From Streptomyces sp. NBC_00539 (GTDB taxonomy: Bacteria > Actinomycetota > Actinomycetes > Streptomycetales > Streptomycetaceae): a DNA stretch of 64,000 bases. The notes beneath the pieces were generated by a model. That model did not search any database and was not told the origin of the DNA. It saw only the letters and a program-made list of their open reading frames with translations. Position numbers and translations under genes: made by a program. The DNA lies in NCBI RefSeq assembly GCF_036346105.1, contig NZ_CP107811.1, positions 6,405,501-6,469,500 on the forward strand, read 5' to 3'. Position 1 is the stretch's first letter; each line of letters starts with the position of its first letter. Positions 1 through 64,000 of this stretch are shown one piece after another.

Positions 1-44
1 GTGCGGTGACCGAGGACCGCGGCCGTCCGAGCGGGCCCGAGGGG

Positions 45-1379
45 TTACTTCGGGGTGACCCAGACCTGGCGCTTGTTCGCGTTCGCCGTGTAGAGCTGGA
101 CGGCGGTCCCGTTGGCGGTGGACCCGCCGGTCACGTCGAGCACCTTGCCCGACGCCACGTGGACGATCTGGCCCTTGGCGTTGACGGACCAGCGCTGGGC
201 CGGCGTGCCGTTGCAGTCGTAGAGGCTGATCTTGTCACCGTTGGCACCGGCGTTGCGTGCGTCGTCCAGGCACTTGCCCAGCGCGCGCAGCGTCCCGTCC
301 TTGCCCAGGATCCACGACTGCGCCGCGGACCCGTTGCAGGTGTAGAGCTGGATCTGCGTGCCGTTGGCCGCCTTCCCGCCCTTGACGTCCAGGCACTTGG
401 AGCCGATGCCGGTCACTTTGCCCTGCGGCGCCAGCACGGCGCCGGCACCGGAGGCGAGCAGCCGCAGGCCCTGGACGTCGAACTGCTGGACGTAGGTGCC
501 GGCGCGCTTGTCCTGGTACGCGTAGGCCGGCGAGCACATCACCGGGAACTCGCCGGAGTCGCTCCCCTTGGCGCAGTCGCTCTTGTCCATGCTGCGGTTG
601 GCGTGGGCCAGGCCCAGCGTGTGCCCGAGTTCGTGACTGATGTGGTTGCGCATGTACGTCTCACCCATGGCGGCCGTGGGCTTGCCGGCCGGGGTGAAGA
701 ACTCGTCGTCGATGTAGGCGTGGCCGCTGGTGGCCGTGTCGGGCAGGGAGGAACTGGTGAAGCCACAGCTGAGGTTCGCCATGCCGGAGCCGTCACGGAC
801 CACCTTCCAGCCCGTGTTCCCCATGCTGTCGCCGTCCGGGGGCAGGCACGGGCGGTGCGCGACGCCGATGACCACCTCGCCCCGGGGCCGGGAGTAGTCC
901 CAGCCGACGGGCCTGGTGTCGACGGTCACCGGCAGGTTGGTGATGCGGCGCAGGTCCGCGGCGCTCGCCTGAACGTACGGCGCCAGCCAGTCCGCGGACT
1001 TCTGGTCGTAGAACTTGATGGTGTAGCCGGTCTGCAGCCACTTGGTCACGCCGCCCAGTTTCCACCCCTCGCCCTGGAGTGGTGCGGGCGCGGCGGCCAC
1101 GCCCGACTTCGGTGCGGAGCGGGACGCCGGTGCGCCCAGCGACATGACGCCGCCCTTGAAGGCGGTGGTGTCGCTGCCGTAGACGGCGGAGTCCTGCGCG
1201 TGGGCGTCGACGTCCTCCACCGCCGGCAGGGCCGCCGGGGAGCTCGCGGCCTCCGGCGCGGGGTCCTCGTCGGTCTCGGTCCCGAACGCGCTGGAGGTGA
1301 GCTGCATGCTTCCCGCGATCGCGGCGGAGGCCGCCACCGCCGCGAGGATGGATATCCGGTGCTTGCCTGTCAATCGCAA
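45..1379 (-). CDS. Secreted zinc metalloprotease with C-terminal ricin-type lectin domain
   Basis: Predicted exported endopeptidase that binds glycans. The TTG start at 1379 gives 444 aa; it has a GAGAGG ribosome site about 10 bases upstream and places a Sec-type signal peptide (basic residues, then a hydrophobic Ala-rich stretch) at the N terminus. No ATG or GTG fits as well. The zinc motif HELGHTLGLAH begins at residue 249, giving three His ligands and catalytic Glu250 (metzincin-like HExxHxxGxxH). The last ~125 residues are a beta-trefoil ricin-B lectin, seen as repeats of the type KCLDVKGG..NGTQIQLYTCNG..AQ.W. Family knowledge suggests degradation of extracellular protein while attached to polysaccharide. 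It lies 160 bp downstream of the oxidoreductase operon on the same strand and probably has its own promoter. The function call is firm; the substrate is unknown. Confidence 0.85.
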   Translation of the reverse strand: MRLTGKHRISILAAVAASAAIAGSMQLTSSAFGTETDEDPAPEAASSPAALPAVEDVDAHAQDSAVYGSDTTAFKGGVMSLGAPASRSAPKSGVAAAPAPLQGEGWKLGGVTKWLQTGYTIKFYDQKSADWLAPYVQASAADLRRITNLPVTVDTRPVGWDYSRPRGEVVIGVAHRPCLPPDGDSMGNTGWKVVRDGSGMANLSCGFTSSSLPDTATSGHAYIDDEFFTPAGKPTAAMGETYMRNHISHELGHTLGLAHANRSMDKSDCAKGSDSGEFPVMCSPAYAYQDKRAGTYVQQFDVQGLRLLASGAGAVLAPQGKVTGIGSKCLDVKGGKAANGTQIQLYTCNGSAAQSWILGKDGTLRALGKCLDDARNAGANGDKISLYDCNGTPAQRWSVNAKGQIVHVASGKVLDVTGGSTANGTAVQLYTANANKRQVWVTPK

Positions 1380-1539
1380 GTGTTCGATGCCTCTCGTCAA
1401 GAGTCGCCACCCGCCCGCGAGAATCGAACAGATGATAGGCCAGCGCAGCAGGCTCACCTGCCTCGGGGGCGTCCCGTCACGTGTCGTCAAAACATGTCGC
1501 CCACAGGTCACTTGGCGCCCCATCGGCCGGTGTCTGCCG

Positions 1540-2730
1540 TCAGCCGAGCCGCACCACGACCGGACCACCCGTGAGGTCGACGCCGGCCGTCCACCCCTGC
1601 GGCAGCCTCAGCGACCGCGACGGCGACACCCGGCCCGGGAACCGGCGCCGCCACAGCAGCCGCCCGTCCTGCCCGACCGTCACCACGGGGCTCGTCAGCG
1701 CTTCCCCCGACCGCAGGAGCAACGGCCGGCCGGCCAGACCCGTGACCCGGCTCGGCGTCACCCACACCAGCGGCGCCCGTACGGCCAGCGGCACTCCTGC
1801 ACCGGGCCAGGCGGCGCCCGACAGGTGGGCCAGCACCGAGGCCGCCGCGGCGGCGCCTTCGGCGGCGGCGGTGGCCGCGCTCTCGATGCCGTGGAGCACG
1901 TTGCCGACCGCGAACACCCCTGGCGTGGACGTACGGAACGAGGCGTCCACGCAGGGGCCGCGGGTCCCGGGGTCCAGGGTGACCCCGCCGCGGCGGGCCA
2001 GTTCGTGGTCGGGGATCCAGTCGCCGGTGAACACCACCGTGTCGCAGGCGAGCACCCCCGACCGGCCGTCGGCGTGCTGCAGGACCACGCCCGACAGGCG
2101 TCCGCGGCCGCGCAGTCGGGCCACCGTCGTCGCCGTGAGCAGCGGGACCCCCGGCAGCGCGGTGCCGCGCGGGCGGTCGGTGACCACCGCCACCACCTGC
2201 GCACCGGCCCGGCGCAGCGTACGTACCGCATGGCGCGCCACCGGTTCGGCGCCCACCACCACGGCCCGCCGGCCGACCGCCTGCCCGTACAGATGGACCG
2301 ACTGCTGGAGCTCCCCGGTGGTCAGCACGCCCGCCGGGCGGGAGCCGGGCACCAGCCGGGCGCTGCGCGGCCGCTCCCGTGCACCCGTGGCGAGGACGAC
2401 GGCCCGCGCAGTGATCCGCTCCAGGGCCGCCGGGCTCGTGGTGTCCAAGGACAGGGGACCGGCCCAGCCGGTGGCACTGACACCCGTACGGACCGAGGCT
2501 CCCGCGCCGACCGCGGCCTCCGTGGCCCGCCGTGCGTACTCCGGTCCCCGCAGCCAGGGGCGCGACGGCCGGCCGAACCCGCCGTGGTCGCAGTGGCGCG
2601 GAACCCCTCCCGCGTCCTGCTCGCGCTCCACGACCTCGATCCGCCCGGCGCCGGCGCCCGCGAGACGGCGGGCGAGGGCCAGACCGGCGGGCCCGGCGCC
2701 GACGACGAGCACGTCGACCGTGCGGTTCAC
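1540..2730 (-). CDS. FAD/NAD(P)-dependent oxidoreductase, third gene of glycerol-type operon
   Basis: A 396-aa cytoplasmic flavoprotein. The N terminus carries a dinucleotide-binding VVGAGPAGLALARRL motif, a second Rossmann segment begins at VVVGAEPVARHAV, and the C-terminal FAD site resembles TPGVFAVGNVLHG. This is the pyridine nucleotide-disulfide reductase fold without the CxxxxC redox pair. The GTG start (2728-2730) overlaps the TGA of the upstream gene as GTGA, so translation is probably coupled. In related operons such a protein pairs with a GlpA-like subunit, and both may pass electrons from glycerol 3-phosphate or another polyol phosphate to an acceptor; this is inference. HcnB/OoxA-like amino-acid oxidase subunits are an alternative reading. 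Confidence 0.8.
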   Translation of the reverse strand: MNRTVDVLVVGAGPAGLALARRLAGAGAGRIEVVEREQDAGGVPRHCDHGGFGRPSRPWLRGPEYARRATEAAVGAGASVRTGVSATGWAGPLSLDTTSPAALERITARAVVLATGARERPRSARLVPGSRPAGVLTTGELQQSVHLYGQAVGRRAVVVGAEPVARHAVRTLRRAGAQVVAVVTDRPRGTALPGVPLLTATTVARLRGRGRLSGVVLQHADGRSGVLACDTVVFTGDWIPDHELARRGGVTLDPGTRGPCVDASFRTSTPGVFAVGNVLHGIESAATAAAEGAAAAASVLAHLSGAAWPGAGVPLAVRAPLVWVTPSRVTGLAGRPLLLRSGEALTSPVVTVGQDGRLLWRRRFPGRVSPSRSLRLPQGWTAGVDLTGGPVVVRLG

Positions 2731-4124
2731 CGGCGGCCCTCCTCGAACAGCGCGCGGACGGCAGCGCCGCAGTGGAAGCCCTGGCAGCGGCCGCCCCGCG
2801 CGCGGGTGCGGCGCCGCAGACCGTCCAGCGAGCCGGGCGGGACGGTCCCCGCGAGCGCGTCGCGGATCTCGCCGCGGGTCACCCGCTCGCAGTGGCAGAC
2901 GATCCGGCCGTACTCCGGGTCCGCCGCGATCATCCGCGCATCGCGGTACGGCCGGGGGAACGCCTCCCCCAGGTTCGGCATCCGCACCGGCTCCAGCTCC
3001 CGTGCGCCCGTCACCGGCAGACCGCCGTCGCCGAGCAGCGCCACCACGTGGGCGGCGATCGCCATCGAGGCGGTCAGGCCCGTCGACCGGATCCCGCCGA
3101 CGGTCACGTACCGTTGCGCGGGGTGGGCCCGGATCGCGTAGTCCTCGGACCCGGTGGCGGCCCGCAGTCCCGCGTACACGGCGGTGACCTCCTCCTCCAG
3201 GAGCGCGGGCAGGATGCGCCGGCCCTTCTCCCGCAGCAGCGCGAGGCCTTCGGCGGTCGATCCGGTCGCGGTCTTGTCGTCCAGGTCCTCGGCGGTCGGC
3301 CCGAGCATCACGTTCCCGTACACCGTCGGCGTCACCAGCACCCCCTTGCCGAGCGCGCCGGGCACGGGCAGCAGGATGTGCCGCACCAGGCCGCGGGCGA
3401 GTTCGTCGAAGACGATCAGCTGGCCGCGCCGGGGCGTCACGGTGAAGTCCGCGTGACCGAGGAGCCGGTCGATCTCGTCGGCGTACAGGCCGGCGGCGTT
3501 GACGAGGTGGCGGGTGCGCAGTGGTCCCCGGCTGGTGCCGAGGAGGTGCCCTTCGCCCGGAGTCACGGACTGGACACGGCAGTTGAGGTGCAGGTCGGTG
3601 CCGGCGCGGACGGCCTGCGTGGCGTAGGCGAGGGTGGTGGTCCAAGGGCAGATGATGGACTCGCCCGGCACGTCGAGCGCCCCCAGCACCCCGGGGCCGA
3701 GCTCCGGTTCACGGGCCCGCACCTCCTCGGCCGGGATGATCCGGGCCGAGCGGTAGTCGTTGCGCACGGCCTTCTCCGCGAGGCCCGGCAGCGCCGCCAG
3801 CTGCTCCTCGTCCCAGGCCACCAGGAGCGCCCCGAGCGGTTCCACCGGGATGCCGGTGTCGGCGGCGTACGCGGCGAGTCGGCGCTGTCCCTCCCGGACG
3901 AGCCGGGACTCCAGGGTTGCGGGCACCGCGTCGAAGCCGGTGTGCAGGATGGCGGTGTTGGCCTTGGAGGTGCCGTCGCCGACGTCGTCGCCGGCCTCGA
4001 CCAGGGCGATCCGCAAGGGAAGGCGGGCCAGTTCGCGGGCGATGGCCGAGCCCACCACCCCGGCGCCGACGACCGTCACGTCGTACTCCCCGCCGGGCAG
4101 GGCACCGCCGGTGGTGACGCTCAT
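2727..4124 (-). CDS. GlpA-like FAD-dependent dehydrogenase with BFD-type [2Fe-2S] domain
   Basis: A 465-aa protein starting at the ATG that overlaps the kinase stop codon (ATGA). Residues ~15-370 form a DAO/GlpD-like FAD domain with VVGAGVVGSAIARELARL and a C-terminal GGIRSTGLTASMAIA segment. The last ~75 residues form a BFD-like [2Fe-2S] domain with Cys pairs in CHCERVTRGEI and GGRCQGFHCG. This matches GlpA-type anaerobic glycerol-3-phosphate dehydrogenases and related polyol-phosphate dehydrogenases. No GlpC membrane anchor is nearby, so the electron acceptor is unknown; the downstream flavoprotein may take that role. L-2-hydroxyglutarate oxidase-like proteins share the fold, but the Fe-S tail and the adjacent kinase favour the GlpA type. 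Confidence 0.82.
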   Translation of the reverse strand: MSVTTGGALPGGEYDVTVVGAGVVGSAIARELARLPLRIALVEAGDDVGDGTSKANTAILHTGFDAVPATLESRLVREGQRRLAAYAADTGIPVEPLGALLVAWDEEQLAALPGLAEKAVRNDYRSARIIPAEEVRAREPELGPGVLGALDVPGESIICPWTTTLAYATQAVRAGTDLHLNCRVQSVTPGEGHLLGTSRGPLRTRHLVNAAGLYADEIDRLLGHADFTVTPRRGQLIVFDELARGLVRHILLPVPGALGKGVLVTPTVYGNVMLGPTAEDLDDKTATGSTAEGLALLREKGRRILPALLEEEVTAVYAGLRAATGSEDYAIRAHPAQRYVTVGGIRSTGLTASMAIAAHVVALLGDGGLPVTGARELEPVRMPNLGEAFPRPYRDARMIAADPEYGRIVCHCERVTRGEIRDALAGTVPPGSLDGLRRRTRARGGRCQGFHCGAAVRALFEEGRR

Positions 4125-5557
4125 CCCGGGCCGTCGAGCAGGGCCGAGACCGCCCTGCGGAAGCGGGCCCGGCGCTCCGCGGCCTGACCGGCGCCGGCCC
4201 TCGGCTCGTACACCGCGGACGGCTTCCACTCCGGGACGGCCTCCTCGACGCCGAGCGCGGGATCGAGCCCCAGCCGGGCGACCGCGCCGACGCCCAGCGC
4301 GGTGGCGTCCGGCAGCGCGGACACCTCCACCGGGACCTGGAGCAGGTCCGCCTGGGCCTGCATGAGCAGCGCGGACCGGGTCAGGCCCCCGTCCACGCGC
4401 AGGGCGGTCAGCGGCGTGCCCAGATCACCGGCGACCGCGTCCGTGAGCTCTGCCACCTGAGCGGCGATACCGTCGCACAGGGCCCGCACCAGGTGCCCGG
4501 CAGTGGTGTCGAGGCCGAGTCCGGTGACCGAGCCCCGCAGGTCGCCCCGCCACCACGGGGCGGCGAGCCCGGCGAGCGCGGGGACGAAGGTGACGCCGCC
4601 CGCGTCCTGCACGCTGCCGCCCACGGTGTCGATGTCCCCGGCGCCGGAGATCACGCCGAGATCGGTCAGCCAGCGCACGGCGGACGCGGCCGTGTACACC
4701 TGTCCGTCCAGGCAGTAGCTGGTCCGGCCGGCCAGCCGCCAGGCCACGCAGCCCACCAGCCCGGAGGCGCTGCGGCGGGGGAGGGGGCCGGTCTGCGCGA
4801 GCAGGAACGCCCCCGTGCCGTAGGTGCACTTGGCGGCGCCGGGCTCGGTGGCGCTCTGGGCGAGCAGCGCCGCCTGTTGGTCCACGAGCAGCCCGGTCAG
4901 CGGCAGCTCGGGTCCGAAGGCGGTGGTGGTGCCGACGCGGGTGTCCGCGTCGACGATCTCGGGGAGCCGTTCGCCCGCGAGGCCGAACGTGTCGAGCGCC
5001 GTCCGGGACCAGCCCACGGTGTCGAGGTCGAGCAACTGGGTGCGGCCGGCCGTCGCCGCGTCCGTCACGAACGCACCGGTGAGGCGGTGCACCAGCCACA
5101 CGTCGCTGGTCGTGACGACGCCATCCCGGGTCAGGTGGCGGCGTATCCAGGCCATCTTGGGAGCGGCGAAGTACGGGTCGAGCGGCAGACCGGTCGTCTG
5201 CCGCAACGAAGGTGCGTGGGCCGCGAGTTCCTCGCAGAGCGGTTCGGCCCGCCGGTCCTGCCAGACGATCGCGTCGGTCAGCGGCTCACCGCTCGCCGGG
5301 TCCCAGGCGAGAACGGTCTCGCCCTGGTTGGCCAGGCCCACGGCGACGACCGGCTCACCGGCCGCGGCGAGCGCCGCCCGCCCCGCCCCGACGACCGAGG
5401 CCAGCAGCTCGCGGGGGTCCACCTCCACCCGGCCGCCCGGCAAGTATCGGGGGCGCACCGGCGCGGACCCGGAGCCGATGACCCCGCGTACCGGACAGAC
5501 GACGAGGGCCTTGGTGCCCGAAGTGCCCTGGTCGACAGCGAGCACCGGGCCCGTCAT
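4121..5557 (-). CDS. FGGY-family carbohydrate kinase, glycerol kinase-like
   Basis: A 478-aa cytoplasmic kinase. The N-terminal phosphate-1 loop reads LAVDQGTSGTKALVV, followed by NQGETVLAWD and IVWQDRR, all typical of glycerol/xylulose kinases; DGGLTRSALLMQ is the adenosine motif. The ATG at 5557 has a GGAG ribosome site 6 bases upstream. The longer reading frame beginning at 5626 has no signal for it. This is the first gene of a three-gene coupled operon: the kinase would phosphorylate glycerol or another polyol and the two downstream flavoproteins would oxidise the product. No GlpF channel is present. Whether glycerol is the true substrate cannot be told from sequence alone. Confidence 0.85.
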   Translation of the reverse strand: MTGPVLAVDQGTSGTKALVVCPVRGVIGSGSAPVRPRYLPGGRVEVDPRELLASVVGAGRAALAAAGEPVVAVGLANQGETVLAWDPASGEPLTDAIVWQDRRAEPLCEELAAHAPSLRQTTGLPLDPYFAAPKMAWIRRHLTRDGVVTTSDVWLVHRLTGAFVTDAATAGRTQLLDLDTVGWSRTALDTFGLAGERLPEIVDADTRVGTTTAFGPELPLTGLLVDQQAALLAQSATEPGAAKCTYGTGAFLLAQTGPLPRRSASGLVGCVAWRLAGRTSYCLDGQVYTAASAVRWLTDLGVISGAGDIDTVGGSVQDAGGVTFVPALAGLAAPWWRGDLRGSVTGLGLDTTAGHLVRALCDGIAAQVAELTDAVAGDLGTPLTALRVDGGLTRSALLMQAQADLLQVPVEVSALPDATALGVGAVARLGLDPALGVEEAVPEWKPSAVYEPRAGAGQAAERRARFRRAVSALLDGPG

Positions 5558-5695
5558 CACCACTCCGTCCCTGGTGTCGGCTTGTCTGACCGTCGGAAGA
5601 ATCCACCAGCGGAGGCCGTGCGTCAAGATCCCCCAGACGCCCCGCCCAGGCGACGCTGACGCAAAGTCATATGTCTTTTGTGGCCGGTTACTTGC

Positions 5696-5741
5696 GTTCG
5701 AACAAGAATCTGGTTCCGGAAGGGGCCGGTCACCCTATAGT
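5696..5741. promoter_or_regulatory. Divergent control region with GTTCGAAC palindrome and TATAGT box
   Basis: The 270-bp gap between the divergent kinase operon and the gene at 5829 contains the only AT-rich stretch of the neighbourhood. GTTCGAAC (5696-5703) is a perfect 8-bp palindrome and could bind a DeoR/IclR-type regulator of the polyol operon. TATAGT (5736-5741) is a plausible -10 box for rightward transcription, but no convincing -35 sits at 17-18 bases. Both assignments are tentative. Confidence 0.3.
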
Positions 5742-5769
5742 GATCGCCGATCAACCGAGCCGAGGACTG

Positions 5770-5829
5770 ATGACCACGACAACCGCAAGACGCGCCCGCC
5801 CCGGCCGCCCGTCGACCGGGACGAGGTGA
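5770..5829 (+). CDS. Possible 19-aa leader peptide overlapping the next start
   Basis: A short frame (MTTTTARRARPGRPSTGTR) has a GAGG ribosome-like site 4 bases before its ATG and ends in a TGA that overlaps the downstream ATG as TGATG. This layout would allow translational coupling of the following gene, which itself has only a weak ribosome site. A frame this short may occur by chance in GC-rich DNA. Confidence 0.25.
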   Translation: MTTTTARRARPGRPSTGTR

Positions 5830-6809
5830 TGGCGGGCAGCGACTACCGGCCCGTCTACCACCCCGCCGGCCACGACCACGAGCTGCGCGTGGCCGTCCAG
5901 GACCTGCGCACCGGTCGGTGGGTGTCGATGGCACGCCTGCTCGAACGGACCGAGGGCCTGGGGCTGTGGACCCAGCGCACCCAGGTCCTCGCCGCCGTCG
6001 CCGCCGGATCCGACGTGGTCCAGGCCTGGCGCGCCGAGGAACCGCACAGCGTCGCCGCCACCGTGATGCACACCCGCGTCACCGTCGAACGGGCCGTCCG
6101 CGCCCACCGCGCCGGTCACCCCCGCACCCCCGAGCTGTGGCGGGAAGCGTGGACGGCCTGCCGCGACGCCGCCGCCCTCAGCCCCGCCGACCCCGTGCCC
6201 TGGGTCTGCCTGCTCGCCCTCGCGCCCCTCGACGAACACCGCCGGATGGACGAGCACCGGCTCCCGCCACCCGGCCCGATGCTGCCCCCCGGCCCCTGGG
6301 GAATCCTCGCCGAGGCCGACGAGCGTGACCCGCACAACCGCGAGGCCTACCACCGGATGCTCCAGTTCGTGTACGCGGGCTGCCCCGGACCGCTCTCCGA
6401 GGCCGCCAACTTCGCGCACTGGGCAGCCGGTTCCGCCCCGCCCGGCTCCGCCGCCCACGTCCTGCCGCTCTACGTACGAGTCGAACGCTACCGCCGCGAA
6501 GGCGGCCAGGAGAGGGCGCTGGACCTGCACTGGGTCGCCGAGGAGGCCATCCGCGACGCCGGCCACGCCCTGGACCGCTGGTTCCTGTCCGCCGACCCGC
6601 GCAGCGCCTCCCCGCTCGACCTGAACCACCTGGCCCACGCCCTGTGGGGAGCCCACCGGTTCGAGGAGGCGGCCCGCGTCTTCGACGCGATCGGCCCGTA
6701 CTGGACCCCCCTGCCGTGGGCCCACCGGACCCGCGCCCCGGCCGACCAGGCAGTGGCCGAGGAGGTGTTCCTGCAGGCCAGGTCCCGCAGCCTGGCCGGC
6801 CGGGACTGA
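5829..6809 (+). CDS. Conserved hypothetical protein, helical repeat-like
   Basis: A 326-aa soluble protein of unknown function with no signal peptide or membrane segment. It is rich in Trp, Ala and His and has helix-turn-helix pair patterns reminiscent of TPR-like scaffolds (for example LNHLAHALWGAHRFEEAARVF). The ATG at 5829 overlaps the stop of a possible leader peptide; GTG 5826 is an equally placed alternative. It precedes the APC permease by 66 bp on the same strand and may be co-transcribed with it. I do not recognise a catalytic motif. Confidence 0.65.
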   Translation: MAGSDYRPVYHPAGHDHELRVAVQDLRTGRWVSMARLLERTEGLGLWTQRTQVLAAVAAGSDVVQAWRAEEPHSVAATVMHTRVTVERAVRAHRAGHPRTPELWREAWTACRDAAALSPADPVPWVCLLALAPLDEHRRMDEHRLPPPGPMLPPGPWGILAEADERDPHNREAYHRMLQFVYAGCPGPLSEAANFAHWAAGSAPPGSAAHVLPLYVRVERYRREGGQERALDLHWVAEEAIRDAGHALDRWFLSADPRSASPLDLNHLAHALWGAHRFEEAARVFDAIGPYWTPLPWAHRTRAPADQAVAEEVFLQARSRSLAGRD

Positions 6810-6875
6810 CGCGCCGGCCCACCGTCCCACCCGCTCACCGTCCCCGCGCCCCACCACCCACCCGGAGGAACCACC

Positions 6876-8408
6876 ATGTCCCGAACCGCATGGGCAGCCC
6901 ACAAGGGCGGCAACGCCCCACGCCCCCAGGACGAGGAGGAACGGCTCAGGGAACTCGGCTACCAGCCCGTCCTCGCCCGCCGGATGGACGGCTTCGGCAA
7001 CTTCGCCATCAGCTTCTCCGTCATATCCGTCCTCTCCGGGTGCATGACCCTGTACGGCTTCGGGCTCGGCACCGGCGGCCCCGCCGTGATGCTGTGGGGC
7101 TGGGCCGGCGTCGGCCTGTTCGTGCTCTGCGTCGGCCTCGCCCTGGCCGAGGTGACCAGCGCCTACCCCACCTCGGGGGCGCTCTACTACATGGCCGACC
7201 GGCTCGGGGGACGCCGCTGGGGCTGGTACACCGGCTGGCTGAACCTCCTCGGGCTGCTCGGCGCCATCGCCGGCATCGACTACGGCGCCGCCCTGTTCAC
7301 CGGCGCGTTCCTCAACCTCCAGTTCGGCTTCGTACCCACCTCCGGGTCGACGTTCCTGATCTTCCTCGCGATCCTGCTGCTGCACGCCGCGCTCAACCTC
7401 TTCGGCGTCCGCCTCGTCAGCGTGCTCAACTCCGTGAGCGTGTGGTGGCACCTGGGCGGTGTCGCCCTGATCGTCGGCGCCCTCGCCCTCGTCCCCGACC
7501 ACCACCAGTCCCCGTCGTTCGTCTTCACCCACTTCGTCAACGACACCGGCTGGACCAACCCGTTCTACGTGGCCGCGGTCGGCCTGCTGCTCGCCCAGTA
7601 CACCTTCTCCGGGTACGACGCCTCCGCCCACCTCTCGGAGGAGACCTCGAACGCCTCCGTCTCCGCCGCCAGGGGAATCGTCCGGTCCATCTGGGTCTCA
7701 TGGATCGCCGGGTTCGCCCTGCTCGCCGGCCTGACCTTCGCCATCCAGGACTACGCGACCGTCCAGGGCAGCGCCACCGGCGTCCCGCCCGCCCAGATCT
7801 TCCTCGACGCCCTGGGTTCCGGGGGCGCCAGCGCCCTGCTCCTCGTCGTCATCGTCGCCCAGCTCTTCTGCGGCAACGCCGAGGTGGCCGCCGCGAGCCG
7901 GATGGTGTTCGCGTTCAGCCGGGACAACGCGCTCCCCGGCTCCGCCCTGTGGCGCAAGGTCAGCGGCCGCACCCAGACGCCGGTCCCGGCGGTCTGGCTT
8001 TCGGTCGTCGTCGCGGGCGTGCTCGCGCTGCCGTCGCTGTACTCCGCCACCGCGTACGGGGCGGTGACCGCCATCAACGTCATCGGCATCACGCCCGCCT
8101 ACGCCATCCCGATCTACCTGCGGCTGCGCGCCGGAGACCGGTTCGTGCCCGGTCCGTGGAGCCTGGGCCGCTGGAGCAAGCCGGTCGGCTGGATCGCCGT
8201 CGTCTGGGTGGCGGTCGTCACGGTCCTGTTCTGCCTGCCGCAGAAGTCCCCCGTCACCATCGACTCGATGAACTACGCGGTGATCGCGCTGGCGGTCGTG
8301 CTGGTCCTCGCGAGCGTGTGGTGGGCCGTCGCCCGGCGCTCCTACGGGACCCCGTCCGCGTACGGAACCACCCGCGAGCAGGCGGAGATCGCGGAGGGCA
8401 TCGTCTGA
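6876..8408 (+). CDS. APC-family amino acid/polyamine permease
   Basis: A 510-aa inner-membrane transporter with about 12 predicted hydrophobic segments. The cytoplasmic N tail (LRELGYQPVLARRMDGFGNFAISFSVISVL) and the SGYDASAHLSEET segment are characteristic of the amino acid/choline transporter branch of the APC superfamily, which includes GABA permeases. The ribosome site GGAGG lies 8 bases before the ATG. It probably imports an amino acid, amine or choline-like compound by cation symport. The exact substrate cannot be read from sequence. It sits downstream of the unknown gene at 5829. Confidence 0.88.
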   Translation: MSRTAWAAHKGGNAPRPQDEEERLRELGYQPVLARRMDGFGNFAISFSVISVLSGCMTLYGFGLGTGGPAVMLWGWAGVGLFVLCVGLALAEVTSAYPTSGALYYMADRLGGRRWGWYTGWLNLLGLLGAIAGIDYGAALFTGAFLNLQFGFVPTSGSTFLIFLAILLLHAALNLFGVRLVSVLNSVSVWWHLGGVALIVGALALVPDHHQSPSFVFTHFVNDTGWTNPFYVAAVGLLLAQYTFSGYDASAHLSEETSNASVSAARGIVRSIWVSWIAGFALLAGLTFAIQDYATVQGSATGVPPAQIFLDALGSGGASALLLVVIVAQLFCGNAEVAAASRMVFAFSRDNALPGSALWRKVSGRTQTPVPAVWLSVVVAGVLALPSLYSATAYGAVTAINVIGITPAYAIPIYLRLRAGDRFVPGPWSLGRWSKPVGWIAVVWVAVVTVLFCLPQKSPVTIDSMNYAVIALAVVLVLASVWWAVARRSYGTPSAYGTTREQAEIAEGIV

Positions 8409-8515
8409 TCCCCTCCGACGCGCCCGCCCTGCCGGGCGGGCGCCCACGGCCCGCGACTGATGACATGTGCCGGTGCGACGTGGACAATCGGAGCCACTGA
8501 CGTCGGGGGGCGCTG

Positions 8516-10054
8516 ATGGGCCGGGCACTGCGCTGGGGCATAGCGGTACTTCTGGCAGGCCTGGCGCTCTGGTACGCCTCGTACTACACCACCGTCGTGG
8601 TGTGGGAGCTGCGGAAGATCTTCGCCTGGCTGGCCGTCCCGCTGCTGGCCGGCGCTGCCGCCGGGGCGCTGTGGCTGGTGGTGAGGCTGCTCCGCAGGAA
8701 GCGGGACGGCGGGGGCGGCGGCGGGAACGCGGCGGTGGCCCTCGCCTGGCTGGGCGGTCTCCTCGGGCTCGGCCTCGCCATCTGGTGGCTGGTGTACGGC
8801 GCGTACCTCCAGGACCGCGCGTACATGCAGGACGTCCGCGTCGTTTCCGAGCCGGTCCCCGAACTGGCGCCCCGCGCGCCCTACCTGGTCGGGAAGGCGC
8901 AGGCCGGCCCGCACCTGGGCGATGTGACCGGCGAGATCTCCGACGTCACCTACCTGCCCGACGCGGACCGGTTCGCGACCCTGGTCGAGCGGCGCGGCTG
9001 GCTGGCCGGGTACGAGGTCGGCCTGGTGCAGGAGATCCCGCTCGGCGGCAACAGCCGCAACCAGGAACGCTGCTCGTTCGACGTGGAGCGGGCCGACGCG
9101 CGGATCAGCGGCTGGTTCGGCCACAACCTCGGGCGGAAGATCTCGGCCCGGAAGCGCTGGGTGCGCTTCGAGGCGTCGGACGCCTACGTGACCTGCTCGG
9201 GCGACACCCCCGTCGTGGTCGTCCCCCTCAAGCGCCAGACCGGCATCCTCGTCGTCACCGAACGCCCGGCCGGAGTGGCGCTCTACAACGGGCGGACCGG
9301 AAAGCTGACGATCACCGGTGACACGGCCTCGGTGCCCGGCCCTTCCTACCCGCTGAGCCTCGCGTCCCGGCAGCGGGAGGGGACCGCCGCGGTCGGCAGT
9401 TTCACCGACTGGTGGTTCGAGCGCAGTGGCTGGGACGCCTCCGAGGACGGCGCCAACGAGGGCAACGATTCGGAGTTCACCCTGCGGTACCGCGATGCCA
9501 GTGGGAACAGCGTGTACGTCACCCCCCTCACACCGCAGGGGGAGGCCAGCTCGGTCGTGGCCGTATCGACGGTCCCCACCCGCCACCAGGGCGGCGGCCT
9601 CGCCCCGATGACCGTCCACCGGCTCACGCCGACGTGGTCGTCCCCGAAGGCACTCGTCGAGCTGGTGAAGGCCGAGTACCGGGACGTCTGCTGCTACAAC
9701 GAGGACAGGGTGTTCGAGGTGGTCCCCACCGGCGGCAGCACCTGGACCGCCACGGTCGGCAGCGAACAGAACATCCGCTACCGGGTCGAGGGCCGGGGCC
9801 AGGTGGCCGGCCGCGAGGCGACCTGCCTCAAGACCGCCGACGGGACCCTCATCCGGTGCGCGTTCGCGGCGCCCGGATCACCTGAGGCAGAGGAACTCGA
9901 ACGCCGGGAGCAGGAGAAACAGAAATCGAAGCAGGACGGCGTCCCCGCCCCCGGCGCGGTCGACCTCAACGCGTACACCCCGGAACAACTCGCCGAACTG
10001 CAAAAGCGTCTGTCCGACGAGTTCCTGCGCCGCCTCAAGAACGGCGGCACCTGA
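8516..10054 (+). CDS. Hypothetical membrane protein with large exported domain
   Basis: A 512-aa protein of unknown function. Three hydrophobic segments lie in the first ~105 residues (around 5-22, 35-57 and 74-95), separated by a Gly-rich cytoplasmic-type loop. The remaining ~400 residues are hydrophilic, contain a few Cys and end in a charged EKQKSKQDG-type stretch plus a short amphipathic helix. The ATG follows a run of G that serves as ribosome site. It lies ~100 bp downstream of the permease and ~150 bp upstream of the receptor kinase, so a joint envelope-sensing role is possible, but this is only context. Confidence 0.6.
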   Translation: MGRALRWGIAVLLAGLALWYASYYTTVVVWELRKIFAWLAVPLLAGAAAGALWLVVRLLRRKRDGGGGGGNAAVALAWLGGLLGLGLAIWWLVYGAYLQDRAYMQDVRVVSEPVPELAPRAPYLVGKAQAGPHLGDVTGEISDVTYLPDADRFATLVERRGWLAGYEVGLVQEIPLGGNSRNQERCSFDVERADARISGWFGHNLGRKISARKRWVRFEASDAYVTCSGDTPVVVVPLKRQTGILVVTERPAGVALYNGRTGKLTITGDTASVPGPSYPLSLASRQREGTAAVGSFTDWWFERSGWDASEDGANEGNDSEFTLRYRDASGNSVYVTPLTPQGEASSVVAVSTVPTRHQGGGLAPMTVHRLTPTWSSPKALVELVKAEYRDVCCYNEDRVFEVVPTGGSTWTATVGSEQNIRYRVEGRGQVAGREATCLKTADGTLIRCAFAAPGSPEAEELERREQEKQKSKQDGVPAPGAVDLNAYTPEQLAELQKRLSDEFLRRLKNGGT

Positions 10055-10205
10055 CGCCGCCGGACGCACCCAACAGGAGGCGGCTCGCCGCGCGGGACGT
10101 GTCCGGGTGCGGGCCCGCCCTGGGGAGGGGGCGCCGTGATCATGCCTCTACGCTTGTGCCGCCAGACGGGTACGTGACGAGCGCGGTTGTGAAACGGAGT
10201 GTGCG

Positions 10206-11834
10206 GTGCCGACGGGGGAGACGAACGATGAACTGGTCGGCAGGTTGCTCGGGGGGCGCTACCGGGTGACCTCGATGATCGGCCGCGGCGGAATGGGGGT
10301 GGTCGCCCGGGCCGAGGACACCCTGCTCAGCCGTGAGGTGGCCGTCAAGGTACTGCGGGCCCACACCGACGCCGGCGCGACCGAACTCGCCGATCTGCGT
10401 GCCCGGATGCAACGGGAGGCCCGGGCCGCGGCCCGGATCCGGCACAACGGCGTGGTCACCGTGCACGACGTGACGGAAGAACGGGGCCTGCCCGTCATCG
10501 TGATGGAGCTCGTCGACGGACCCTCCCTCGACGACGTCCTCACCGAACGCGGCACGATGGACCCTTACGAGGCGGCGGCGATCGGCGCCGAGCTGAGCGA
10601 CGCCCTCGACGCCGCGCACCGCGCGGGCGTCCTGCACCGGGACGTGAAGCCCGGCAACGTGCTGCTGGAGCGCGGCGGCCGCGTCGTACTGACCGACTTC
10701 GGCATCGCCACCATGGAAGGCCCGGGTGACGAGGCCCTCGCCAAGCTGACGCGCAGCGGTGAAATCATCGGCTCCCTGGACTACTTGCCGCCCGAGCGGG
10801 CTCAGGGACACGAGCCCGGACCGGCCTCCGACGTCTGGTCGCTCGGCATGACGCTGTACGCGGCGGTGGAAGGCATTTCGCCGTTCCGCCGCACCTCCGT
10901 GTGGTCCACCCTGTCGGCGATCGTCGCCGACCCGCTGCCCGAGCCCCGCCGCGCGGGGCCGCTCGGACCCGTGCTGCGGGCGCTCATGGCGAAGGACCCC
11001 GCCCACCGGCCCACGGCCGAGCGGGCCCGTGTGTTGCTGGCCGAGCTGGCCGAGCTGGCCGCGAGCCGCACGGCGCCGCCTGCGCCCGCTCCGGTGCCGC
11101 TGCCGCCACTGACGCAACCGTCCGTCGTGGCACCGGCCCCCGCCGCTGCCGGTTTCGGCCCGCCCCCGATGGCCGGTCCCGGCCCCGTACCGCTCCACCA
11201 GCCGTACCCGCGTCCGGCGCACCACGGGTACCCGCCCCCCGCGCCCACGTCGCAGGTGCCTCCGGCGGCACGTGGCGCCCGGGGGCGGCGCCGTACCGCC
11301 GTCGCCGTGGGCGCGGCCCTCGCCGTGGTCGGCGCCGCCGGCATCACCTACGCCCTCTCCGGCCAAGGCGGCGACAAGGGCGGCGGCCGCAAGCCCGCGG
11401 CACTGCCCGCGATCACCGCCCCGGCGGAAACGGGCCCGAGCGCGTCCCCCTCCCGTGGCTCCGCCAGAAAGCCGTCGGCCAAGCCCTCACCCTCGGGAGC
11501 GGCCGGCCCCCACGGGGCGACCCCCGGCACGTCGGCAACGGCCACCGCCCGGCCCAGCCCGGTATCCACGGGCTGCGCGGGCTGGAGCCACAAGGACCCC
11601 CACCCAGGAAGCTACGGGTACATGGCCGGCGACTACCACCTGGAGGCCGGGCCCTACCAGACCTGCCCCGCCGTCACCCTGGCCAAGTCCGGCACGAAGC
11701 TCTGGTACCACTGCTACATAGTCAACGCCCACGGCAACAAGTGGACTTACGTCCGCATCGACGGCACGAACACCGCCGGCTGGATGTCCAACGACAACAT
11801 CACCCGCCAGAAGGGTCCCTCGACCCCCTGCTGA
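10206..11834 (+). CDS. Membrane Ser/Thr protein kinase (PknB type) with extracellular SH3-like domain
   Basis: A 542-aa Hanks-type kinase. Gly loop GRGGMG begins at residue 26, with Lys48, catalytic Asp146 in HRDVKPGN and Asp164 of the DFG motif, all intact. A Pro-rich juxtamembrane region is followed by one membrane span (VAVGAALAVVGAAGITYAL, about 365-385), a Ser/Pro/Ala-rich linker and a ~75-residue outer domain with four Cys. The LWYHCYIVNAHGNKWTYVRI and GWMSNDNI segments resemble bacterial SH3 folds. The GTG start has a GGAG site 7 bases upstream. It probably senses an envelope signal and phosphorylates cytoplasmic targets. PASTA repeats are absent, so the ligand is likely not the usual muropeptide. 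Confidence 0.88.
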   Translation: MPTGETNDELVGRLLGGRYRVTSMIGRGGMGVVARAEDTLLSREVAVKVLRAHTDAGATELADLRARMQREARAAARIRHNGVVTVHDVTEERGLPVIVMELVDGPSLDDVLTERGTMDPYEAAAIGAELSDALDAAHRAGVLHRDVKPGNVLLERGGRVVLTDFGIATMEGPGDEALAKLTRSGEIIGSLDYLPPERAQGHEPGPASDVWSLGMTLYAAVEGISPFRRTSVWSTLSAIVADPLPEPRRAGPLGPVLRALMAKDPAHRPTAERARVLLAELAELAASRTAPPAPAPVPLPPLTQPSVVAPAPAAAGFGPPPMAGPGPVPLHQPYPRPAHHGYPPPAPTSQVPPAARGARGRRRTAVAVGAALAVVGAAGITYALSGQGGDKGGGRKPAALPAITAPAETGPSASPSRGSARKPSAKPSPSGAAGPHGATPGTSATATARPSPVSTGCAGWSHKDPHPGSYGYMAGDYHLEAGPYQTCPAVTLAKSGTKLWYHCYIVNAHGNKWTYVRIDGTNTAGWMSNDNITRQKGPSTPC

Positions 11835-11904
11835 CCGTTTACGGCTCGACAGCGTCCCGTAAACCACTGGCCGATCGCTTCCCCCCGGAGGGAAGCTGGG
11901 CCCC

Positions 11905-12597
11905 ATGACGACCACCTTGATCACAGGGGCCAACAAGGGCCTCGGATACGAGACCGCCCGCCGCCTGACCGCCGCGGGCCACACGGTCTACCTGGGAGCG
12001 CGTGACAACGAGCGGGGAGCGGCGGCCGCGGCCGGGCTCGGCGCCCGGTTCGTGCAACTCGACGTCACCGACGACGCGTCGGTCGCCGCCGCCGTGGCCA
12101 CCATCGAGGCCGACGGCGAACTGGACGTCCTGGTCAACAACGCCGGGATCGAGGTGCGTTCACCGGGGGGCGGCATCATCGGCGCCGCGGAGCTGACGGC
12201 CGACGTGATGCGGGAGGTGTTCGAGACCAACGTCTTCGGCCTGGTCCGGGTGACCCACGCCTTCCTCCCGCTGCTGGAACGCTCCGCCGCCCCAGTCGTG
12301 GTCAATGTCAGCAGCGGTCTGGCCTCGCTGGCCCGGGCCGGCGCCAAGGGGTACCCGGGGGTCGCCTACCCGGCCTCCAAGACCGCGGTCAACATGCTCA
12401 CCGTGCAGTACGCCCGGGCGTTCCCCCGGATGCGGATCAACGCGGTGGAGCCCGGTTACACCGCGACGGACCTGAACCGGCACGAGGGCACGCAGACCGT
12501 GGAGCAGGGCGCCGAGATCATCGTCCGGATGGCCCGGCTGGGCCCGGACGGCCCGACCGGCGGTTACTTCGACGCGGAGGGCCCCCTGCCCTGGTAG
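11905..12597 (+). CDS. Short-chain dehydrogenase/reductase
   Basis: A 230-aa classical SDR. It has the TGANKGLG cofactor loop at the N terminus, VNNAG, an active-site Ser in NVSSGL and the YPASK catalytic Tyr-Lys pair. It ends in a ~20-residue tail with EPGYTATDLN. The arrangement fits NAD(P)H-dependent reduction of a small carbonyl compound. It is a single gene between the receptor kinase and a convergent esterase. A 22-bp sequence spanning its stop codon is duplicated immediately downstream. Confidence 0.85.
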   Translation: MTTTLITGANKGLGYETARRLTAAGHTVYLGARDNERGAAAAAGLGARFVQLDVTDDASVAAAVATIEADGELDVLVNNAGIEVRSPGGGIIGAAELTADVMREVFETNVFGLVRVTHAFLPLLERSAAPVVVNVSSGLASLARAGAKGYPGVAYPASKTAVNMLTVQYARAFPRMRINAVEPGYTATDLNRHEGTQTVEQGAEIIVRMARLGPDGPTGGYFDAEGPLPW

Positions 12598-12630
12598 GCG
12601 ACGACCCTCTGCCCTGGTGGGCGACGACCC
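12586..12630 (+). repeat. 22-bp tandem duplication across the SDR stop codon
   Basis: Positions 12586-12607 and 12609-12630 are identical except for one base (TAG stop in the first copy, TGG in the second). The period is 23 bp. The second copy lies outside the gene, so this appears to be a recent duplication at the 3' end. Confidence 0.7.
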
Positions 12631-12686
12631 CGGGGCCCGACCCGACCGGGCCGACCCGCGCCGGGGCCGCCCCACCGCACGGCGGC

Positions 12687-13805
12687 TCACTCGCCGGTGA
12701 TGCGGCCGCTGATCCATTCCAGCGCGGGCGGGATCTCCCGGCGCCAGGTGGCGAAGTTGTGTCCGCCGTGGTCGAGGGTGATCGAGGAGACGCGGGCGGG
12801 GTTCTTGACCTTGGATATGAACTTCTGCGTGGGCCCGTGGTTCGCCTCGCCCTGCACCGAGGTCGTGACGAGGAAGGACGTCTTGCCCTGCGGCAGGTGG
12901 TCCAGGCTCCACAGCAGGTCGGAACGGCGCTCCTCGGCGCTGTTGCCGCGGAAGAGGTCACCGGAGTCGCCGTCCACCTCCGGCTTGTAGTCCGCCGACA
13001 GGCCCACCCCGGCCGAGTAGCTCTCGGGGTGCTGCAGCGCCAGCTTCAAGGCGCAGTAACCTCCCGTCGAGTCGCCCATGACGGCCCAGCCGCGGGCGCC
13101 CGTCTGATGGCCGGCGGTGCGGTAAGCGGCGGACACCGCCTTCGGGAGGTCGGCGGCGAAGAACGTCTCGCTCTGCGGGCCGCCCGCCACGTCTATGCAC
13201 TGGGTGTTGCGTGCCGACTCCGTGGTGGGCCGCATCATCACCAGGATCATCGGCCGCGTCTTCTTCTCCTTGGCGAGGGCCCACGCCTTCTTCGGGTAGT
13301 CCAGGCCCTTGATCAGGTTCTCCGCCATGCCGGGGAACCCGGTGAGGACGACGGCCGTGGGGAACCTCCTGTGCTCGTTCCCCTTCTGGAAGTACTCGGG
13401 CGGCAGGTACACGTACGCCGGTACATCGGCCTTGGAGTGCGCCCCGTGCACGGTGACCTTCTCGATCACACCGGCCACCTGGGGCGGCCCGCCTCCGGGC
13501 GTGCCGGTCTCCTGCCGGCCGAGGACGCGTACGGGGGAGTCGCCGGCGGCCCGCCCGAGCGGGGGCGCCGGCTGCGAGTGGCCCGCCAGTTCGGCCCACG
13601 ACCCGTAGAGCAGGAAGCTGCGGTTCGCGGCGAGCCCGACGGTGGCGAGGAGCAGCACCTGTATGAGGCACAGCAGCCCCGCGCGCGCCGCCACCCGTCT
13701 CCAGCCCTGCCGCGCGAGCCGGGGCCACCACCGGATCGCGGCGGCGAAGGCCAGGAGGAGGATCAGTACGGCGATCAGCAAGGGGGTGGTACTCGTCAGA
13801 CTCAC
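12687..13805 (-). CDS. Membrane-anchored alpha/beta hydrolase, esterase (antigen 85-like fold)
   Basis: A 372-aa protein. Two N-terminal hydrophobic helices (about 7-28 and 38-60) anchor it, and the outer part is an esterase-D/antigen 85-type alpha/beta hydrolase. The nucleophile elbow is GDSTGGYCAL and the catalytic His lies in DHGGHNFATW near the C terminus. The GTG start at 13805 is the first start in frame that includes the first helix; its ribosome site is weak. Family members act as mycolyl- or acyl-transferases or carboxylesterases at the cell surface. A TTA codon is absent. The substrate is unknown. Confidence 0.8.
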   Translation of the reverse strand: MSLTSTTPLLIAVLILLLAFAAAIRWWPRLARQGWRRVAARAGLLCLIQVLLLATVGLAANRSFLLYGSWAELAGHSQPAPPLGRAAGDSPVRVLGRQETGTPGGGPPQVAGVIEKVTVHGAHSKADVPAYVYLPPEYFQKGNEHRRFPTAVVLTGFPGMAENLIKGLDYPKKAWALAKEKKTRPMILVMMRPTTESARNTQCIDVAGGPQSETFFAADLPKAVSAAYRTAGHQTGARGWAVMGDSTGGYCALKLALQHPESYSAGVGLSADYKPEVDGDSGDLFRGNSAEERRSDLLWSLDHLPQGKTSFLVTTSVQGEANHGPTQKFISKVKNPARVSSITLDHGGHNFATWRREIPPALEWISGRITGE

Positions 13806-13930
13806 GGGTAGGGAAAGCCTCTGCGTCGTGTCGGAACGGACCGTCGCGGGCGGCCCGGACGCACCGGTGGCGGTGCGCGTCAGGGAAGACGGGCTTGCCC
13901 GCCGATCCGTTCCCACCGCGCCGGCGGTGG

Positions 13931-14467
13931 TCAGCCGGTGCGCCGCCCGGCGGCGGAGGTGAAGCCCTCCGCCTGGGTGGCCTCGTCCGCGACGCGGACG
14001 CCGTAGTGGTAGGCGAGCATGCCGCCCAGGTACCCCGAGGCGCCGAGCACGGCCAGGCTCACCGCACCCAGCACGAGCTGGCCCCAGCCGACGCTGCCGG
14101 ACGGCCCGCCCCCGGCGTGGCGCCACAGGAAGTTGCCCGCGTAGGAGACCGTGACCAGCAGGTTCAGGGTCATGTGGACGAGCGCGATGCGAAACGCCCG
14201 CGTCCCGTTGGGGATGGCCAGCAGGTCCAGGAAGCCGACCAGCGCCGCCGGCAGGGCGCCGATCACCCCGACGGCGATCAGCCACATCGAACCCCGGGCC
14301 AGGAAGTCCGGATCGTCCACGACGTGCGACGCGATGTCGAAGACGGTGCCGGCCACCCATGCTCCGATGGGCACGGTCACCAGGATCGGGTGGAACGGGT
14401 GCCCGTAGGGACCCGCGAGCGCGGCGCTGACCGGTCGCTTCGCACGCTGCTGCAGTTCGCTCGACAT
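13931..14467 (-). CDS. DUF2231-like four-helix membrane protein
   Basis: A 178-aa integral membrane protein with four hydrophobic helices. The N-terminal GHPFHPILVTVPIGAW motif is typical of the DUF2231 family, whose function is unknown; some members are linked to haem or c-type cytochrome redox proteins. The ATG at 14467 has a GGAGG site 6 bases upstream and is preferred over the upstream start at 14497. It is probably a single transcription unit. Confidence 0.8.
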   Translation of the reverse strand: MSSELQQRAKRPVSAALAGPYGHPFHPILVTVPIGAWVAGTVFDIASHVVDDPDFLARGSMWLIAVGVIGALPAALVGFLDLLAIPNGTRAFRIALVHMTLNLLVTVSYAGNFLWRHAGGGPSGSVGWGQLVLGAVSLAVLGASGYLGGMLAYHYGVRVADEATQAEGFTSAAGRRTG

Positions 14468-14664
14468 GGCTTCCTCCCGAGTCGCAGGTTTCACCAATAA
14501 GTATTGGCCTTATTCGTCGGCGGGGCAACGAGCCGGGCCGCCCCGGACACATGGCCACCAGGGACCGCTCCACGCTCGTGGTGTGACCTCCGACCCGGGC
14601 CCCGGCCCCGGCCCCCGCCCCGCCCCGCTCCCGCGCTGGTCTGCGGCATCAGTCCGGCGCCACG

Positions 14665-15291
14665 TCACGAACGCAGGAGCGCGTCGAGGCCCGTGCACAG
14701 CAGTCGCACGCTGCGGACGAACTTCTCGTCCCCCCCGAAGGCCGAGGCGGCGGCGACGGTCACCGGGAACCGCTCCCGCAGCGCGGCGCCCTCTTCGGCG
14801 CCGACGGCCACGGCGGGCGATCGGCTCTGCTCCTGCAGGACGAAGCCGGTGACGTGGCTGAGCAGCGCGTCCGCGCCCACGGCGCAGTCCGCGGCGGGTA
14901 CGCCGGCCTCGGCCAGCGTCTCCAGCAGCCGCTCCATGAGGGCCAGTGCCGCCGTGCTCAGCACCTTGGGGCTGTCGGCGAACATCACCGCCCCACCGGG
15001 GTGGCGCCGCAGGGTCCCGCGCAGTGCGACGAGTTGGGTCTCGACGCGTTCCTGCCAGCCCGCCCCCGGGCCCAGTTCCACCAGGGCGGCGGTGCCCGCC
15101 TCGTAGGCCTGCCGGGCGACCCGGTCGGCCATCAGCTGGACGAGGGCGCTCTTGTTGGGCACGTGGTAGTACAGGCTCCCGGCGTGGACGTCGAGCCGCT
15201 GGGCCACCCTGCGCATCGACAGGCCGTGGTACCCCGACTCGGCGAACACCGCCATGCCCGCATCGACGATCCGCTCCGCTGTCAGCTTCAT
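14665..15291 (-). CDS. TetR-family transcriptional regulator
   Basis: A 208-aa protein. The N-terminal helix-turn-helix (residues ~5-50, with GYHGLSMRRVAQRLDVHAGSLYYHV) is a textbook TetR DNA-binding domain and the C-terminal ligand-binding region resembles TetR_C. It faces the rhomboid-like gene at 15396, and a 17-bp perfect palindrome lies between them, so it probably represses that gene and itself. The ligand is unknown. Confidence 0.9.
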   Translation of the reverse strand: MKLTAERIVDAGMAVFAESGYHGLSMRRVAQRLDVHAGSLYYHVPNKSALVQLMADRVARQAYEAGTAALVELGPGAGWQERVETQLVALRGTLRRHPGGAVMFADSPKVLSTAALALMERLLETLAEAGVPAADCAVGADALLSHVTGFVLQEQSRSPAVAVGAEEGAALRERFPVTVAAASAFGGDEKFVRSVRLLCTGLDALLRS

Positions 15292-15312
15292 GGGGGGAGC
15301 CTACCCCCCGGT

Positions 15313-15352
15313 TTCAAACACTGTTTGAATTCGCCTCGTCGTGGGCTACTGT
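15313..15352 (+). promoter_or_regulatory. Promoter with TetR operator between divergent regulator and rhomboid-like gene
   Basis: TTCAAACACTGTTTGAA (15313-15329) is a perfect inverted repeat with 8-bp arms and one central base. Its right arm overlaps a -35 like TTTGAA (15324-15329), which is 17 bases from TACTGT (15347-15352), a good -10. Binding of the TetR protein would block the rightward promoter of the gene at 15396. Confidence 0.75.
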
Positions 15353-15395
15353 CCTCCTCGGAACAAGCGACGGGGACCGAAGGGGGGTGGTGACG

Positions 15396-16127
15396 ATGGA
15401 CGCGCTCGTGTTCAACGTGACCACGGCGGCACTGATGGTTGTGATGTTCAAGGGCGCACTGGCCCTGCTCGGCGAGGACACCCTGCGAAGGCGTCCCACA
15501 CCTTGGGCGGCGATGGGCCTGACCGCCCTCGTCATCGCCGGACTGGTGACGCAGCTGTGCTGGTCGGGCGCGATGGACGCCTTCGGCGGCGACCCGTCGA
15601 AGACCGGCTGGTGGCGCCCCGTGACCTCGGTGTTCATGCAGAACGGCGGCCTGTTCGGCGACGCGTGGAACCTCGCCACCATCGCCGTCATCGCGGCCCT
15701 CGCCGAATGGTTCTGGGGCGGCCCCCTCATGCTGGCCCTCTTCGCCGCCGGGATCCTCCTGCCGACGTACATCGACACCCTGTTCGGCGAGAGCGACCGC
15801 AGCACCGACCCGCGCAACTTCGCGGGGAGTTCCGGGGCCACCTACTTCCTGGCCGCGACCCTCGCCGCACCCCTCCTGCTCCGCGCCCTGCGCGCCGGGC
15901 GGAGCCGGACGGGCACGCAGCAGGCGCTGCTCGCCCTCGGTGTGCCGGTCCTCGGTCTGGCCATGTGGTTCGCCCAGTCCAACGGCCACGGGCTGGTCGC
16001 CGTGTACGGCTCCCTCCTGGGCGCCCTGGCCTGCCTCCTGCCCCGCAGCCCCGAGGCCCCGCGTCCCGCCGCCCCTCTCAACGGGCCGGCGGAGCGTGGT
16101 CCGGCGGAACGGTCTCCGCGGGGCTGA
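15396..16127 (+). CDS. Rhomboid-like intramembrane serine protease family protein
   Basis: A 243-aa protein with about six hydrophobic helices. The WWRPVTSVFMQNGGLFGDAWN segment parallels the WR..TSxFxH....N region of rhomboids. Helix 4 contains GxSG as Gly144-Ser-Ser146-Gly147, and helix 6 carries His198 in NGHGLVAVYG, which could form the Ser-His dyad. The His of the usual HxxxN oxyanion region is not obvious, so activity is uncertain. The ATG at 15396 follows a G-rich ribosome site. The 3' end overlaps the convergent gene at 16078 by 50 bp. Expression is probably controlled by the adjacent TetR. Confidence 0.7.
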   Translation: MDALVFNVTTAALMVVMFKGALALLGEDTLRRRPTPWAAMGLTALVIAGLVTQLCWSGAMDAFGGDPSKTGWWRPVTSVFMQNGGLFGDAWNLATIAVIAALAEWFWGGPLMLALFAAGILLPTYIDTLFGESDRSTDPRNFAGSSGATYFLAATLAAPLLLRALRAGRSRTGTQQALLALGVPVLGLAMWFAQSNGHGLVAVYGSLLGALACLLPRSPEAPRPAAPLNGPAERGPAERSPRG

Positions 16128-17088
16128 GGGGCCCCGGCGGGGTGCCGTCCCCGAACGGGCGGCCGCCCAGTGCTGCCCGGTCGTGGGGTTCGAGCCAGCC
16201 CGACAGGTCCGGGCCGACGGGGACGATCCCGGTCGGATTGATGTCGTCGTGCACGAGGTAGTAGTGCTTCTTGATGTGGTCGAAGTCGACCGTGTCGCCG
16301 AATCCGGGCGTCTGGAAGAGGTCCCGGGCGTACGCCCACAGCACCGGCATCTCCGACAGCTTCTGCCGGTTGCACTTGAAGTGGCCGTGGTACACGGCGT
16401 CGAAGCGCACGAGGGTGGTGAACAGCCGCACGTCCGCTTCGGTGATGGTGTCGCCGACGAGGTAGCGGGAGTGCTCCAGCCGCTGGGAAAGCCAGTCGAG
16501 GCGGGCGAACAGGTGCTCGTACGCCTTGGCGTACGCCTCTTGTGACCCGGCGAAGCCGGCCCGGTAGACGCCGTTGTTGACGTCCTTGTAGACCACCTCG
16601 TTCACGGCGTCGATCTCCGGGCGCAGCGCGGCCGGGTACAGCGCCGGCGCGCCTTCGCGGTGGTACGCCGTCCACTCCAGCGACATGTCGATGGTGATCT
16701 GGGGGAAGTCGTTGGTCACCACCGCACCGCTCGGCACGTCCACGATCGCGGGCACGGTGATGCCCTTGTCGTAGCCGGGGTCGCGGGCGAAGTACGCCTC
16801 CTGGAGCCGCTCGACCCCCAGCACCGGGTCGCGGCCTCCCGGATCGAGGTCGAAGGTCCAGCTGCGGTCGTCGTGCGTGGGCCCGGCGATGGCCATCGAC
16901 ATGGCCCGGTCCAGCCCGAGGAGCCGCCGAACGACGACCGCACGGCTGGCCCAGGGGCACGCCCGGCTCACCACGAGGCGGTAGCGGTCGGACTCCACCG
17001 GGAACCCGTCGCGCCCGTCGGCGGTGATCCGGGTGGTGAGGTACCGGCTGTCGCGCGAGTACTCCTTGCCCGGGTGTACGTAGCTCAT
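16078..17088 (-). CDS. Glutathionyl-hydroquinone reductase family protein (ECM4/YqjG, Xi-class GST)
   Basis: A 336-aa cytoplasmic protein. The active-site motif ACPWASR near residue 45 carries the catalytic Cys of Xi-class enzymes, the GPTHDDRSWTF segment follows, and a helical GST C-terminal domain includes TEADVRLFTTLVRFD. The family removes glutathione (in actinobacteria perhaps mycothiol or another thiol) from hydroquinone conjugates. The 3' end overlaps the convergent rhomboid-like gene by 50 bp. A strong hairpin for the next gene lies upstream, so it is transcribed separately. Confidence 0.9.
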   Translation of the reverse strand: MSYVHPGKEYSRDSRYLTTRITADGRDGFPVESDRYRLVVSRACPWASRAVVVRRLLGLDRAMSMAIAGPTHDDRSWTFDLDPGGRDPVLGVERLQEAYFARDPGYDKGITVPAIVDVPSGAVVTNDFPQITIDMSLEWTAYHREGAPALYPAALRPEIDAVNEVVYKDVNNGVYRAGFAGSQEAYAKAYEHLFARLDWLSQRLEHSRYLVGDTITEADVRLFTTLVRFDAVYHGHFKCNRQKLSEMPVLWAYARDLFQTPGFGDTVDFDHIKKHYYLVHDDINPTGIVPVGPDLSGWLEPHDRAALGGRPFGDGTPPGPLSPAETVPPDHAPPAR

Positions 17089-17172
17089 CTTGAGGCCCTA
17101 CCCGGGAACCGCGCCGACGAACGTCCTGAACGGACCCAAATCGGGCGATGAGCTGCTCAGGCCGGACAAAGC

Positions 17173-17211
17173 GGCTCCTCCTGCCGCGGGAACCCCGCGG
17201 CAGGAGGAGCC
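17173..17211 (-). terminator. Strong hairpin terminator of the amidase-domain gene
   Basis: A perfect 18-bp inverted repeat (arms 17173-17190 and 17194-17211) with a 3-base loop lies 12 bases past the stop of the gene at 17224. It lacks a long T run, as is usual for GC-rich actinobacteria. Confidence 0.85.
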
Positions 17212-17223
17212 GAACGGCACCCG

Positions 17224-18363
17224 TCAGGTGCGGTACGCGTAGTACACCGCGTTCGGGTACGACGCGATGATGCTCGCGAGGGACTTCCGGTACGTGTTCG
17301 TGGAGTGGTAGGTGAGGTACGGCATTCCCGCGCTGCTGCGGTACGTCACCATCATGGAGTGGTCCTTGGACCCGTCCTTGTTGAAGTCCACCTGCACGAT
17401 GTCGCCGACGTCCGTCTGGTAGACGTTGGCCAGGTTCGCGGCCCGCTGGTTGGACAGCGTGAACCACGCCCACTCGTTCGCGCCGACCCAGGAGTCGGAC
17501 TGGCGGGTGCTGTCGTACCACCAGTTGCGGTAGTCCGAGGTGGAGCCCGGAACGGCCTTCCAGCCGCCGGCCTTCAGTGCCTGGCTGATGAAGTTGGTGC
17601 AGTCGCCCCCGGCGCCGGTGAACTTGCGGTACGCGGGGTTGTAGTTGCTCCAGTACTTCTCCGCGTACTTCGCCATGGCTGCGTAGTCGTACGTGCCGCC
17701 GGTCATCGCCTTGGGCTTGGACGGCGCCGGGTACTTGGTGGACGCGGGCGTGCCGTCCGGGTACTGGTTGCCGTCGTCCACGACGACGTTCGCCTTGGCT
17801 GCGACCGGCTCGTTGACCGCCACGGGGCCGTTCTCCTGGGACTTGATCGAGGTCAGCTCCCAGGCACCGCCCTTCTTGCTGGTGAGCGTGAGCTCGTAGC
17901 GCGTCCGGAAGTCGGTGGTGGCCGGCTCGTCCCCGCGCACCTTCTTGTAGGTGAGCGTGGTCTGCTCGGTGACCTGGACGGTCGCCTTGCCGCCGGTGAC
18001 CGTGGCGCGGTCGACGGCCACCCGGGTGTCGGCGCCGGTATAGGCCTCGCCGAGCTCCGCGAGCCGCGTCTTGCGGGACCGCAGCGAGGAGATCGCCGCG
18101 TCCTCGTCCTTCTTCAACTGGGCCGACAACCGCGTCTTCGCGGAGGTATGCCCGGAATTGTGGTGACCTGCCTGGTCTTCGACCAGGGCCTGGGTACGCT
18201 GCGAAAGCACGTCGTCGGCTATGCGGGCGAAGGTATCGGAGGTGGCGCGATCGGCCGCCTCGGGGCCGGTACCCGCGTTCGCGGAGTAGGCGAGCATGCT
18301 CCCGGACGCCAGGGCTACGGTCAGGGCCGCGATGGCGGCGGGCCTGAACCTCTTAGGTATCAC
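17224..18363 (-). CDS. Secreted amidase-domain protein (amidase_6 type)
   Basis: A 379-aa exported protein. The GTG start at 18363 has an AGGGG site 7 bases upstream and opens a signal peptide (PKRFRPAAIAALTVALASGS) with cleavage near SANA. A charged helical and beta region is followed by a C-terminal ~155-residue domain with YNPAYRKF, GGDCTNFISQAL (candidate nucleophile Cys) and KDHSMMVTY (candidate His). This matches amidase_6/CHAP-like cysteine hydrolases that act on peptidoglycan or other amides. It faces a PBP gene across ~200 bp. Confidence 0.8.
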   Translation of the reverse strand: MIPKRFRPAAIAALTVALASGSMLAYSANAGTGPEAADRATSDTFARIADDVLSQRTQALVEDQAGHHNSGHTSAKTRLSAQLKKDEDAAISSLRSRKTRLAELGEAYTGADTRVAVDRATVTGGKATVQVTEQTTLTYKKVRGDEPATTDFRTRYELTLTSKKGGAWELTSIKSQENGPVAVNEPVAAKANVVVDDGNQYPDGTPASTKYPAPSKPKAMTGGTYDYAAMAKYAEKYWSNYNPAYRKFTGAGGDCTNFISQALKAGGWKAVPGSTSDYRNWWYDSTRQSDSWVGANEWAWFTLSNQRAANLANVYQTDVGDIVQVDFNKDGSKDHSMMVTYRSSAGMPYLTYHSTNTYRKSLASIIASYPNAVYYAYRT

Positions 18364-18565
18364 TGTGTTTCCCCTTGTCACCCGGTACGCACGAACCGGG
18401 GGAGGGCATCTTCGCACAACTGGGCGACTCTTTCGTCACGTTCCGTTTCACCTCCGCTCGCCAGTCCCGATCCCCCTGTCCGCCGGACAGTCCGCCTCCG
18501 CTTGCCGGCCTCACAGCAAGTGCATCTAGGGTGTCCGGGAGAGAACGGCACAGGGGGCATTCCGA

Positions 18566-20731
18566 GTGGACAGGCAGGATCCGGCCGGTAGCGGGCGATC
18601 GCGGAACGGGCGGGCGGGCGCGCAGGACGCGGGCGGCGCCACGTCGGGCCGCCGGGGCGCCCCTTCGGGGGCGCGGCGCCGCCCGAAGGCGGGCGCCGGA
18701 CGCCTCGACGCCCTCAAGCGGGCAGGGGCCGGCCGGCTCGCCGCGCTGGCTCCGGCCGCCGCCGTGGCGCGCACGCAGCTGCGGCGCCTGCGGCCCGACT
18801 ATCCGAGGCCGGGCCGCAGCGGCTGGCGCCGTTGGGCACCCTCCTGGCGCCAGTGGCTCGGTGCCTGCCTGTACCTGTTCACCGGCCTCGCCGCCTTCGT
18901 CGGCCTGGCGTACGCCACCACGGAGATACCCGACGACCTCAACTCCTTCGCTCGGCAACAGGACAACGTCTTCTACTGGGCCGACGGCTCCACGATGGCC
19001 CGCACCGGCTGGGTCAGCCGCGAGGAGATGCCGCTGGACAAGGTGCCCCCCAAGGTCCAGGGAGCCGTACTCGCGGCCGAGAACGCCAGCTTCTACTCGG
19101 ATCCCGGAGTCTCTCCGTCCGGGGTCCTGCGCGCCCTGCGCGCCGCCGTGACGGGGGGCGAGACCCAGGGCGGGTCCACCATCACCCAGCAGTACGTGAA
19201 GAACGCCTACCTGAGCCAGGACCGGACCCTGTCCCGGAAGTTCACCGAGATCATGCTCGCCGTGAAGCTGGACAACCAGACGAGCAAGAAGCAGATCCTG
19301 GAGGACTACCTGAACACCAGCTGGTTCGGGCGCGGCACCTACGGCATCCAGCGCGCCTCCCAGGCCTACTACCGCAAGGACGTCTCACAGCTCACCCCCA
19401 GCGAGGGCGCCTTCCTGGCCTCCCTCCTCAAGGGCGCCGGCCTGTACGACCCGGCGCTCAGCAAGGAGAACCACGCGCGGGCCATCGAGCGCTGGTCCTG
19501 GATCCTGGACCGCATGGTCGACACCGGCCAGCTCTCGCCCGCCGAGCGGGCCACCTACACGAAGTTCCCCGAGCCCACGGGCGCGTCCCTGCCCGGCACG
19601 CCCGGCGCGCAGACCGGCTACCTGGTCGAGCTGGCCAAGGCGTACGCGGTCAAAACCGGCCATATCCCGGACGCCGAATTCGACCTCGGCGGCTACCAGA
19701 TCTACACGACCTTCGACAAGAGCCGCATGACGGCCCTGACCGCCGCCGTCCAGAACGCGCAGAAGGACTTCGACGCCGAACGGCGTCCCAACACCGACAA
19801 GAACGCCAAGATCGGCGCGGCGACCGTCGCCCCCGACGGCCGGCTGCTCGCCGTGTACGGCGGCCCCGACTACCTCAAGCAGGGCTTCAACGAGTCGAAC
19901 GCGACGACGATCCCGGCCGGCACGGCGTTCACACCGTTCGTCTACGCCGCCGCGCTGGAGGACGGGGTGCTGCGCACGCGCGGCAAGCCCCGTACGCCGG
20001 TTTCCCCTTCCACCACGTACGACGGCAACGACCAGGTGACGGTCCAGACGCCCGAGGGCCCGTACTGGGACCGCAGCGGCAAAGTGGTGAAGGGCCGCAA
20101 CGACGGCGGGCGCAGCTGGGGTCCGGTGACCTTGCGCCAGGCCGTCGCCGACTCCGTCAACACCCCGATGCTGCAACTCGGCCTCGACGTCGGCCTCGAC
20201 CGGGTGGACTCGCTCGCCGAACGTTCGGGTCTGCTCGGATCGAGCCTCGGACCGCGCATCCCCACGTTCGCCCTCGGCGAGAACTCCACCCCGAGCGCGA
20301 TCCGCATGGCCGGCGCCTACGAGACCTTCGCCGCCGACGGCATGCACACCGACCCCTACTCGGTGCGCTCGGTCACCCGCAACGGCTCCGCTCTGCCGCT
20401 GGACGCGCCGAAGCCGACCCGGGCCGTGAAGGCCACCACCGCCCGCGCGGTGACGGACGCCCTGCGGTCCGCCGTCACCGAGGGATCGGCGAAGGCGGCG
20501 GCCAAGGCGCACCCCGGTACTGCGGGCAAGACGGGAACGACCGCCGCGAACACGGCGGGCTGGTACGTGGGCAGCACCGAGAGCGAGACCACGGCCGTGG
20601 TGGTGTACCGGATGGCGCTGACCGACCTGCTGCCGCTGCCGCTGACGGGCCTGGGCGGGGACGCCCTGGGCACGCCCGGCAGCGACCGGGCGCTGCGCCT
20701 GTGGGCCGACTACATCAAGGCGGTGAAGTAG
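18566..20731 (+). CDS. Class A penicillin-binding protein with altered transpeptidase SxxK motif
   Basis: A 721-aa peptidoglycan synthase. A ~90-residue basic cytoplasmic tail is followed by one membrane span (LGACLYLFTGLAAFVGLAYA) and a glycosyltransferase-51 domain with AAENASFY (catalytic Glu), GGSTITQQYVKN and KFTEIMLAVKLD. The C-terminal penicillin-binding domain keeps SVN (Ser530-Asn532) and KTG (Lys655). However, the expected SxxK motif reads Thr453-Ala-Phe-Thr456 in AGTAFTPFVYAAALEDG. Both the nucleophile Ser and the general-base Lys are therefore changed. The glycosyltransferase is probably active; cross-linking activity and beta-lactam acylation are doubtful. The GTG start has an AGGGGG site 8 bases upstream. 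Confidence 0.88.
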   Translation: MDRQDPAGSGRSRNGRAGAQDAGGATSGRRGAPSGARRRPKAGAGRLDALKRAGAGRLAALAPAAAVARTQLRRLRPDYPRPGRSGWRRWAPSWRQWLGACLYLFTGLAAFVGLAYATTEIPDDLNSFARQQDNVFYWADGSTMARTGWVSREEMPLDKVPPKVQGAVLAAENASFYSDPGVSPSGVLRALRAAVTGGETQGGSTITQQYVKNAYLSQDRTLSRKFTEIMLAVKLDNQTSKKQILEDYLNTSWFGRGTYGIQRASQAYYRKDVSQLTPSEGAFLASLLKGAGLYDPALSKENHARAIERWSWILDRMVDTGQLSPAERATYTKFPEPTGASLPGTPGAQTGYLVELAKAYAVKTGHIPDAEFDLGGYQIYTTFDKSRMTALTAAVQNAQKDFDAERRPNTDKNAKIGAATVAPDGRLLAVYGGPDYLKQGFNESNATTIPAGTAFTPFVYAAALEDGVLRTRGKPRTPVSPSTTYDGNDQVTVQTPEGPYWDRSGKVVKGRNDGGRSWGPVTLRQAVADSVNTPMLQLGLDVGLDRVDSLAERSGLLGSSLGPRIPTFALGENSTPSAIRMAGAYETFAADGMHTDPYSVRSVTRNGSALPLDAPKPTRAVKATTARAVTDALRSAVTEGSAKAAAKAHPGTAGKTGTTAANTAGWYVGSTESETTAVVVYRMALTDLLPLPLTGLGGDALGTPGSDRALRLWADYIKAVK

Positions 20732-20821
20732 GGCCTGCCGGGGCCCGACGGCCTTGCGGGGCCCGGCAGGCCTTCCGGGGCCTGGTGTGCCTTCCGGAGC
20801 CCGGCGGCCTTCCGGGGCCCG
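20732..20821. repeat. Degenerate ~18-bp GC-rich tandem repeats between convergent genes
   Basis: About five imperfect copies of a GCCTTCCGGGGCCCGGC-like unit fill the gap between the PBP stop and the stop of the deacetylase-like gene. They can fold into short hairpins and may act as a two-way terminator. Confidence 0.55.
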
Positions 20822-22141
20822 CTACTTGATCAGCGCGGTCCAGTCCGGCGCCTGCGCCGGATCGAGCATCCGCAGCTGGGCCAGGACCTTAGGGTCCTGG
20901 GCGTCGAGCCAGTCCGCCAGCTCCTTGAACGAGACGCAGCGCACCTCCTGGCGCGGGCAGACGTCCCTCATCACGTCCTCGACGGCCTTCATGTAGATGC
21001 CGCCGTTCCAGTCCTCGAAGTGGTTGCCGATGAACATCGGCGCCCGGCTGCCGTTGTAGACGCGGTTGAAGCCGTTGAGGTACGAGGCGCGGGTCTGCGC
21101 CTGCCACGCGGCGAACTTCGCCGGGTCGCCCTGCGTGCTGTCGCCCGACTGGTTGTAGAGGAAGTTGAAGTCCATCGACAGGACCTGCGCCTCCTTGCCC
21201 TGGAGGGGCACGAGCTGGAGGGGGAAGTTCCATATGCCGTTCGGCTTGGAAGGCCACAGCTGGAAGTCCCCCGCGGAACTGGCGTCGTAGCGCCAGCCGT
21301 ACGGCTTGATCGCGCTCAGCAGGTTCTTCTGCCCCTCCAGGCACGGCGCGCGGCCGCCGACCACTTCCCGGTCCGGGTCGAAGGGCAGCGGCGCCTCCTT
21401 CGTGAACCCGGTGTTGGTCTTCCAGTTCTTGACGAAGGAGTACGTCTGGTCTATCTCGCTCTTCCACTCGGCGGGACTCCAGTCCCCGCCGCCCTTGGGG
21501 CCGCAGAAGTGCCCGTTGAAGTGTGACCCGATCTCGTCGCCGTCGGCCCAGGCGCCGCGCAGCTGGGTGAGGGTGGACTTCACGTGCGGGACGGTCGGGT
21601 ACGAGATGGCGGCCGAGCCCGGGTTGTGCTGCGGCGGGTGGTAGAGCGTCTTCTTGTTCTCCGGCAGCAGGTAGATGCCGGTGAGGAAGAAGGTCATGTG
21701 GGCCTTGCTCTCCTGGGCCACCTGACGGAAGTGGGAGAAGAGGTGGTCGTCGCCTTCCAGCGCGCCGTCCCAGGAGAAGACCACGAACTGCGGCGGCTTC
21801 TCGCCCGGCTTGAGCCGCTCCGGCTTGAGCTGTCCCGGCTGCGGCCCGGTGTACGAGGTGGAGCCGTCCCCCAGCACCTTGACCTTGCCGTCCCAGGGCT
21901 GCTCCGGTCCCTTCGCGGCCGCAGCCCCGTCGGCCGCGGCACCTGGGCCGGCGAGCTTGGCGTCGCTCCGGGCGGATCCCGAGTCGCCGAGGGTGAAGGC
22001 GTACGCGGTGGTGGCGGCCCCGCAGAGGGCGATCACGGCCACGGCTATGCCCAGGCGCCTGCGGTTCTGCGCCTTGCGGCGCACCTTACGGCTGCTCCGG
22101 GACTCCGCCCGGGTGCCCGCGGCGGCGTCGGTGTCGGCCAT
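20822..22141 (-). CDS. Membrane-anchored polysaccharide deacetylase-like (NodB fold) protein
   Basis: A 439-aa protein. A basic N terminus precedes one hydrophobic segment (LGIAVAVIALCGAATTAYAF, ~30-49), then a linker and a NodB-like domain. FVVFSWDGA stands in place of the TFDDG motif with its metal-binding Asp, and EIGSHFNGHFC supplies the H-x3-H pair. It may deacetylate peptidoglycan or another glycan. The central region is longer than in standard CE4 enzymes and the usual second Asp is replaced by Gly, so activity needs care. It is convergent with the PBP gene and has a good ribosome site (GGGGGG). Confidence 0.75.
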   Translation of the reverse strand: MADTDAAAGTRAESRSSRKVRRKAQNRRRLGIAVAVIALCGAATTAYAFTLGDSGSARSDAKLAGPGAAADGAAAAKGPEQPWDGKVKVLGDGSTSYTGPQPGQLKPERLKPGEKPPQFVVFSWDGALEGDDHLFSHFRQVAQESKAHMTFFLTGIYLLPENKKTLYHPPQHNPGSAAISYPTVPHVKSTLTQLRGAWADGDEIGSHFNGHFCGPKGGGDWSPAEWKSEIDQTYSFVKNWKTNTGFTKEAPLPFDPDREVVGGRAPCLEGQKNLLSAIKPYGWRYDASSAGDFQLWPSKPNGIWNFPLQLVPLQGKEAQVLSMDFNFLYNQSGDSTQGDPAKFAAWQAQTRASYLNGFNRVYNGSRAPMFIGNHFEDWNGGIYMKAVEDVMRDVCPRQEVRCVSFKELADWLDAQDPKVLAQLRMLDPAQAPDWTALIK

Positions 22142-22287
22142 CGCTATCGTCCCCCCTGCTCACCGCAGCAGGGCCGCGCGTGGATGGTTCATACGAATAT
22201 AGAACTTGTCGGCACTCCTCCCGCACCCAAGCCCCCTCCCGTGCGTCGCTTCACAGCCAACCCACAGCCCCGGGGGGTGGCGCAAAG

Positions 22288-22321
22288 GCGACGCCCCCTG
22301 CCGTGCGGCAGGGGGCGTCGC
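22288..22321 (-). terminator. Hairpin terminator of the small secreted peptide gene
   Basis: A perfect 15-bp stem (22288-22302 with 22307-22321) with a 4-base loop lies just past the stop of the gene at 22334. It would end its leftward transcript before the deacetylase-like gene. Confidence 0.8.
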
Positions 22322-22333
22322 GGTTCGTCACCG

Positions 22334-22537
22334 TCAGTTGTTCGAGCCCACCGTGTTGTCGTGGCCGGCGTTGAACACGTCGTCGGCCGCGAACTGGAGC
22401 CAGTTGCCGAAGACGAACGTGTACGAGGGCTCGGGCTGGTAGTTGACGGTCACGTCGGCGCAGGCGACGGAGGCACCGCCGAGGAGGAGGGCGCCGGCAG
22501 CGGCGAGGACGGTGACGAGAGAGCGAACAGAACGCAC
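22334..22537 (-). CDS. Small secreted peptide of unknown function
   Basis: A 67-aa protein: a signal peptide (SLVTVLAAAGALLLGGASVACA) is followed by a mature part of ~40 residues. The mature part is rich in aromatic residues and Asn (YTFVFGNWLQF; NTVGSNN at the C terminus), with no Cys after cleavage. It is not a chaplin or a rodlin. It has its own hairpin terminator and lies in an AT-richer patch, so it is likely well expressed. A role at the cell surface is a guess. Confidence 0.65.
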   Translation of the reverse strand: MRSVRSLVTVLAAAGALLLGGASVACADVTVNYQPEPSYTFVFGNWLQFAADDVFNAGHDNTVGSNN

Positions 22538-22732
22538 GAATCCACCTTTTTCGAGCGAGTAAGGGCACCTCGAAAGGTAGGGAGGGGTCGCTTCGGAGTC
22601 TCGACACCTGCCCGACTCGTGACGAATTCAACCCGAATGGCGGAGTTACCCCTTTCATGAATCTTCGGCCCGCACCGAGCAGCCCGGGCTCCCGGCCTGC
22701 TTGCAGCGCGGGTCCGCGGAAGCCGGAGGAGA

Positions 22733-24187
22733 ATGGGGAGCAGCCCATGGAGGGCCATGAGGGCCATGTTTTCCCTACTGCGATCGGCGGCCCGCCGCTC
22801 GTTGGCCGCGGTGCTCCTGAGCACGGCGGTCGCGTGGGGCTCACCCGTCGCCACTGATGCCGCTGTCGCCCCCGCCCCCGCCTCGGCGGTCCGGGCGGCG
22901 GACGACAGGTACATCACGCTCGATCCGGCCGCGGGACGGGCGGGCAGCCGGGTGGGCGTCCACGGCTACGGATTCGGTGCCTGTCATACGTATCCGTCGC
23001 CGGAGACCACCGGGCCGGGTACCACTCCCGAGCCCACCCCGGCCGTGATCGAGGTGACCTGGGACGGCGACACCACCCCCAGCGTCGTCACGGCCGACGA
23101 CCAGGGCACCTTCGAGACCGACGTCACGGCTCCTTCCGACGCGACCGCGGGCACCTACGACGTCACCGCCCGGTGCACGGTCAACTCGAAGGTGAAGGCG
23201 GTCGCGCAGTTCACGGTGACGTCCGAGCCGGCCCACGAGCCGGCCCTGGCGCTGGACCCCGCGCAGGGGCCCGCCCGGGCCACGGTGACGGTGACCGGCT
23301 CAGGGTTCGAGGACTGCGTCCCGGACGGCGGCAGCGCCGGGGGATCGGGCGGTACGGTCACCCTGACCTGGGACGACGACCCGCTCCCGCCCGATCCGCC
23401 CGGGGAGTTGGACGTCGCGGACGGCTCGTTCAGGGCCGACGTGAGCGTTCCGGCCGATGCGGACGCGACGAATCACCAGGTCACAGCGGTCTGCGTCGGG
23501 CACGAGCAGCTCACTGCGCAGGCGGACTTCACGGTCACCGACACCCCTGGGCCCGCCACGGGGCCTGAGGTGACGCTCCGTCCCGACTCGCTCCCGGCCG
23601 GGGGCGGTCTCGTCACGCTGTCCGGTTCGGGCTTCGACTGCTCACAGGTGGACCTGCTGTGGGACGGGGAGCCGCAGGCCACGGTCGACGCCGCAGCGGA
23701 CGGGACCTTCGAGGCCCAGCTCACCGTGCCGTCGGATGCCGGCGAAGCCTCGTACACGGTACGGGGCCAGTGCGCGACGCAGCCGGACACGGCCGCCGAA
23801 GCCGTGTTCACCGTTACGGGCGCGGGCCCCGTGACTCCCACCCCGACCCCGACCCCGACGACCGCGACGCCCACCCCGAATCCGAATCCGAACCCCAACC
23901 CCAACCCTGACTCCGAGCACACCGACGGAGGGGTCCCCGCCGGCCTGGTCGTCGGGACGAGCCTGTTCGGCCTGGCCCTGCTGGCCGCCGTCGGCGCCGC
24001 GTTCCTCAGCCGCCGCCATCGGGGCCCCCGGTGGGTCCGCGGCCACCTCACATCCCGCCTGCGACCCACCCCCGCCGCGACGGGCGTGACCCAGCCGCCG
24101 GACACCGGGCCGCCGGCCCGCACCGTACGGCTGGAACCGCACCCGGACCCCGGCGAGCAGACCGTCGAGGAGGAGGACGACCCATGA
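22733..24187 (+). CDS. Surface protein with Ig-like (IPT/TIG-type) repeats and C-terminal anchor helix
   Basis: A 484-aa exported protein. After a signal peptide come three Ig-like units, each opening with a motif such as LDPAAGRAGSRVGVHGYGF or LDPAQGPARATVTVTGSGF and containing paired Cys and TWDGD/LLWDGE strands. A Thr-Pro then Asn-Pro repeat linker (about residues 365-395) follows. One transmembrane helix (AGLVVGTSLFGLALLAAVGAAFL) ends in a basic stop-transfer stretch and an acidic cytoplasmic tail. The first ATG (22733) has GGAGG only 3 bases away; ATGs at 22748 and 22757 are alternatives. Its stop overlaps the next gene as ATGA. It is probably an adhesin or stalk-like surface protein. 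Confidence 0.75.
   Translation: MGSSPWRAMRAMFSLLRSAARRSLAAVLLSTAVAWGSPVATDAAVAPAPASAVRAADDRYITLDPAAGRAGSRVGVHGYGFGACHTYPSPETTGPGTTPEPTPAVIEVTWDGDTTPSVVTADDQGTFETDVTAPSDATAGTYDVTARCTVNSKVKAVAQFTVTSEPAHEPALALDPAQGPARATVTVTGSGFEDCVPDGGSAGGSGGTVTLTWDDDPLPPDPPGELDVADGSFRADVSVPADADATNHQVTAVCVGHEQLTAQADFTVTDTPGPATGPEVTLRPDSLPAGGGLVTLSGSGFDCSQVDLLWDGEPQATVDAAADGTFEAQLTVPSDAGEASYTVRGQCATQPDTAAEAVFTVTGAGPVTPTPTPTPTTATPTPNPNPNPNPNPDSEHTDGGVPAGLVVGTSLFGLALLAAVGAAFLSRRHRGPRWVRGHLTSRLRPTPAATGVTQPPDTGPPARTVRLEPHPDPGEQTVEEEDDP
23833..23907 (+). repeat. Hexanucleotide repeats coding for Thr-Pro/Asn-Pro linker
   Basis: Consecutive (ACCCCG) and (AATCCG/AACCCC) units encode the PTPTPT and PNPNPN spacer of the surface protein. 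Such arrays vary in length by slippage. Confidence 0.7.
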
Positions 24188-24879
24188 CCACGGCTCCCGT
24201 TGTCGAGCCCCTCACCGTCCGGGCCCTGCTGCTCGGCCGCGAGGAACGCGCCCCTGACGCACTCGCCGAGACCCTGCACGCCCACCGCGCTGCGGCAGGG
24301 GTCATCCCCGGCGGCCGCGGCCTGACCCCGGCGGCCGACCGGGCCGTCGGGATCGAGCTGGCCACCGTGGTGAACGGCTTCCTCGACCTTGATCTCGTCA
24401 CCCTGGTGGCAGCGGGCTGGTCCAGGTACCAGGCACTGACGGAGGCCGCCCGCCGGACGCATCGCCACCCAGGGAGCGAGGAGGTCGTCGCCCTTGCCAC
24501 CCACACCATCACCTCCGCGCACCACCCGTCGGTGGACCTCCTCGTGGACGGCGCCCCCACCGCCACCGTGGGGGTGGACCTCACCGTGGTCTTCAAGATC
24601 ACGGGGCTGGTGGCCGTGGTCCGGGACGGGCTGCTGGTCGCGGTGCGCAGCGGGCAGTGCGCGGTCGAGGCGAAGCTCGCCGTACGGGACATCGTGGTCG
24701 CCTCGCGGAAGGGGAGGCTGGACCTTCCCGCCACGCTGCGCCTGCGTGAACCGGTGGACCTGATGCCGCACCGCGCAGCGCCACCACCGCCGCCTCGTCC
24801 TCCCACACCCCCACCGGCGCCCCCACCGCCGCCGCCCGTCCGCTGGGGGCATGTCGATGGTCAGGGCGACCGCCGGTGA
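24184..24879 (+). CDS. Unknown protein coupled to the Ig-like surface protein
   Basis: A 231-aa soluble protein whose ATG overlaps the stop of the surface-protein gene (ATGA), so the two are translated together. The first ~190 residues combine an Ala-rich helical part with a beta-rich part (DLLVDGAPTATVGVDLTVVFKITGLVAVVRDG); the tail is a Pro-rich stretch. No signal peptide or catalytic motif is visible. The coupling suggests that it works with the cytoplasmic tail of the surface protein. I do not recognise the family. Confidence 0.65.
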   Translation: MTTAPVVEPLTVRALLLGREERAPDALAETLHAHRAAAGVIPGGRGLTPAADRAVGIELATVVNGFLDLDLVTLVAAGWSRYQALTEAARRTHRHPGSEEVVALATHTITSAHHPSVDLLVDGAPTATVGVDLTVVFKITGLVAVVRDGLLVAVRSGQCAVEAKLAVRDIVVASRKGRLDLPATLRLREPVDLMPHRAAPPPPPRPPTPPPAPPPPPPVRWGHVDGQGDRR

Positions 24880-24951
24880 TCTCGTTCGACTCCATGGCGG
24901 GGCCTGCCTTCCCACGGACTTCCGGGGCTCGTCGGGCGGCGCACCGACCGG

Positions 24952-26187
24952 TCAGCGGGTGGCCCGGGCCGGGACGGTGAAGGCCAGTTGGGTGGCCACG
25001 GCCAGGAAGTCCCGGGTGAACTCCGCCATGGAGACGACCGCCTTCGACAGCACCGCGGGCGTCGCCGCCAGCGCGGACAAACCTACCCGGCCCGCGGCGG
25101 CCAGGCCCGCGATCACCCCCGCCTCGACGGCCACCCAGACGAAGAGGGCCAGCAGAGCCGTCGCGCCGAGGCCGGCCAGGAACTCCTCGCCGGCCCTCGT
25201 GAAGAGCCGCCGGTCCGCCTGCATCAGCGTGACGAGTTCCGGCACGAGCGTGGGGCCCGGCGCCCGTTGCTTGCGCTCCCACTCCCGTACCGCCTGGTTC
25301 ATCCGCTCCCGGACGCTCTTGGGGATCAAGGAGCTGTCGAACTCTGCCCGGTGTACGTGGTACAGGACCAGCCCGTCATAGCCCGGGCGGCCGGTCTCCG
25401 GCCGCGGATACTCCGTGAAGCGGGCCCGATTGGTGGGCCAGAAGCAGAGCCAGTCGGAGACCACGTCCTTCCCGCTCGTGGTGTCGATGTGCAGGGGCAG
25501 CGGCAGCAGCATGAGGGCGGGATGCAGCCGCCACGTGCTGGCCCGGGCGCTGACCCGGAAGGAGCGTTGCATCCGTGCCAGTTCGAGGCGCATGCGGACG
25601 GCGCAGGGATCCTCCAGGATGGACAGTTTGCTCTGGAGTTCCTTGTACGTGTCGAGGCCGCCCTTGCGGGTGCCGACCTCCACCTCCTCCATGCCGAGCT
25701 CCCCGCCGTAGGACTGGAGCCCGAGCATGTCCGGTTTGAGCAGACCGCCCGGCGTGAGCTTGCGCACGGCTTCGATCAGTACGCCTGCCGGAGTCTTTGC
25801 CGCGGGGTCGAGCAGCTTCTGGAACTCCAGGACCTTCGCGGGCGAGATGGGGTTGCGGAAATCCTCGCTCAGCACCTGCAAGGCCATCCGCAACACCGGA
25901 TCACTGGGCTGGACGGAGAGCCGCTTGTAACGCGCACCTTCCCCGCCGGACATCGGGGGCCGGCCGCCCTGGCCCTTCTCCTGGCCCGCGATGAGGTCGA
26001 AGACCTCCTGCAACCGGTCCAGCTGGTGGGTGACATGGGTGGAGCCCGGCAACTCCGCCACGTACCGGCCGAAGTGGTACCTGACCCAGACTTCGGCGGC
26101 GATCCACTCCCACCCGGTGAGCAGCGCGGGGTCCCTCTCGCCCAGGAGCTCGCAACGGGTCTCCTCGTCCAGTTCGTCGACGGGCAC
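24952..26187 (-). CDS. Unknown 411-aa protein with C-terminal membrane segments
   Basis: No recognised family. Residues 1-320 are soluble and charged, with many Trp, Arg and Leu. Around 335-380 there are one or two hydrophobic segments (ATALLALFVWVAVEAGVIAGLAA and a following Ala-rich stretch). It starts 10 bp after the stop of the 929-aa gene and so forms an operon with it. The pair probably acts together at the membrane. Confidence 0.65.
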   Translation of the reverse strand: MPVDELDEETRCELLGERDPALLTGWEWIAAEVWVRYHFGRYVAELPGSTHVTHQLDRLQEVFDLIAGQEKGQGGRPPMSGGEGARYKRLSVQPSDPVLRMALQVLSEDFRNPISPAKVLEFQKLLDPAAKTPAGVLIEAVRKLTPGGLLKPDMLGLQSYGGELGMEEVEVGTRKGGLDTYKELQSKLSILEDPCAVRMRLELARMQRSFRVSARASTWRLHPALMLLPLPLHIDTTSGKDVVSDWLCFWPTNRARFTEYPRPETGRPGYDGLVLYHVHRAEFDSSLIPKSVRERMNQAVREWERKQRAPGPTLVPELVTLMQADRRLFTRAGEEFLAGLGATALLALFVWVAVEAGVIAGLAAAGRVGLSALAATPAVLSKAVVSMAEFTRDFLAVATQLAFTVPARATR

Positions 26188-26197
26188 TGCGCCCCCT

Positions 26198-28987
26198 TTA
26201 CGCGATCGTGCCGAGGTGGGAGGTGATGGCGATGTCCGTTCCGGACGACGGGGTGTACTCGTTCCACTCGGCGATGAGTGCCCCCTTGGTTCCCGGCTGG
26301 AGGATCGGGATCGCGGCGGGTGACGGCGAGTGGGAGCGGCTCAGCATGCCGACGACGATCTGAGCGCGGTCCGTGTTGACCGCGACGACGGTCTGGGCCT
26401 CCTGGAGCCCGCGTTCGTCGGCCACGTCGATGACCACCGTCGCGCCGACGAGGAACCCGGCGGCCGACTCGACCCGGATGGTCACGGGACCCTGCGGGTC
26501 GGTGGGGTTCGGTTCCAGTGGCGTCGCACAGGTGGTGTACACGGCGTCCTCCAGCCGTACGGCGGAACGCCCCGGGTTGGCCGGCGGGATGCCGGGATAG
26601 TTGCGGTCGTCGTAGGCCGCCACCTCCTTGGCGATGCTCAGGTAGTACGGAGGGGGCTGGCTCGGCGGCGGATCCTCGTGGTGGAAGCCGCCCTCCACGA
26701 ACTTGACCCATTCCTGCTCCCAGCCCTTGCGGACCGTCAGGACGACCCGCGCGCAGCCGGCGCGCAGGAAGGCCTGCCGGTTGGCGTCCGCGTGCTGGAT
26801 CTGCCGGATGAAGTCCCAGCTCGGCGGCACGTCCCAGAAGTACGAGTACAGGAACGTGACCACGTTCTCCCACTCGATCGCCTGGTTGAGGAACCGGACG
26901 TCGGACTCGTGCCGGCGGAAGACGGCCCAGTCGGCCGCGCTCCAGCCGAGGGAATTCCCGTCGAACCCGATGCCGTGCTCCAGATCGACGCCCGCGGCGA
27001 CGAACAGCTTGACGACCTTCTCGGGCATGAAGTCGAAGCCGGGGCCGAGAAGGGCGCGCAGGACACCCTTCATGACCTCGTCGCTCTCCTCACGGCGGAG
27101 CGTGAGCGTGTCGACGCTGTTGATCTTCTCCTCAAGCGCGGAGATCCGTGCGGCCACGTCCTGCTGCTGCGAGTAGTACTGGTTCTGCGCGGCGTCACGC
27201 AGGGCGTTCCAGACGGCGGCCTGCCACTTCTCCCGGACGCGGGTGTTCACCTGTGTCTCGCCCGGCGCCGGCTCCGCGCCGACGGGGATCTCCTCCACCT
27301 GCGCCACCACCTTGAGGGAGGTGTGGCGGTTGTACCCCAGGCGGAAGGAGATGGGCACCTTGCCGGTCGCGTGCAGCTGGAAGCCGCCCCACTGCGGAAG
27401 GGTCAGCTCGACGGGTCCGTGGCTGCCGTACGCCTCGGTCATCTGGTACGAGGAGCCCAGCACCTCCAGGTGGTACTTGTACTCGTTGCCGGTCCGGCTC
27501 GCCGAGTCGAACCAGAGGTTCAGGGTCTTGATCCGGTAGCCGTCGGGGATCTCCAGCGGGTCGGGCGTGAAGATCCGGCTCTCGTCGGAGTCGGGTGCGT
27601 CCACGCTGAACTGCGGTGGCGTCGGCGGCTGGGGCGGATCGGGCACCACTGCCCCGTAGCGCTCGCCCAGGACCAGGTGGTGCGGCTGCGTTTCGTGCTG
27701 CTCCGTGAGGATCTTGTCGGTGATCTCGGAGTGCGGGACGTCGAACCGGAACGGGCCGATCTGCTTCCTGAGGGCCTCGAGCTCCTTGTACGACTTGCGC
27801 AGCGCGGCCCCCGGTTCCGCCACCACGAGGTCGTAGGTCAACCGCAGGCCGTAGCGGTACAGCCGGACGCGCCATTTCCGCATCAGGCTGAAATAGTCGA
27901 TCCTCACCGCGTCGGTCTGGCTGGGGTTGCGCAGCGTGCGGGTGGAGGCCTCGGAGCTGCCGGTGACGGTGGTGGTGGAGATCGTGACCTTGTGTTCCTG
28001 CTTCGCGCGCGAGGACGCCTTCTTGGTGAGTTCGGTGGCGTGCTTCGTGCTTTCCGTCGCCGAGTGGGACGTGGAGTCCTGGGCGGTGAAACTGGAGCTG
28101 GCCGAACCGGAGATGACGGGGATGCCGCCGCGCACGGTGCCGGTGACGTTGAACTGGTTGGAGTGCTGCGCCTGGGAGGAGGCCGATTGGGCGAGCTCCG
28201 TGTTGTCCGTGACTCCGGTCTCGCTGGTGTTCTCCAGCGAGTCGGTCACGATGGAACTGAACTCCTTGGTCTGCACCGACCATTCCTTGTGCGTGACGGC
28301 GGTCTCCTCCAGCGGGGCGAGGGGAATGGTCGCGATGAGCTCGCCCCGCTCCAGGCCGGCGGGGGCCATCTCCATGCGCTCCAGGTTGATCCAGCCGATG
28401 TTCGGCGCGACCGAGTTGGCTTCGAGGGACCTGGTCGCCCCCACTGCGGCGCGCAAGGCCAGTTCGGATTGCGCCGGGTCCGCGTCCGGTGCCGAGGCGG
28501 CGGCCCGCCGAACCTCGATGAGGGCGTTTCCGACCGCTGTGAGGGCTGCCACCGGCACCGCCGTGAAAGCGCTCGCCGGGGCGGTGGTGGCGGGATCCGC
28601 GGCCGGCCCGCCGGCAGCCCGCAGGGCCGCGTTCCCCGCGCCGAGCAGGTCGAAGACCTCGTCCGGCACCGGTTGCGTCTGACCCTCACCCGTGCGGGCG
28701 CCGGCCGCTTCCGCACCCTGCAACCGGGACCGGACCGCTTCCAGTTCCTCGCCGGAGAGAGCCAGCCGGCGGACGAAGGCGGACTTCAACAGGGCCTGCC
28801 CGGTGGGTGGCGGCGGGGCTTCCAGCTGGACCAGGGTCGCCTTGAGCATCTCCCTGGTGGAGTTGGTCAGGACGGGAGGTGGGGTGGCGGGCGGAAAGGG
28901 AGGGTACGGCGCCCCGGCGGCGGACGCCGCGCCGGCGCCGGAAAGACCGCTCGACGCGGGCACTTCCCTTGATTCGGTTCCGCCCAT
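26198..28987 (-). CDS. Large unknown protein (929 aa), possible structural or effector component
   Basis: The ATG at 28987 has a GGGG site about 5 bases upstream; an upstream in-frame start at 29077 is disfavoured. There is no signal peptide. Residues ~1-210 are helical and Pro/Ala-rich. A Ser/Thr/Glu-rich stretch (~255-370, with alternating Ser, Thr, Asn and Gln) follows, then YFSLMRKWRVRLYRYGLRLTYD and long segments of mixed alpha/beta character. It is encoded in one operon with the 411-aa protein. The long Ser/Thr-rich amphipathic part resembles those of pore-forming or fibre proteins, but that is impression only. I recognise no enzyme motif. Confidence 0.65.
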   Translation of the reverse strand: MGGTESREVPASSGLSGAGAASAAGAPYPPFPPATPPPVLTNSTREMLKATLVQLEAPPPPTGQALLKSAFVRRLALSGEELEAVRSRLQGAEAAGARTGEGQTQPVPDEVFDLLGAGNAALRAAGGPAADPATTAPASAFTAVPVAALTAVGNALIEVRRAAASAPDADPAQSELALRAAVGATRSLEANSVAPNIGWINLERMEMAPAGLERGELIATIPLAPLEETAVTHKEWSVQTKEFSSIVTDSLENTSETGVTDNTELAQSASSQAQHSNQFNVTGTVRGGIPVISGSASSSFTAQDSTSHSATESTKHATELTKKASSRAKQEHKVTISTTTVTGSSEASTRTLRNPSQTDAVRIDYFSLMRKWRVRLYRYGLRLTYDLVVAEPGAALRKSYKELEALRKQIGPFRFDVPHSEITDKILTEQHETQPHHLVLGERYGAVVPDPPQPPTPPQFSVDAPDSDESRIFTPDPLEIPDGYRIKTLNLWFDSASRTGNEYKYHLEVLGSSYQMTEAYGSHGPVELTLPQWGGFQLHATGKVPISFRLGYNRHTSLKVVAQVEEIPVGAEPAPGETQVNTRVREKWQAAVWNALRDAAQNQYYSQQQDVAARISALEEKINSVDTLTLRREESDEVMKGVLRALLGPGFDFMPEKVVKLFVAAGVDLEHGIGFDGNSLGWSAADWAVFRRHESDVRFLNQAIEWENVVTFLYSYFWDVPPSWDFIRQIQHADANRQAFLRAGCARVVLTVRKGWEQEWVKFVEGGFHHEDPPPSQPPPYYLSIAKEVAAYDDRNYPGIPPANPGRSAVRLEDAVYTTCATPLEPNPTDPQGPVTIRVESAAGFLVGATVVIDVADERGLQEAQTVVAVNTDRAQIVVGMLSRSHSPSPAAIPILQPGTKGALIAEWNEYTPSSGTDIAITSHLGTIA

Positions 28988-29027
28988 CGTTCCCCACCCC
29001 TTTTCGGAACGTCTCCCGCTCCTCAAG

Positions 29028-29208
29028 TTACTGCAAAAGAAAGGGAAATAACCAGGGTGATTTTTCGACGCCACCAATTAACCGCTTATCCGATAATGGA
29101 ATGATGAATTGAATCGGATGATGACTTCCACGCCGCGGGCGGGAGTTGTGGTGGCCAAGGCCTTGGTGCCGGGCGGCCGAAACTCGTGCCGCCGCACGTG
29201 GGGCTGCG
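29028..29208. promoter_or_regulatory. AT-rich upstream region of the 929-aa gene with a wide dyad
   Basis: The stretch 29028-29125 is the most AT-rich in this part of the window. It holds an inverted pair ATCCGAT (29088-29094) and ATCGGAT (29113-29119) separated by 18 bases. It probably contains the promoter and a regulator site for the leftward operon. No clear -35/-10 pair can be chosen. Confidence 0.35.
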
Positions 29209-29688
29209 TCAGGAGGTCGCGGCGCGGAAGTGGGGGCACGGTACCTCTGCGGTGGCGACCGGAATGCGCATCCGGCGCAGGAGGTCACTCGTGCCGCGCA
29301 GGCGCGGGGTGCTGCGCCATGTCGTTCCCGGGTGGCGGGACCGTAGGTGGCACAGCGCCCTGATGCCGAGTCCGGCGGCGCGGAAGCGCTCCTCGATGTC
29401 GACGCTGGTGATCACCGATTCGGCGCAGGTGGAGCAGATCCGGTAGCGGATCTCGCCCACGACCTTGCGGACGTGTACGAGGAGCAGGCATTCCTCGCCG
29501 GTGGCGGGGCTCCTGCGGCCGCCGGGGGACAGGAACTCGATCTCGCGGTAGGCCAGGAGCTTGCGGCGCAGCCGGGCGGCGAACGATGCGCGGCGGGAGT
29601 GCCTGCCCCCGTGCGCCGGTAAGACGCCACGGGATGCGGGGGCCGAACGGAACAGGGTGCTCGTAGGGCGTGCGTGTTCTCCGGGCAT
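29209..29688 (-). CDS. Small hypothetical protein, weakly GNAT-like
   Basis: A 159-aa reading frame with Cys pairs and basic regions. The C-terminal half has ITSVDIEERFRAAGLGIRAL, where RAAGLG fits the R/QxxGxG/A acetyl-CoA loop of GNAT enzymes, but the rest of that fold is not evident. If the first ATG is used, codon 23 is TTA (29620-29622). No good ribosome site is seen, so the true start could be further downstream. It may be a real but poorly conserved gene. Confidence 0.4.
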   Translation of the reverse strand: MPGEHARPTSTLFRSAPASRGVLPAHGGRHSRRASFAARLRRKLLAYREIEFLSPGGRRSPATGEECLLLVHVRKVVGEIRYRICSTCAESVITSVDIEERFRAAGLGIRALCHLRSRHPGTTWRSTPRLRGTSDLLRRMRIPVATAEVPCPHFRAATS

Positions 29689-29809
29689 GCGGTTCGTGTG
29701 CCCGGGTGACGGCCCTTGACCCTCCCCGTCCGGGTGGTTCCCCGCTCCCGTGGGGTCGCCGGGTCCTCGCTCGCGGCGCGGGGAGGGCGTCAGGCCGTCT
29801 CGGACTCGT

Positions 29810-30271
29810 TCACCGGCGACGTCGGCTGCGGCGCACCAGCAGGAAGATCACCAAAGCCGCACCGGCCGCCAGCAACGGGGTGCGGTTCGCCCGTGCCATG
29901 CCCACGGCCTGGCGCCCCGTGTCGAGGAGCGGCTCGGGGGCCTTGTCCGCCGCCAGCCGGCCCGCGCGCACGGCGCCCTCCCGGAACTGCGCCGTCGCCT
30001 GGGCCGCCTTGTCCAGAACGGGGTCGGGCGTCTTGTCCTTCACCAGCCGTGCGGCCCGTTCGGCCTTCTCCCGGATCTGCTCGGAGACCACGGCGGCCTT
30101 CTCCGCGGCCTGCTCCTTCACCTGGGCTTTGACGTCGGCCTTGGCCGCCAACGCCTCGACGGTCTGCCCGAGCTCGTCGCGGGTGTGCTCGATCTGCTCG
30201 CGCAGTTCCTCGGGCGTGGGCGTGCCGATATTGGTGCGGGACTCGTCATTGGTGCGGGACTCGTCGGTCAT
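29810..30271 (-). CDS. DUF3618-type membrane-associated protein
   Basis: A 153-aa protein. The N-terminal TPEELREQIEHTRDELGQTVEAL motif is the DUF3618 signature. A long Lys/Ala/Glu-rich amphipathic helical region with coiled-coil character follows, then one C-terminal membrane helix (TPLLAAGAALVIFLLV) and a basic tail. Its ATG overlaps the stop of the upstream gene (ATGA). These pairs are common in actinobacteria and are probably linked to envelope stress; their function is not known. Confidence 0.8.
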   Translation of the reverse strand: MTDESRTNDESRTNIGTPTPEELREQIEHTRDELGQTVEALAAKADVKAQVKEQAAEKAAVVSEQIREKAERAARLVKDKTPDPVLDKAAQATAQFREGAVRAGRLAADKAPEPLLDTGRQAVGMARANRTPLLAAGAALVIFLLVRRSRRRR

Positions 30272-30681
30272 CGGTGTGCCTTCTCCTTGATCTCGGCCAC
30301 ATCGGCCTTGACGCTGTCGATGGTCTGCTCGGGCGCCGGCGTGCCGGCCTTCGCGATCTGCTTCTTCCCCGACAGCGCCATCCATGCGGCGATGGCGCCC
30401 AGCACCGCCGTGACGATGAGCGCTGCGGCCCACACGGGCAGCACCAGCGCGAGCGCGACGATGCACGTGGCCACGAGTGCCTGGGCGGCCAGCACTCCGA
30501 CCAGCCCCGCCGCTCCGAAGAGGCCGCCGCCCTTTCCGTAGCGCTTCCCCTTCTGTGTCATCTCCGCCCGGGCCAGCCGCATCTCCTCGCGGACCAGCTC
30601 GGAGATCTGCTGGGAGGCGCGCGAGACCAGCACGCCCACCGAATCGTCGGTGGCGCGGGCCTGCCGCTGCGTCGTGGTCAT
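30268..30681 (-). CDS. Phage holin superfamily-like (actinobacterial holin-X/DUF1469) membrane protein
   Basis: A 137-aa protein. An N-terminal helix (SRASQQISELVREEMRLARAEMTQKG) precedes two hydrophobic hairpin helices (about 54-110), which is the pattern of Phage_holin_3_6 proteins. Despite the family name, it is chromosomal and paired with the DUF3618 gene downstream, so it is more likely an envelope stress or membrane organisation protein than a lysis holin. Confidence 0.8.
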   Translation of the reverse strand: MTTTQRQARATDDSVGVLVSRASQQISELVREEMRLARAEMTQKGKRYGKGGGLFGAAGLVGVLAAQALVATCIVALALVLPVWAAALIVTAVLGAIAAWMALSGKKQIAKAGTPAPEQTIDSVKADVAEIKEKAHR

Positions 30682-31001
30682 TGCCAGGTCACCCTGCCTT
30701 CCCCATGGTGTGCGTACGGGCGGGCCGCCATGACGAAGACCCTCTTCGAGACGCTCCCGCCGTTGTCACCTCGCGGCTACCCCCAACCGGCGCGATCACC
30801 CGCGTGCGACCGGGTTTCGCCGCACTCCTCGACGCTCCGGCCGCGGCATGCACACATCAGCGGCACATGACAACGAGCGGGCGCAGGCCGAGGTGGGGTG
30901 CTTTCCCGACACTCTCGTGGCGGTGCGGGCCGGACGGGGCGATCGCGAGGCCATCATGTGAGCCGCCGGCAGGGGAGCCGGCGCACGACGAGGGGGGTTC
31001 C
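30682..31001. other. Intergenic region between divergent holin-like and HAF-repeat genes
   Basis: This 320-bp gap must hold the promoters of both flanking genes. No distinct -35/-10 pair, operator or RNA gene is evident; it is moderately less GC-rich near 30820-30870. Confidence 0.4.
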
Positions 31002-32144
31002 ATGGGTACGAGGAAGACGACCGTACGCACCGCGGTGGCCGGGGCGCTGCTCACCACGGTCGCCGTCGCGACCGCGACCGGGCCGGCCGCCGCGGCCGCT
31101 CCGGGTGGCGGTGCCCGCTGCACCCCGGGGATCACCGTCCTGCGGGCACTGCCCGGCCGCGACGGCGCCCAGACGCACAGCACGCAGGTGAACGGCATCG
31201 GTACGCGCGGCCTGACCGTGGGCGTCTCCCACGACAAGCCGGCCTACTGGCTCGGCACCGCCGTCCACGCCGTGCCGCTGCCCGCCGGAGCCACCGGGGG
31301 CAGCGTGGAGGCCGTCAACCGCTCGGGCCTGATGGTCGGCACGCTGACCACCGCCTCGGGCGCCAAGGCGTTCAGCTACCGGCCCGGCGCCGGCTCCGTC
31401 ACGCTGCTGCCCGGCGGGGAGAGCGCCACCGCCGTGAACGACGCCGGGCACATCGTCGGTGGCCGTCGCGACCGCGCCTCGGGAGCCGTCGTCGGCCTGG
31501 AATGGTCGGGCCGACTCCTGCGCCGGGAACTGGCCGTCCCCGCCGGGTACTCGATCGAGGCCGTCACCGGCATCGACAGCACGGGCCGGGTCATCGGCTA
31601 CGGCGCCGGCCCTTCCGGCGAGCCCTCGTACGACATCCACCCCGCCCTCGTCTGGTCCGCGAACCCGGCCGCCGCCCCCACCACGCTCCAGCCGGTGGGC
31701 GACGACTACGCGTACTACAGGGCGCAGGCGATCGACGAGTCGGGCCGGATCGCGGGCAGCTACTGGCACACCCGGAGCCTGGAGACCACTGCGCTCGTGT
31801 GGAGCGTCCCCTACGGGGATCCTGCGTACGTACCGAGCGTGCCCGGAACCAGCAACGACTCGTTCGAGGGCATCAGCCCCACGAGCGGCGTCCTCGTGGG
31901 TACGGCGTCCGCGTGGGACCCGACGCGGGAAGCCGCCGTCCAGGCGCTGTACTGGCCCGGCAGCGGCCCGGCCAAGACCCTGCCGGGTCTGGCGCCGAAC
32001 GGCTTCACCGCCGCGTACGCCGTCGCCGACGACGACCGGGTGGCCGGCGCCGCCGTCGACCGGGCGGGTGTGGTCCGTCCCGTGGTGTGGACCTGCGCCG
32101 GCAAGCAGGCCTACGTCCCGAACGCCCCTGCGGCTGCCCGGTAA
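31002..32144 (+). CDS. Secreted HAF-repeat beta-propeller-like protein
   Basis: A 380-aa exported protein. A signal peptide (TTVRTAVAGALLTTVAVATATG, cleavage after AAAA) precedes about six repeats of the HAF type: AVNRSGLMVGTL, AVNDAGHIVGGR, GIDSTGRVIGYG, AIDESGRIAGSY and AVADDDRVAGAA. Each is separated by W/Y-containing strands such as ALVWS. HAF repeats are found in actinobacterial extracellular proteins of unknown function. The ribosome site AGGGGGG lies 6 bases before the ATG. Confidence 0.75.
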   Translation: MGTRKTTVRTAVAGALLTTVAVATATGPAAAAAPGGGARCTPGITVLRALPGRDGAQTHSTQVNGIGTRGLTVGVSHDKPAYWLGTAVHAVPLPAGATGGSVEAVNRSGLMVGTLTTASGAKAFSYRPGAGSVTLLPGGESATAVNDAGHIVGGRRDRASGAVVGLEWSGRLLRRELAVPAGYSIEAVTGIDSTGRVIGYGAGPSGEPSYDIHPALVWSANPAAAPTTLQPVGDDYAYYRAQAIDESGRIAGSYWHTRSLETTALVWSVPYGDPAYVPSVPGTSNDSFEGISPTSGVLVGTASAWDPTREAAVQALYWPGSGPAKTLPGLAPNGFTAAYAVADDDRVAGAAVDRAGVVRPVVWTCAGKQAYVPNAPAAAR

Positions 32145-32602
32145 CCACTAGCGGCCCACGTGCACATGTGCACTGTGTGACACCTCCGTCGCCGAGCGTT
32201 GAGACGACGAAATCTTCACACGGTGAGAGTGGAGTGGATGACTCCCCTTGCGCCAGCGGGCGATATGCCGGAAATGAGCAAGGTAGTTGATCCCTTTATG
32301 CCCCACATGTGGCCCGAAAGGGGAGCGCCGTGCAGATGTGTTACTCGATCTTGTGAGGGGCGTGTGGTGATCCGCCGGGTGAATGGAAAAAGCTTCCTGC
32401 CGCGCGCCCGTCCCGCCCGCCCGAGAGCGTCAACGCGGTTCGCACCGTCACCCGTTGGCGTGCTTACATCGGCGCACCGCAGCGGTTTCGGAAGCGGCGT
32501 CCCACGCCGGCCGAGGCCCACGCGCAGGTGGTCGGACCGCCTTGTCGCGGTCTGCCCATACCCCCATCAAAAACACCTAAGACGAACGAAGGGTGCGCCC
32601 CC
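32145..32602 (+). promoter_or_regulatory. Upstream region of the bacteriocin-like locus with CACATGTG palindromes
   Basis: The 458 bp before the leader-peptide gene has no convincing gene. Two perfect palindromes share the core CACATGTG: GTGCACATGTGCAC (32160-32173) and CCACATGTGG (32303-32312). They may be operators. The stretch 32210-32400 is AT-richer than its surroundings and probably holds the promoter; I cannot fix -35/-10 boxes. Confidence 0.4.
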
Positions 32603-32821
32603 ATGCGTAACGACATCGAGACCCGCGAGATCGCCGACGACGAACTGGACGCCGTTTCCGGCGGTATCGCCCTCGGCGGCGGCCTCCTCGGCGGTGTGAC
32701 CGGCGACGTCCAGCACGTGCTGGGCACCGTGACCTCGCTCCAGACCGTCCACGGCGCGCTGGCCCTCCCGGGCCAGGTCGAGGGCATCGTCGGCGTCCGC
32801 GCGGGTGTCGCCGGTCTCTGA
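32603..32821 (+). CDS. Double-glycine leader peptide precursor (putative bacteriocin or signal peptide)
   Basis: A 72-aa precursor. Residues 1-21 (MRNDIETREIADDELDAVSGG) form an acidic leader ending in GG, the cleavage signal for C39-peptidase exporters, with the typical ELDAVSGG box. The predicted core is 51 residues, hydrophobic, with 13 Gly (several GxxxG patterns), no Cys, no Trp or Tyr and few Ser/Thr. It therefore cannot form lanthionine rings or disulfides. It stands directly upstream of a complete NHLM-type export set. Likely an unmodified or lightly modified class II-like bacteriocin or peptide signal. An AAGGG ribosome site lies ~10 bases before the ATG. Confidence 0.8.
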   Translation: MRNDIETREIADDELDAVSGGIALGGGLLGGVTGDVQHVLGTVTSLQTVHGALALPGQVEGIVGVRAGVAGL

Positions 32822-32843
32822 GCAGTCCGGTCCGGCGTGACCA

Positions 32844-32877
32844 GTGAACCCCGGAACGCATCCGTTCCGGGGTTCAC
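32844..32877 (+). terminator. Hairpin between precursor gene and export genes (partial terminator or stability element)
   Basis: A perfect 15-bp stem (32844-32858 with 32863-32877) with a CATC loop lies 22 bases past the precursor stop and 70 bases before the adaptor gene. With no T run after it, it may let some transcription through, giving much precursor mRNA and less exporter mRNA, or protect the short mRNA from decay. Confidence 0.75.
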
Positions 32878-32947
32878 CCCCGTGTGACGAAGAGTCACGA
32901 CGCCGGTCGAAGTGAGCCCGAGGCAGTCGAGGGAAGAGTCCGAGTCC

Positions 32948-33754
32948 GTGCAGTTCCGTCAAAAGGCGCTCTCGAAGCTGCAATCGCCCGAAGAGCTCGA
33001 TCTCCCGGTGCGCTTCGCCCGCCCGCAGGGCCGGCTCGTCCTGGCCGTCACGGTCGTCGTCATGGCGGCCGCCGCCACCTGGGGCTTCACCGGATCCGTG
33101 TCCTCCAAACTGAGCGCTCCCGGCATCCTCACCCGCGCCGAGGGCAGTTACCTGCTGCAGAGCCCCTTCGCCGGACAGGTCACCGCCGTCCACGCCAAGG
33201 AGGGCCAACTGCTGGCCCCCGGGGCGCCGCTGCTCCAGGTCAGTACCGAGCAAGGGGAGCGGACCGTACGCGCGGTTGCGGGAGGACGCGTCACCGCCCT
33301 GGTCGCAAGGGTCGGAGCCGTCGTCACGACCGGCGCCGACGTGGCGACCCTGGAACGCGTCAAGAACCCGGGCGACCCTCTGGTGGCGGTCCTGTACGTC
33401 CCCGCCGCAAGCGGCGCGGCCGTTCCCGTCGGCGCCACCGTCGACCTCACGGTCCAGTCGGTGCCGCAACAGCGCTACGGCGTGCTCCGCGGCCGCGTCA
33501 AGGAGGTCGGCCGTACCCCCCAGACCCCGGCGCAGATCGGCGGATTCCTCGGCGACGGCCGGCTCGCCGGGCAGTTCACCGCGCAGGGCAACCCCGTCCA
33601 GGTCCTCGTACAGCTCGAACGCACCACGCAGACCAGGTCCGGGTACCGGTGGTCCTCCGCCGACGGCCCCCCGTACGCCCTCGACTCCACCACACCGGTC
33701 ACCGGCGCCGTCCACCTCTCCGTGCAGCGCCCCGTCGATTGGCTGCTCCCGTGA
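32948..33754 (+). CDS. NHLM-type bacteriocin secretion protein (HlyD-like adaptor)
   Basis: A 268-aa periplasmic-adaptor-like protein. After the FRQKALSKLQSPEELDLPV opening typical of the NHLM HlyD family comes one membrane span (LVLAVTVVVMAAAATWGFTG), then a biotinyl/lipoyl-like domain (SPFAGQVTAVHAKEGQLLAPGAPLLQV; GGRVTALVARVGAVVTTGADV) and a beta-barrel. GTG 32948 is chosen because it follows AGGGAAGAG and starts at the conserved motif; GTG 32912 would add 12 residues but lacks a ribosome site. The stop overlaps the next start as GTGA. It should link the ABC exporter to the export path across the membrane. Confidence 0.85.
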   Translation: MQFRQKALSKLQSPEELDLPVRFARPQGRLVLAVTVVVMAAAATWGFTGSVSSKLSAPGILTRAEGSYLLQSPFAGQVTAVHAKEGQLLAPGAPLLQVSTEQGERTVRAVAGGRVTALVARVGAVVTTGADVATLERVKNPGDPLVAVLYVPAASGAAVPVGATVDLTVQSVPQQRYGVLRGRVKEVGRTPQTPAQIGGFLGDGRLAGQFTAQGNPVQVLVQLERTTQTRSGYRWSSADGPPYALDSTTPVTGAVHLSVQRPVDWLLP

Positions 33755-35976
33755 CCACCCCCACGACCACCCCCGCCCGGCGCTCCTCCCGCCGCAAGCC
33801 CGCGCCCGCCCCCAAGGGACGCACCCCCCGCGCCGTGCGCACCCCCACCGTGCTCCAGATGGAGGCCGTGGAGTGCGGCGCCGCAGCCCTCGCCATGGTG
33901 CTCGGCCACCACGGCCGCTTCGTCCCCCTGGAGGAACTGCGCATCGCCTGCGGCGTCTCCCGCGACGGCTCCCGCGCCGCCAACCTCCTGCGTGCCGCCC
34001 GTGGTTACGGCCTCCAGGCCAAAGGCATGCAGATGGACCTCGCCGCGCTCGCCGGGGTGCGGCCCGCGGCCATCCTCTTCTGGGAGTTCAACCACTACGT
34101 CGTCTACGACGGCATGGGCCGTCGCTTCGGCCGCAGGGGCGTGTACGTCAACGACCCCGCCAAAGGCCGCAGGTTCGTACCGATGGACGAGTTCGACACC
34201 AGCTTCACCGGCGTCGTGCTCACCTTCGAACCCGGTGCGGGCTTCCGCCGCTCCGGCCGCAAGCCCGGCGTCCTGGGCGCCCTGCCCGCCCGGCTGCGCG
34301 GCACGTCCGCCTCGATGCTCGCCGCGGTGCTCTCCAGCCTCCTGCTGGTGGCCGTCGGCGCGACGGTGCCCGCGCTGAGCCGCACGTACATCGACATGTT
34401 CCTGATCGGGGAGCAGACCTCCCTGCTCGGAGTGCTGTTCGCCTCGATGGCGGTGGCCCTGGCCCTCACGGCGGTCCTCACCTGGCTCCAGCAGGCCAAC
34501 CTGCTGCGCGGGCGCATCATCTCCTCCACCCTCGGCAGCGCCCGCTTCCTGCGGCACCTGCTGAGGCTGCCCGTCACGTTCTTCTCCCAACGCAACCCGG
34601 CCGACCTGGTCCAGCGCCTCCAGTCCAACGACGCCGTCGCCGAAACCCTCGCCCGGGACCTGGCCGCCGCAGGGGTCGACGCCGTGGTGGTCGTCCTCTA
34701 CGCCGTGCTGCTGTGGGCCTACGATCCCGGGCTCACCCTCGTCGGCGTACTGATGGCGCTGCTGAACCTGGTGGCGCTGCGGATCGTGATCCGGCTGCGC
34801 GCCACCGGCACCCAGAAGCTGCGCGCGGAGAACGCCCGGCTCACCAACACCTCGTACAGCGGCCTCCAGCTCATCGAGACGATGAAGGCCACCGGCGGCG
34901 AGAACGGCTTCTTCCGGCGCTGGGCGGGCCAGCACGCCGTCACCCTCGACGTGCAGCAGCGGCTCGGCGTACCGAGCGCGTGGCTGGCGATCGTCGCGCC
35001 CACACTGGCCGCGCTCAACAGCGCGTTGATCCTGATGATCGGCGGCCTGCGCGCCGTGGAGGGGCACCTCTCCGTCGGTCTGCTCGTCGCCTTCCAGGCC
35101 CTGGTCACCAGCTTCACCGCCCCCATCACCCGCCTGGGCGGCGTCGCCGGGCGCATCCAGGACTTCGCGGCCGACGTGGCCCGCCTCAAGGACGTCGAGA
35201 ACTTCCCCGTCGACCCGCTGTACTCGCGCCGCGAGCCCCCCGCCGCGACCCGCCGCCTCAGGGGCCACGTGGAGCTGGAGCACGTCACCTTCGGCTACAA
35301 CCCGCTGGACGCCCCGCTGCTCAAGGACTTCTCCCTCACGGTCGGCCCCGGACGGCAGGTCGCGCTCGTCGGGGGCTCCGGCAGCGGCAAGTCCACCGTC
35401 TCGCGGCTGATGTCCGGCCTCCACGCGCCCTGGGAGGGCGTCATCCGCATCGACGGGATGCGGCTGGAGGACATCCCGCGCGGGGCGCTCGCCGCCTCCG
35501 TCTCCTTCGTGGACCAGGACGTCTTCCTCTTCGAGGGGACCATCCGCGACAACGTCGCCCTGTGGGACCCCTCCCTCACGGACGAGGCCGTCATCGCGGC
35601 GCTGCGCGACGCCGCCGTGTACGACGTGGTGGCCCGCCGCGCCGGCGGCATCCACAGCCGCGTCGAGCAGGACGGCCGCAACTTCTCCGGAGGGCAGCGC
35701 CAGCGCCTGGAGATCGCCCGCGCCCTGGTGCGCCGTCCCAGCGTCCTGGTCCTGGACGAGGTGACCAGCGCCCTGGACGCGGCGACCGAACGGATGGTCA
35801 TGGACAGCCTGCGCCGCCGCGGCTGCGCCTGCGTGGTCATCGCCCACCGGCTGAGCACGGTGCGCGACAGCGACGAGATCGTCGTACTGGACCGCGGAAC
35901 GGTCGTGGAACGCGGTCGGCACGAGGAGCTGCTCGCCCGGCAGGGCGCGTACGCCGCACTGGTCAAGGAGCACTGA
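33751..35976 (+). CDS. Peptidase-containing ABC exporter (C39 peptidase, NHLM type)
   Basis: A 741-aa membrane protein that cleaves and exports the GG-leader peptide. The N-terminal C39 domain (~30-160) has Gln36, catalytic Cys42 in VECGAAALAMVL, His115 in FNHYVVYDG and Asp135. Six membrane helices follow (about 185-460), then an ATPase with Walker A GGSGSGKST, signature FSGGQRQRLE and Walker B VLVLDE. All key residues are intact. The GTG start overlaps the adaptor stop (GTGA). It ends directly against the next GTG, so the three export genes form one operon. Confidence 0.93.
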   Translation: MTTPTTTPARRSSRRKPAPAPKGRTPRAVRTPTVLQMEAVECGAAALAMVLGHHGRFVPLEELRIACGVSRDGSRAANLLRAARGYGLQAKGMQMDLAALAGVRPAAILFWEFNHYVVYDGMGRRFGRRGVYVNDPAKGRRFVPMDEFDTSFTGVVLTFEPGAGFRRSGRKPGVLGALPARLRGTSASMLAAVLSSLLLVAVGATVPALSRTYIDMFLIGEQTSLLGVLFASMAVALALTAVLTWLQQANLLRGRIISSTLGSARFLRHLLRLPVTFFSQRNPADLVQRLQSNDAVAETLARDLAAAGVDAVVVVLYAVLLWAYDPGLTLVGVLMALLNLVALRIVIRLRATGTQKLRAENARLTNTSYSGLQLIETMKATGGENGFFRRWAGQHAVTLDVQQRLGVPSAWLAIVAPTLAALNSALILMIGGLRAVEGHLSVGLLVAFQALVTSFTAPITRLGGVAGRIQDFAADVARLKDVENFPVDPLYSRREPPAATRRLRGHVELEHVTFGYNPLDAPLLKDFSLTVGPGRQVALVGGSGSGKSTVSRLMSGLHAPWEGVIRIDGMRLEDIPRGALAASVSFVDQDVFLFEGTIRDNVALWDPSLTDEAVIAALRDAAVYDVVARRAGGIHSRVEQDGRNFSGGQRQRLEIARALVRRPSVLVLDEVTSALDAATERMVMDSLRRRGCACVVIAHRLSTVRDSDEIVVLDRGTVVERGRHEELLARQGAYAALVKEH

Positions 35977-38844
35977 GTGACCACCACGTGGCAGACGCAG
36001 GCCGCACCCGATCCCGTCGTCGCCGCCCTCGCAGCCGTCGGTTCCCCCGTCGACTGCACGGGCCTGCGCAGCCTCTCCCTGGAGGGCCCGCTCGTGCTGT
36101 GGCTCGTGGAGGACGGCGCGCTGGACCTGTTCGCCGTCGACGCCGCACTGGAGGGGCACTGGCACTTCCTGGGCCGGCTGGAGGAAGGGTCCCTGCTGCT
36201 GGGCCCGGCCGACGGCTGCGTGCACACCCTGGTCGGCAGGCCCGTGCACGGCTGCCGGCTCCGCCGCATCGAGCTGCGCGAACTCGTGCGCCCCGAGTTC
36301 GCGGGCGCGGGAAACGCCCAGGACGGGTCCTGGGGGTGGTACGCCGACCACAGCGGGTACGGCCTGCCCGGCGGGACCCTGAGCCCCCTCGAAGAGGCTT
36401 TCGCACTGGGTGTCGGGCGCGGACTGCGCGTCCTGTACCAGGCGCCGCTGGAGAGCCGGACCAGCACCGGCCCGGGCCGTGACGACGACGTCCTGTGGAT
36501 GCAGATCACCCCCGGCAGCGTGCAGTACGGGGCGGCGTACGAGGGCCACGGCATGGCCGGAGCGCTCCTCGTCGACGGGGCGATGTGGCAGGGCATGGTC
36601 GACCAGCAGTACCGGCTGCTGTACGCCCTGGACCGGTGGATCGAGCAACTGGAGCAGGCCCATGAGGACCGCACGGCCGCCGGCATCGAGGCCGGCGAGG
36701 CGGCCCGCACCCAGGCGGACCGGGCCCTGCTCGCCTCCATCGGACGCACCGGCAGGGGCGGCCGTCCCCACCGGCCCGCGAGCGACGACGCGACCCTCGC
36801 CGTGTGCCGCCTGGTCGCCCACGACGCCGGCATCACGCTCCGCGAACCGGGCACGGCGGCCCCCGGCCCCGAGGGGACGGACCCCCTCGAACGCATCGCG
36901 CTCGCCTCGCGGATCCGTACCCGGCCCGTCAAGCTCGCCGGCCGCTGGTGGCGCGAGAACTGCGGGCCCCTGGTGGCCCGCCGCACCGAGGACCGGTCAC
37001 CGGTCGCGCTGCTGTGGCGGCGCGGCGGATACACCGCCGTCGACCCCGCCACCGGCATCCGCGAACGCGTCGGCAAGGCGCACGCCGCCGCCTTCGAACC
37101 CGGCGCCGTGATGCTGTGCCGCCCGCTGCCCGACGGCAAGCCGAGCCTGGCCGCGCTGGTCCGCTTCGGCATCCGCGGGACGGGCCGGGACCTGCGCAGC
37201 CTCGTCCTGGGCGGCCTCGTCGCGGTGGGACTGGGGGCGCTCGTGCCACTGGCCACCGGCCGGGTGCTCGGCACGTACGTCCCCCAGGGCGAAGGCGGCC
37301 TCATCGTGCAGAGCGCCATGGCGCTCATCGCGACCAGCACCGTGTCGGGCGCCTTCATGCTGCTCCAGAACATCAGCGTGCTGCGCATCGAGGGCCGTAT
37401 CGAAGCCACCTTGCAGCCCGCCGTGTGGGACCGGCTGCTGCGACTGCCGGTGACCTTCTTCGCCGGCCGCTCCACCGGCGAACTGGCCGGCGCCGCTCTC
37501 GGGATCAGCTCCATCCGCCGGGCGGTGTCCGGCATCGGCGCGGTATCCGTGCAGGCGTCCGCCGTCGCCGCGATGAACCTCGTCCTGCTGCTCGTCTACA
37601 GCGTGCCGCTGGCGCTGGTGGCGCTCGCCATGCTGCTCGTCATCGCCGCCGTGTTCCTGGGCCTGGGCCTGTGGCAACTGCGCTACCAGCGACGGCTGGT
37701 CAAACTCGGCAACAAACTGGGCAACCAGGCGTTCCAGACCCTTCGCGGCCTGCCCAAACTGCGCGTGGCCGCCGCCGAGAGCTTCGCCTACGCCGCCTGG
37801 GCGCGGGAGTTCGCCCGGACCCGCGAGCTGCAGCAGCGCATCGGCCGCATCAAGAACGCCGTCACCGTCCTCAACGCGGTGTGCCTGCCGGTGTGTTCCC
37901 TCGTGATGTTCATGCTGCTGGCCGGCCCGGCCCGGGGCAGCATGTCCGCGAGCGGGTTCCTCACCTTCAGCACCGCCGTGACGATGATGCTGTCCGCGGT
38001 GACGCAGCTGACCGGCGCGCTCCTGTCGGCTGCCGCCGTGCAGCCGATGTTCGAGGAGGTCAAGCCGATCCTGGACGCGAGCCCCGAAGTGCGCAGCTCC
38101 GGCATCCGGCCGGGAACGCTCGGCGGCGCCATCGAGGTGAAGAACCTCTCCTACCGGTATGCCGACGACGGTCCGCTCGTCCTCGACGACGTGTCGCTGT
38201 CCGTGCGGCCGGGGGAGTTCGTCGCGATCGTCGGTGCCAGCGGCTGCGGCAAGTCGACCCTGCTGCGCCTGCTCATCGGCTTCGACGCGCCCGCCTCCGG
38301 CAGCGTGCTCTACGACGGCCAGGACCTGGCGGCGCTCGACCAGGCGGCCGTACGCCGCCAGTGCGGTGTCGTCCTGCAGAACGCCCAGCCGCTGTCCGGC
38401 TCCCTCCTCGACTGCATCGGCGGCGCCGAGACGTGTTCGCTGGAGGAGGCGTGGGAGGCGGCAGCGCGGGCGGGCCTGGCCGAGGACATCAAGGCCATGC
38501 CGATGGGCATGCACACGGTGCTCTCCGACGGCGGCGGCACCGTCTCCGGCGGCCAGCGCCAACGGCTGATGATCGCCCAGGCCCTCCTGCGCAAACCGCG
38601 CATCCTCTTCCTGGACGAGGCCACCAGCGCGCTCGACAACGCGGCCCAGAGGGTGGTGATCGAGTCCACGCGCGCCGAGCGCTGCACCCGCATCGTGATC
38701 GCCCACCGGCTGTCCACGATCATGGACGCCGACCGGGTGATCGTGATGTCCGAGGGGCGGATCGCCCAGCAGGGCGCGCCCGCGGAACTCCTCGCCGACA
38801 CGGACGGCCCGTTCCACGACCTGGTGCGCCGCCAGGTCGGCTGA
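35977..38844 (+). CDS. NHLM-type second ABC transporter protein with long N-terminal domain
   Basis: A 955-aa protein. The first ~385 residues are a soluble domain typical of the NHLM second ABC component, whose function is unknown. Then come about six membrane helices (~400-670) and an ATPase with Walker A GASGCGKST, signature VSGGQRQRLMIAQ and Walker B ILFLDEATSALD. There is no C39 domain. The GTG start touches the TGA of the upstream gene (TGAGTG). The pair of ABC proteins probably assembles as a heterodimeric exporter. Confidence 0.9.
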   Translation: MTTTWQTQAAPDPVVAALAAVGSPVDCTGLRSLSLEGPLVLWLVEDGALDLFAVDAALEGHWHFLGRLEEGSLLLGPADGCVHTLVGRPVHGCRLRRIELRELVRPEFAGAGNAQDGSWGWYADHSGYGLPGGTLSPLEEAFALGVGRGLRVLYQAPLESRTSTGPGRDDDVLWMQITPGSVQYGAAYEGHGMAGALLVDGAMWQGMVDQQYRLLYALDRWIEQLEQAHEDRTAAGIEAGEAARTQADRALLASIGRTGRGGRPHRPASDDATLAVCRLVAHDAGITLREPGTAAPGPEGTDPLERIALASRIRTRPVKLAGRWWRENCGPLVARRTEDRSPVALLWRRGGYTAVDPATGIRERVGKAHAAAFEPGAVMLCRPLPDGKPSLAALVRFGIRGTGRDLRSLVLGGLVAVGLGALVPLATGRVLGTYVPQGEGGLIVQSAMALIATSTVSGAFMLLQNISVLRIEGRIEATLQPAVWDRLLRLPVTFFAGRSTGELAGAALGISSIRRAVSGIGAVSVQASAVAAMNLVLLLVYSVPLALVALAMLLVIAAVFLGLGLWQLRYQRRLVKLGNKLGNQAFQTLRGLPKLRVAAAESFAYAAWAREFARTRELQQRIGRIKNAVTVLNAVCLPVCSLVMFMLLAGPARGSMSASGFLTFSTAVTMMLSAVTQLTGALLSAAAVQPMFEEVKPILDASPEVRSSGIRPGTLGGAIEVKNLSYRYADDGPLVLDDVSLSVRPGEFVAIVGASGCGKSTLLRLLIGFDAPASGSVLYDGQDLAALDQAAVRRQCGVVLQNAQPLSGSLLDCIGGAETCSLEEAWEAAARAGLAEDIKAMPMGMHTVLSDGGGTVSGGQRQRLMIAQALLRKPRILFLDEATSALDNAAQRVVIESTRAERCTRIVIAHRLSTIMDADRVIVMSEGRIAQQGAPAELLADTDGPFHDLVRRQVG

Positions 38845-38889
38845 CCTGCCCCGAGCCGGCCGTCCGGCGGTGTCTGCCACAACCGCCGC

Positions 38890-39370
38890 ATGGCCGAGCA
38901 CGACGCCGGACGCGGTTACCTGCTGGACAACCGGCAGTCCGGGGCGGGTGTCCGCTTCGACGCCCTCGCGGAGCTGTTCGACCCGGTGACCTTCCGGCAC
39001 GTCGACCGCCGTGCAACCGCTGCTGTGCCCCGACGAATCGGGCCCCGAACAGCGCCTCGCCAACCGGTTGCGGTCCGGATTCCGCACCCTGATGGCCGCG
39101 CGCGGCGCCGACCTCTCGTACGGGCGCACCCTGCCCAGGGTGCTGCGCGAAGCCGGGCTGGCGGACGTACAGGCCGACGCGTACTTCCCGATCACCTCGC
39201 CGGCGTGCGCCGTGCTGGAGGACGCCACCGTCCGGCAGATCCGGCACGGTCTGGTGGCAGAAGGACTCGCCACCGACGAGGAGATCGACCGCCACCTGGC
39301 GAACGTCGCCGCTGGGCGGCTGGACCTGGCCACCGCTCCGCTGGTCTCCGCGTGGGGCCGCCGTCCGTAA
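38890..39370 (+). pseudogene. SAM-dependent methyltransferase remnant with internal deletion and frame change
   Basis: The first ~40 codons (ATG 38890, with GYLLDNRQSGAGVRFDALAE and FDPVTFRHVDR) read as the start of a class I methyltransferase. From about 39010 the +1 frame encodes the C-terminal part (LLCPDESGPEQRLANRLR, then DLSYGRTLPRVLREAGLADV and LDLATAPLVSAWG). The central Rossmann region with the GxGxG cofactor motif is missing. This is best explained by a deletion of roughly 100-150 codons that also shifted the frame. The 119-aa frame at 39011 is not a functional enzyme. It may be a decayed neighbour of the peptide locus or unrelated. Confidence 0.7.
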
Positions 39371-39414
39371 CCGCCAGTGGTCGCGCCGCCGTCTCCGGGC
39401 CGGCGCCGGTCCCC

Positions 39415-39756
39415 TCAGTCCCCGCGCCGCCGCAGGTCGAGCATGTCCAGCAGCGAGGCCAGGTCGTCGGGGCCGGTGGTGCGGGACTCGACCGCCTCCT
39501 GCGCCCGCTCGCGAGGGTCGGTCCCGCCGGGGGACGCGTCCCCGCGCCGGAGCCGGCCGGTGGCGGCCGCCGGTCCACCCCGGCCGATGGAGCGCGCCCG
39601 CGCTTCACAGGCGCTCGCGCAGACGGCGGCTCCGCCCGCCGTCCGGCGGCGCCGCGCGCTGCGGGTGACGGCGGCCAGGGCCCGCGCCCACAGGGGCGGG
39701 CCGGGCGCGGCGGGCCGGGGGGACCCGGGCCTGGCGGTGTCGCGGTCGTCTGCCAC
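39415..39756 (-). CDS. Small hypothetical protein downstream of DoxX-like gene
   Basis: A 113-aa frame from GTG 39756, 5 bp after the DoxX-like gene's stop. It has an Arg/Ala-rich middle and an acidic amphipathic end (DDLASLLDMLDLRRRGD). No ribosome site is clear, so translation would rely on coupling. It could be a chance frame. Confidence 0.4.
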   Translation of the reverse strand: MADDRDTARPGSPRPAAPGPPLWARALAAVTRSARRRRTAGGAAVCASACEARARSIGRGGPAAATGRLRRGDASPGGTDPRERAQEAVESRTTGPDDLASLLDMLDLRRRGD

Positions 39757-39761
39757 GGGGC

Positions 39762-40292
39762 TCAGCGGGAACCGTGCGCCGCGGCCTTGACGCGGGCGGT
39801 GGTACTCGCCGCGGCCGCCTCGACGGGGCGGCGGACGGCCCGCACCGGATGCCGGTGGTCGAGCGCGTGCCGGGACCGGTAGGCGAGCGAGGGCTTGCCG
39901 TGGGTGTCCGCGGCGGCGATGAGCAGCCCTCCCAGTGCGGAGAGGTCCGTCATGAAGTGGGCGCGCCGGCGTGCACGCTCCTCCGGGTCCTCCACCGTCC
40001 AGAAGGCGTGGTCGATGAGGGTGGTCGGTACCAGGGTGGCGGCGAGCGTCAGCGCGGCCAGACGGGGCGCACGCCCCGTCGCGAACAGCAGGCCGGCCCC
40101 GGCCTGGACCGCGCTGTTGACGCGTACCAGTTTCATCGGGTCCCCGGCGAACGCCGGGATGCGTTTCCCGACCGCCCGTACGACGGGTTGGGCGAGTTCC
40201 GCCACGGCCTCGGGGCGGCGCAGGGTGCGCAGCCCGCCGGTGACGAACGGGGCGGCCAGCAGGGGGCGGGCGAGCTTTCGAAGGACAGCCAT
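39762..40292 (-). CDS. DoxX-family membrane protein
   Basis: A 176-aa protein with four hydrophobic segments, including VNSAVQAGAGLLFATG and LAALTLAATLVPTTLIDHAFW, which are typical of DoxX-like proteins. The C-terminal tail is basic. The start is ATG 40292. It lies 75 bp downstream of the aldehyde dehydrogenase on the same strand and is probably co-transcribed. DoxX proteins are linked to redox balance; the precise role here is unknown. Confidence 0.8.
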   Translation of the reverse strand: MAVLRKLARPLLAAPFVTGGLRTLRRPEAVAELAQPVVRAVGKRIPAFAGDPMKLVRVNSAVQAGAGLLFATGRAPRLAALTLAATLVPTTLIDHAFWTVEDPEERARRRAHFMTDLSALGGLLIAAADTHGKPSLAYRSRHALDHRHPVRAVRRPVEAAAASTTARVKAAAHGSR

Positions 40293-40366
40293 GCCACCCG
40301 GGTGCCCCGGCTCGGCGCGTCCATCCGGCCGGATCGCTCGAGCGCACCGGCGGGCCGGCCCCGGCG

Positions 40367-41686
40367 TCAGTTCAGGGGCTTGTCCAGAACGGCCTTGCGG
40401 TGGCTGAACGTGTCCAGGGAGTAGCGGCCGTGGTAGCTGCCCATGCCGCTCTCGCCCACCCCGCCGAAGGGCAGGTCGGAGATCGTGAGGTGGGCCACGG
40501 GCAGTCCGAACGTCAGGCCGCCCGAGGAGGTCTCCCGGGTCAGTCGCTTGCGCGTGGTGTCGGATTCGGTGAAGGCGTACAGCGCCAGGGGCTTGTCCCG
40601 GTCGCGGATAAAGGCGATGGCCTCGTCCAGTCCGGGCACCTCGACCACCGGCAGGATCGGGCCGAAGATCTCCTCGCGCATGACGGGGGAGTCGGGCGCC
40701 ACCTCCGCCAGGACCGTCGGGGCGATGTAGCGGTCGGCGCGGTCGTGGGTGCCGCCGGTGACGACGCGGCCGGAATCGAGCAGGCCCGTCAGCCGGTCGA
40801 AGTGCCGCTCGTTGATGATCCGGCCGTAGTCCGGGGACGTCGCGGGGTCGTCCCCGTACATCGCGCGCACGGCCTCGGCCAGGGCCTTCTCCAGTTCCCT
40901 GGCGGTCTCGGGGTCGGTCAGGACGTAGTCGGGAGCGACACACGTCTGGCCGGCGTTCATGAACTTGGTGGACGCCAGCCGGGCCGCCACGACGCCCAGG
41001 TCCGTGCCGCGGTCGACGAAGGCGGGCGACTTGCCGCCGAGTTCGAGCGTGACGGGCGTGAGGTTCTCGGCGGCGGCCCGCATGACGACCCGGCCGACCC
41101 GGCCGTTGCCCGTGTAGAAGATGTGGTCGAACCGCTGCGCCAGCAGGTCGGTGGTCTCGGCCACCGCGCCCTCCACGACGGCCACCGCCTCGCGGTCCAG
41201 GTAGCGCGGCAGGAGACCGGCGACGGCGCGGGAGGTGGCGGGCGCCAGTTCGCTGGGTTTGACGACGACGCAGTTGCCGGCGGCCAGCGCGCCGACGACC
41301 GGGGAGAGCAGCAGCTGGACGGGGTAGTTCCAGGGGGCGATGACGAGCACCACGCCGAGCGGGTCCTGCACGGTGTGGGCGACGGCGGGGCTGAGCCGCT
41401 CGGGTACCGGGGCCGGCTGCGGCTGCAGCCACTGCGCCAGGTGCTCCAGGGTGTGGTCGATCTCCCGCACGGTGAAGTCGATCTCGGTGCGGTAGGCCTC
41501 CGCGCGGCTCTTGCCGAGGTCGCCGTGGAGCGCGGCGGCCAGCTCGTCACCCCGCTCGGTCAGCAGCGTCCGTAGCGCTTCGAGCTGGCCGGTGCGCCAC
41601 GCCAGGCACTTCGTCCGGCCGGTGTCGAAGGCGGCGCGCAGCCGTGCGACGACGTCCGCGGGCTTTTCCTGGGGCTGGTCCGACAT
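40367..41686 (-). CDS. Aldehyde dehydrogenase family protein (class 3-like)
   Basis: A 439-aa NAD(P)-dependent enzyme. APWNYPVQLLLSPVVGALAAGN forms part of the cofactor site, general-base Glu lies in LELGGKSP, the nucleophile Cys in MNAGQTCVAPDYVL, and EEIFGPILPV near the C terminus. The short length and C-terminal LPFGGVGESGMGSYHG point to the ALDH3 group, which oxidises long-chain or aromatic aldehydes. ATG 41686 has an AGGAG site 6 bases upstream. The MarR gene lies just upstream on the same strand (42-bp gap), so it probably controls this operon. Confidence 0.9.
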   Translation of the reverse strand: MSDQPQEKPADVVARLRAAFDTGRTKCLAWRTGQLEALRTLLTERGDELAAALHGDLGKSRAEAYRTEIDFTVREIDHTLEHLAQWLQPQPAPVPERLSPAVAHTVQDPLGVVLVIAPWNYPVQLLLSPVVGALAAGNCVVVKPSELAPATSRAVAGLLPRYLDREAVAVVEGAVAETTDLLAQRFDHIFYTGNGRVGRVVMRAAAENLTPVTLELGGKSPAFVDRGTDLGVVAARLASTKFMNAGQTCVAPDYVLTDPETARELEKALAEAVRAMYGDDPATSPDYGRIINERHFDRLTGLLDSGRVVTGGTHDRADRYIAPTVLAEVAPDSPVMREEIFGPILPVVEVPGLDEAIAFIRDRDKPLALYAFTESDTTRKRLTRETSSGGLTFGLPVAHLTISDLPFGGVGESGMGSYHGRYSLDTFSHRKAVLDKPLN

Positions 41687-41728
41687 GCGTGTCTCCTGGG
41701 GTAGCACGGGTTCCGATGTATTTAGCAA

Positions 41729-42232
41729 CTAATTACCGGGCGGCATTCCCGGCGGGTGCGCGGGCCGCTCGTGAGCGGGCTGCTCGTTGTAGCGGAGCAG
41801 GTAGGCGGCGAAGCGGTCGAGGTCGTCGGGGTGCCAGTCCGCGAGCCGCTCGTCGAACATGGCCCGCCGCTCCCTGACCGTCCTCGCCAGGGTCGCGGCG
41901 CCCGCGGGGGAGAGTTCCAGTACGTGTACCCGATGGTCCTCCGGGTCGGTGCGCCGCACCACCAGCCCGGCCCGCTCCAGGGCGGCGACCTGGCGGCTCA
42001 CCGTCGACTTGTCCAGCGCGTAGTGGGCGGCGAGGTCGGAGGCCCGGCAGCCGGCGCGCTCCTCCAGATGGCTGAGCAAGGTGAACGACACCAAGGAGAG
42101 TTCTGGGTGCATCCGCGCGGCTGCCGACCGGGCCCGCCGGGCGAACGCGGTCATCTCGCGCTGAATCGTTTCGACGGCGGCTGCCCGGCGCTCGTCTTCG
42201 GGCCGGGCGGCGCCTGCTGTGTCCGTGGTCAC
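41729..42232 (-). CDS. MarR-family transcriptional regulator
   Basis: A 167-aa winged-helix protein. LSLVSFTLLSHLEERAGCRASDLAAHYALDKSTVSRQV and the wing RTDPEDHRVHVLELSPAG are typical MarR features. GTG 42232 has an AAGGAGG site 5 bases upstream. It faces the permease gene at 42349 across two similar dyads and is followed by aldehyde dehydrogenase and DoxX genes. It probably represses both directions. Confidence 0.9.
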   Translation of the reverse strand: MTTDTAGAARPEDERRAAAVETIQREMTAFARRARSAAARMHPELSLVSFTLLSHLEERAGCRASDLAAHYALDKSTVSRQVAALERAGLVVRRTDPEDHRVHVLELSPAGAATLARTVRERRAMFDERLADWHPDDLDRFAAYLLRYNEQPAHERPAHPPGMPPGN

Positions 42233-42250
42233 GCCGACCTCCTTCCGTCT

Positions 42251-42292
42251 AGTTGTATAGTACAACTGTAAGGGAAGTTGTATATGCCAACT
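42251..42292. promoter_or_regulatory. Tandem MarR operators between divergent genes
   Basis: AGTTGTATAGTACAACT (42251-42267) is a perfect dyad with 7-bp arms. AGTTGTATATGCCAACT (42276-42292) is a weaker copy with 5-bp arms (AGTTG/CAACT). The centres are 25 bp apart, and both lie in the AT-rich gap between the MarR gene and the permease gene. Confidence 0.8.
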
Positions 42293-42348
42293 ATATTTGG
42301 CGGCCGCGGGGCCCGCCCCGCCGCCCGCCGACACCGGAGGTCTGTCGC

Positions 42349-43398
42349 ATGTCCGGCCGCACATCCGCACACCACCACGCCGCGGACCCCGCGCTGCGCC
42401 ACGTGCTCACCCATCTGCTGACCCCGCTGCTGATGTGCCTCGGCATGGGCCTCGCCTACATGGGCGCCTTCGTCCACCCGGAGCCCCACCACCTGCCGGT
42501 CGCCGTCGTGGGCGAGGGGCCCCGGGCGATGGTTTTCGCCCAGACGGTCAAGGACGGCGCCGGCGACGCGCTCGACGTACGCACGCTCGCCCGTCGCGCC
42601 GATGCCGTCGACGAGCTCAAGGCCCGCCGCATCGCAGGCGCCTACGTACCGAGCGACACGGCCCCCGAGCTGATCGTCGCCAGCGCCGCCTCCGACACGA
42701 GCGCCACCGTGGCGGAGAAGGTCTTCACTCCGGTCGCTGCCCGGCAGGGCCTGCCGCTCAAGGTGACCGACGTCGCCGGTACCGTCGCCGACGACCCGAC
42801 CGGCCAGGGCCTGTTCTTCCTGCTCGTCGCGGTCAGCATCGGCTCCTACGCCTCGGTCGCGGTCCTCGGCGGCGCGGGCGCCGCCCTGCGCATGCGCGGC
42901 CGCGCCCTGCTCGCCGTAGGCGTCTCGGGAGTCGTCAGTGTGATCGGCGCGCTGCTCGCCGGGCCGGTCTTCCACCTCGCCCACCACGGCCTGGCCGGGG
43001 TCTGGGGCCTGAGCTGGCTCTACTCCGCGGGCATCCTCTTCATCGGGGTCGGACTGCACACGTTCCTGCGGCGCTGGACGACGCTGGCCATGATGGTGCT
43101 CTTCGTGATGCTCAACTTCACCAGCTCCGGGGGACTGTTCCGGCCCGAGCTGCAGAACGGCTTCTTCGGCTCACTGCACGCCTTCTGGAACGGCGCCGGG
43201 TACGTCGACGGCCTGCGCAGCCTCGTCTACTTCGGCAACGACGGCCTCTCCCACCAGGTGGGCACCCTCTCCGTCTGGCTGCTGCTCGGCCTGGCGCTCA
43301 CTGCCGCGGCCGGGCTCGCCGAACGCCGTCGAACCGTCGGCGAGACGCCTGCCGCCGAGGCGGAAGAGGAGGAGATGGAAGAGGCGGTCGGCGTGTGA
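42349..43398 (+). CDS. ABC-2-type or YhgE/Pip-like membrane permease
   Basis: A 349-aa integral membrane protein. One N-terminal helix is followed by an outer domain of ~130 residues and five more helices, the topology of ABC-2/YhgE-like export permeases. No ATPase is encoded nearby. A Glu-rich tail ends the protein. GGAGG lies 8 bases before ATG 42349. It is the presumed target of the divergent MarR and may export a toxic compound. It resembles the larger gene at 49032 in topology. Confidence 0.75.
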   Translation: MSGRTSAHHHAADPALRHVLTHLLTPLLMCLGMGLAYMGAFVHPEPHHLPVAVVGEGPRAMVFAQTVKDGAGDALDVRTLARRADAVDELKARRIAGAYVPSDTAPELIVASAASDTSATVAEKVFTPVAARQGLPLKVTDVAGTVADDPTGQGLFFLLVAVSIGSYASVAVLGGAGAALRMRGRALLAVGVSGVVSVIGALLAGPVFHLAHHGLAGVWGLSWLYSAGILFIGVGLHTFLRRWTTLAMMVLFVMLNFTSSGGLFRPELQNGFFGSLHAFWNGAGYVDGLRSLVYFGNDGLSHQVGTLSVWLLLGLALTAAAGLAERRRTVGETPAAEAEEEEMEEAVGV

Positions 43399-43427
43399 GG
43401 CGCGCTCTTCGCGAGGGGCCCCGGCTG

Positions 43428-43495
43428 CCGTCCCGGCCGGAGCGTGCCCGTCCCGGCCGGCCGGAGCGCGCCCGTCCCGGCCGGCCGGAGCACCC
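43428..43495. repeat. Three tandem 20-24 bp GC-rich repeats
   Basis: Units at 43428-43447 (20 bp), 43448-43471 (24 bp) and 43472-43495 (24 bp) share CCGTCCCGGCCGG...GAGC. They fill the gap between two convergent genes and, with CCGGCCGG palindromes inside, may act as a two-way terminator. Confidence 0.75.
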
Positions 43496-43501
43496 TGTTC
43501 G

Positions 43502-44110
43502 CTAATCGCCGGCGCCCCGGCGCGGCCCGTCCCCCGGCGCGGTCCAGAACCGGTCGAGGGCGGCCAGCACGAGCCGGCAGACGGTGTCCGGATCGGCGCC
43601 GGCGAGGGGCTCGCGTGGGGCGACCGTCCGCATCAGGCCGATTCCCAGCAGCCAGGCCATCGCCAGGTCGGCGCGCAGGGCCCCGTCATCGGAGGCGGAG
43701 AGCCGGGCCAGCGCCTTCTGGTACGCCGCGCCCAGCTCCCGCAGGGTCCCGCTGGCCTCGTCGCCCCGCCCGACGGACCGCAGGTACACCTCCAGGGAGC
43801 GGTCGGTCCCCGCCGCGCTGCGCGTCAGCAGCGAACGCAGCGCCGTCTCGAACAGGTCTTGAGGCGCGGTCGCGTGCAGTTGCTCCAGGCCACCTCGGGC
43901 GACGACTTCCGTCAACAGCCCGTGCTTGGTGCCGAAATAGCGGAACAGGAGCGCCTGGTTGGCTCCGGCACGCTCGGCTATCGCCCGGACCGTGGTGCGC
44001 GCGTAGCCCCGTTCGGCGAACAGGTCGGCTGCGGCTTCGAGCAGCCGCAGACGGGTGGCCGCGGCGTTCCGGGGGTGCTCCGTGGGCTGGGGCCGGGGCG
44101 ATCCGTCCAC
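43502..44110 (-). CDS. TetR-family transcriptional regulator
   Basis: A 202-aa protein. The N-terminal helix-turn-helix includes ERGYARTTVRAIAERAGANQALLFRYF, and the C-terminal ligand domain is helical. GTG 44110 has a GAGGAG site 8 bases upstream. It faces the cytochrome P450 gene, and a 16-bp palindrome lies beside the P450 promoter, so it is probably the P450 repressor. Confidence 0.9.
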   Translation of the reverse strand: MDGSPRPQPTEHPRNAAATRLRLLEAAADLFAERGYARTTVRAIAERAGANQALLFRYFGTKHGLLTEVVARGGLEQLHATAPQDLFETALRSLLTRSAAGTDRSLEVYLRSVGRGDEASGTLRELGAAYQKALARLSASDDGALRADLAMAWLLGIGLMRTVAPREPLAGADPDTVCRLVLAALDRFWTAPGDGPRRGAGD

Positions 44111-44168
44111 GCTGATGCTCCTCTCCGAGGGGCCGAAGGCCCGTCAGGATAACGGCCACAAACGGGCG

Positions 44169-44213
44169 TTGACCCGCCGGACGGCTCGTCCTACGTTGTA
44201 AGCAGCTGCTTAC
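44169..44213 (+). promoter_or_regulatory. P450 promoter with 16-bp TetR operator
   Basis: TTGACC (44169-44174) and TACGTT (44192-44197) are spaced by 17 bases. Directly after lies the perfect palindrome GTAAGCAGCTGCTTAC (44198-44213). A repressor bound there would block the start region of the P450 transcript. Confidence 0.8.
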
Positions 44214-44235
44214 CACCCGCGTCCGGGAGGCCGAA

Positions 44236-45429
44236 GTGACGAGCACCGGCACCACCGCCCTCGCCTACCCCTTCAACACCGCCGAGGGACTCCAGCTGGC
44301 CGAGGAGTACGAGCGCGTACGCGACCGGCCCGGCCTGTTACGCGTGCAGATGCCCTACGGAGAGCCCGCCTGGCTGGTCACGCGCTACGCGGACGCCCGC
44401 CTCGTGCTGGGCGACGCCCGCTTCAGCCGCGCGGCGGCCGGCACCCACGACGAACCCCGCCAGTCCGAAGGCCGCACCGACAGCGGGATCCTGGGCATGG
44501 ACCCGCCCGACCACACCCGGCTGCGGTCCCTCGTCGCCAAGGCGTTCACCGTCCGGCAGGTCGAAAGGCTCCGCCCCCAGGTACGCGCGCTCACCGCCGA
44601 GCTGCTCGACGAACTGGAAGCGGCCGGGCCTCCCGTCGACCTCGTCGACCGCTACGCGCTGCCCATCCCCGTCGCCGTGATCTGCCGCCTGCTGGGCGTG
44701 CCGGTCGTGGACCGGCCGCGCTTCCGGGCATGGAGCGACGCCGCCCTGTCGACCAGCTCGCTGACGGCCGAGGAGTTCGACGCCAACCGCGAGGAACTGC
44801 GCTCGTACATGGCCGAACTCATCGGCCACCACCGCCGGGACCCGCAGGACGACCTGATGACGGCGCTCATCGAAGCCCGGGACGGCGACGGCGACCGGCT
44901 CTCCGAGCTGGAGCTCATCGACCTGTGCGTGGCGGTCCTGGTGGCCGGCCACGAAACGACGGCCTCCCAGATCCCGAACTTCGTCCTCACCCTGCTCGAC
45001 CACCCGGACCAGCTCGCGCTGCTGCGGCAGAACCCCGCCCTGATCGCGACGGCGGTGGAGGAGCTGCTGCGGTTCGTGCCGCTGGGCAGCGGGGCCGGCC
45101 AGGCCCGGTACGCCACCGAGGACATCGAGGTCGGCGGTACCCTCGTCAAAGCCGGAGACCCGCTGCTGGTCGCGACCGGCGCCGCCAACCGCGACGCACT
45201 GCGCTTCACCGCCCCCGGTGTCCTCGACATCCGGCGCCCGGCCAACCAGCACCTCGGTTTCGGCCACGGCGTCCACCACTGCCTGGGGGCCCAGCTGGCC
45301 CGCATGGAACTCCAGGAGGCGCTGGGCGCGCTCCTCCTGCGCTTCCCCGGCCTCGAGGTCGTCGGCGACATCACGTGGAAGACCGAAATGCTGGTGCGCG
45401 GGCCGCGCGCCATGCCGATCGGGTGGTGA
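44236..45429 (+). CDS. Cytochrome P450 (class I, actinobacterial)
   Basis: A 397-aa soluble haem monooxygenase. The I-helix motif is AGHETTASQI, the ExxR pair lies in EELLRFV, and the haem loop FGHGVHHCLG has Cys349. GTG 44236 has a GGGAGG site 5 bases upstream. Codon 35 is TTA (44338-44340), the rare leucine codon read by the bldA tRNA in Streptomyces, so expression may depend on the developmental stage. No ferredoxin is encoded next to it. The substrate cannot be inferred. The divergent TetR is the probable regulator. Confidence 0.93.
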   Translation: MTSTGTTALAYPFNTAEGLQLAEEYERVRDRPGLLRVQMPYGEPAWLVTRYADARLVLGDARFSRAAAGTHDEPRQSEGRTDSGILGMDPPDHTRLRSLVAKAFTVRQVERLRPQVRALTAELLDELEAAGPPVDLVDRYALPIPVAVICRLLGVPVVDRPRFRAWSDAALSTSSLTAEEFDANREELRSYMAELIGHHRRDPQDDLMTALIEARDGDGDRLSELELIDLCVAVLVAGHETTASQIPNFVLTLLDHPDQLALLRQNPALIATAVEELLRFVPLGSGAGQARYATEDIEVGGTLVKAGDPLLVATGAANRDALRFTAPGVLDIRRPANQHLGFGHGVHHCLGAQLARMELQEALGALLLRFPGLEVVGDITWKTEMLVRGPRAMPIGW

Positions 45430-45477
45430 GCGCCGCGACGCGGGCGGTACGGCCGGGCCCCCCGGCGGGGCGAGAGG

Positions 45478-45975
45478 TCACGGGGCGGTTCGGGTGGGCC
45501 GGGCGGGCTCCGAGGACGGACACCGGCCGGCTGCGAAGGCTGCGCCGGCGAATGCCGCACCACCGACGGCGAACCAGGGGTTCCACAGCGCCAACGTCCA
45601 CAACCGCTGCCCGGCGCTGAGGGAGGCGTCCACGTGCGTCGCGTCGGTCAGGAGCAGGACCTCGACGCCGACGGCGCGCACGAGGAGCAGCGCGGCCACC
45701 CCCCAGCTGGCCCACCTCACCAACTGCCCGCAACGCCCTCGGAGCCGCCGGCGGACCAGTACCCACCCCAGCAGGCCGCCCGCCAGGCACAGCGCCCCGA
45801 CACCCCACAGGCCGGCGGCAACGAACCACAGCGGCCGCTCAGCGGCCAGTCTGCCTCCTGCCGAAACCCCGAGGCCGCGGCTGCCACCGAGCGCCCATTA
45901 GAAGTGGAGCCCCCCGAAGGAAGCCGCCCACAGGCAGGCGAGACACCCCAACACCCCCCGCGGATGCCTCCGCAT
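45478..45975 (-). pseudogene. DUF3995-like membrane protein gene with one in-frame stop
   Basis: Reading from ATG 45975 gives MRRHPRGVLGCLACLWAASF and then GGLHF, a TAA (45898-45900), and WALGG. Apart from that stop, one frame runs to 45478 for 166 codons. It contains several hydrophobic helices and the LALWNPWFAVGGAAF ending typical of DUF3995 proteins, where FYWALGG is expected. The TAA therefore replaces a Tyr codon (one base change). The GTG restart at 45723 would only make an 81-aa fragment. Confidence 0.75.
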
Positions 45976-46152
45976 ACCCACGCCGCTCCCCCGGCAGCCG
46001 ACCCGTTCGGCAGCGACTGTACCCACCCGCAACCCCACCGGCCCGCCGACGGATAATGGCTCGCCCCGGTCTGGTGTGGCCGTCGCTCGACGGCGGGCGG
46101 TGGCGCGGCCGACGGGCAGGCATCCCGTAGCGCATCAAGAGAGGGAAGGGTC

Positions 46153-46539
46153 ATGACACTGAAGGAGGGTCAGCGGGTCGCGCTGGCCGTGGACATCGGG
46201 CTGGCCGACGCGGTCGTCATGGCCGAGGGGGCGGCGGCGGGGCCCGTCGCCGGCTTCCTGGCGCTGGCGGCCGGGACCGGGGGAACCGTCGACCGGGTGG
46301 TCGAGGAGCGGGATCCGGGCCGGGAAGTCCGCGAATACGAGCGGCTCAAGTCCCTCCTCGATTCCTTCGGCCACGACATGCCACCGGAGAGCAGGAGGCA
46401 ACTGGAGGAAGAGGTCCGCTCCCTGGAGCCCGCGTGGGCCGCCCACCAGGAGCGGGGCGCGGGCGTGATGGTCCGGGTCCGCTTCGACAACGGCTTCGTC
46501 CTCGACGGCGCACGGGACGACCTCTTCACCTCCGCCTGA
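46153..46539 (+). CDS. Hypothetical small protein
   Basis: A 128-aa protein with no recognised domain. A hydrophobic Ala/Gly-rich N-terminal half (VAGFLALAAGTGGTVDRVV) is followed by a charged helical stretch and a short C-terminal beta part (VMVRVRFDNGFVLDGARDDLF). An AGGG ribosome site lies 7 bases before the ATG. It could be weakly membrane-associated. Confidence 0.6.
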   Translation: MTLKEGQRVALAVDIGLADAVVMAEGAAAGPVAGFLALAAGTGGTVDRVVEERDPGREVREYERLKSLLDSFGHDMPPESRRQLEEEVRSLEPAWAAHQERGAGVMVRVRFDNGFVLDGARDDLFTSA

Positions 46540-46684
46540 CCGGCCCGGGCGGTGTGGCCGGTTCGTGGGCAAACGTTGAAGATCCTATGGATTTTCGCAG
46601 AACGCGTGTGGATGTCCCCGTCGTCCCACGCTTCTTGCCCCCGCCGAGGACGATGGGAGGATCGGCCTCGGCGAGGAGGAACGG

Positions 46685-47029
46685 ATGAGGACACGTCACC
46701 TGCGCACCCTGCTGGTCTTCGGCGCTGCGGTACTGACCGCACTCGGCACCACGACGCCTGCTCAGGCGCTGCCGGCATGCCCGAGCAATGCCATCTGCTT
46801 GTGGAGGTTCCAGGACGGGACCGGTGACCTCTACGTGTGGCGGGGCGGCTATGTGGACCTGCCCGGCAAGTTCGTCGACCACGTCTACTCCTTCCGGGCC
46901 AACAGGACCGGCGCGTTCATCGACTGGGCGAAGGGCAAGGAGTGCCACTCGGTCCGCAAGGGCGACTACGGCAGCAACTACGGTTCGCGCTTCGGGTCAA
47001 AGATGGATGCGGTCGGTGACAACTGCTGA
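46685..47029 (+). CDS. Secreted peptidase inhibitor I36-like (crystallin-fold) protein
   Basis: A 114-aa exported protein. A signal peptide (LRTLLVFGAAVLTALGTTTP, cleavage after AQA) precedes a ~85-residue mature domain with four Cys that may form two disulfides. The CPSNAICLWRFQDGTGDLYVW segment and later DYGSNYGSRF fit the beta/gamma-crystallin-like I36 family, some of whose members inhibit metalloproteases. It might protect against, or tune, secreted proteases such as the one at 45-1379; that link is a guess. Confidence 0.75.
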   Translation: MRTRHLRTLLVFGAAVLTALGTTTPAQALPACPSNAICLWRFQDGTGDLYVWRGGYVDLPGKFVDHVYSFRANRTGAFIDWAKGKECHSVRKGDYGSNYGSRFGSKMDAVGDNC

Positions 47030-47055
47030 CCCTGGGAGCTGCGCGGCTGGTGCGG

Positions 47056-47892
47056 TTACGCGCGGAGGACCTTGCCGAGCACTTCGCCGAACTGGGCCGG
47101 GTGCGTGGTGAGGCCGGTGTGGCCACCGGGAAAGTGACGGAGTTCCGTGCCGAGGCGCTCGGCCAGGAGAGCGGCCGGACGGTAGGGCAGCTCGCCGCGC
47201 GAATCGTCGCCGCAGGCCAGCACGAGCCGGTCCGACACGGCCTCCAGTCGCCCGGTATCCGGGACGTAGGACATGAAGCTCGGCACGATGCGCCCGACGA
47301 AGTACGGCAGGTTGGCCATCGTTCGCTCGGCCCGCGCCGCTGCCTGCGGCGGAAGCTCGATCCCGGCCTTCGGGCCGGTGGAGTCGCCGTCCTTCCTCAG
47401 ACCGGCGGCGAACACGGCCATCGCCGGCATCAGCCCCTGGCTGCGCAAGGTCTCCTGGACACGCGCGATGAGCGCGCGGTGCCGTGGGGCGTCGGGCAGG
47501 ACCTCCACCACCGGCGGCTCATGCGCCACGACACGTTCCACGCGTTCGGGGTGGGCGGTGAGGAGGTGCAGGGCGACGATGGCACCCGAGCTGGCGCCGA
47601 ACACCCGGGCGGGCTCGCCGGGGGACAGCAGGTCCAGCACGCGGAACGCGTCGTCGGCGTGCTGGTCCACCCGCTGCTCGGCCTCGGTGTCGTCCAACGT
47701 GCTCCGGGACATGCCGCGCGGGTCGTAGGTCGCGACGGTGTACTCGGCGGCCAGGTCGTCGGCCATGCCGTCGAAGGAGGCGGCGTCGCCCGCCCCGCCG
47801 GGAATCAGCAGCAACAGCGGCCCCTGGCCGCGGACTTCGTAGTGCAGGGTCGCGCCGTGCACGCGCAGGGTGCCGCTGGTCGGGTCGGTCAT
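47056..47892 (-). CDS. Alpha/beta hydrolase
   Basis: A 278-aa cytoplasmic enzyme. The oxyanion loop is IPGGAGDAASFDGM, the nucleophile elbow GASSGAIVAL, and the catalytic His lies in FPGGHTGLTTHP. ATG 47892 shares one base with the stop of the upstream TetR gene (TGATG), so the two are coupled. Likely an esterase or related hydrolase controlled by that regulator. Confidence 0.88.
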   Translation of the reverse strand: MTDPTSGTLRVHGATLHYEVRGQGPLLLLIPGGAGDAASFDGMADDLAAEYTVATYDPRGMSRSTLDDTEAEQRVDQHADDAFRVLDLLSPGEPARVFGASSGAIVALHLLTAHPERVERVVAHEPPVVEVLPDAPRHRALIARVQETLRSQGLMPAMAVFAAGLRKDGDSTGPKAGIELPPQAAARAERTMANLPYFVGRIVPSFMSYVPDTGRLEAVSDRLVLACGDDSRGELPYRPAALLAERLGTELRHFPGGHTGLTTHPAQFGEVLGKVLRA

Positions 47893-48482
47893 CAGGAGTC
47901 TCCTTCTCGGGACGGGGGCCAGTGCTCCAGGAGCGTGTGTAGGGCGTCGAGCGCGCGGAGCCAGGAGTGCTGCGGCGACCGCTCGTGCGCGAATCCGCCC
48001 GCCGCCTCCAACGCGACGAACCCGTGGAACGTGCTGCGCAGCAGCCGGACCGCGTCGGTCAGGTCCGGCTCGGCCAGTCCGTAGCCGCGCAGCATGCCGT
48101 AGGTCAGCTCGACCGCCCGCCGCGGACCGGGTGCCTTCGCGGCCAGCTCGGGGTCGATCCGGATCGGGATCTGGGTGGCCGTGTAGCGGCCCGGGTGCGA
48201 ACGGGCGTACTCCCGCCACGTGTTGGCATACGCGACCAGTGCCTCCTTGCCGGCCCGTCCGGCGGTCGCCTCCGCGAGCCGCATGGTCTTCTCGTCCGCC
48301 GCGAGCAGCGCGATCCGTCCCCGCAGATCCTCCAGGCCGCGCACGTGCGTGTAGAGGCTCGCGTCCTTCACGCCGAGCCGGCGTGCCACCTGCGACATGG
48401 TCACCTGATCAAGCCCGACGTCGTCCGCCAGCTCCGCGCCGGCGATCGTCACCCGCTCCGCCGTCAACCCTGCGCGCGCCAT
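47892..48482 (-). CDS. TetR-family regulator (WHG-type C-terminal domain)
   Basis: A 196-aa protein. The DNA-binding part includes VTMSQVARRLGVKDASLYTHV, and the C-terminal FHGFVALEAAGGF motif marks the WHG subgroup. It is the first gene of a two-gene operon with the hydrolase. A long palindrome just upstream is the probable autoregulatory site. Confidence 0.9.
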   Translation of the reverse strand: MARAGLTAERVTIAGAELADDVGLDQVTMSQVARRLGVKDASLYTHVRGLEDLRGRIALLAADEKTMRLAEATAGRAGKEALVAYANTWREYARSHPGRYTATQIPIRIDPELAAKAPGPRRAVELTYGMLRGYGLAEPDLTDAVRLLRSTFHGFVALEAAGGFAHERSPQHSWLRALDALHTLLEHWPPSREGDS

Positions 48483-48497
48483 GCACCCTCCCGTTTT

Positions 48498-48532
48498 CCT
48501 AGGGGTCCTAGGTTTAACCTAGGGCCCCTAGG
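48498..48532 (-). promoter_or_regulatory. 35-bp near-perfect palindrome, TetR operator
   Basis: The 35 bases centred on 48515 form an inverted repeat with 17-bp arms and one mismatched pair. It is built of CCTAGG units with core CCTAGGTTTAACCTAGG (48507-48523). It lies 15-50 bases upstream of the TetR start codon. The nested arrangement could hold two dimers. Confidence 0.85.
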
Positions 48533-48693
48533 AAGAGCAACCGAATAAGGCCCCGCCACAGGTCGCGTCACGTCACGCCGGACTCGTCCGCACGTCCCAG
48601 TCCGACACGCTGCGCGCGGTTGCGGCCGCGGCCGGCACCGAACAGCATGATCAGGACCGGGATCGGTGAGGGCGAACGGAGGAGGAAGCTGCC

Positions 48694-48921
48694 ATGGCCA
48701 AGGACGACAAGCTCGGCCCCGGCGACAAGGTCTCCTGGAGCAGCCACGGGAAGACCGTGTCCGGGGAAGTCAAGAAGAAGATCGCCAAGCGTACGAAGGC
48801 GGCAGGCCGCATCGTCGACGCCTCGAAGGACGAGCCGCAGTACGAGGTGGAAAGCGGCAAGTCCGGCCGCAGGGCCGTCCACAAGCCGCAGTCGCTGCGC
48901 AAGCGCGGCAAGGACGGCTGA
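48694..48921 (+). CDS. DUF2945 (HVA1/Tudor-like) small protein
   Basis: A 75-aa basic protein. LGPGDKVSWSSHGKTVSGEVKKKI and the later QYEVESGKSGRRAVHKPQSL match the DUF2945 family, which has an SH3/Tudor-like barrel. GGAGG lies 8 bases before the ATG. Its function is unknown; stress response links have been proposed for the family. A strong hairpin ends it. Confidence 0.85.
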   Translation: MAKDDKLGPGDKVSWSSHGKTVSGEVKKKIAKRTKAAGRIVDASKDEPQYEVESGKSGRRAVHKPQSLRKRGKDG

Positions 48922-48959
48922 TCGGCGCGAGCGACGCGGACCGCCGCCCGGGCGTCACG

Positions 48960-49008
48960 CGCACAGGCCGCCGGCCCGGCGGACTTCGCCGGGCCGGCGG
49001 CCTGTGCG
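48960..49008. terminator. Bidirectional hairpin terminator
   Basis: A perfect 22-bp stem (48960-48981 with 48987-49008) with a GACTT loop lies between the convergent DUF2945 and permease genes, serving both. Confidence 0.9.
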
Positions 49009-49031
49009 GACGGCGGGAACGTACGTCCCGA

Positions 49032-50345
49032 TCAGGAGACCTGCACCGCGACCCCGGCCTCGGCGTCGGCGTCGGGGTGGGGGATGCGGTGCAGCCCCCT
49101 GCGGTCGTAGAGGCGGGTGACGGCGAAGCCGAAGACCAGCGCGGCGACGAGGGCGACCCCCATCGAGGCCCACGCCCGCGTCAGGCCCGCGTCGGCCTGC
49201 GCCCCGTAGTACAGCAGCGAGCGCAGGCCCTCGGTGATCTGGCGCAGCGGCTCGAACTCGGCCAGCGCGCGGAAGAAGCCGGGCAGCGCCTGGACCGGCA
49301 CGGTGGCGCCGGAGGAGGGGACGGCCATCGCGACGAAGACGATCGTGGCCAGCAGCATGCCGGGGGTGCCGAAGGCCGCGAACAGGGCCAGGCTGCCGAC
49401 GCCGACGACCGCGATGGTGGAGACCGAGTACAGCCACAGCAGGCCGAGGTGGGAGGCGTCCATGTCGAGGATGCCGACCGTGGCGACCTCGACCAGGGTG
49501 CCCATGACCAGTGACAGGCCGAGCATCAGCGCCATGCCGATGGCCAGGGTACGGACGCGACTGGTGTGCTGGACGGGTTCACGCTTGCGGAACGGGCCGA
49601 AATCGGTGTGCAGGTAGCCGAGCGCGGTATCGACCTGGGAGTTCACGACGTTGGCGCCGAGCATGCCGCAGACGACCAGGACCAGTGCGTAGTAGAAGGC
49701 GCTCAGGCCCATGGCGCTGCGGGAGCCGAGGGGGTGGCCGTCCGCGACGTTCACGGTCACCGGGTCGGCCAGCTTGAGCTGCGCGGCCGTCGGCAGCGGG
49801 GCCTTCTGGGCTGCGGCCTGCTTGAGGAGTTCCTGGCCGAGCTGGGCGGAGGCCGCGTGGGCGGCCTTCTGGGCGGCCTGGGAGGACATGGAGGAGCCGA
49901 TGCTGCCGGCGGCCTGGTTCGTCAGCACGGTCAGGGTCGGCGGGACGGCCTTGTCCTGGGTGGCGGGCTGGGGCGCGCCGAGCGCGGTCACCGTGGCCGA
50001 GAAGTCCTTGGGTATGACGAGGGCGCCGAAGACCTTGCCCCGGCCCAGCCGCTTGTCGGCTTCCTCACGGCTGACGACCTGCCAGTCGATGCTCTTGTCG
50101 GCCCCGGCGGCCTTCTGTATCCCCGAGACGATCTGCCGGCCCATGTTGACGCGGTGGCCGTTGACGTCGGCGCCGCTGTCCGCGTTGACGAGGGCCACGG
50201 GCAGGTCGCGCAGGTTGCCCCTGGGGTTGACGTTGCCGCCCACGTAGAGCAGGGCGAACAACATCGAGACCACTGCGGCGATCAGTCCCGTTCCGATCCA
50301 CAGCTGTGGGCGGCGGAGCACGGAGGGGGGAGTGGGGTGAGGCAT
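49032..50345 (-). CDS. YhgE/Pip-like ABC-2-type permease
   Basis: A 437-aa membrane protein. One N-terminal helix (WIGTGLIAAVVSMLFALLYVGG) is followed by an outer domain starting LPVALVNADSGADVNGHRVNMG and a C-terminal bundle of five or six helices. This matches the DUF3533/YhgE-Pip group, thought to export or receive compounds. ATG 50345 has a GGAG site 6 bases upstream. It faces the MerR gene at 50563 across an operator-like region and may be its target. Confidence 0.85.
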   Translation of the reverse strand: MPHPTPPSVLRRPQLWIGTGLIAAVVSMLFALLYVGGNVNPRGNLRDLPVALVNADSGADVNGHRVNMGRQIVSGIQKAAGADKSIDWQVVSREEADKRLGRGKVFGALVIPKDFSATVTALGAPQPATQDKAVPPTLTVLTNQAAGSIGSSMSSQAAQKAAHAASAQLGQELLKQAAAQKAPLPTAAQLKLADPVTVNVADGHPLGSRSAMGLSAFYYALVLVVCGMLGANVVNSQVDTALGYLHTDFGPFRKREPVQHTSRVRTLAIGMALMLGLSLVMGTLVEVATVGILDMDASHLGLLWLYSVSTIAVVGVGSLALFAAFGTPGMLLATIVFVAMAVPSSGATVPVQALPGFFRALAEFEPLRQITEGLRSLLYYGAQADAGLTRAWASMGVALVAALVFGFAVTRLYDRRGLHRIPHPDADAEAGVAVQVS

Positions 50346-50360
50346 CGATTCTCCGGTGCG

Positions 50361-50452
50361 AGGCGGTGCGGTGCGGTGTGGTGCGTGCGGTGTGTGTGGT
50401 GTGTGTGGTGTGACGCGTGAGGCGTGTGTGAAACGTGTGGGACGAGTGATGG
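50361..50452. repeat. GT-rich low-complexity tract upstream of the permease gene
   Basis: About 90 bases consist of degenerate GCGGT and GTGTGTGGT units in the gap between two divergent genes. Such a tract can change length by slippage and alter promoter spacing. Confidence 0.6.
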
Positions 50453-50462
50453 CCCCTGGCTG

Positions 50463-50507
50463 GATACTCAAGGTATCTAGCTACTGGATATTGGCAGTAT
50501 CTTGTAG
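50463..50507. promoter_or_regulatory. MerR-type operator candidate
   Basis: GATAC (50463-50467) and GTATC (50473-50477) form a small dyad. Next to it, 50481-50507 is symmetrical: CTAC, GATA, seven bases, TATC, GTAG. MerR regulators bind dyads between -35 and -10 boxes; this region sits ~55-100 bases before the MerR start. The exact promoter is not assigned. Confidence 0.55.
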
Positions 50508-50562
50508 TGGTGTCCAATCGCCGGTCACCGATACCGGACCGCATGACCAGCAGGGAAGCCGC

Positions 50563-51234
50563 ATGAAGATCTCGGAGCTCAGCCGGCGGACGGGCGTGCC
50601 GGTCGCCAGCATCAAGTACTTCCTGCGACAAGGCCTGTTGCCCGCGGGCCGGGCGACCGCCGCCACGCTGGCCGAGTACGGCGAGGAGCACGTGCAGCGG
50701 CTGCGGTTGATCAAGGCACTGACCAAGCTCGGCGGCCTGTCCATCGCCGCCACCCGCGACGTGCTCGGCGCCGTCGACCAGGCCGACAGCTCCGAGGGCG
50801 CCCTCGGAGCGATCAGCTACGCCCTTCCGGTGCCGGTGGCGGCCCAGCGCGCCACCGCCCCCGAGGAGGAAGCCGAGGCCGACGCGACCGCCGGGGCCGA
50901 GGTGGCGGAGCTGCTGGCGGACCTCGACTGGCAGGCGCCCGACACCTCACCGCACGTGCAGGGCCTGACGGCGGCACTGAAAGAACTGCGGCGGCTGGAC
51001 GCCCAGTACGCCCCGGACGAGCTCGCCGCCTACGCGAGGCTGGCCGAGTCGGTGGCCCGGCTGGACCTGGAGCGGGCGGCCGGTGTCGACGACCCGGTGG
51101 CCCTGGCCGAGCGGGCGGTCATCGTCTTCGCGATCTGCGCCCCGGTGTTCGAGCTGCTACGGCGCCTCGCCCAGGAGAACCAGGTCCGCCGCCGGGTCGC
51201 GGACGACGGCGCCGGGGCCGCACCGGCCCCGTAG
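50563..51234 (+). CDS. MerR-family transcriptional regulator
   Basis: A 223-aa protein. The N-terminal KISELSRRTGVPVASIKYFLRQGLL is the MerR winged-helix motif, with a following helix to ~residue 75. The C-terminal part is helical and Ala-rich, with no metal-binding Cys, so it probably senses an organic ligand. The start ATG 50563 has an AGGGAAG site. It is divergent from the permease gene. Confidence 0.9.
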   Translation: MKISELSRRTGVPVASIKYFLRQGLLPAGRATAATLAEYGEEHVQRLRLIKALTKLGGLSIAATRDVLGAVDQADSSEGALGAISYALPVPVAAQRATAPEEEAEADATAGAEVAELLADLDWQAPDTSPHVQGLTAALKELRRLDAQYAPDELAAYARLAESVARLDLERAAGVDDPVALAERAVIVFAICAPVFELLRRLAQENQVRRRVADDGAGAAPAP

Positions 51235-51332
51235 CCCCCTGGCGCCCGTCCCCCCCAGCCCACCGTCCGTGGGCGGAGCCCGGTCCCGGCCGTCGAGGAA
51301 ATGGATCACGGCGGCGCGCAGTTGTACCGGGC

Positions 51333-51896
51333 ATGCTTCCTGATCCCGTGCGGACCGACCTGGTGCACCCCCTTCTGGCCGACCGGTTCAGCCCCTACGC
51401 GTTCGACCCGTCCGGCCGCGTGGACGACGACGCCCTCCACGCGCTGCTCGAAGCCGCCCGCTGGGCTCCCTCCGCCGGGAACGCGCAACCGTGGGGCTTC
51501 CTCCCCGCCCGCCCCGGCGAACCGGACCACGCACGGGTGCTGCCGCACCTCGCGCCCAGTTCCTTGCGGTGGGCGAAGGACGCAGGCCTGCTCGTCGTCG
51601 CGCTGACCCGCCGCTACGTGGACGACTCGCCGCTCCTCTACTCCGAGTTCGCCGACTACGACCTTGGGCAGGCCGTCGCCCACCTCACCGTCCAGGCCCA
51701 GGCGTTGGGGCTGGCCACCCATCAGTTCCGGGCCTTCGACCTCGAAGCCCTCACCGAGGAGCTGCGGCCCAACCCCGGTTGGGCGATCGTTTCCATGATC
51801 GCCGTGGGGAAGGCGGCCGACGAGCCCTCAGTGGTGAGGCAGCGGCGCAGCGCCGACGACCTCCGGACCGCGCCCTGGTCGACGCCGGCGCAGTGA
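51333..51896 (+). CDS. Nitroreductase-family flavoprotein
   Basis: A 187-aa FMN enzyme of nitroreductase type. FSPYAFDPSGRVDDDALHALLEAARWAPSAGNAQPWGFL carries the typical FMN-binding N-terminal pattern, and GLATHQFRAFD the central part. It probably reduces nitro or quinone compounds using NAD(P)H. No regulator is adjacent except the MerR gene upstream (98-bp gap). Confidence 0.88.
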   Translation: MLPDPVRTDLVHPLLADRFSPYAFDPSGRVDDDALHALLEAARWAPSAGNAQPWGFLPARPGEPDHARVLPHLAPSSLRWAKDAGLLVVALTRRYVDDSPLLYSEFADYDLGQAVAHLTVQAQALGLATHQFRAFDLEALTEELRPNPGWAIVSMIAVGKAADEPSVVRQRRSADDLRTAPWSTPAQ

Positions 51897-51928
51897 CCCA
51901 CGCGCCCCCGCCGCCGCGGGGCGGTGTG

Positions 51929-52192
51929 TCAGATGCCGATGTTGGCCAGCGCCACGCCGATGCTGCGCAGGGTCCCGGCCACCTTGGGATGGCCGGCTTC
52001 GAAGCGTTCCGCCGCACGCGTCACCCCACCGGTGAGACCGGAGTGGGAGGCGGCGTCACCGGTCCGGAGCCGGTCTTCGATCCTGTCGATCAGCGCGTGT
52101 ATGTCGTCGCGCTCCCGCAGCGTAAGGGCCGGCTGCTCTTCGAGCTGCTTGCGCAGCGACCGGAGTTGGTCGCGCAGGTCCTGCACGGACAT
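51929..52192 (-). CDS. DUF4404-like small protein
   Basis: An 87-aa protein with a long charged helix (DLRDQLRSLRKQLEEQPALT) and a short C-terminal helix (GTLRSIGVALANIGI), matching the DUF4404 pattern. ATG 52192 has a GGAGG site 5 bases upstream. Function unknown. It faces the GlsB/YeaQ gene. Confidence 0.75.
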   Translation of the reverse strand: MSVQDLRDQLRSLRKQLEEQPALTLRERDDIHALIDRIEDRLRTGDAASHSGLTGGVTRAAERFEAGHPKVAGTLRSIGVALANIGI

Positions 52193-52378
52193 GGGGTCCT
52201 CCCTCGTTCGACGTCCAAGGCCCGGTCCCGGCCGCGGGATCCTCCGCGACGCGGACCGACAGGGACTCCACTGCCCGGACTCCGGCGGAACGATCAGCAA
52301 ACGGGGAGGTTTGAAAGTGCGCTCTCGGTGCAGACGATCGTTGACAACAGCCTTATACATCGAGGTAGGAGACGGATC

Positions 52379-52657
52379 ATGGGCATTCTCGCTTGGATTC
52401 TCATAGGGCTGCTCGCGGGCCTCATCGCCAAGGCGATCATGCCGGGCAAGGACCCTGGCGGCATCATCATCACCATGCTCATCGGTATCGCGGGCGGTCT
52501 GCTCGGCGGCTGGCTCGGCAAGGTGATCTTCGGCGTCGACTCCATCGACGGCTTCTTCGACCTGTCCACCTGGGTCGCCGCCATCGTCGGTTCCGTCATC
52601 CTCCTGGCCGTCTACCGGCTGGTCACCGGTAACCGGCACCACCACAGCCACGCCTGA
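52379..52657 (+). CDS. GlsB/YeaQ/YmgE-family stress response membrane protein
   Basis: A 92-aa protein with three hydrophobic helices rich in Gly (LIGLLAGLIAKAIMPG; IIITMLIGIAGGLLGGWLG) and a His-rich tail. This is the transglycosylase-associated/YeaQ family of stress-induced inner-membrane proteins. AGGAG lies 7 bases before ATG 52379. It is followed by a hairpin terminator. Confidence 0.9.
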   Translation: MGILAWILIGLLAGLIAKAIMPGKDPGGIIITMLIGIAGGLLGGWLGKVIFGVDSIDGFFDLSTWVAAIVGSVILLAVYRLVTGNRHHHSHA

Positions 52658-52684
52658 GTCACGTACGGCACCGCACTTCATACG

Positions 52685-52721
52685 GAAACGGCTCCCCTTC
52701 CCCCGAAGGCGGAGCCGTTTC
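52685..52721. terminator. Hairpin terminator between convergent genes
   Basis: Outer arms GAAACGGCTCC (52685-52695) and GGAGCCGTTTC (52711-52721) enclose a smaller CCTTC/GAAGG stem with one bulged base. It lies 27 bases past the YeaQ-type gene and 23 bases past the convergent gene's stop. Confidence 0.85.
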
Positions 52722-52744
52722 GTTTCCCCGCGGACCCGCATCCG

Positions 52745-53695
52745 CTACCGGCCGCCCTCCCCACCGCCACCGCCGGGCCCGCTGCGCTCGGCGGAGACGC
52801 CCGCGAGGGCGTGCAGGCTGCGCTCCGCCAGGATCAGGGACCGCTCGCGGACGCAGTCGGCGTGCACGACGACCTCGCCGGGATCGAGGCAGTCGATCGC
52901 GCTCTGAACGGCCGCCAGCGCGGGCTCGTACTGCCGCAGCCTGCGCAGCGCCCCCGCCTTGCGGAACAGGGCTTCCGGCCCCAGCAGGCCTCCGGAGAAG
53001 GCGGAGGCCTCCAGCAGGTCCAGCATCAGCGACGCCTGACGGGGGAGGTTCTCCCCGAGCCACAGCCCGTGCAGCAACGCGTGGACCACCTTGTCCTCGT
53101 CACCCGCCCGGGCCACCACCGCTTCCATCAGCGCCAGCCCCTCCGTCCGCGAGCGCCCGAGCAGGGCGAAGGCACGCAGGGAATCGGTGTACGGGTCCGT
53201 GCGGTCACGGCCGGCCGGCAGTGCGTCGAAGAACTCCTCGATGGCCACGCAGCGGAAGTCGTACCGCAGCGTCGTCAGGAAGCAGTGCCACAGACCCCGC
53301 CCCAGCGCGGTGTCCGGATCCAGCGTGGTCACGTAGGCCTCGTCCAGGAACAGCAGGGCGCTGAACCCCTCGGCCCGCGCCCGCCACGCGAGATCGCCCG
53401 TCACACGGGCGGACTCGCGCCAGGTCGCCGCTCCCCGCGCGAGCCATGCCGCGGCCTCCCGCGTCCAGTCCCGCCCCGAGCCGATCTCCTCCGTCACCCG
53501 GGCGCGCACCATCACCCAGCCACGCTCGCGCAGCCCCTCCTCTCCCTCCACCAAGGCGTGCTCCACGGCATCTGCCGCCCTCGGCAGTCGCCACAGCCCG
53601 CCGGCCGCCCGTTCCGAGGCCGCCGTCCACCTCGGGGGCAGCGCGCGGATCGCCGCCTTCGCCGCTTCGAGTCCCGGATGTCGGTCCACGTCCAC
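52745..53695 (-). CDS. Hypothetical protein, helical
   Basis: A 316-aa soluble protein of unknown function, almost all helical. It has repeated Leu/Ala/Arg patterns (LRRLRQYEPALAAVQSAIDCLDPGEVVVHADC) that recall TPR-like repeats. The start GTG 53695 has an AAGG site. No membrane segment, signal peptide or catalytic motif is seen. Confidence 0.65.
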   Translation of the reverse strand: MDVDRHPGLEAAKAAIRALPPRWTAASERAAGGLWRLPRAADAVEHALVEGEEGLRERGWVMVRARVTEEIGSGRDWTREAAAWLARGAATWRESARVTGDLAWRARAEGFSALLFLDEAYVTTLDPDTALGRGLWHCFLTTLRYDFRCVAIEEFFDALPAGRDRTDPYTDSLRAFALLGRSRTEGLALMEAVVARAGDEDKVVHALLHGLWLGENLPRQASLMLDLLEASAFSGGLLGPEALFRKAGALRRLRQYEPALAAVQSAIDCLDPGEVVVHADCVRERSLILAERSLHALAGVSAERSGPGGGGGEGGR

Positions 53696-54040
53696 CAGTC
53701 ACCTTCCCGACCTGCCCGACCACGTCGCATCCACCACGGTGATACCCGAGTCGTGGATCAGGTCGGGTGACGGCGCGCAGGGAGACCCTCCGGACGCCGC
53801 GGGTCCGCCCGTGCGGGTGCGGCGTCCGGGGTGGTGGCGGCGCTGCTCGCGACGGGCCGGATTGTGGGAGGGTTGAAGGGATCGACCAGCCCGGTTCTGT
53901 CGGCCAGCCCCCGCCGACCGCCGGCCCTCCACGCCCGGAGTGATCTGCCCACTCGGGGCGCCGGCATGGATGCCACCGCCCCCCCACCGCCCCCTTACCT
54001 CTCCGTCGGAACACCGGGTGAGCCGGATGCCCGCGGCTCC
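53696..54040. other. Intergenic region without clear gene
   Basis: 345 bp. It holds the promoter of the leftward gene at 52745 and little else. Three copies of CCCGACC or its complement occur near 53706-53767 (53706-53712, 53715-53721 and inverted at 53761-53767) and could be a regulator site. Short frames here lack ribosome sites and look spurious. Confidence 0.5.
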
Positions 54041-54349
54041 TCAGGCGCCGAGCCGCGTCACCGCGGCCTGCAGCACGGAGGCCAGCACCTCGGGATCGGC
54101 CTTTTGCGGCGGGCTGAGGGCAGACATCGCGTCCAGGTCCCGTGTGGAGGCGACTTCCAGGGCGCCCTCGTACGCGGGCTCCTGCAATCGGGCGGCCGGC
54201 ACGACCTCCACCCGGCCCTGGATCACGATGAGAACCCGCTCCTCGCCCGCGTGCTCCAGCAAGGCCCGGACGTGATCGGGCGTGACCGTGGTGGACTGCG
54301 ACCCGGGCGGTTTTCCGGGACCTGCGGCATGCGATACGCCGTCTGCCAT
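54041..54349 (-). CDS. Small hypothetical protein
   Basis: A 102-aa protein with a disordered N terminus, then a compact alpha/beta part (HVRALLEHAGEERVLIVIQGRVEVV) and a C-terminal helix. AGGAGG lies 5 bases before the ATG, which supports that it is expressed. No family recognised. Confidence 0.65.
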   Translation of the reverse strand: MADGVSHAAGPGKPPGSQSTTVTPDHVRALLEHAGEERVLIVIQGRVEVVPAARLQEPAYEGALEVASTRDLDAMSALSPPQKADPEVLASVLQAAVTRLGA

Positions 54350-54429
54350 GGCGTCCTCCTGCTACCTCACCCGGCCCCTGCCCAGGCACCGAGCGGTTAC
54401 TCATACCGCCGGTGCGACGCCGGTGCCCC

Positions 54430-54885
54430 TCAGACCCGAAGCCGCTCGGCGAACCTCCGCGCGGCGGCCAGGTCGCCGGCGTGCGGGCGCTGCTTGTTGA
54501 GCCCACCGATCAGCTTGAACGGCGCCCAGGTGTCGAACGCCCGGCACGAGAAGCTCCCGTCGACCGTGAACCCCTTGCCTTCGAGGAGCCGGATCACGGG
54601 GCGGGTGAACGGCGCCGGCGGGATCTCCGGCAGCCCACTGGTGGCGAACACGAACGCCCGGCCCCGCCCGGGGGGAAGGGCCCTGACGAAATCGGTCAGC
54701 CGGGGGTGCAGCCTGCCGTAGAAGACGCCCGAGCCGAAGCCCACGAGGTCCGCGCCGGCCAGCGCCGTCAGATCGGCCTCCTCGGGGGGCACGACGTCGG
54801 CCCCGCCCAGCGCCTGGGCCATGACGTCGGCGACACGACGCGTGTTGCCGTGCATCACGGAGGCGCACACGATGACGGTCTTCAT
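54430..54885 (-). CDS. Flavodoxin-like protein
   Basis: A 151-aa FMN protein. The N-terminal VIVCASVMHGNTRRVADVMA contains the phosphate-binding loop of flavodoxins, followed by GFGSGVFYGRLHPRL and FVFATSGLPEIPPAP. It resembles the HemG/flavodoxin group. ATG 54885 has an AAGGGA site ~9 bases upstream. Its redox partner is unknown. Confidence 0.85.
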   Translation of the reverse strand: MKTVIVCASVMHGNTRRVADVMAQALGGADVVPPEEADLTALAGADLVGFGSGVFYGRLHPRLTDFVRALPPGRGRAFVFATSGLPEIPPAPFTRPVIRLLEGKGFTVDGSFSCRAFDTWAPFKLIGGLNKQRPHAGDLAAARRFAERLRV

Positions 54886-55033
54886 GGTGCTGATCCCTTC
54901 TCTCGCTCCTGCAGCGAGGACAGCGCAGCACCGCCGGATGTGACACCCCCGGTGGCGACGGGCCGCCACCTCGTACCGGTACGGCGACCGGTACGGGCCC
55001 ACAGCGCTTCTCCGCGGCCGTCCCGGACGGGGG

Positions 55034-55918
55034 TCAGGCGTCCACGGGCCGCCAGGCCGGTCCGTCGCCGTCGCGCTCGACGCGTCCGAACACCACGTCG
55101 GCGAAGTGGACGCCGAAGCCGATCGTGCCGGGCTTCGCCAGCTCGGCGACGAGGCGACGGCGGTGGTCGGCGGTCCGGGCGCCGTCGTGGTCGAAGGCCG
55201 CGGACCATTCGGGGTGGTCGATCTGGACCGGGGAGTGCGCGGCGTCGCCGAAGGCGATCAGACGCCGCCCGCCCCCGGTGATGACGTACTCGGCATGCCC
55301 GTGGGTGTGACCGGGGGTGATCCGGACACGTACGCCGGGGAAGACCTCCTGCCCGTCCGCGATGGTGCGCACGCGCGGTGCGAGAGCGGCGACCTGCTCG
55401 CTCATGCCCCCCTCCTCCAGGACGTCTCGCCGCTCCCACTCCGGCCCGGAGATCAGGTAGTCGGCGTGGCCGAACGCGAGCCGGTCCGTGCCGGGGGAGG
55501 GGAGGCAGGCCCAGCCGAGGTGGTCCGGGTGGAGGTGGGTGAAGGCCACCGCTTCGATGTCCTCGGGGCGGCGGCCGAGGTCGCCCAGGCCCTGCGGGAG
55601 CGCGCCTCCGCGGATCACGGAAAGGGGGCCGTCCGGAGCCTCGAACGTCTGCGGGCCGATGCCGGCGTCGATCAGCAGCGCGCGATCGCCGTGCTCCACC
55701 AGCAGGGCGCCGACGCTCCCCACGAGGTGGCCGGTGGCGTCCACGTACTCCGGGTGTGCGGCCCACACCTCGTCGGTGGTGTCCTGGAGCAGTTCCAGGG
55801 GCCGGAAGCGCACGTCGCCATCCGGAACGTACGAAACCTTCGTGTCGCCGAGCCGTATCGACCGGATCCCCGCCGGCCTGCGCAGGCGTTCGTCGCGCTG
55901 CACCGTCAAGTCGCCCAT
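55034..55918 (-). CDS. MBL-fold metallo-hydrolase
   Basis: A 294-aa enzyme. The zinc motif THLHPDHLGW, followed by His in TPGHTHGHAEYV and Asp in FGDAAHS, fits the metallo-beta-lactamase fold as found in lactonase-like proteins. ATG 55918 has AGGAGG 6 bases upstream. It is divergent from a MarR gene with a dyad between them, so MarR probably controls it. It may hydrolyse a lactone or ester. Confidence 0.9.
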   Translation of the reverse strand: MGDLTVQRDERLRRPAGIRSIRLGDTKVSYVPDGDVRFRPLELLQDTTDEVWAAHPEYVDATGHLVGSVGALLVEHGDRALLIDAGIGPQTFEAPDGPLSVIRGGALPQGLGDLGRRPEDIEAVAFTHLHPDHLGWACLPSPGTDRLAFGHADYLISGPEWERRDVLEEGGMSEQVAALAPRVRTIADGQEVFPGVRVRITPGHTHGHAEYVITGGGRRLIAFGDAAHSPVQIDHPEWSAAFDHDGARTADHRRRLVAELAKPGTIGFGVHFADVVFGRVERDGDGPAWRPVDA

Positions 55919-55990
55919 GAAATACCTCCTGTGATCGGTCATCAGACGGCCGCCGCCCCCCGGCGGCGACGAGGCCAACCATAAACATCA

Positions 55991-56009
55991 AGCTCGAATC
56001 ATTCAAGCT
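55991..56009. promoter_or_regulatory. MarR operator between MBL-fold and MarR genes
   Basis: AGCTCGAAT-C-ATTCAAGCT is a 19-bp dyad with one mismatch. A second pair, CATCAAG (55986-55992) and CTTGATG (56023-56029), surrounds it. The AT-rich gap lies between the two divergent starts (55918 and 56049). Confidence 0.75.
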
Positions 56010-56048
56010 GTAAATGTTTTGCCTTGATGGACTTGCTAGGGTGGAGGC

Positions 56049-56477
56049 ATGACGACGCCCCCCGACTCCCAGGCCATCGCCGAGCGCCAGCTGTGCGGTC
56101 TGGTGAACGGGCTGGCGCAGCGGATCGGCGAGCACGTACGGGAGCGCGCGGCCACCCTGGGCCTCACCGCGCCCCAGGCGACCGCGCTGCGCGAGATGAG
56201 CGGGCCGATGACCATGCGGGAGCTCGCCGAACGGATGAGCTGCGAGCCCTCCAACACCACGTTCGTCGTCGACAAGCTGGAGAAGCAGAACCTGGTCGAG
56301 CGCCACCCGCACCCCACCGACCGGCGTGCCAAGCACCTCGTCCTCACCGCAGAAGGCGCCGCACTGCGCCGGCGCCTCCTCGACCTCCTCGCCGTGGACA
56401 GTCCGCTGTCCGGCCTCACCCCGCAGGAGCAGCGGGTTCTCCACGGACTGCTGGAGCAGGCCGTCACCCACCCCTGA
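56049..56477 (+). CDS. MarR-family transcriptional regulator
   Basis: A 142-aa winged-helix protein. GPMTMRELAERMSCEPSNTTFVVDKLEKQNLVER and the wing HPTDRRAKHLVLTAEGAAL are typical. It faces the MBL-fold hydrolase gene, and the dyads at 55986-56029 are its probable sites. It ends convergent to the P450-reductase gene. Confidence 0.92.
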   Translation: MTTPPDSQAIAERQLCGLVNGLAQRIGEHVRERAATLGLTAPQATALREMSGPMTMRELAERMSCEPSNTTFVVDKLEKQNLVERHPHPTDRRAKHLVLTAEGAALRRRLLDLLAVDSPLSGLTPQEQRVLHGLLEQAVTHP

Positions 56478-56550
56478 GCGCTGAGCGCGTGCGGGAACGG
56501 CGTTGCGGCGGCGCCGCATCGAACCGCGCCGCCGCCGGTGGGCGCCGCCG

Positions 56551-59500
56551 TCAGCCGCCCACGTAGACGTCCTCCACGTAGCGGCCGTCCGCGATCAGCC
56601 CCCGGAGCCATTCCGCAGCCGTCGACTCGTCCTTCCCGCTGAACCGGACGTACAGCCGGCGGAACGCCTCGCGGACGCCCGGGGCCATGCGGGAGCCGTC
56701 TCCGCACACGTGGATGCGGGCGCCCGCTTCCGTCAGCCGCCAGACCTCCTCGCCCTCCGCCTCGATCCGGTGCTGCACGAAACGGACCCGGCCCTCGGGC
56801 GCCAGCGAGAAGGCGGGGCGCATCGACACCGCCCCCTCGCGGTCGGCGTCCTCCAGCTCCGCCCGGTGGAGATAGTCCACATCCGGGTGGTCACAGCCGA
56901 AGTAGCACAGCGCGGGCGCCAGTTCGGCTCCCGACGCACGCAGCGCGCGGCGGTCGGCGATCGCCCCGCGGAACGGCGCGAGGCCGGTACCCGCGCCGAT
57001 CATGATGACCGGCGTCCGCTCGTCGTGCGGGATGCGGAAGGCCTCCCGGCACGGCTGTACCCGGGCGAGGACCGTGTCGCCGGGACGCACCCGGTGCAGG
57101 TACGAAGAGCCCACTCCGCGGAACACGCCGCCCCGGCCCGAGCGGTGGGGCGCTTCCAGGAGCGAGATCATCAGGTCGGCCCGCCCCGGACCGGCCGAAG
57201 GGGACGAGGAGATGGAGTAGTGGCGGGGCCGCATGGGCTCCAGCAGCTCCAGGAGCACGGGCCACGGCAGGCGGCCCTGGAGCGCCGGGTGCTCCTCGAT
57301 CAGGTCCACGAGGCTGCCCGGGCATGCTCCGTCGCCGGCCGTCCCTGCCGCGAGCCGTTCCAGTGCCGCCTTCTCCGGCGGGCACGGGTTGTGCGCCGCG
57401 AGGACGGCCGCCTGCTCGGCCGTCACCGGGGTCTGGAGCTCCACGTACCGGGTGAGCAGTTCCCGCACGGCGAGGGGCCGGTCGACCGGAAGGGTGGTCC
57501 GGCCGGGGCGGCGGGTCCGGATGTCCAGCACCGTGTCCAGGTCGGCTCCCAGGATCCTGGCGGCCCGCTCCACCTGGGCCGGGTCGTTGGCCGGGAGGAC
57601 GGCGAGGTGGTCGGCGGTACGGTAGCCGACCCCTTCGGGAAGCCTGAGGCGCAGGAAACGCTTCGACCTGCCGGCCGGGTGGCCGAGGTCGGCGAGGTCC
57701 CCGGTGTGCGTCACCGTCATCGGCCGCAGATCGTGCCGCCGGGCCAGCGCGTCGAGCGGCTCACCCGTGATCTCGGCGACCTCGTACACCGGGACGTGCG
57801 ACTCCTGCGACCGGGAGGGGGCCACGGACGCCGGGTCGCCGTAGCACTCCAGCAGCGTACGGCGCAGGGCGGCGGTGAAGCCGCGCACCGCCCCCGCGAG
57901 GTCCCCGGAGGCGTCCGCCTCGCCACGGTCCATCAGCCGCGCCGCTCCCGCCGAGGCGAGGCGGCCGTCGATGAGCGTGGGCACCTGCTGGTAGGTGGCG
58001 GCCCAGTTGCGGTCCCCGACGCCCAGGACGGCGTACCGCACGCCCTCGGCGGCACCGGGGGCCGCCTGCGCCAGCCAGGAGACGAATCCCGCAGCGTCGT
58101 CGGTGGGCTGTCCGTTGTACGACGCGGCGACGACGACCAGCGGCCCGTCCGTGGGCAGCCCGCCGTCACGGTGGTCGTCGAGCGGCGCGACACGGGTCTC
58201 GAAGCCCAGCTCCCCGGCCATCGCGGCCAGGTCCTGCGCGTACGAGCGGCAGGTGCCGAAGTTGGACCCGTGCAGCAGCGTCAGCCTCGTACCGGGAACG
58301 GCCCGGGTGGGGGACGCGCCCGCTGCCGGGGTCTGCGTGTCCTCCCGCCGGCCGGCCGCCATGACCGCCCCGAGGGCCGCACGGTTGCGGGCGCGGTCGG
58401 CCGGGGTGCGCCGGCCCAACGCCATCGTGAACCCCTCGGGCTTGAGCGTGAGCGTCTCCTTGATGCGCAGCTCGTAGCGCGCGTGGTCGACGAGCCGGTA
58501 GCGGTGCACGAGCATGCCCAGCAGCATCGTCGCCTCGTGGAGGGCGAACTGCCGTCCGATACAGGCGCGTTCCCCGGTCCCGAACGGCTTGTACGCGTGC
58601 GGGGAACGGGCCGCCTCGGCCTCGGGGGCGAACCGGTCCGGGTCGAACTCCTCCACGTTGTCGCCCCACAACGGGTCGCGGTGCAGCATCGGCGTCAGCA
58701 CCAGCATCCGCTGCCCCGCCTTCACCGGGTAGCGGCCCCCGATCACGGTGTCGGCGCGCGCCTCGCGTGCGAACGCGGCGGCGGTCGGCCACAGCCGCAG
58801 TGCCTCGCCCAGCACCTGGCGTACGTAGCGCAGTCTGCCGACGTCCTCGAAGGAGGGCTCCGGGTCCGGGTCGTCGCCCCACAACGCGTCCGTCTCCGCC
58901 TGGGCCAGGTGCAGCACCGCCGGGTTCTTCAGCAGGTAGTACAGCGCGAACGAGAGCGCGCCCGATGTGGTCTCGTGGCCCGCGATCAGGAAGGTGATCA
59001 CCTGGTTCCTGATGTTCGCCCCGTCGAGCACCTCGCCGGACCGGGGATGGGGGGAGCCCAGCATCAGGCCCAGAAGATCGTCGGTCGAAGTGTCCCCCGA
59101 GGCCTTGCGCTGCTCGATCACCTCGTCCACGACCCGGGCCAGGTAGGCGGCGTCCGCCGCGAACGCCTCGTCCTCGGCCGTGTGGTCCGCGCCGGGCACC
59201 CGGCCGAGTCTGGCCTGGCTGTGGGCGAGGGCCCGGACGAGCGCCTGGACGAACGGGTGCGCCTGCTCACGCTCGAAGGACGCGAAGTCGTAGCCGAACC
59301 CGGACAGGCCGATGGTGTCCAGGGTCATGCGGGTCATGTCCTCGGCGACGTCGACCGGGGCCGACACGGCGGCGTCCCCGGCGAACCGCGCGTCCCAGGA
59401 GCCGATGAGCCGCCTGGCCACCCGCAGCATGTGCGGGTGGTAGGTGCGCATCGAGGTGAGGGCGAAGGCCGGGAGCAGGATGTCGTGCGCCTTGGCCCAG

Positions 59501-59817
59501 TTGGGCTCGTCGTTGTACGCGGTGAACAGCCCGTCGGCGGCGACCTCGCGCACGTTCTCCAGCGCCGGGCCGATGCCCTTGACGAAGCGCTGCTCGTCGG
59601 AGAGTTCCTCCACCAGCGCCGCCGCGCTCACGAACACGGTCTCCCGGTCGTGGAAGCGCTGGACGAAGACCGGCCCGAGCCGGCGCGCGTGGCCCATGGC
59701 GCTCTGCAGCGGGGTGCTCGTCATCCCCGATTCGCTCACGTCGACGACCGGCAGGTGCGGAGCGTGCGGAGCGGCGTCGTCAAGGGGTCCGGTGCCGGTG
59801 GTGTGCGGTTCACTCAT
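56551..59817 (-). CDS. Self-sufficient cytochrome P450-NADPH reductase (CYP102/BM3-like)
   Basis: A 1088-aa fusion. Residues ~30-480 are a P450 with the I-helix AGHETTSGALSF, ExxR in EALRLWP and haem Cys419 in FGTGERACIGRQ. From ~512 comes an FMN domain (LLHGSNFGTCRSYAQDLA), and from ~674 to the end an FAD/NADPH reductase (RHYSISSSPS; GAGTGLAPFRG; HVCGDGSRMAPGVREAF). The order and length match P450 BM3-type fatty acid hydroxylases. It needs only NADPH and oxygen. A PAS-LuxR regulator is divergent. Substrates are probably fatty acids or similar chains; this is inferred from the family. Confidence 0.95.
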   Translation of the reverse strand: MSEPHTTGTGPLDDAAPHAPHLPVVDVSESGMTSTPLQSAMGHARRLGPVFVQRFHDRETVFVSAAALVEELSDEQRFVKGIGPALENVREVAADGLFTAYNDEPNWAKAHDILLPAFALTSMRTYHPHMLRVARRLIGSWDARFAGDAAVSAPVDVAEDMTRMTLDTIGLSGFGYDFASFEREQAHPFVQALVRALAHSQARLGRVPGADHTAEDEAFAADAAYLARVVDEVIEQRKASGDTSTDDLLGLMLGSPHPRSGEVLDGANIRNQVITFLIAGHETTSGALSFALYYLLKNPAVLHLAQAETDALWGDDPDPEPSFEDVGRLRYVRQVLGEALRLWPTAAAFAREARADTVIGGRYPVKAGQRMLVLTPMLHRDPLWGDNVEEFDPDRFAPEAEAARSPHAYKPFGTGERACIGRQFALHEATMLLGMLVHRYRLVDHARYELRIKETLTLKPEGFTMALGRRTPADRARNRAALGAVMAAGRREDTQTPAAGASPTRAVPGTRLTLLHGSNFGTCRSYAQDLAAMAGELGFETRVAPLDDHRDGGLPTDGPLVVVAASYNGQPTDDAAGFVSWLAQAAPGAAEGVRYAVLGVGDRNWAATYQQVPTLIDGRLASAGAARLMDRGEADASGDLAGAVRGFTAALRRTLLECYGDPASVAPSRSQESHVPVYEVAEITGEPLDALARRHDLRPMTVTHTGDLADLGHPAGRSKRFLRLRLPEGVGYRTADHLAVLPANDPAQVERAARILGADLDTVLDIRTRRPGRTTLPVDRPLAVRELLTRYVELQTPVTAEQAAVLAAHNPCPPEKAALERLAAGTAGDGACPGSLVDLIEEHPALQGRLPWPVLLELLEPMRPRHYSISSSPSAGPGRADLMISLLEAPHRSGRGGVFRGVGSSYLHRVRPGDTVLARVQPCREAFRIPHDERTPVIMIGAGTGLAPFRGAIADRRALRASGAELAPALCYFGCDHPDVDYLHRAELEDADREGAVSMRPAFSLAPEGRVRFVQHRIEAEGEEVWRLTEAGARIHVCGDGSRMAPGVREAFRRLYVRFSGKDESTAAEWLRGLIADGRYVEDVYVGG

Positions 59818-59928
59818 GGCGTCTGCCTCTTCTGGTCACGTCATTGCCTGGACCTGTGCACCCGCCCACTGGCCGGGTGCCGTCTCGTGTCCACGGTGAC
59901 GCGGCCGCCGGGGCGGACCCGCACGAGA

Positions 59929-59946
59929 ACTACCTATTCTTGTAGT
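59929..59946. promoter_or_regulatory. Dyad between P450-reductase and PAS-LuxR genes
   Basis: ACTAC (59929-59933) and GTAGT (59942-59946) form an inverted repeat with an 8-base AT-rich spacer in the divergent gap. It could be the LuxR-type binding site, which is usually short and dyad-symmetric. Confidence 0.45.
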
Positions 59947-60004
59947 GGTGTTTTCCGTGCCGGGCCTTGATCGGGGGCAGTTGGCCGTGACAGAGGGAGA
60001 GTGC

Positions 60005-60682
60005 GTGACGCAGCCGTCACCACAGGTGTTGAGCGAGGCGGCCGCGGCCTGGCGGTCACGGTTCGTCAGCCTGTTCGACCGGGCACCCGTGGCCTTGGCC
60101 ATCAGCGACGCCTACGGTCTGATCCTCGGCGCGAACCCCGCGTTCGCCTCCGCATGGCAGCTCCAGCCGGGAAAACTGGAAGGCCGCCGGCTCCTCGACA
60201 TCCTCACTCCGACCAACGACCGGCAGCTGCGCAGACTGGACGAGGCCCTGCGCTCGCGCCGCAGGTCCCGCTACCCGGTCGAGGTGAGCTGGCAGGCCCG
60301 GGGAACCGCCCGCCACGGCCGGGTCACCGTCGAACCGGTCTCCGACCCCCAGGACGACGTCCCCCGCCTGTTGGTCTCACTGACCGAGGAGCCCGGCGGA
60401 GCCCGGCCCGAGCGGTCGCCGCAGGACGCGGCCAACGGCCTGAGCGCACAGGAGGCACGCATCCTGCCGCTCGCCGCGGCGGGGGCGTCGGGATCGGCCA
60501 TCGCCCGCAAGGTGGGCCTCACCGTCGACGGCGTCAACTACCACCTGACCCGCCTGTGCAGACGGCTCGACGTACCCAACCGCCCCGCCCTGATCGCCCG
60601 CGCCTACGTCCTGGGTCTCCTGGACCCCACGGCGTGGCCCCCGCGCGCGACGATGCCGACGGGCACGACGGACCGTCGGTGA
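60005..60682 (+). CDS. PAS domain LuxR-type regulator
   Basis: A 225-aa protein. Residues ~15-115 form a PAS-like sensor (LFDRAPVALAISDAYGLILGANPAFA). The C-terminal ~65 residues are a LuxR helix-turn-helix (LSAQEARILPLAAAGASGSAIARKVGLTVDGVNYHL). GTG 60005 is chosen because of its GGGAGAG site 5 bases upstream; the frame is open from 59945. It is divergent from the CYP102-type gene and probably activates it in response to a ligand or redox signal bound by the PAS domain. Confidence 0.85.
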   Translation: MTQPSPQVLSEAAAAWRSRFVSLFDRAPVALAISDAYGLILGANPAFASAWQLQPGKLEGRRLLDILTPTNDRQLRRLDEALRSRRRSRYPVEVSWQARGTARHGRVTVEPVSDPQDDVPRLLVSLTEEPGGARPERSPQDAANGLSAQEARILPLAAAGASGSAIARKVGLTVDGVNYHLTRLCRRLDVPNRPALIARAYVLGLLDPTAWPPRATMPTGTTDRR

Positions 60683-60780
60683 GGCGTCGGTGACCCGTCG
60701 GCGGCGTGTCGGTGGCGTCTGGAACCGTGGACGGGAGAGCTGCCCGCGGGGCAGCCGCACAACCGCGAGGGAGTCCCGCC

Positions 60781-61728
60781 GTGTCGTCCACGTCCTCCAC
60801 CCAGCCCTGGGACGTCCATCGCCCACCGCCCGCCCACGGCAAGGTCTTCCTGGTCACGGGCGGCAACGCCGGCATCGGGTACTTCATCGCGGAGCAGCTG
60901 TCCGCCGGCGGAGCCACCGTCGTGCTGGGCAGCCGGAACCCGGCGAAGGCGGAGGCCGCCACGGCCTCGATCCGCGCGCGGGTCCCCGGCGCGCGGGTGC
61001 GGACCGTACGGCTCGACCTCGCCGACCTCCCGTCGCTGCGGACAGCGGTGGAAGCACTGGGCGCCGAACGCCTCGACGCGGTGGTCCACAACGCCGGTGT
61101 CGCGCTCGACGACCCGCCGCGCAGACAGACCGCTGGGGGGCACGAGCTCATGTTCGCCACGAACCACCTCGGGCACTTCGCGCTGACGCACTGGCTGATG
61201 CCCCTGCTGTCGGCCGCACCCGCGGCCCGCGTCGTGACGGTGGGCAGCTTCGCGGCGAAGACCGAGCGGCTCGACCTGGACGACCTGCAGTCCCGGAAGG
61301 ACTACCAGCCCAAACGCACCTACGGACGCTCCAAGCTGGCACAGATGTACTTCGGCCTCGAACTCGACCGCCGCCTGCGCGCCGTCGGGAGCCGGGTGGC
61401 GAGCGTCGTGGTCCACCCCGGCGGCGCGCTGGACTCCCTGACCCCGTCACGGCCGCCCGTCCACGTGCGGACCCCCGGCGCACGGCTGCGCGGGGCGCCG
61501 GCCGGCCTCCTCGTCCAGGGCAAGGACGCCGGCGCCTGGTCCGCCGTCCGGGCGGTGCTCGACCCGGACGTGCGCGGCGGACAGCTGTGGGGCCCCCGCG
61601 TGTTCGGCCTGCGCGGCCGGCCCCGGCGCGAGCCGGTGTGGACCCACCTCGCCGACACCTCCGCCGCGGCAGGACTGTGGGAGGCGAGCCGTGACCTGAC
61701 CGGCGTCGACCCCGCCCGCCTTCCCTGA
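60781..61728 (+). CDS. Short-chain dehydrogenase/reductase (retinol dehydrogenase-like)
   Basis: A 315-aa SDR. TGGNAGIG is the cofactor loop, followed by HNAG and the YGRSK catalytic pair. The longer C-terminal part (EPVWTHLADTSAAAGLWEASR) matches the retinol dehydrogenase/WWOX-like group. GTG 60781 has GGGAG 7 bases upstream. It lies 98 bp behind the PAS-LuxR gene on the same strand. Confidence 0.88.
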   Translation: MSSTSSTQPWDVHRPPPAHGKVFLVTGGNAGIGYFIAEQLSAGGATVVLGSRNPAKAEAATASIRARVPGARVRTVRLDLADLPSLRTAVEALGAERLDAVVHNAGVALDDPPRRQTAGGHELMFATNHLGHFALTHWLMPLLSAAPAARVVTVGSFAAKTERLDLDDLQSRKDYQPKRTYGRSKLAQMYFGLELDRRLRAVGSRVASVVVHPGGALDSLTPSRPPVHVRTPGARLRGAPAGLLVQGKDAGAWSAVRAVLDPDVRGGQLWGPRVFGLRGRPRREPVWTHLADTSAAAGLWEASRDLTGVDPARLP

Positions 61729-61761
61729 AGCGCGCACCAGCCCTCCGGTCCCTGCCGCGCC

Positions 61762-64000
61762 TCAGGCCCCGGGGGTGCGGCCCTTGGGCTGGCGGGGTTC
61801 GGGGGAGTCGGGCGCCGGGGGAACGGGAAGGTCCGCGGGCGCGCCCGTGGTCAGCCCGACCGGGGTGCCGTGGTGCATCACGGTGAGGGGCCCGCCGGAC
61901 AGGAGCGTGTAGCGGGCCGTCGCCTGGCCGATGTCGACGCGGATCCGGCGCTCCCTGACGCGGACGTTGAAGGCCAGCCGGGTCAGCGAGGTCGGCAGGC
62001 GCGGGGCGAAGCGCACGGGCGCCTGCGGTTCCTCGGCTTGTGGACTCCCGGTCTGCTGGTCCCGAAGGCGCGCGGCGGGGGCCGGACGGGTGCGGCGCAA
62101 TCCGCCGAGGCCCTGTACCAGGGCGATCCAGGTGCCGGCGAGCGAAGCCATGTGGAGGCCGTCGCGCGTGTTGTGTTCGAGGTCGTCCAGGTCCATCAGC
62201 GCCGCCTCGCGGGTGTACGCCCAGGCGAGGCGCAGGTGGCCGGTCTCGGCGGCGAGGACGGCCTGGCAGCAGGCGGAGAGGGAGGAGTCCCGGACCGTCA
62301 GCGGCTCGTAGTACGCGAAGTTGCGGACCTTCTCCTCCGCGGTGAACTCGTCCGGGCACGTGAACATGGCCAGGACCAGGTCCGCCTGCTTGACGACCTG
62401 CTTGCGGTACAGGTCGAAGTACGGGAAGTGCAGCAGCAGCGGGTACTGGTCCTCGGAGGTGCGGTCGAAGTCCCAGGGTTCCTGGTCGGTGAAGCCGTCG
62501 GCCTGCTCGTGCACCTGGAGCCGCTGGTTGTAGGGGATGGCCATCTGCGCGGCCGTGTTGCGCCAGTCCGCGATCTCCTCGGCGTCGACGCCGAGGTCCG
62601 GTGCCCGGTCCGGGTGGCGCGCGACGGCGTCGGCCGCGGCGAGCAGGTTCCGCCGGGCCATGGCGTTGGTGTAGAGGTTGTCCCGGGCGACGGCGCTGTA
62701 CTCGTCGGGGCCGGTGACCCCGTCGATGTGGAAGACGCCGTCGGAGTCGAAGTGGCCGAGCGAGCGCCAGAGCCGTGCGGTGTGCACCAGCAGGTCGAGT
62801 CCGGGGCCGCGGTAGAAATCCCGGTCCTCGGTGGCGAACACGTACCGCTCGACGGCCGCGGCGATGTCGGCGTTGACGTGGAAGGCGACGGTCCCGGCGG
62901 GCCAGTAGCCGGAGCATTCGGCGCCGTTGATCGTGCGCCAGGGGAAGGCGGCCCCGCCGAGTCCGAGCTGGCCGGCGCGTTCGAGGGCGCGGGGGAGGGT
63001 GGAGTGCCGCCACGCGAGGGCGGAGGCGACGGTGTACGGCGCGGTGTGCGTGAGCACGGGCAGGACGAAGGACTCGGTGTCCCAGAAGGCGTGGCCGTCG
63101 TAGCCGGTGCCCGTGAGGCCCTTGGCCGGGATGGCGCGGCGTTCGTTGCGCGCGGCGGCCTGGTAGAGGTGGAAGAGGGCGAACCGGACGGCCTGCTGGA
63201 CCTCTTCGTCGCCCTCCACCTCCACGTCGGCACAGTCCCAGAACTCGTCCAGGCAGGCCCGCTGTGCGTCGAGCAGTCCCTGCCAGCCGGTGGTCCGCGC
63301 CCCCGCCAGCCCGCCCTCCACCTGGTCCCGCACGGCGGGCAGGGACCGCTGCGCCGACCAGCCGTAGGTCACGAACTTGACGAGCCCGAGCCGTTGCCCG
63401 GGTTCCAGGGTGGCGGTGACGGTCAGGCGGGCGACGTCCGGTTCGCTCTCCGCGGCCCACGCGGTGCCGGCGGGGCCTTCCACGATGTGGTCGGCCGCCA
63501 CCGCGACGCGCTGCCCGCTGGTGGCCGTGCAGTGGACGAGGCGCAGCCGGGTGCCGTGCGCGTAGTGCTCCTCGGGCAGCAGCGGGGACTCGATGGCGGC
63601 GGCCATGCGGGGGTCGCCGGAGGCGGTGGGCAGCTGCTCGTTGGCGACGAGCTCGGACTGCACGGCGATGGTGGCCGGGCCGTTGACGGCCTCGACGGTG
63701 TACGAGATCGCCGCGACGGCCCGCTGTGCGAGGGAGACGATGCGGTGGGAGGTCAGGCGCACCGTTCGCCCGGAGGGCGTGGTCCACTCCACGGACCGGC
63801 TCAGGACGCCGCTGCGGTAGTCCAGGACGCGTTCGTGCGAGACCAGTTCCCCGTAGCGCAGATCGAAGGGGTGGTCGTCGACGAGCAGCCGGATGATCTT
63901 GCCGTCGGTGACGTTGATGGTCGTCTGCCCCGACTCCGGATACCCGTACCCGGCCTCGGCGTAGGGCAACGGGTGGGTCTCGTACACGCCGTTGAGGTAG
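61762..64000 (-). CDS. Glycoside hydrolase family 65 phosphorylase (maltose/trehalose/kojibiose type), 5' end outside window
   Basis: Open to the right edge, so the N terminus is missing; the reading frame continues beyond 64000 with YLNGVYETHPLPYAEAGYGY. The visible ~745 residues contain the GH65 (alpha/alpha)6 barrel with catalytic Glu in DGVTGPDEYSAVARDNLYTN, AFWDTESFVLPVL, and phosphate-binding residues in the DGLHMASLAGTWIALVQG region. The usual length is ~780-800 aa, so perhaps 60-90 residues are lost. The substrate disaccharide cannot be told. The tail is Pro-rich. Confidence 0.92.
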   Translation of the reverse strand, partial: YLNGVYETHPLPYAEAGYGYPESGQTTINVTDGKIIRLLVDDHPFDLRYGELVSHERVLDYRSGVLSRSVEWTTPSGRTVRLTSHRIVSLAQRAVAAISYTVEAVNGPATIAVQSELVANEQLPTASGDPRMAAAIESPLLPEEHYAHGTRLRLVHCTATSGQRVAVAADHIVEGPAGTAWAAESEPDVARLTVTATLEPGQRLGLVKFVTYGWSAQRSLPAVRDQVEGGLAGARTTGWQGLLDAQRACLDEFWDCADVEVEGDEEVQQAVRFALFHLYQAAARNERRAIPAKGLTGTGYDGHAFWDTESFVLPVLTHTAPYTVASALAWRHSTLPRALERAGQLGLGGAAFPWRTINGAECSGYWPAGTVAFHVNADIAAAVERYVFATEDRDFYRGPGLDLLVHTARLWRSLGHFDSDGVFHIDGVTGPDEYSAVARDNLYTNAMARRNLLAAADAVARHPDRAPDLGVDAEEIADWRNTAAQMAIPYNQRLQVHEQADGFTDQEPWDFDRTSEDQYPLLLHFPYFDLYRKQVVKQADLVLAMFTCPDEFTAEEKVRNFAYYEPLTVRDSSLSACCQAVLAAETGHLRLAWAYTREAALMDLDDLEHNTRDGLHMASLAGTWIALVQGLGGLRRTRPAPAARLRDQQTGSPQAEEPQAPVRFAPRLPTSLTRLAFNVRVRERRIRVDIGQATARYTLLSGGPLTVMHHGTPVGLTTGAPADLPVPPAPDSPEPRQPKGRTPGA

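Follow-up and report, generated by a model that had tools for sequence, protein, structure and literature searches.

An export cassette for a cysteine-free double-glycine peptide in Streptomyces, and a possible dispersed set of peptides sharing its leader and promoter-like element

A small gene for a double-glycine peptide that stands ahead of three export genes raises the question of what is exported, whether it is modified and what it does once outside. The locus considered here lies in a window of 64,000 nucleotides from Streptomyces sp. NBC_00539 (Table 1). The original prediction described an unmodified peptide with its own exporter, either a bacteriocin or a cell-cell signal. Its precursor (32603-32821), a 72-residue protein with an ELDAVSGG leader and a core of 51 residues including 13 Gly and no Cys, was seen again in the translation of the window; the computed mass of the unmodified core is 4786.5 Da (average) or 4783.7 Da (monoisotopic). 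No NCBIfam or Pfam model was reached by this precursor at its cut-off. The best matches, to a CTB family bacteriocin (E 0.18, 12 bits, cut-off 32) and to a type-A lantibiotic (E 0.99), cover, or centre on, the leader. Nitrile-hydratase and Nif11 leader families were not among the two NCBIfam families matched up to E 10, which agrees with the earlier statement that the leader resembles neither.

Table 1 Features of the peptide-export cassette and its control region (positions in the window)
Feature	Position	Strand	Remarks
Conserved upstream block GTTACTCGATCTTGTG	32340..32355	+	Conserved in MRND-type cassettes
Promoter-like element, upstream half	32439..32442	+	TTCG in the window; TTGG in most relatives
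Promoter-like element, downstream half GTGCTTACATC	32460..32470	+	17 nt after TTCG
Leader of the precursor	32603..32665	+	21 aa, ending in ELDAVSGG
Core peptide and stop	32666..32821	+	51 aa
Perfect inverted repeat	32844..32877	+	15 bp, 4-nt loop; after the peptide gene, ahead of the adaptor
HlyD-like adaptor	32948..33754	+	TIGR03794, 161.6 bits (cut-off 156.2); start corrected
ABC1, C39 peptidase-permease-ATPase	33751..35976	+	TIGR03796, 1000.3 bits (cut-off 853.3)
ABC2, permease-ATPase	35977..38844	+	TIGR03797, 861 bits (cut-off 709.4)

The HlyD-like adaptor, the C39-ABC protein (ABC1) and the second NHLM-type ABC protein (ABC2) named in the prediction all score above their NCBIfam cut-offs, and Cys42, His115 and Asp135 of ABC1 are intact at the positions given there. 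The C39 domain is also recognised in Pfam (Peptidase_C39, 108.9 bits), and ABC2 carries an N-terminal extension of 270 residues; a fold search from the AlphaFold model of the ABC2 N-terminus was dropped, the model being weak (56.3). Since conservation of the adaptor among relatives starts at the GTG at 32948, this protein probably has 268 rather than 280 residues. As a fusion of C39 peptidase, permease and ATPase, ABC1 resembles PCAT1 (4ry2, 8vp3) and ComA (8hf4) and aligns with them nearly end to end (residues 34-739 with 4ry2, E 4e-90; residues 36-739 with ComA), but in the cassette it is accompanied by the adaptor and by ABC2, which lacks a peptidase. The frames of adaptor and ABC1 overlap by four bases and ABC2 begins directly after the ABC1 stop, so the 'one coupled operon' of the prediction holds for the three export genes; it is only partly true of the peptide gene, because the 15-bp inverted repeat separates it from them. 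Of 89 distinct stretches downstream of the peptide, 62 contain an inverted repeat of 9 bp or longer, compared with 0.9% of 890 shuffles, and the hairpin at 32844-32877 is a probable attenuator or mRNA-stabilising structure. With the NHLM/NHLP system, as presented in the accessible text of PMC2887384, the cassette shares three export proteins that pass the cut-offs of TIGR03794, TIGR03796 and TIGR03797, and the pairing of a conserved leader with transport genes; some species with that system have more than one precursor in the genome. The Streptomyces cassette differs in its type of leader, in that no LanM/TOMM enzyme was found beside it, and in further precursors that are scattered, many of them with a promoter element.

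A scan of public genomes with the window peptide found at least 16 loci, all in Streptomyces among the matches listed, and in 16 of 16 loci among these matches the adaptor, ABC1 and ABC2 follow the peptide; the cassette is hence not a chance arrangement. The small frame is thus conserved in relatives and its homologs neighbour export genes, two points that the original prediction had left to be checked. Among 98 loci with an HlyD match (some genomes being counted twice), a GG peptide lies directly upstream in 94, and the remaining four have a divergent exporter with 35% identity. The precursor (profile A1) was found in 144 of 199 Streptomyces genomes and the TIGR03796 exporter in 145; both occur together in 141, the exporter alone in four, the precursor alone in three and neither in 51. 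Two of the precursor-only genomes have ABC1 split in two pieces (G180, G119) and the third is 79% complete (G001), while two of the exporter-only genomes hold a divergent exporter (G038 and G188, loci L111 and L113) and the other two have the exporter at a contig end (G028, G120). An order-level scan matched 102 of 148 genomes, all Streptomyces, and a class-level scan 16 of 197, comprising 15 Streptomyces and one marginal match (E 8e-4, 241-aa frame). With this as the lone match outside the genus in both scans, a spread beyond Streptomyces is unsupported. The four genes thus represent a probable peptide-export cassette that is common in, and characteristic of, Streptomyces.

The cassette itself is already known. 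SCO0753-0756 of S. coelicolor has the same gene order and is in print, as is the conservation of this organisation in many Streptomyces (PMC6629963), which weakens the suggestion that the class is little studied in this genus. The likeness includes a short, hydrophobic, Cys-free peptide (SCO0753, 77 aa), an HlyD-like gene and two ABC genes (PMC6629963); the two loci were equated by gene order and description, not by the letters of SCO0753. In the transcriptome of S. coelicolor the envelope-linked two-component system Sco5282/Sco5283 activates SCO0753-0756, and SCO0753 was the most over-expressed gene in the dispersed (activating-allele) strain relative to the null mutant (over 60-fold), being almost silent in the latter (PMC6629963). 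SCO0753 is also up in an aor1 mutant (PMC5733086), and changes in SCO0756 expression are on record (PMC5882110, PMC6414726). The promoter element, the hairpin and the unlinked peptides treated below, to all of which the original prediction was blind, do not appear in the description of the locus in the accessible text of PMC6629963. In the literature searched, most subscription papers lying outside it, neither the promoter common to these genes nor the peptides encoded away from the cassette were found described, and a set of unlinked peptides defined by promoter and leader is new to that literature.

Composition sets the cassette cores apart from cationic peptides. The 82 distinct precursors from 94 loci contain neither Cys nor Trp in 4144 core residues; Lys occurs in two of the 82 cores, Arg in 15 and Met in one, and none of the 82 is net positive. 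Hydrophobicity peaks at a period of 108 degrees in the 79 distinct cores (z 23 over shuffles), genomes and cores being related to one another, with the consequence that this and all other p-values and z-scores given here overstate independence and should be read as upper bounds on confidence. Recurrence of hydrophobic residues is seen at lags of 3, 4 and 7, and GxxxGxxG is present in 72 of the 79 cores, compared with 22% of shuffles. Together the period, the motif and the lags point to glycine heptads within an amphipathic helix, and the cassette core most likely forms a non-cationic helix of this kind. The periodicity of the window core by itself is modest (p 0.006 at the most favourable of 31 angles), and an AlphaFold model of the window precursor places a helix at residues 28-53 with a pLDDT of 50.7, too weak for the fold search, which was dropped. 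From the closest fetched relative (L003) the core of the window differs by seven synonymous and no nonsynonymous changes. Among 15 same-length relatives, pN/pS is 0.30 in the leader and 0.76 in the core, a difference that would also fit an arms race or relaxed constraint.

An unmodified class II-type bacteriocin, whose secreted core would insert into the membranes of competing actinobacteria through a GxxxG helix, is an unlikely reading of these cores. It would account for the double-glycine leader with a C39 exporter and for a core that evolves fast behind a slowly evolving leader; the class IIb motif GxxxG is found in 79 of 79 distinct cores, but also in 79% of shuffles, and the cassette has been termed a bacteriocin cluster in print (PMC5733086, PMC6414726). 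A bacteriocin should, however, have a cationic core, and no candidate immunity gene is common to 17 loci (the 16 of the scan and the window), although very small frames may escape this comparison. Nor is the distribution patchy, since one copy of the cassette is present in most cassette genomes and in most species sampled. The bacteriocin half of the predicted alternative between bacteriocin and signal is accordingly disfavoured. A role at the surface appears likelier than killing, given that the cores are acidic, that an envelope-linked two-component system controls the locus and that the loci have no immunity gene in common.

Conservation upstream of the peptide gene reaches to about -450, and its best block, near -145, is centred on TTGG-N17-GTGCTT-NN-ATC, of which the window has the version TTCG-N17-GTGCTTACATC. 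The parts of the promoter-like element are TTGG and GTGCTTNNATC. The stretch between -100 and -40 is barely conserved in the MRND group, and the idea of a long 5' region shared as structured RNA was set aside; an Rfam search of window positions 32000-33000 gave seven matches up to E 10 and none at gathering score. A strict pattern (TTGG-N16/18-GTGCTT-NN-ATC, spacers of 16-18 nt) was found at 117 places in 103 of 199 Streptomyces genomes, compared with three for the reversed pattern as control. A GG-peptide gene follows at 108 of the 117 places, 12 of these being off-cassette. Each of the 96 places classed as cassette-type has an A1 precursor 56-142 nt downstream, the spacer measuring 17 nt in 93 and 16 nt in three. 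Of the 21 off-cassette places, 13 have a 16-nt spacer, and a GG peptide follows 12 of these (11 detected by search and one more read by eye); the thirteenth belongs to a genome without a cassette, and none of the eight places with 17 or 18 nt is followed by a GG peptide. The bipartite element shared by the relatives is promoter-like and represents a putative promoter. In the genome of the window itself the strict pattern is absent, and no further copy with a 16-nt spacer turns up when one mismatch is allowed.

A dedicated promoter element, together with a ComA-like exporter and the strict two-component regulation reported for S. coelicolor (PMC6629963), would also be expected of a cell-cell signal, the peptide and its unlinked counterparts being perceived by hyphae nearby, and Sco5282/Sco5283 or a different sensor acting either downstream or upstream. 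Such a function is nonetheless distinctly unlikely, as no sensor gene is common beside the cassette in the 17 loci and the cores are about 50 residues long, number up to several per genome and vary in sequence.

Of 141 cassette genomes, 60 contain matches to the A1 leader profile beyond the first, compared with 2 of 58 others (Fisher p 3e-9). Some of these 60 may owe their match to a tandem copy beside the cassette, as at least G145 does; LanC-like proteins are missing in 24 of them. Forty regions around off-cassette matches yielded 38 GG peptides from 36 regions, referred to here as orphans; of the other four regions, two held no GG peptide and two were missed by the pattern, one being found later through the promoter. 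The orphan cores fall into several subfamilies that differ from the cassette cores. Five of the 38 contain Cys and 17 contain Lys or Arg, heptads occur in 21% compared with 20% of shuffles, and the hydrophobic period lies near 160 degrees; on account of these properties a single role for all cargo is unlikely. A relaxed form of the promoter precedes 13 of the 38 leader-found orphans and none of 7600 shuffles. Five of the 12 off-cassette promoter finds are leader-profile matches as well (G033:C13, G026:C9, G197, G049:3.20 Mb and G063:C157), and the other seven are absent among the leader-profile matches listed. Strong matches to two orphan subfamilies are confined to cassette genomes, with the exception of G001.

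The orphans could instead be relics, that is, decaying and unexported copies of the cassette peptide gene with its promoter. Their promoter and leader do resemble those of the cassette and not all orphans have retained the promoter, but the orphan leaders match the cassette leader at successive positions, with -15, -13, -10, -7, -6, -2 and -1 no more variable among 44 distinct orphan sequences than among 47 from cassettes, and the subfamilies are conserved between species, which leaves decay rather improbable. The shared leader, the shared promoter element and the co-occurrence with the cassette argue that in many relatives one exporter probably serves a set of unlinked peptides. The window's own genome stands outside this pattern; the leader profile found no second GG peptide in it, and its element reads TTCG for TTGG.

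The core is not a lanthipeptide, since none of 82 cores contains Cys and nothing points to lanthionine formation. LANC_like proteins (E<=1e-15) are encoded in 144 of 199 Streptomyces genomes, yet 48 of the 141 cassette genomes, including that of the window, have none at this threshold, and across the 199 genomes the association between the cassette and LanC-like genes is a negative one (odds ratio 0.27). The original prediction had named homologs beside LanM genes as evidence against itself; no LanC-like gene close to a cassette was seen by eye among the matches listed. Neither YcaO nor radical SAM enzymes were detected among ten neighbours of the window cassette (Pfam, E<=0.01), and gene clustering found no fifth gene common to all 17 loci, consistent with the claim that no maturase is adjacent. 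The broader claim of no modifying enzyme is qualified by a P450 family, the widest non-cassette family nearby, with genes within about 10 kb in 6 of the 17 loci, the window included, because of which occasional oxidative tailoring is conceivable. The core is probably unmodified. The label 'type A2 lantipeptide' is applied to this peptide family in databases. It is also carried by one Streptomyces RiPP gene (PMC13047742). A lanthipeptide or other modified RiPP with its maturing enzyme encoded elsewhere is very unlikely, even though NHLM exporters commonly serve modified peptides (PMC2887384) and P450 genes lie near some loci, given the Cys-free cores and the many cassette genomes that lack LanC-like proteins.

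The explanation proposed here is that the C39 domain of ABC1 would remove the leader after the GG, transport through the membrane would be the work of ABC1 together with ABC2, and passage of the core through the cell wall would be aided by the HlyD-like adaptor. The core would then act at the surface of the hyphae, its production being governed by development or by the envelope. The exporter of many relatives would also serve, in trans, unlinked peptide genes that share the leader and the promoter element. Taken as a whole, a Streptomyces export cassette for an unmodified helical surface peptide that is also the hub of a dispersed peptide regulon, this explanation is as apt to be right as wrong. 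Somewhat short of that, and tentative, is the more general proposal that in most Streptomyces the lanthionine-free cassette is such a hub, and that unlinked peptides with the same leader, the same promoter and unrelated cores are co-induced and co-exported and shape the hyphal surface. SapB and the chaplins are small hydrophobic peptides that Streptomyces secretes and that belong to the surface of its hyphae. The window peptide would resemble them in these respects (SapB is treated also in PMC6629963), but SapB is lanthipeptide-like, whereas the window peptide has no Cys and has a C39 exporter. One machine for many precursors with a common leader is likewise known from the prochlorosins, with 29 precursors and one LanM (PMC3951391); what those precursors have in common is a lanthionine synthetase, whereas in the Streptomyces cassette only the exporter would be shared.

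With the cassette in 141 of 199 sampled Streptomyces genomes, the labels bacteriocin and lantipeptide are misleading for a widespread system. The promoter pattern by itself finds members of the set, as the 12 off-cassette cases demonstrate. If the explanation is true, deleting ABC1 alone would abolish the secretion of an entire class of peptides together. The role of small secreted peptides in the hyphal surface and in the formation of pellets, which limits fermentation with Streptomyces, would then become directly testable.

The ABC2 N-terminal part, a segment of 270 residues, lies outside the match to TIGR03797. Its predicted structure is weak overall, and a strand-rich region at residues 23-99 is modelled with higher confidence. 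The cassette ABC1 reads as two pieces in genomes G180 and G119, which reflects either gene decay or an error in the draft sequence.

Some Streptomyces carry a second, divergent NHLM-type exporter (loci L111-L114, in G188, G173:C14, G038 and G167:C66, respectively), with ABC1 at 907-943 bits and an adaptor identity of 35%; a search upstream of it for a GG peptide of the cassette family found none.

Of the 17 cassette loci, 6 (the window, L032, L033, L034, L036 and L037) have P450 family genes inside the region that was compared, and the position of these genes differs from one locus to another.

Features and their coordinates
Feature	Location	Basis or remark
ABC2 N-terminal part	window 35977-36786	not covered by TIGR03797
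P450 family gene	window 44236-45429	comparison of 17 cassette loci
ABC1, two pieces	G180:C2:9709804-9711947	
ABC1, two pieces	G119:C275:893-2931	

At loci L175 (G312:C20) and L184 (G272:C40), unlinked GG peptides are encoded in pairs spaced about 500 bases apart. These pairs have in common a GATTGGAA-like stretch, which lies near the start codon rather than at the usual promoter distance. In cassettes with MNSTP-type peptides, the 60 bases preceding the start codon (-60 to -1) share 81-96% mean pairwise identity (n = 40 sequences), and this conserved stretch includes a GGGGGCCGCTCCCCC hairpin located 5' of the ribosome site.
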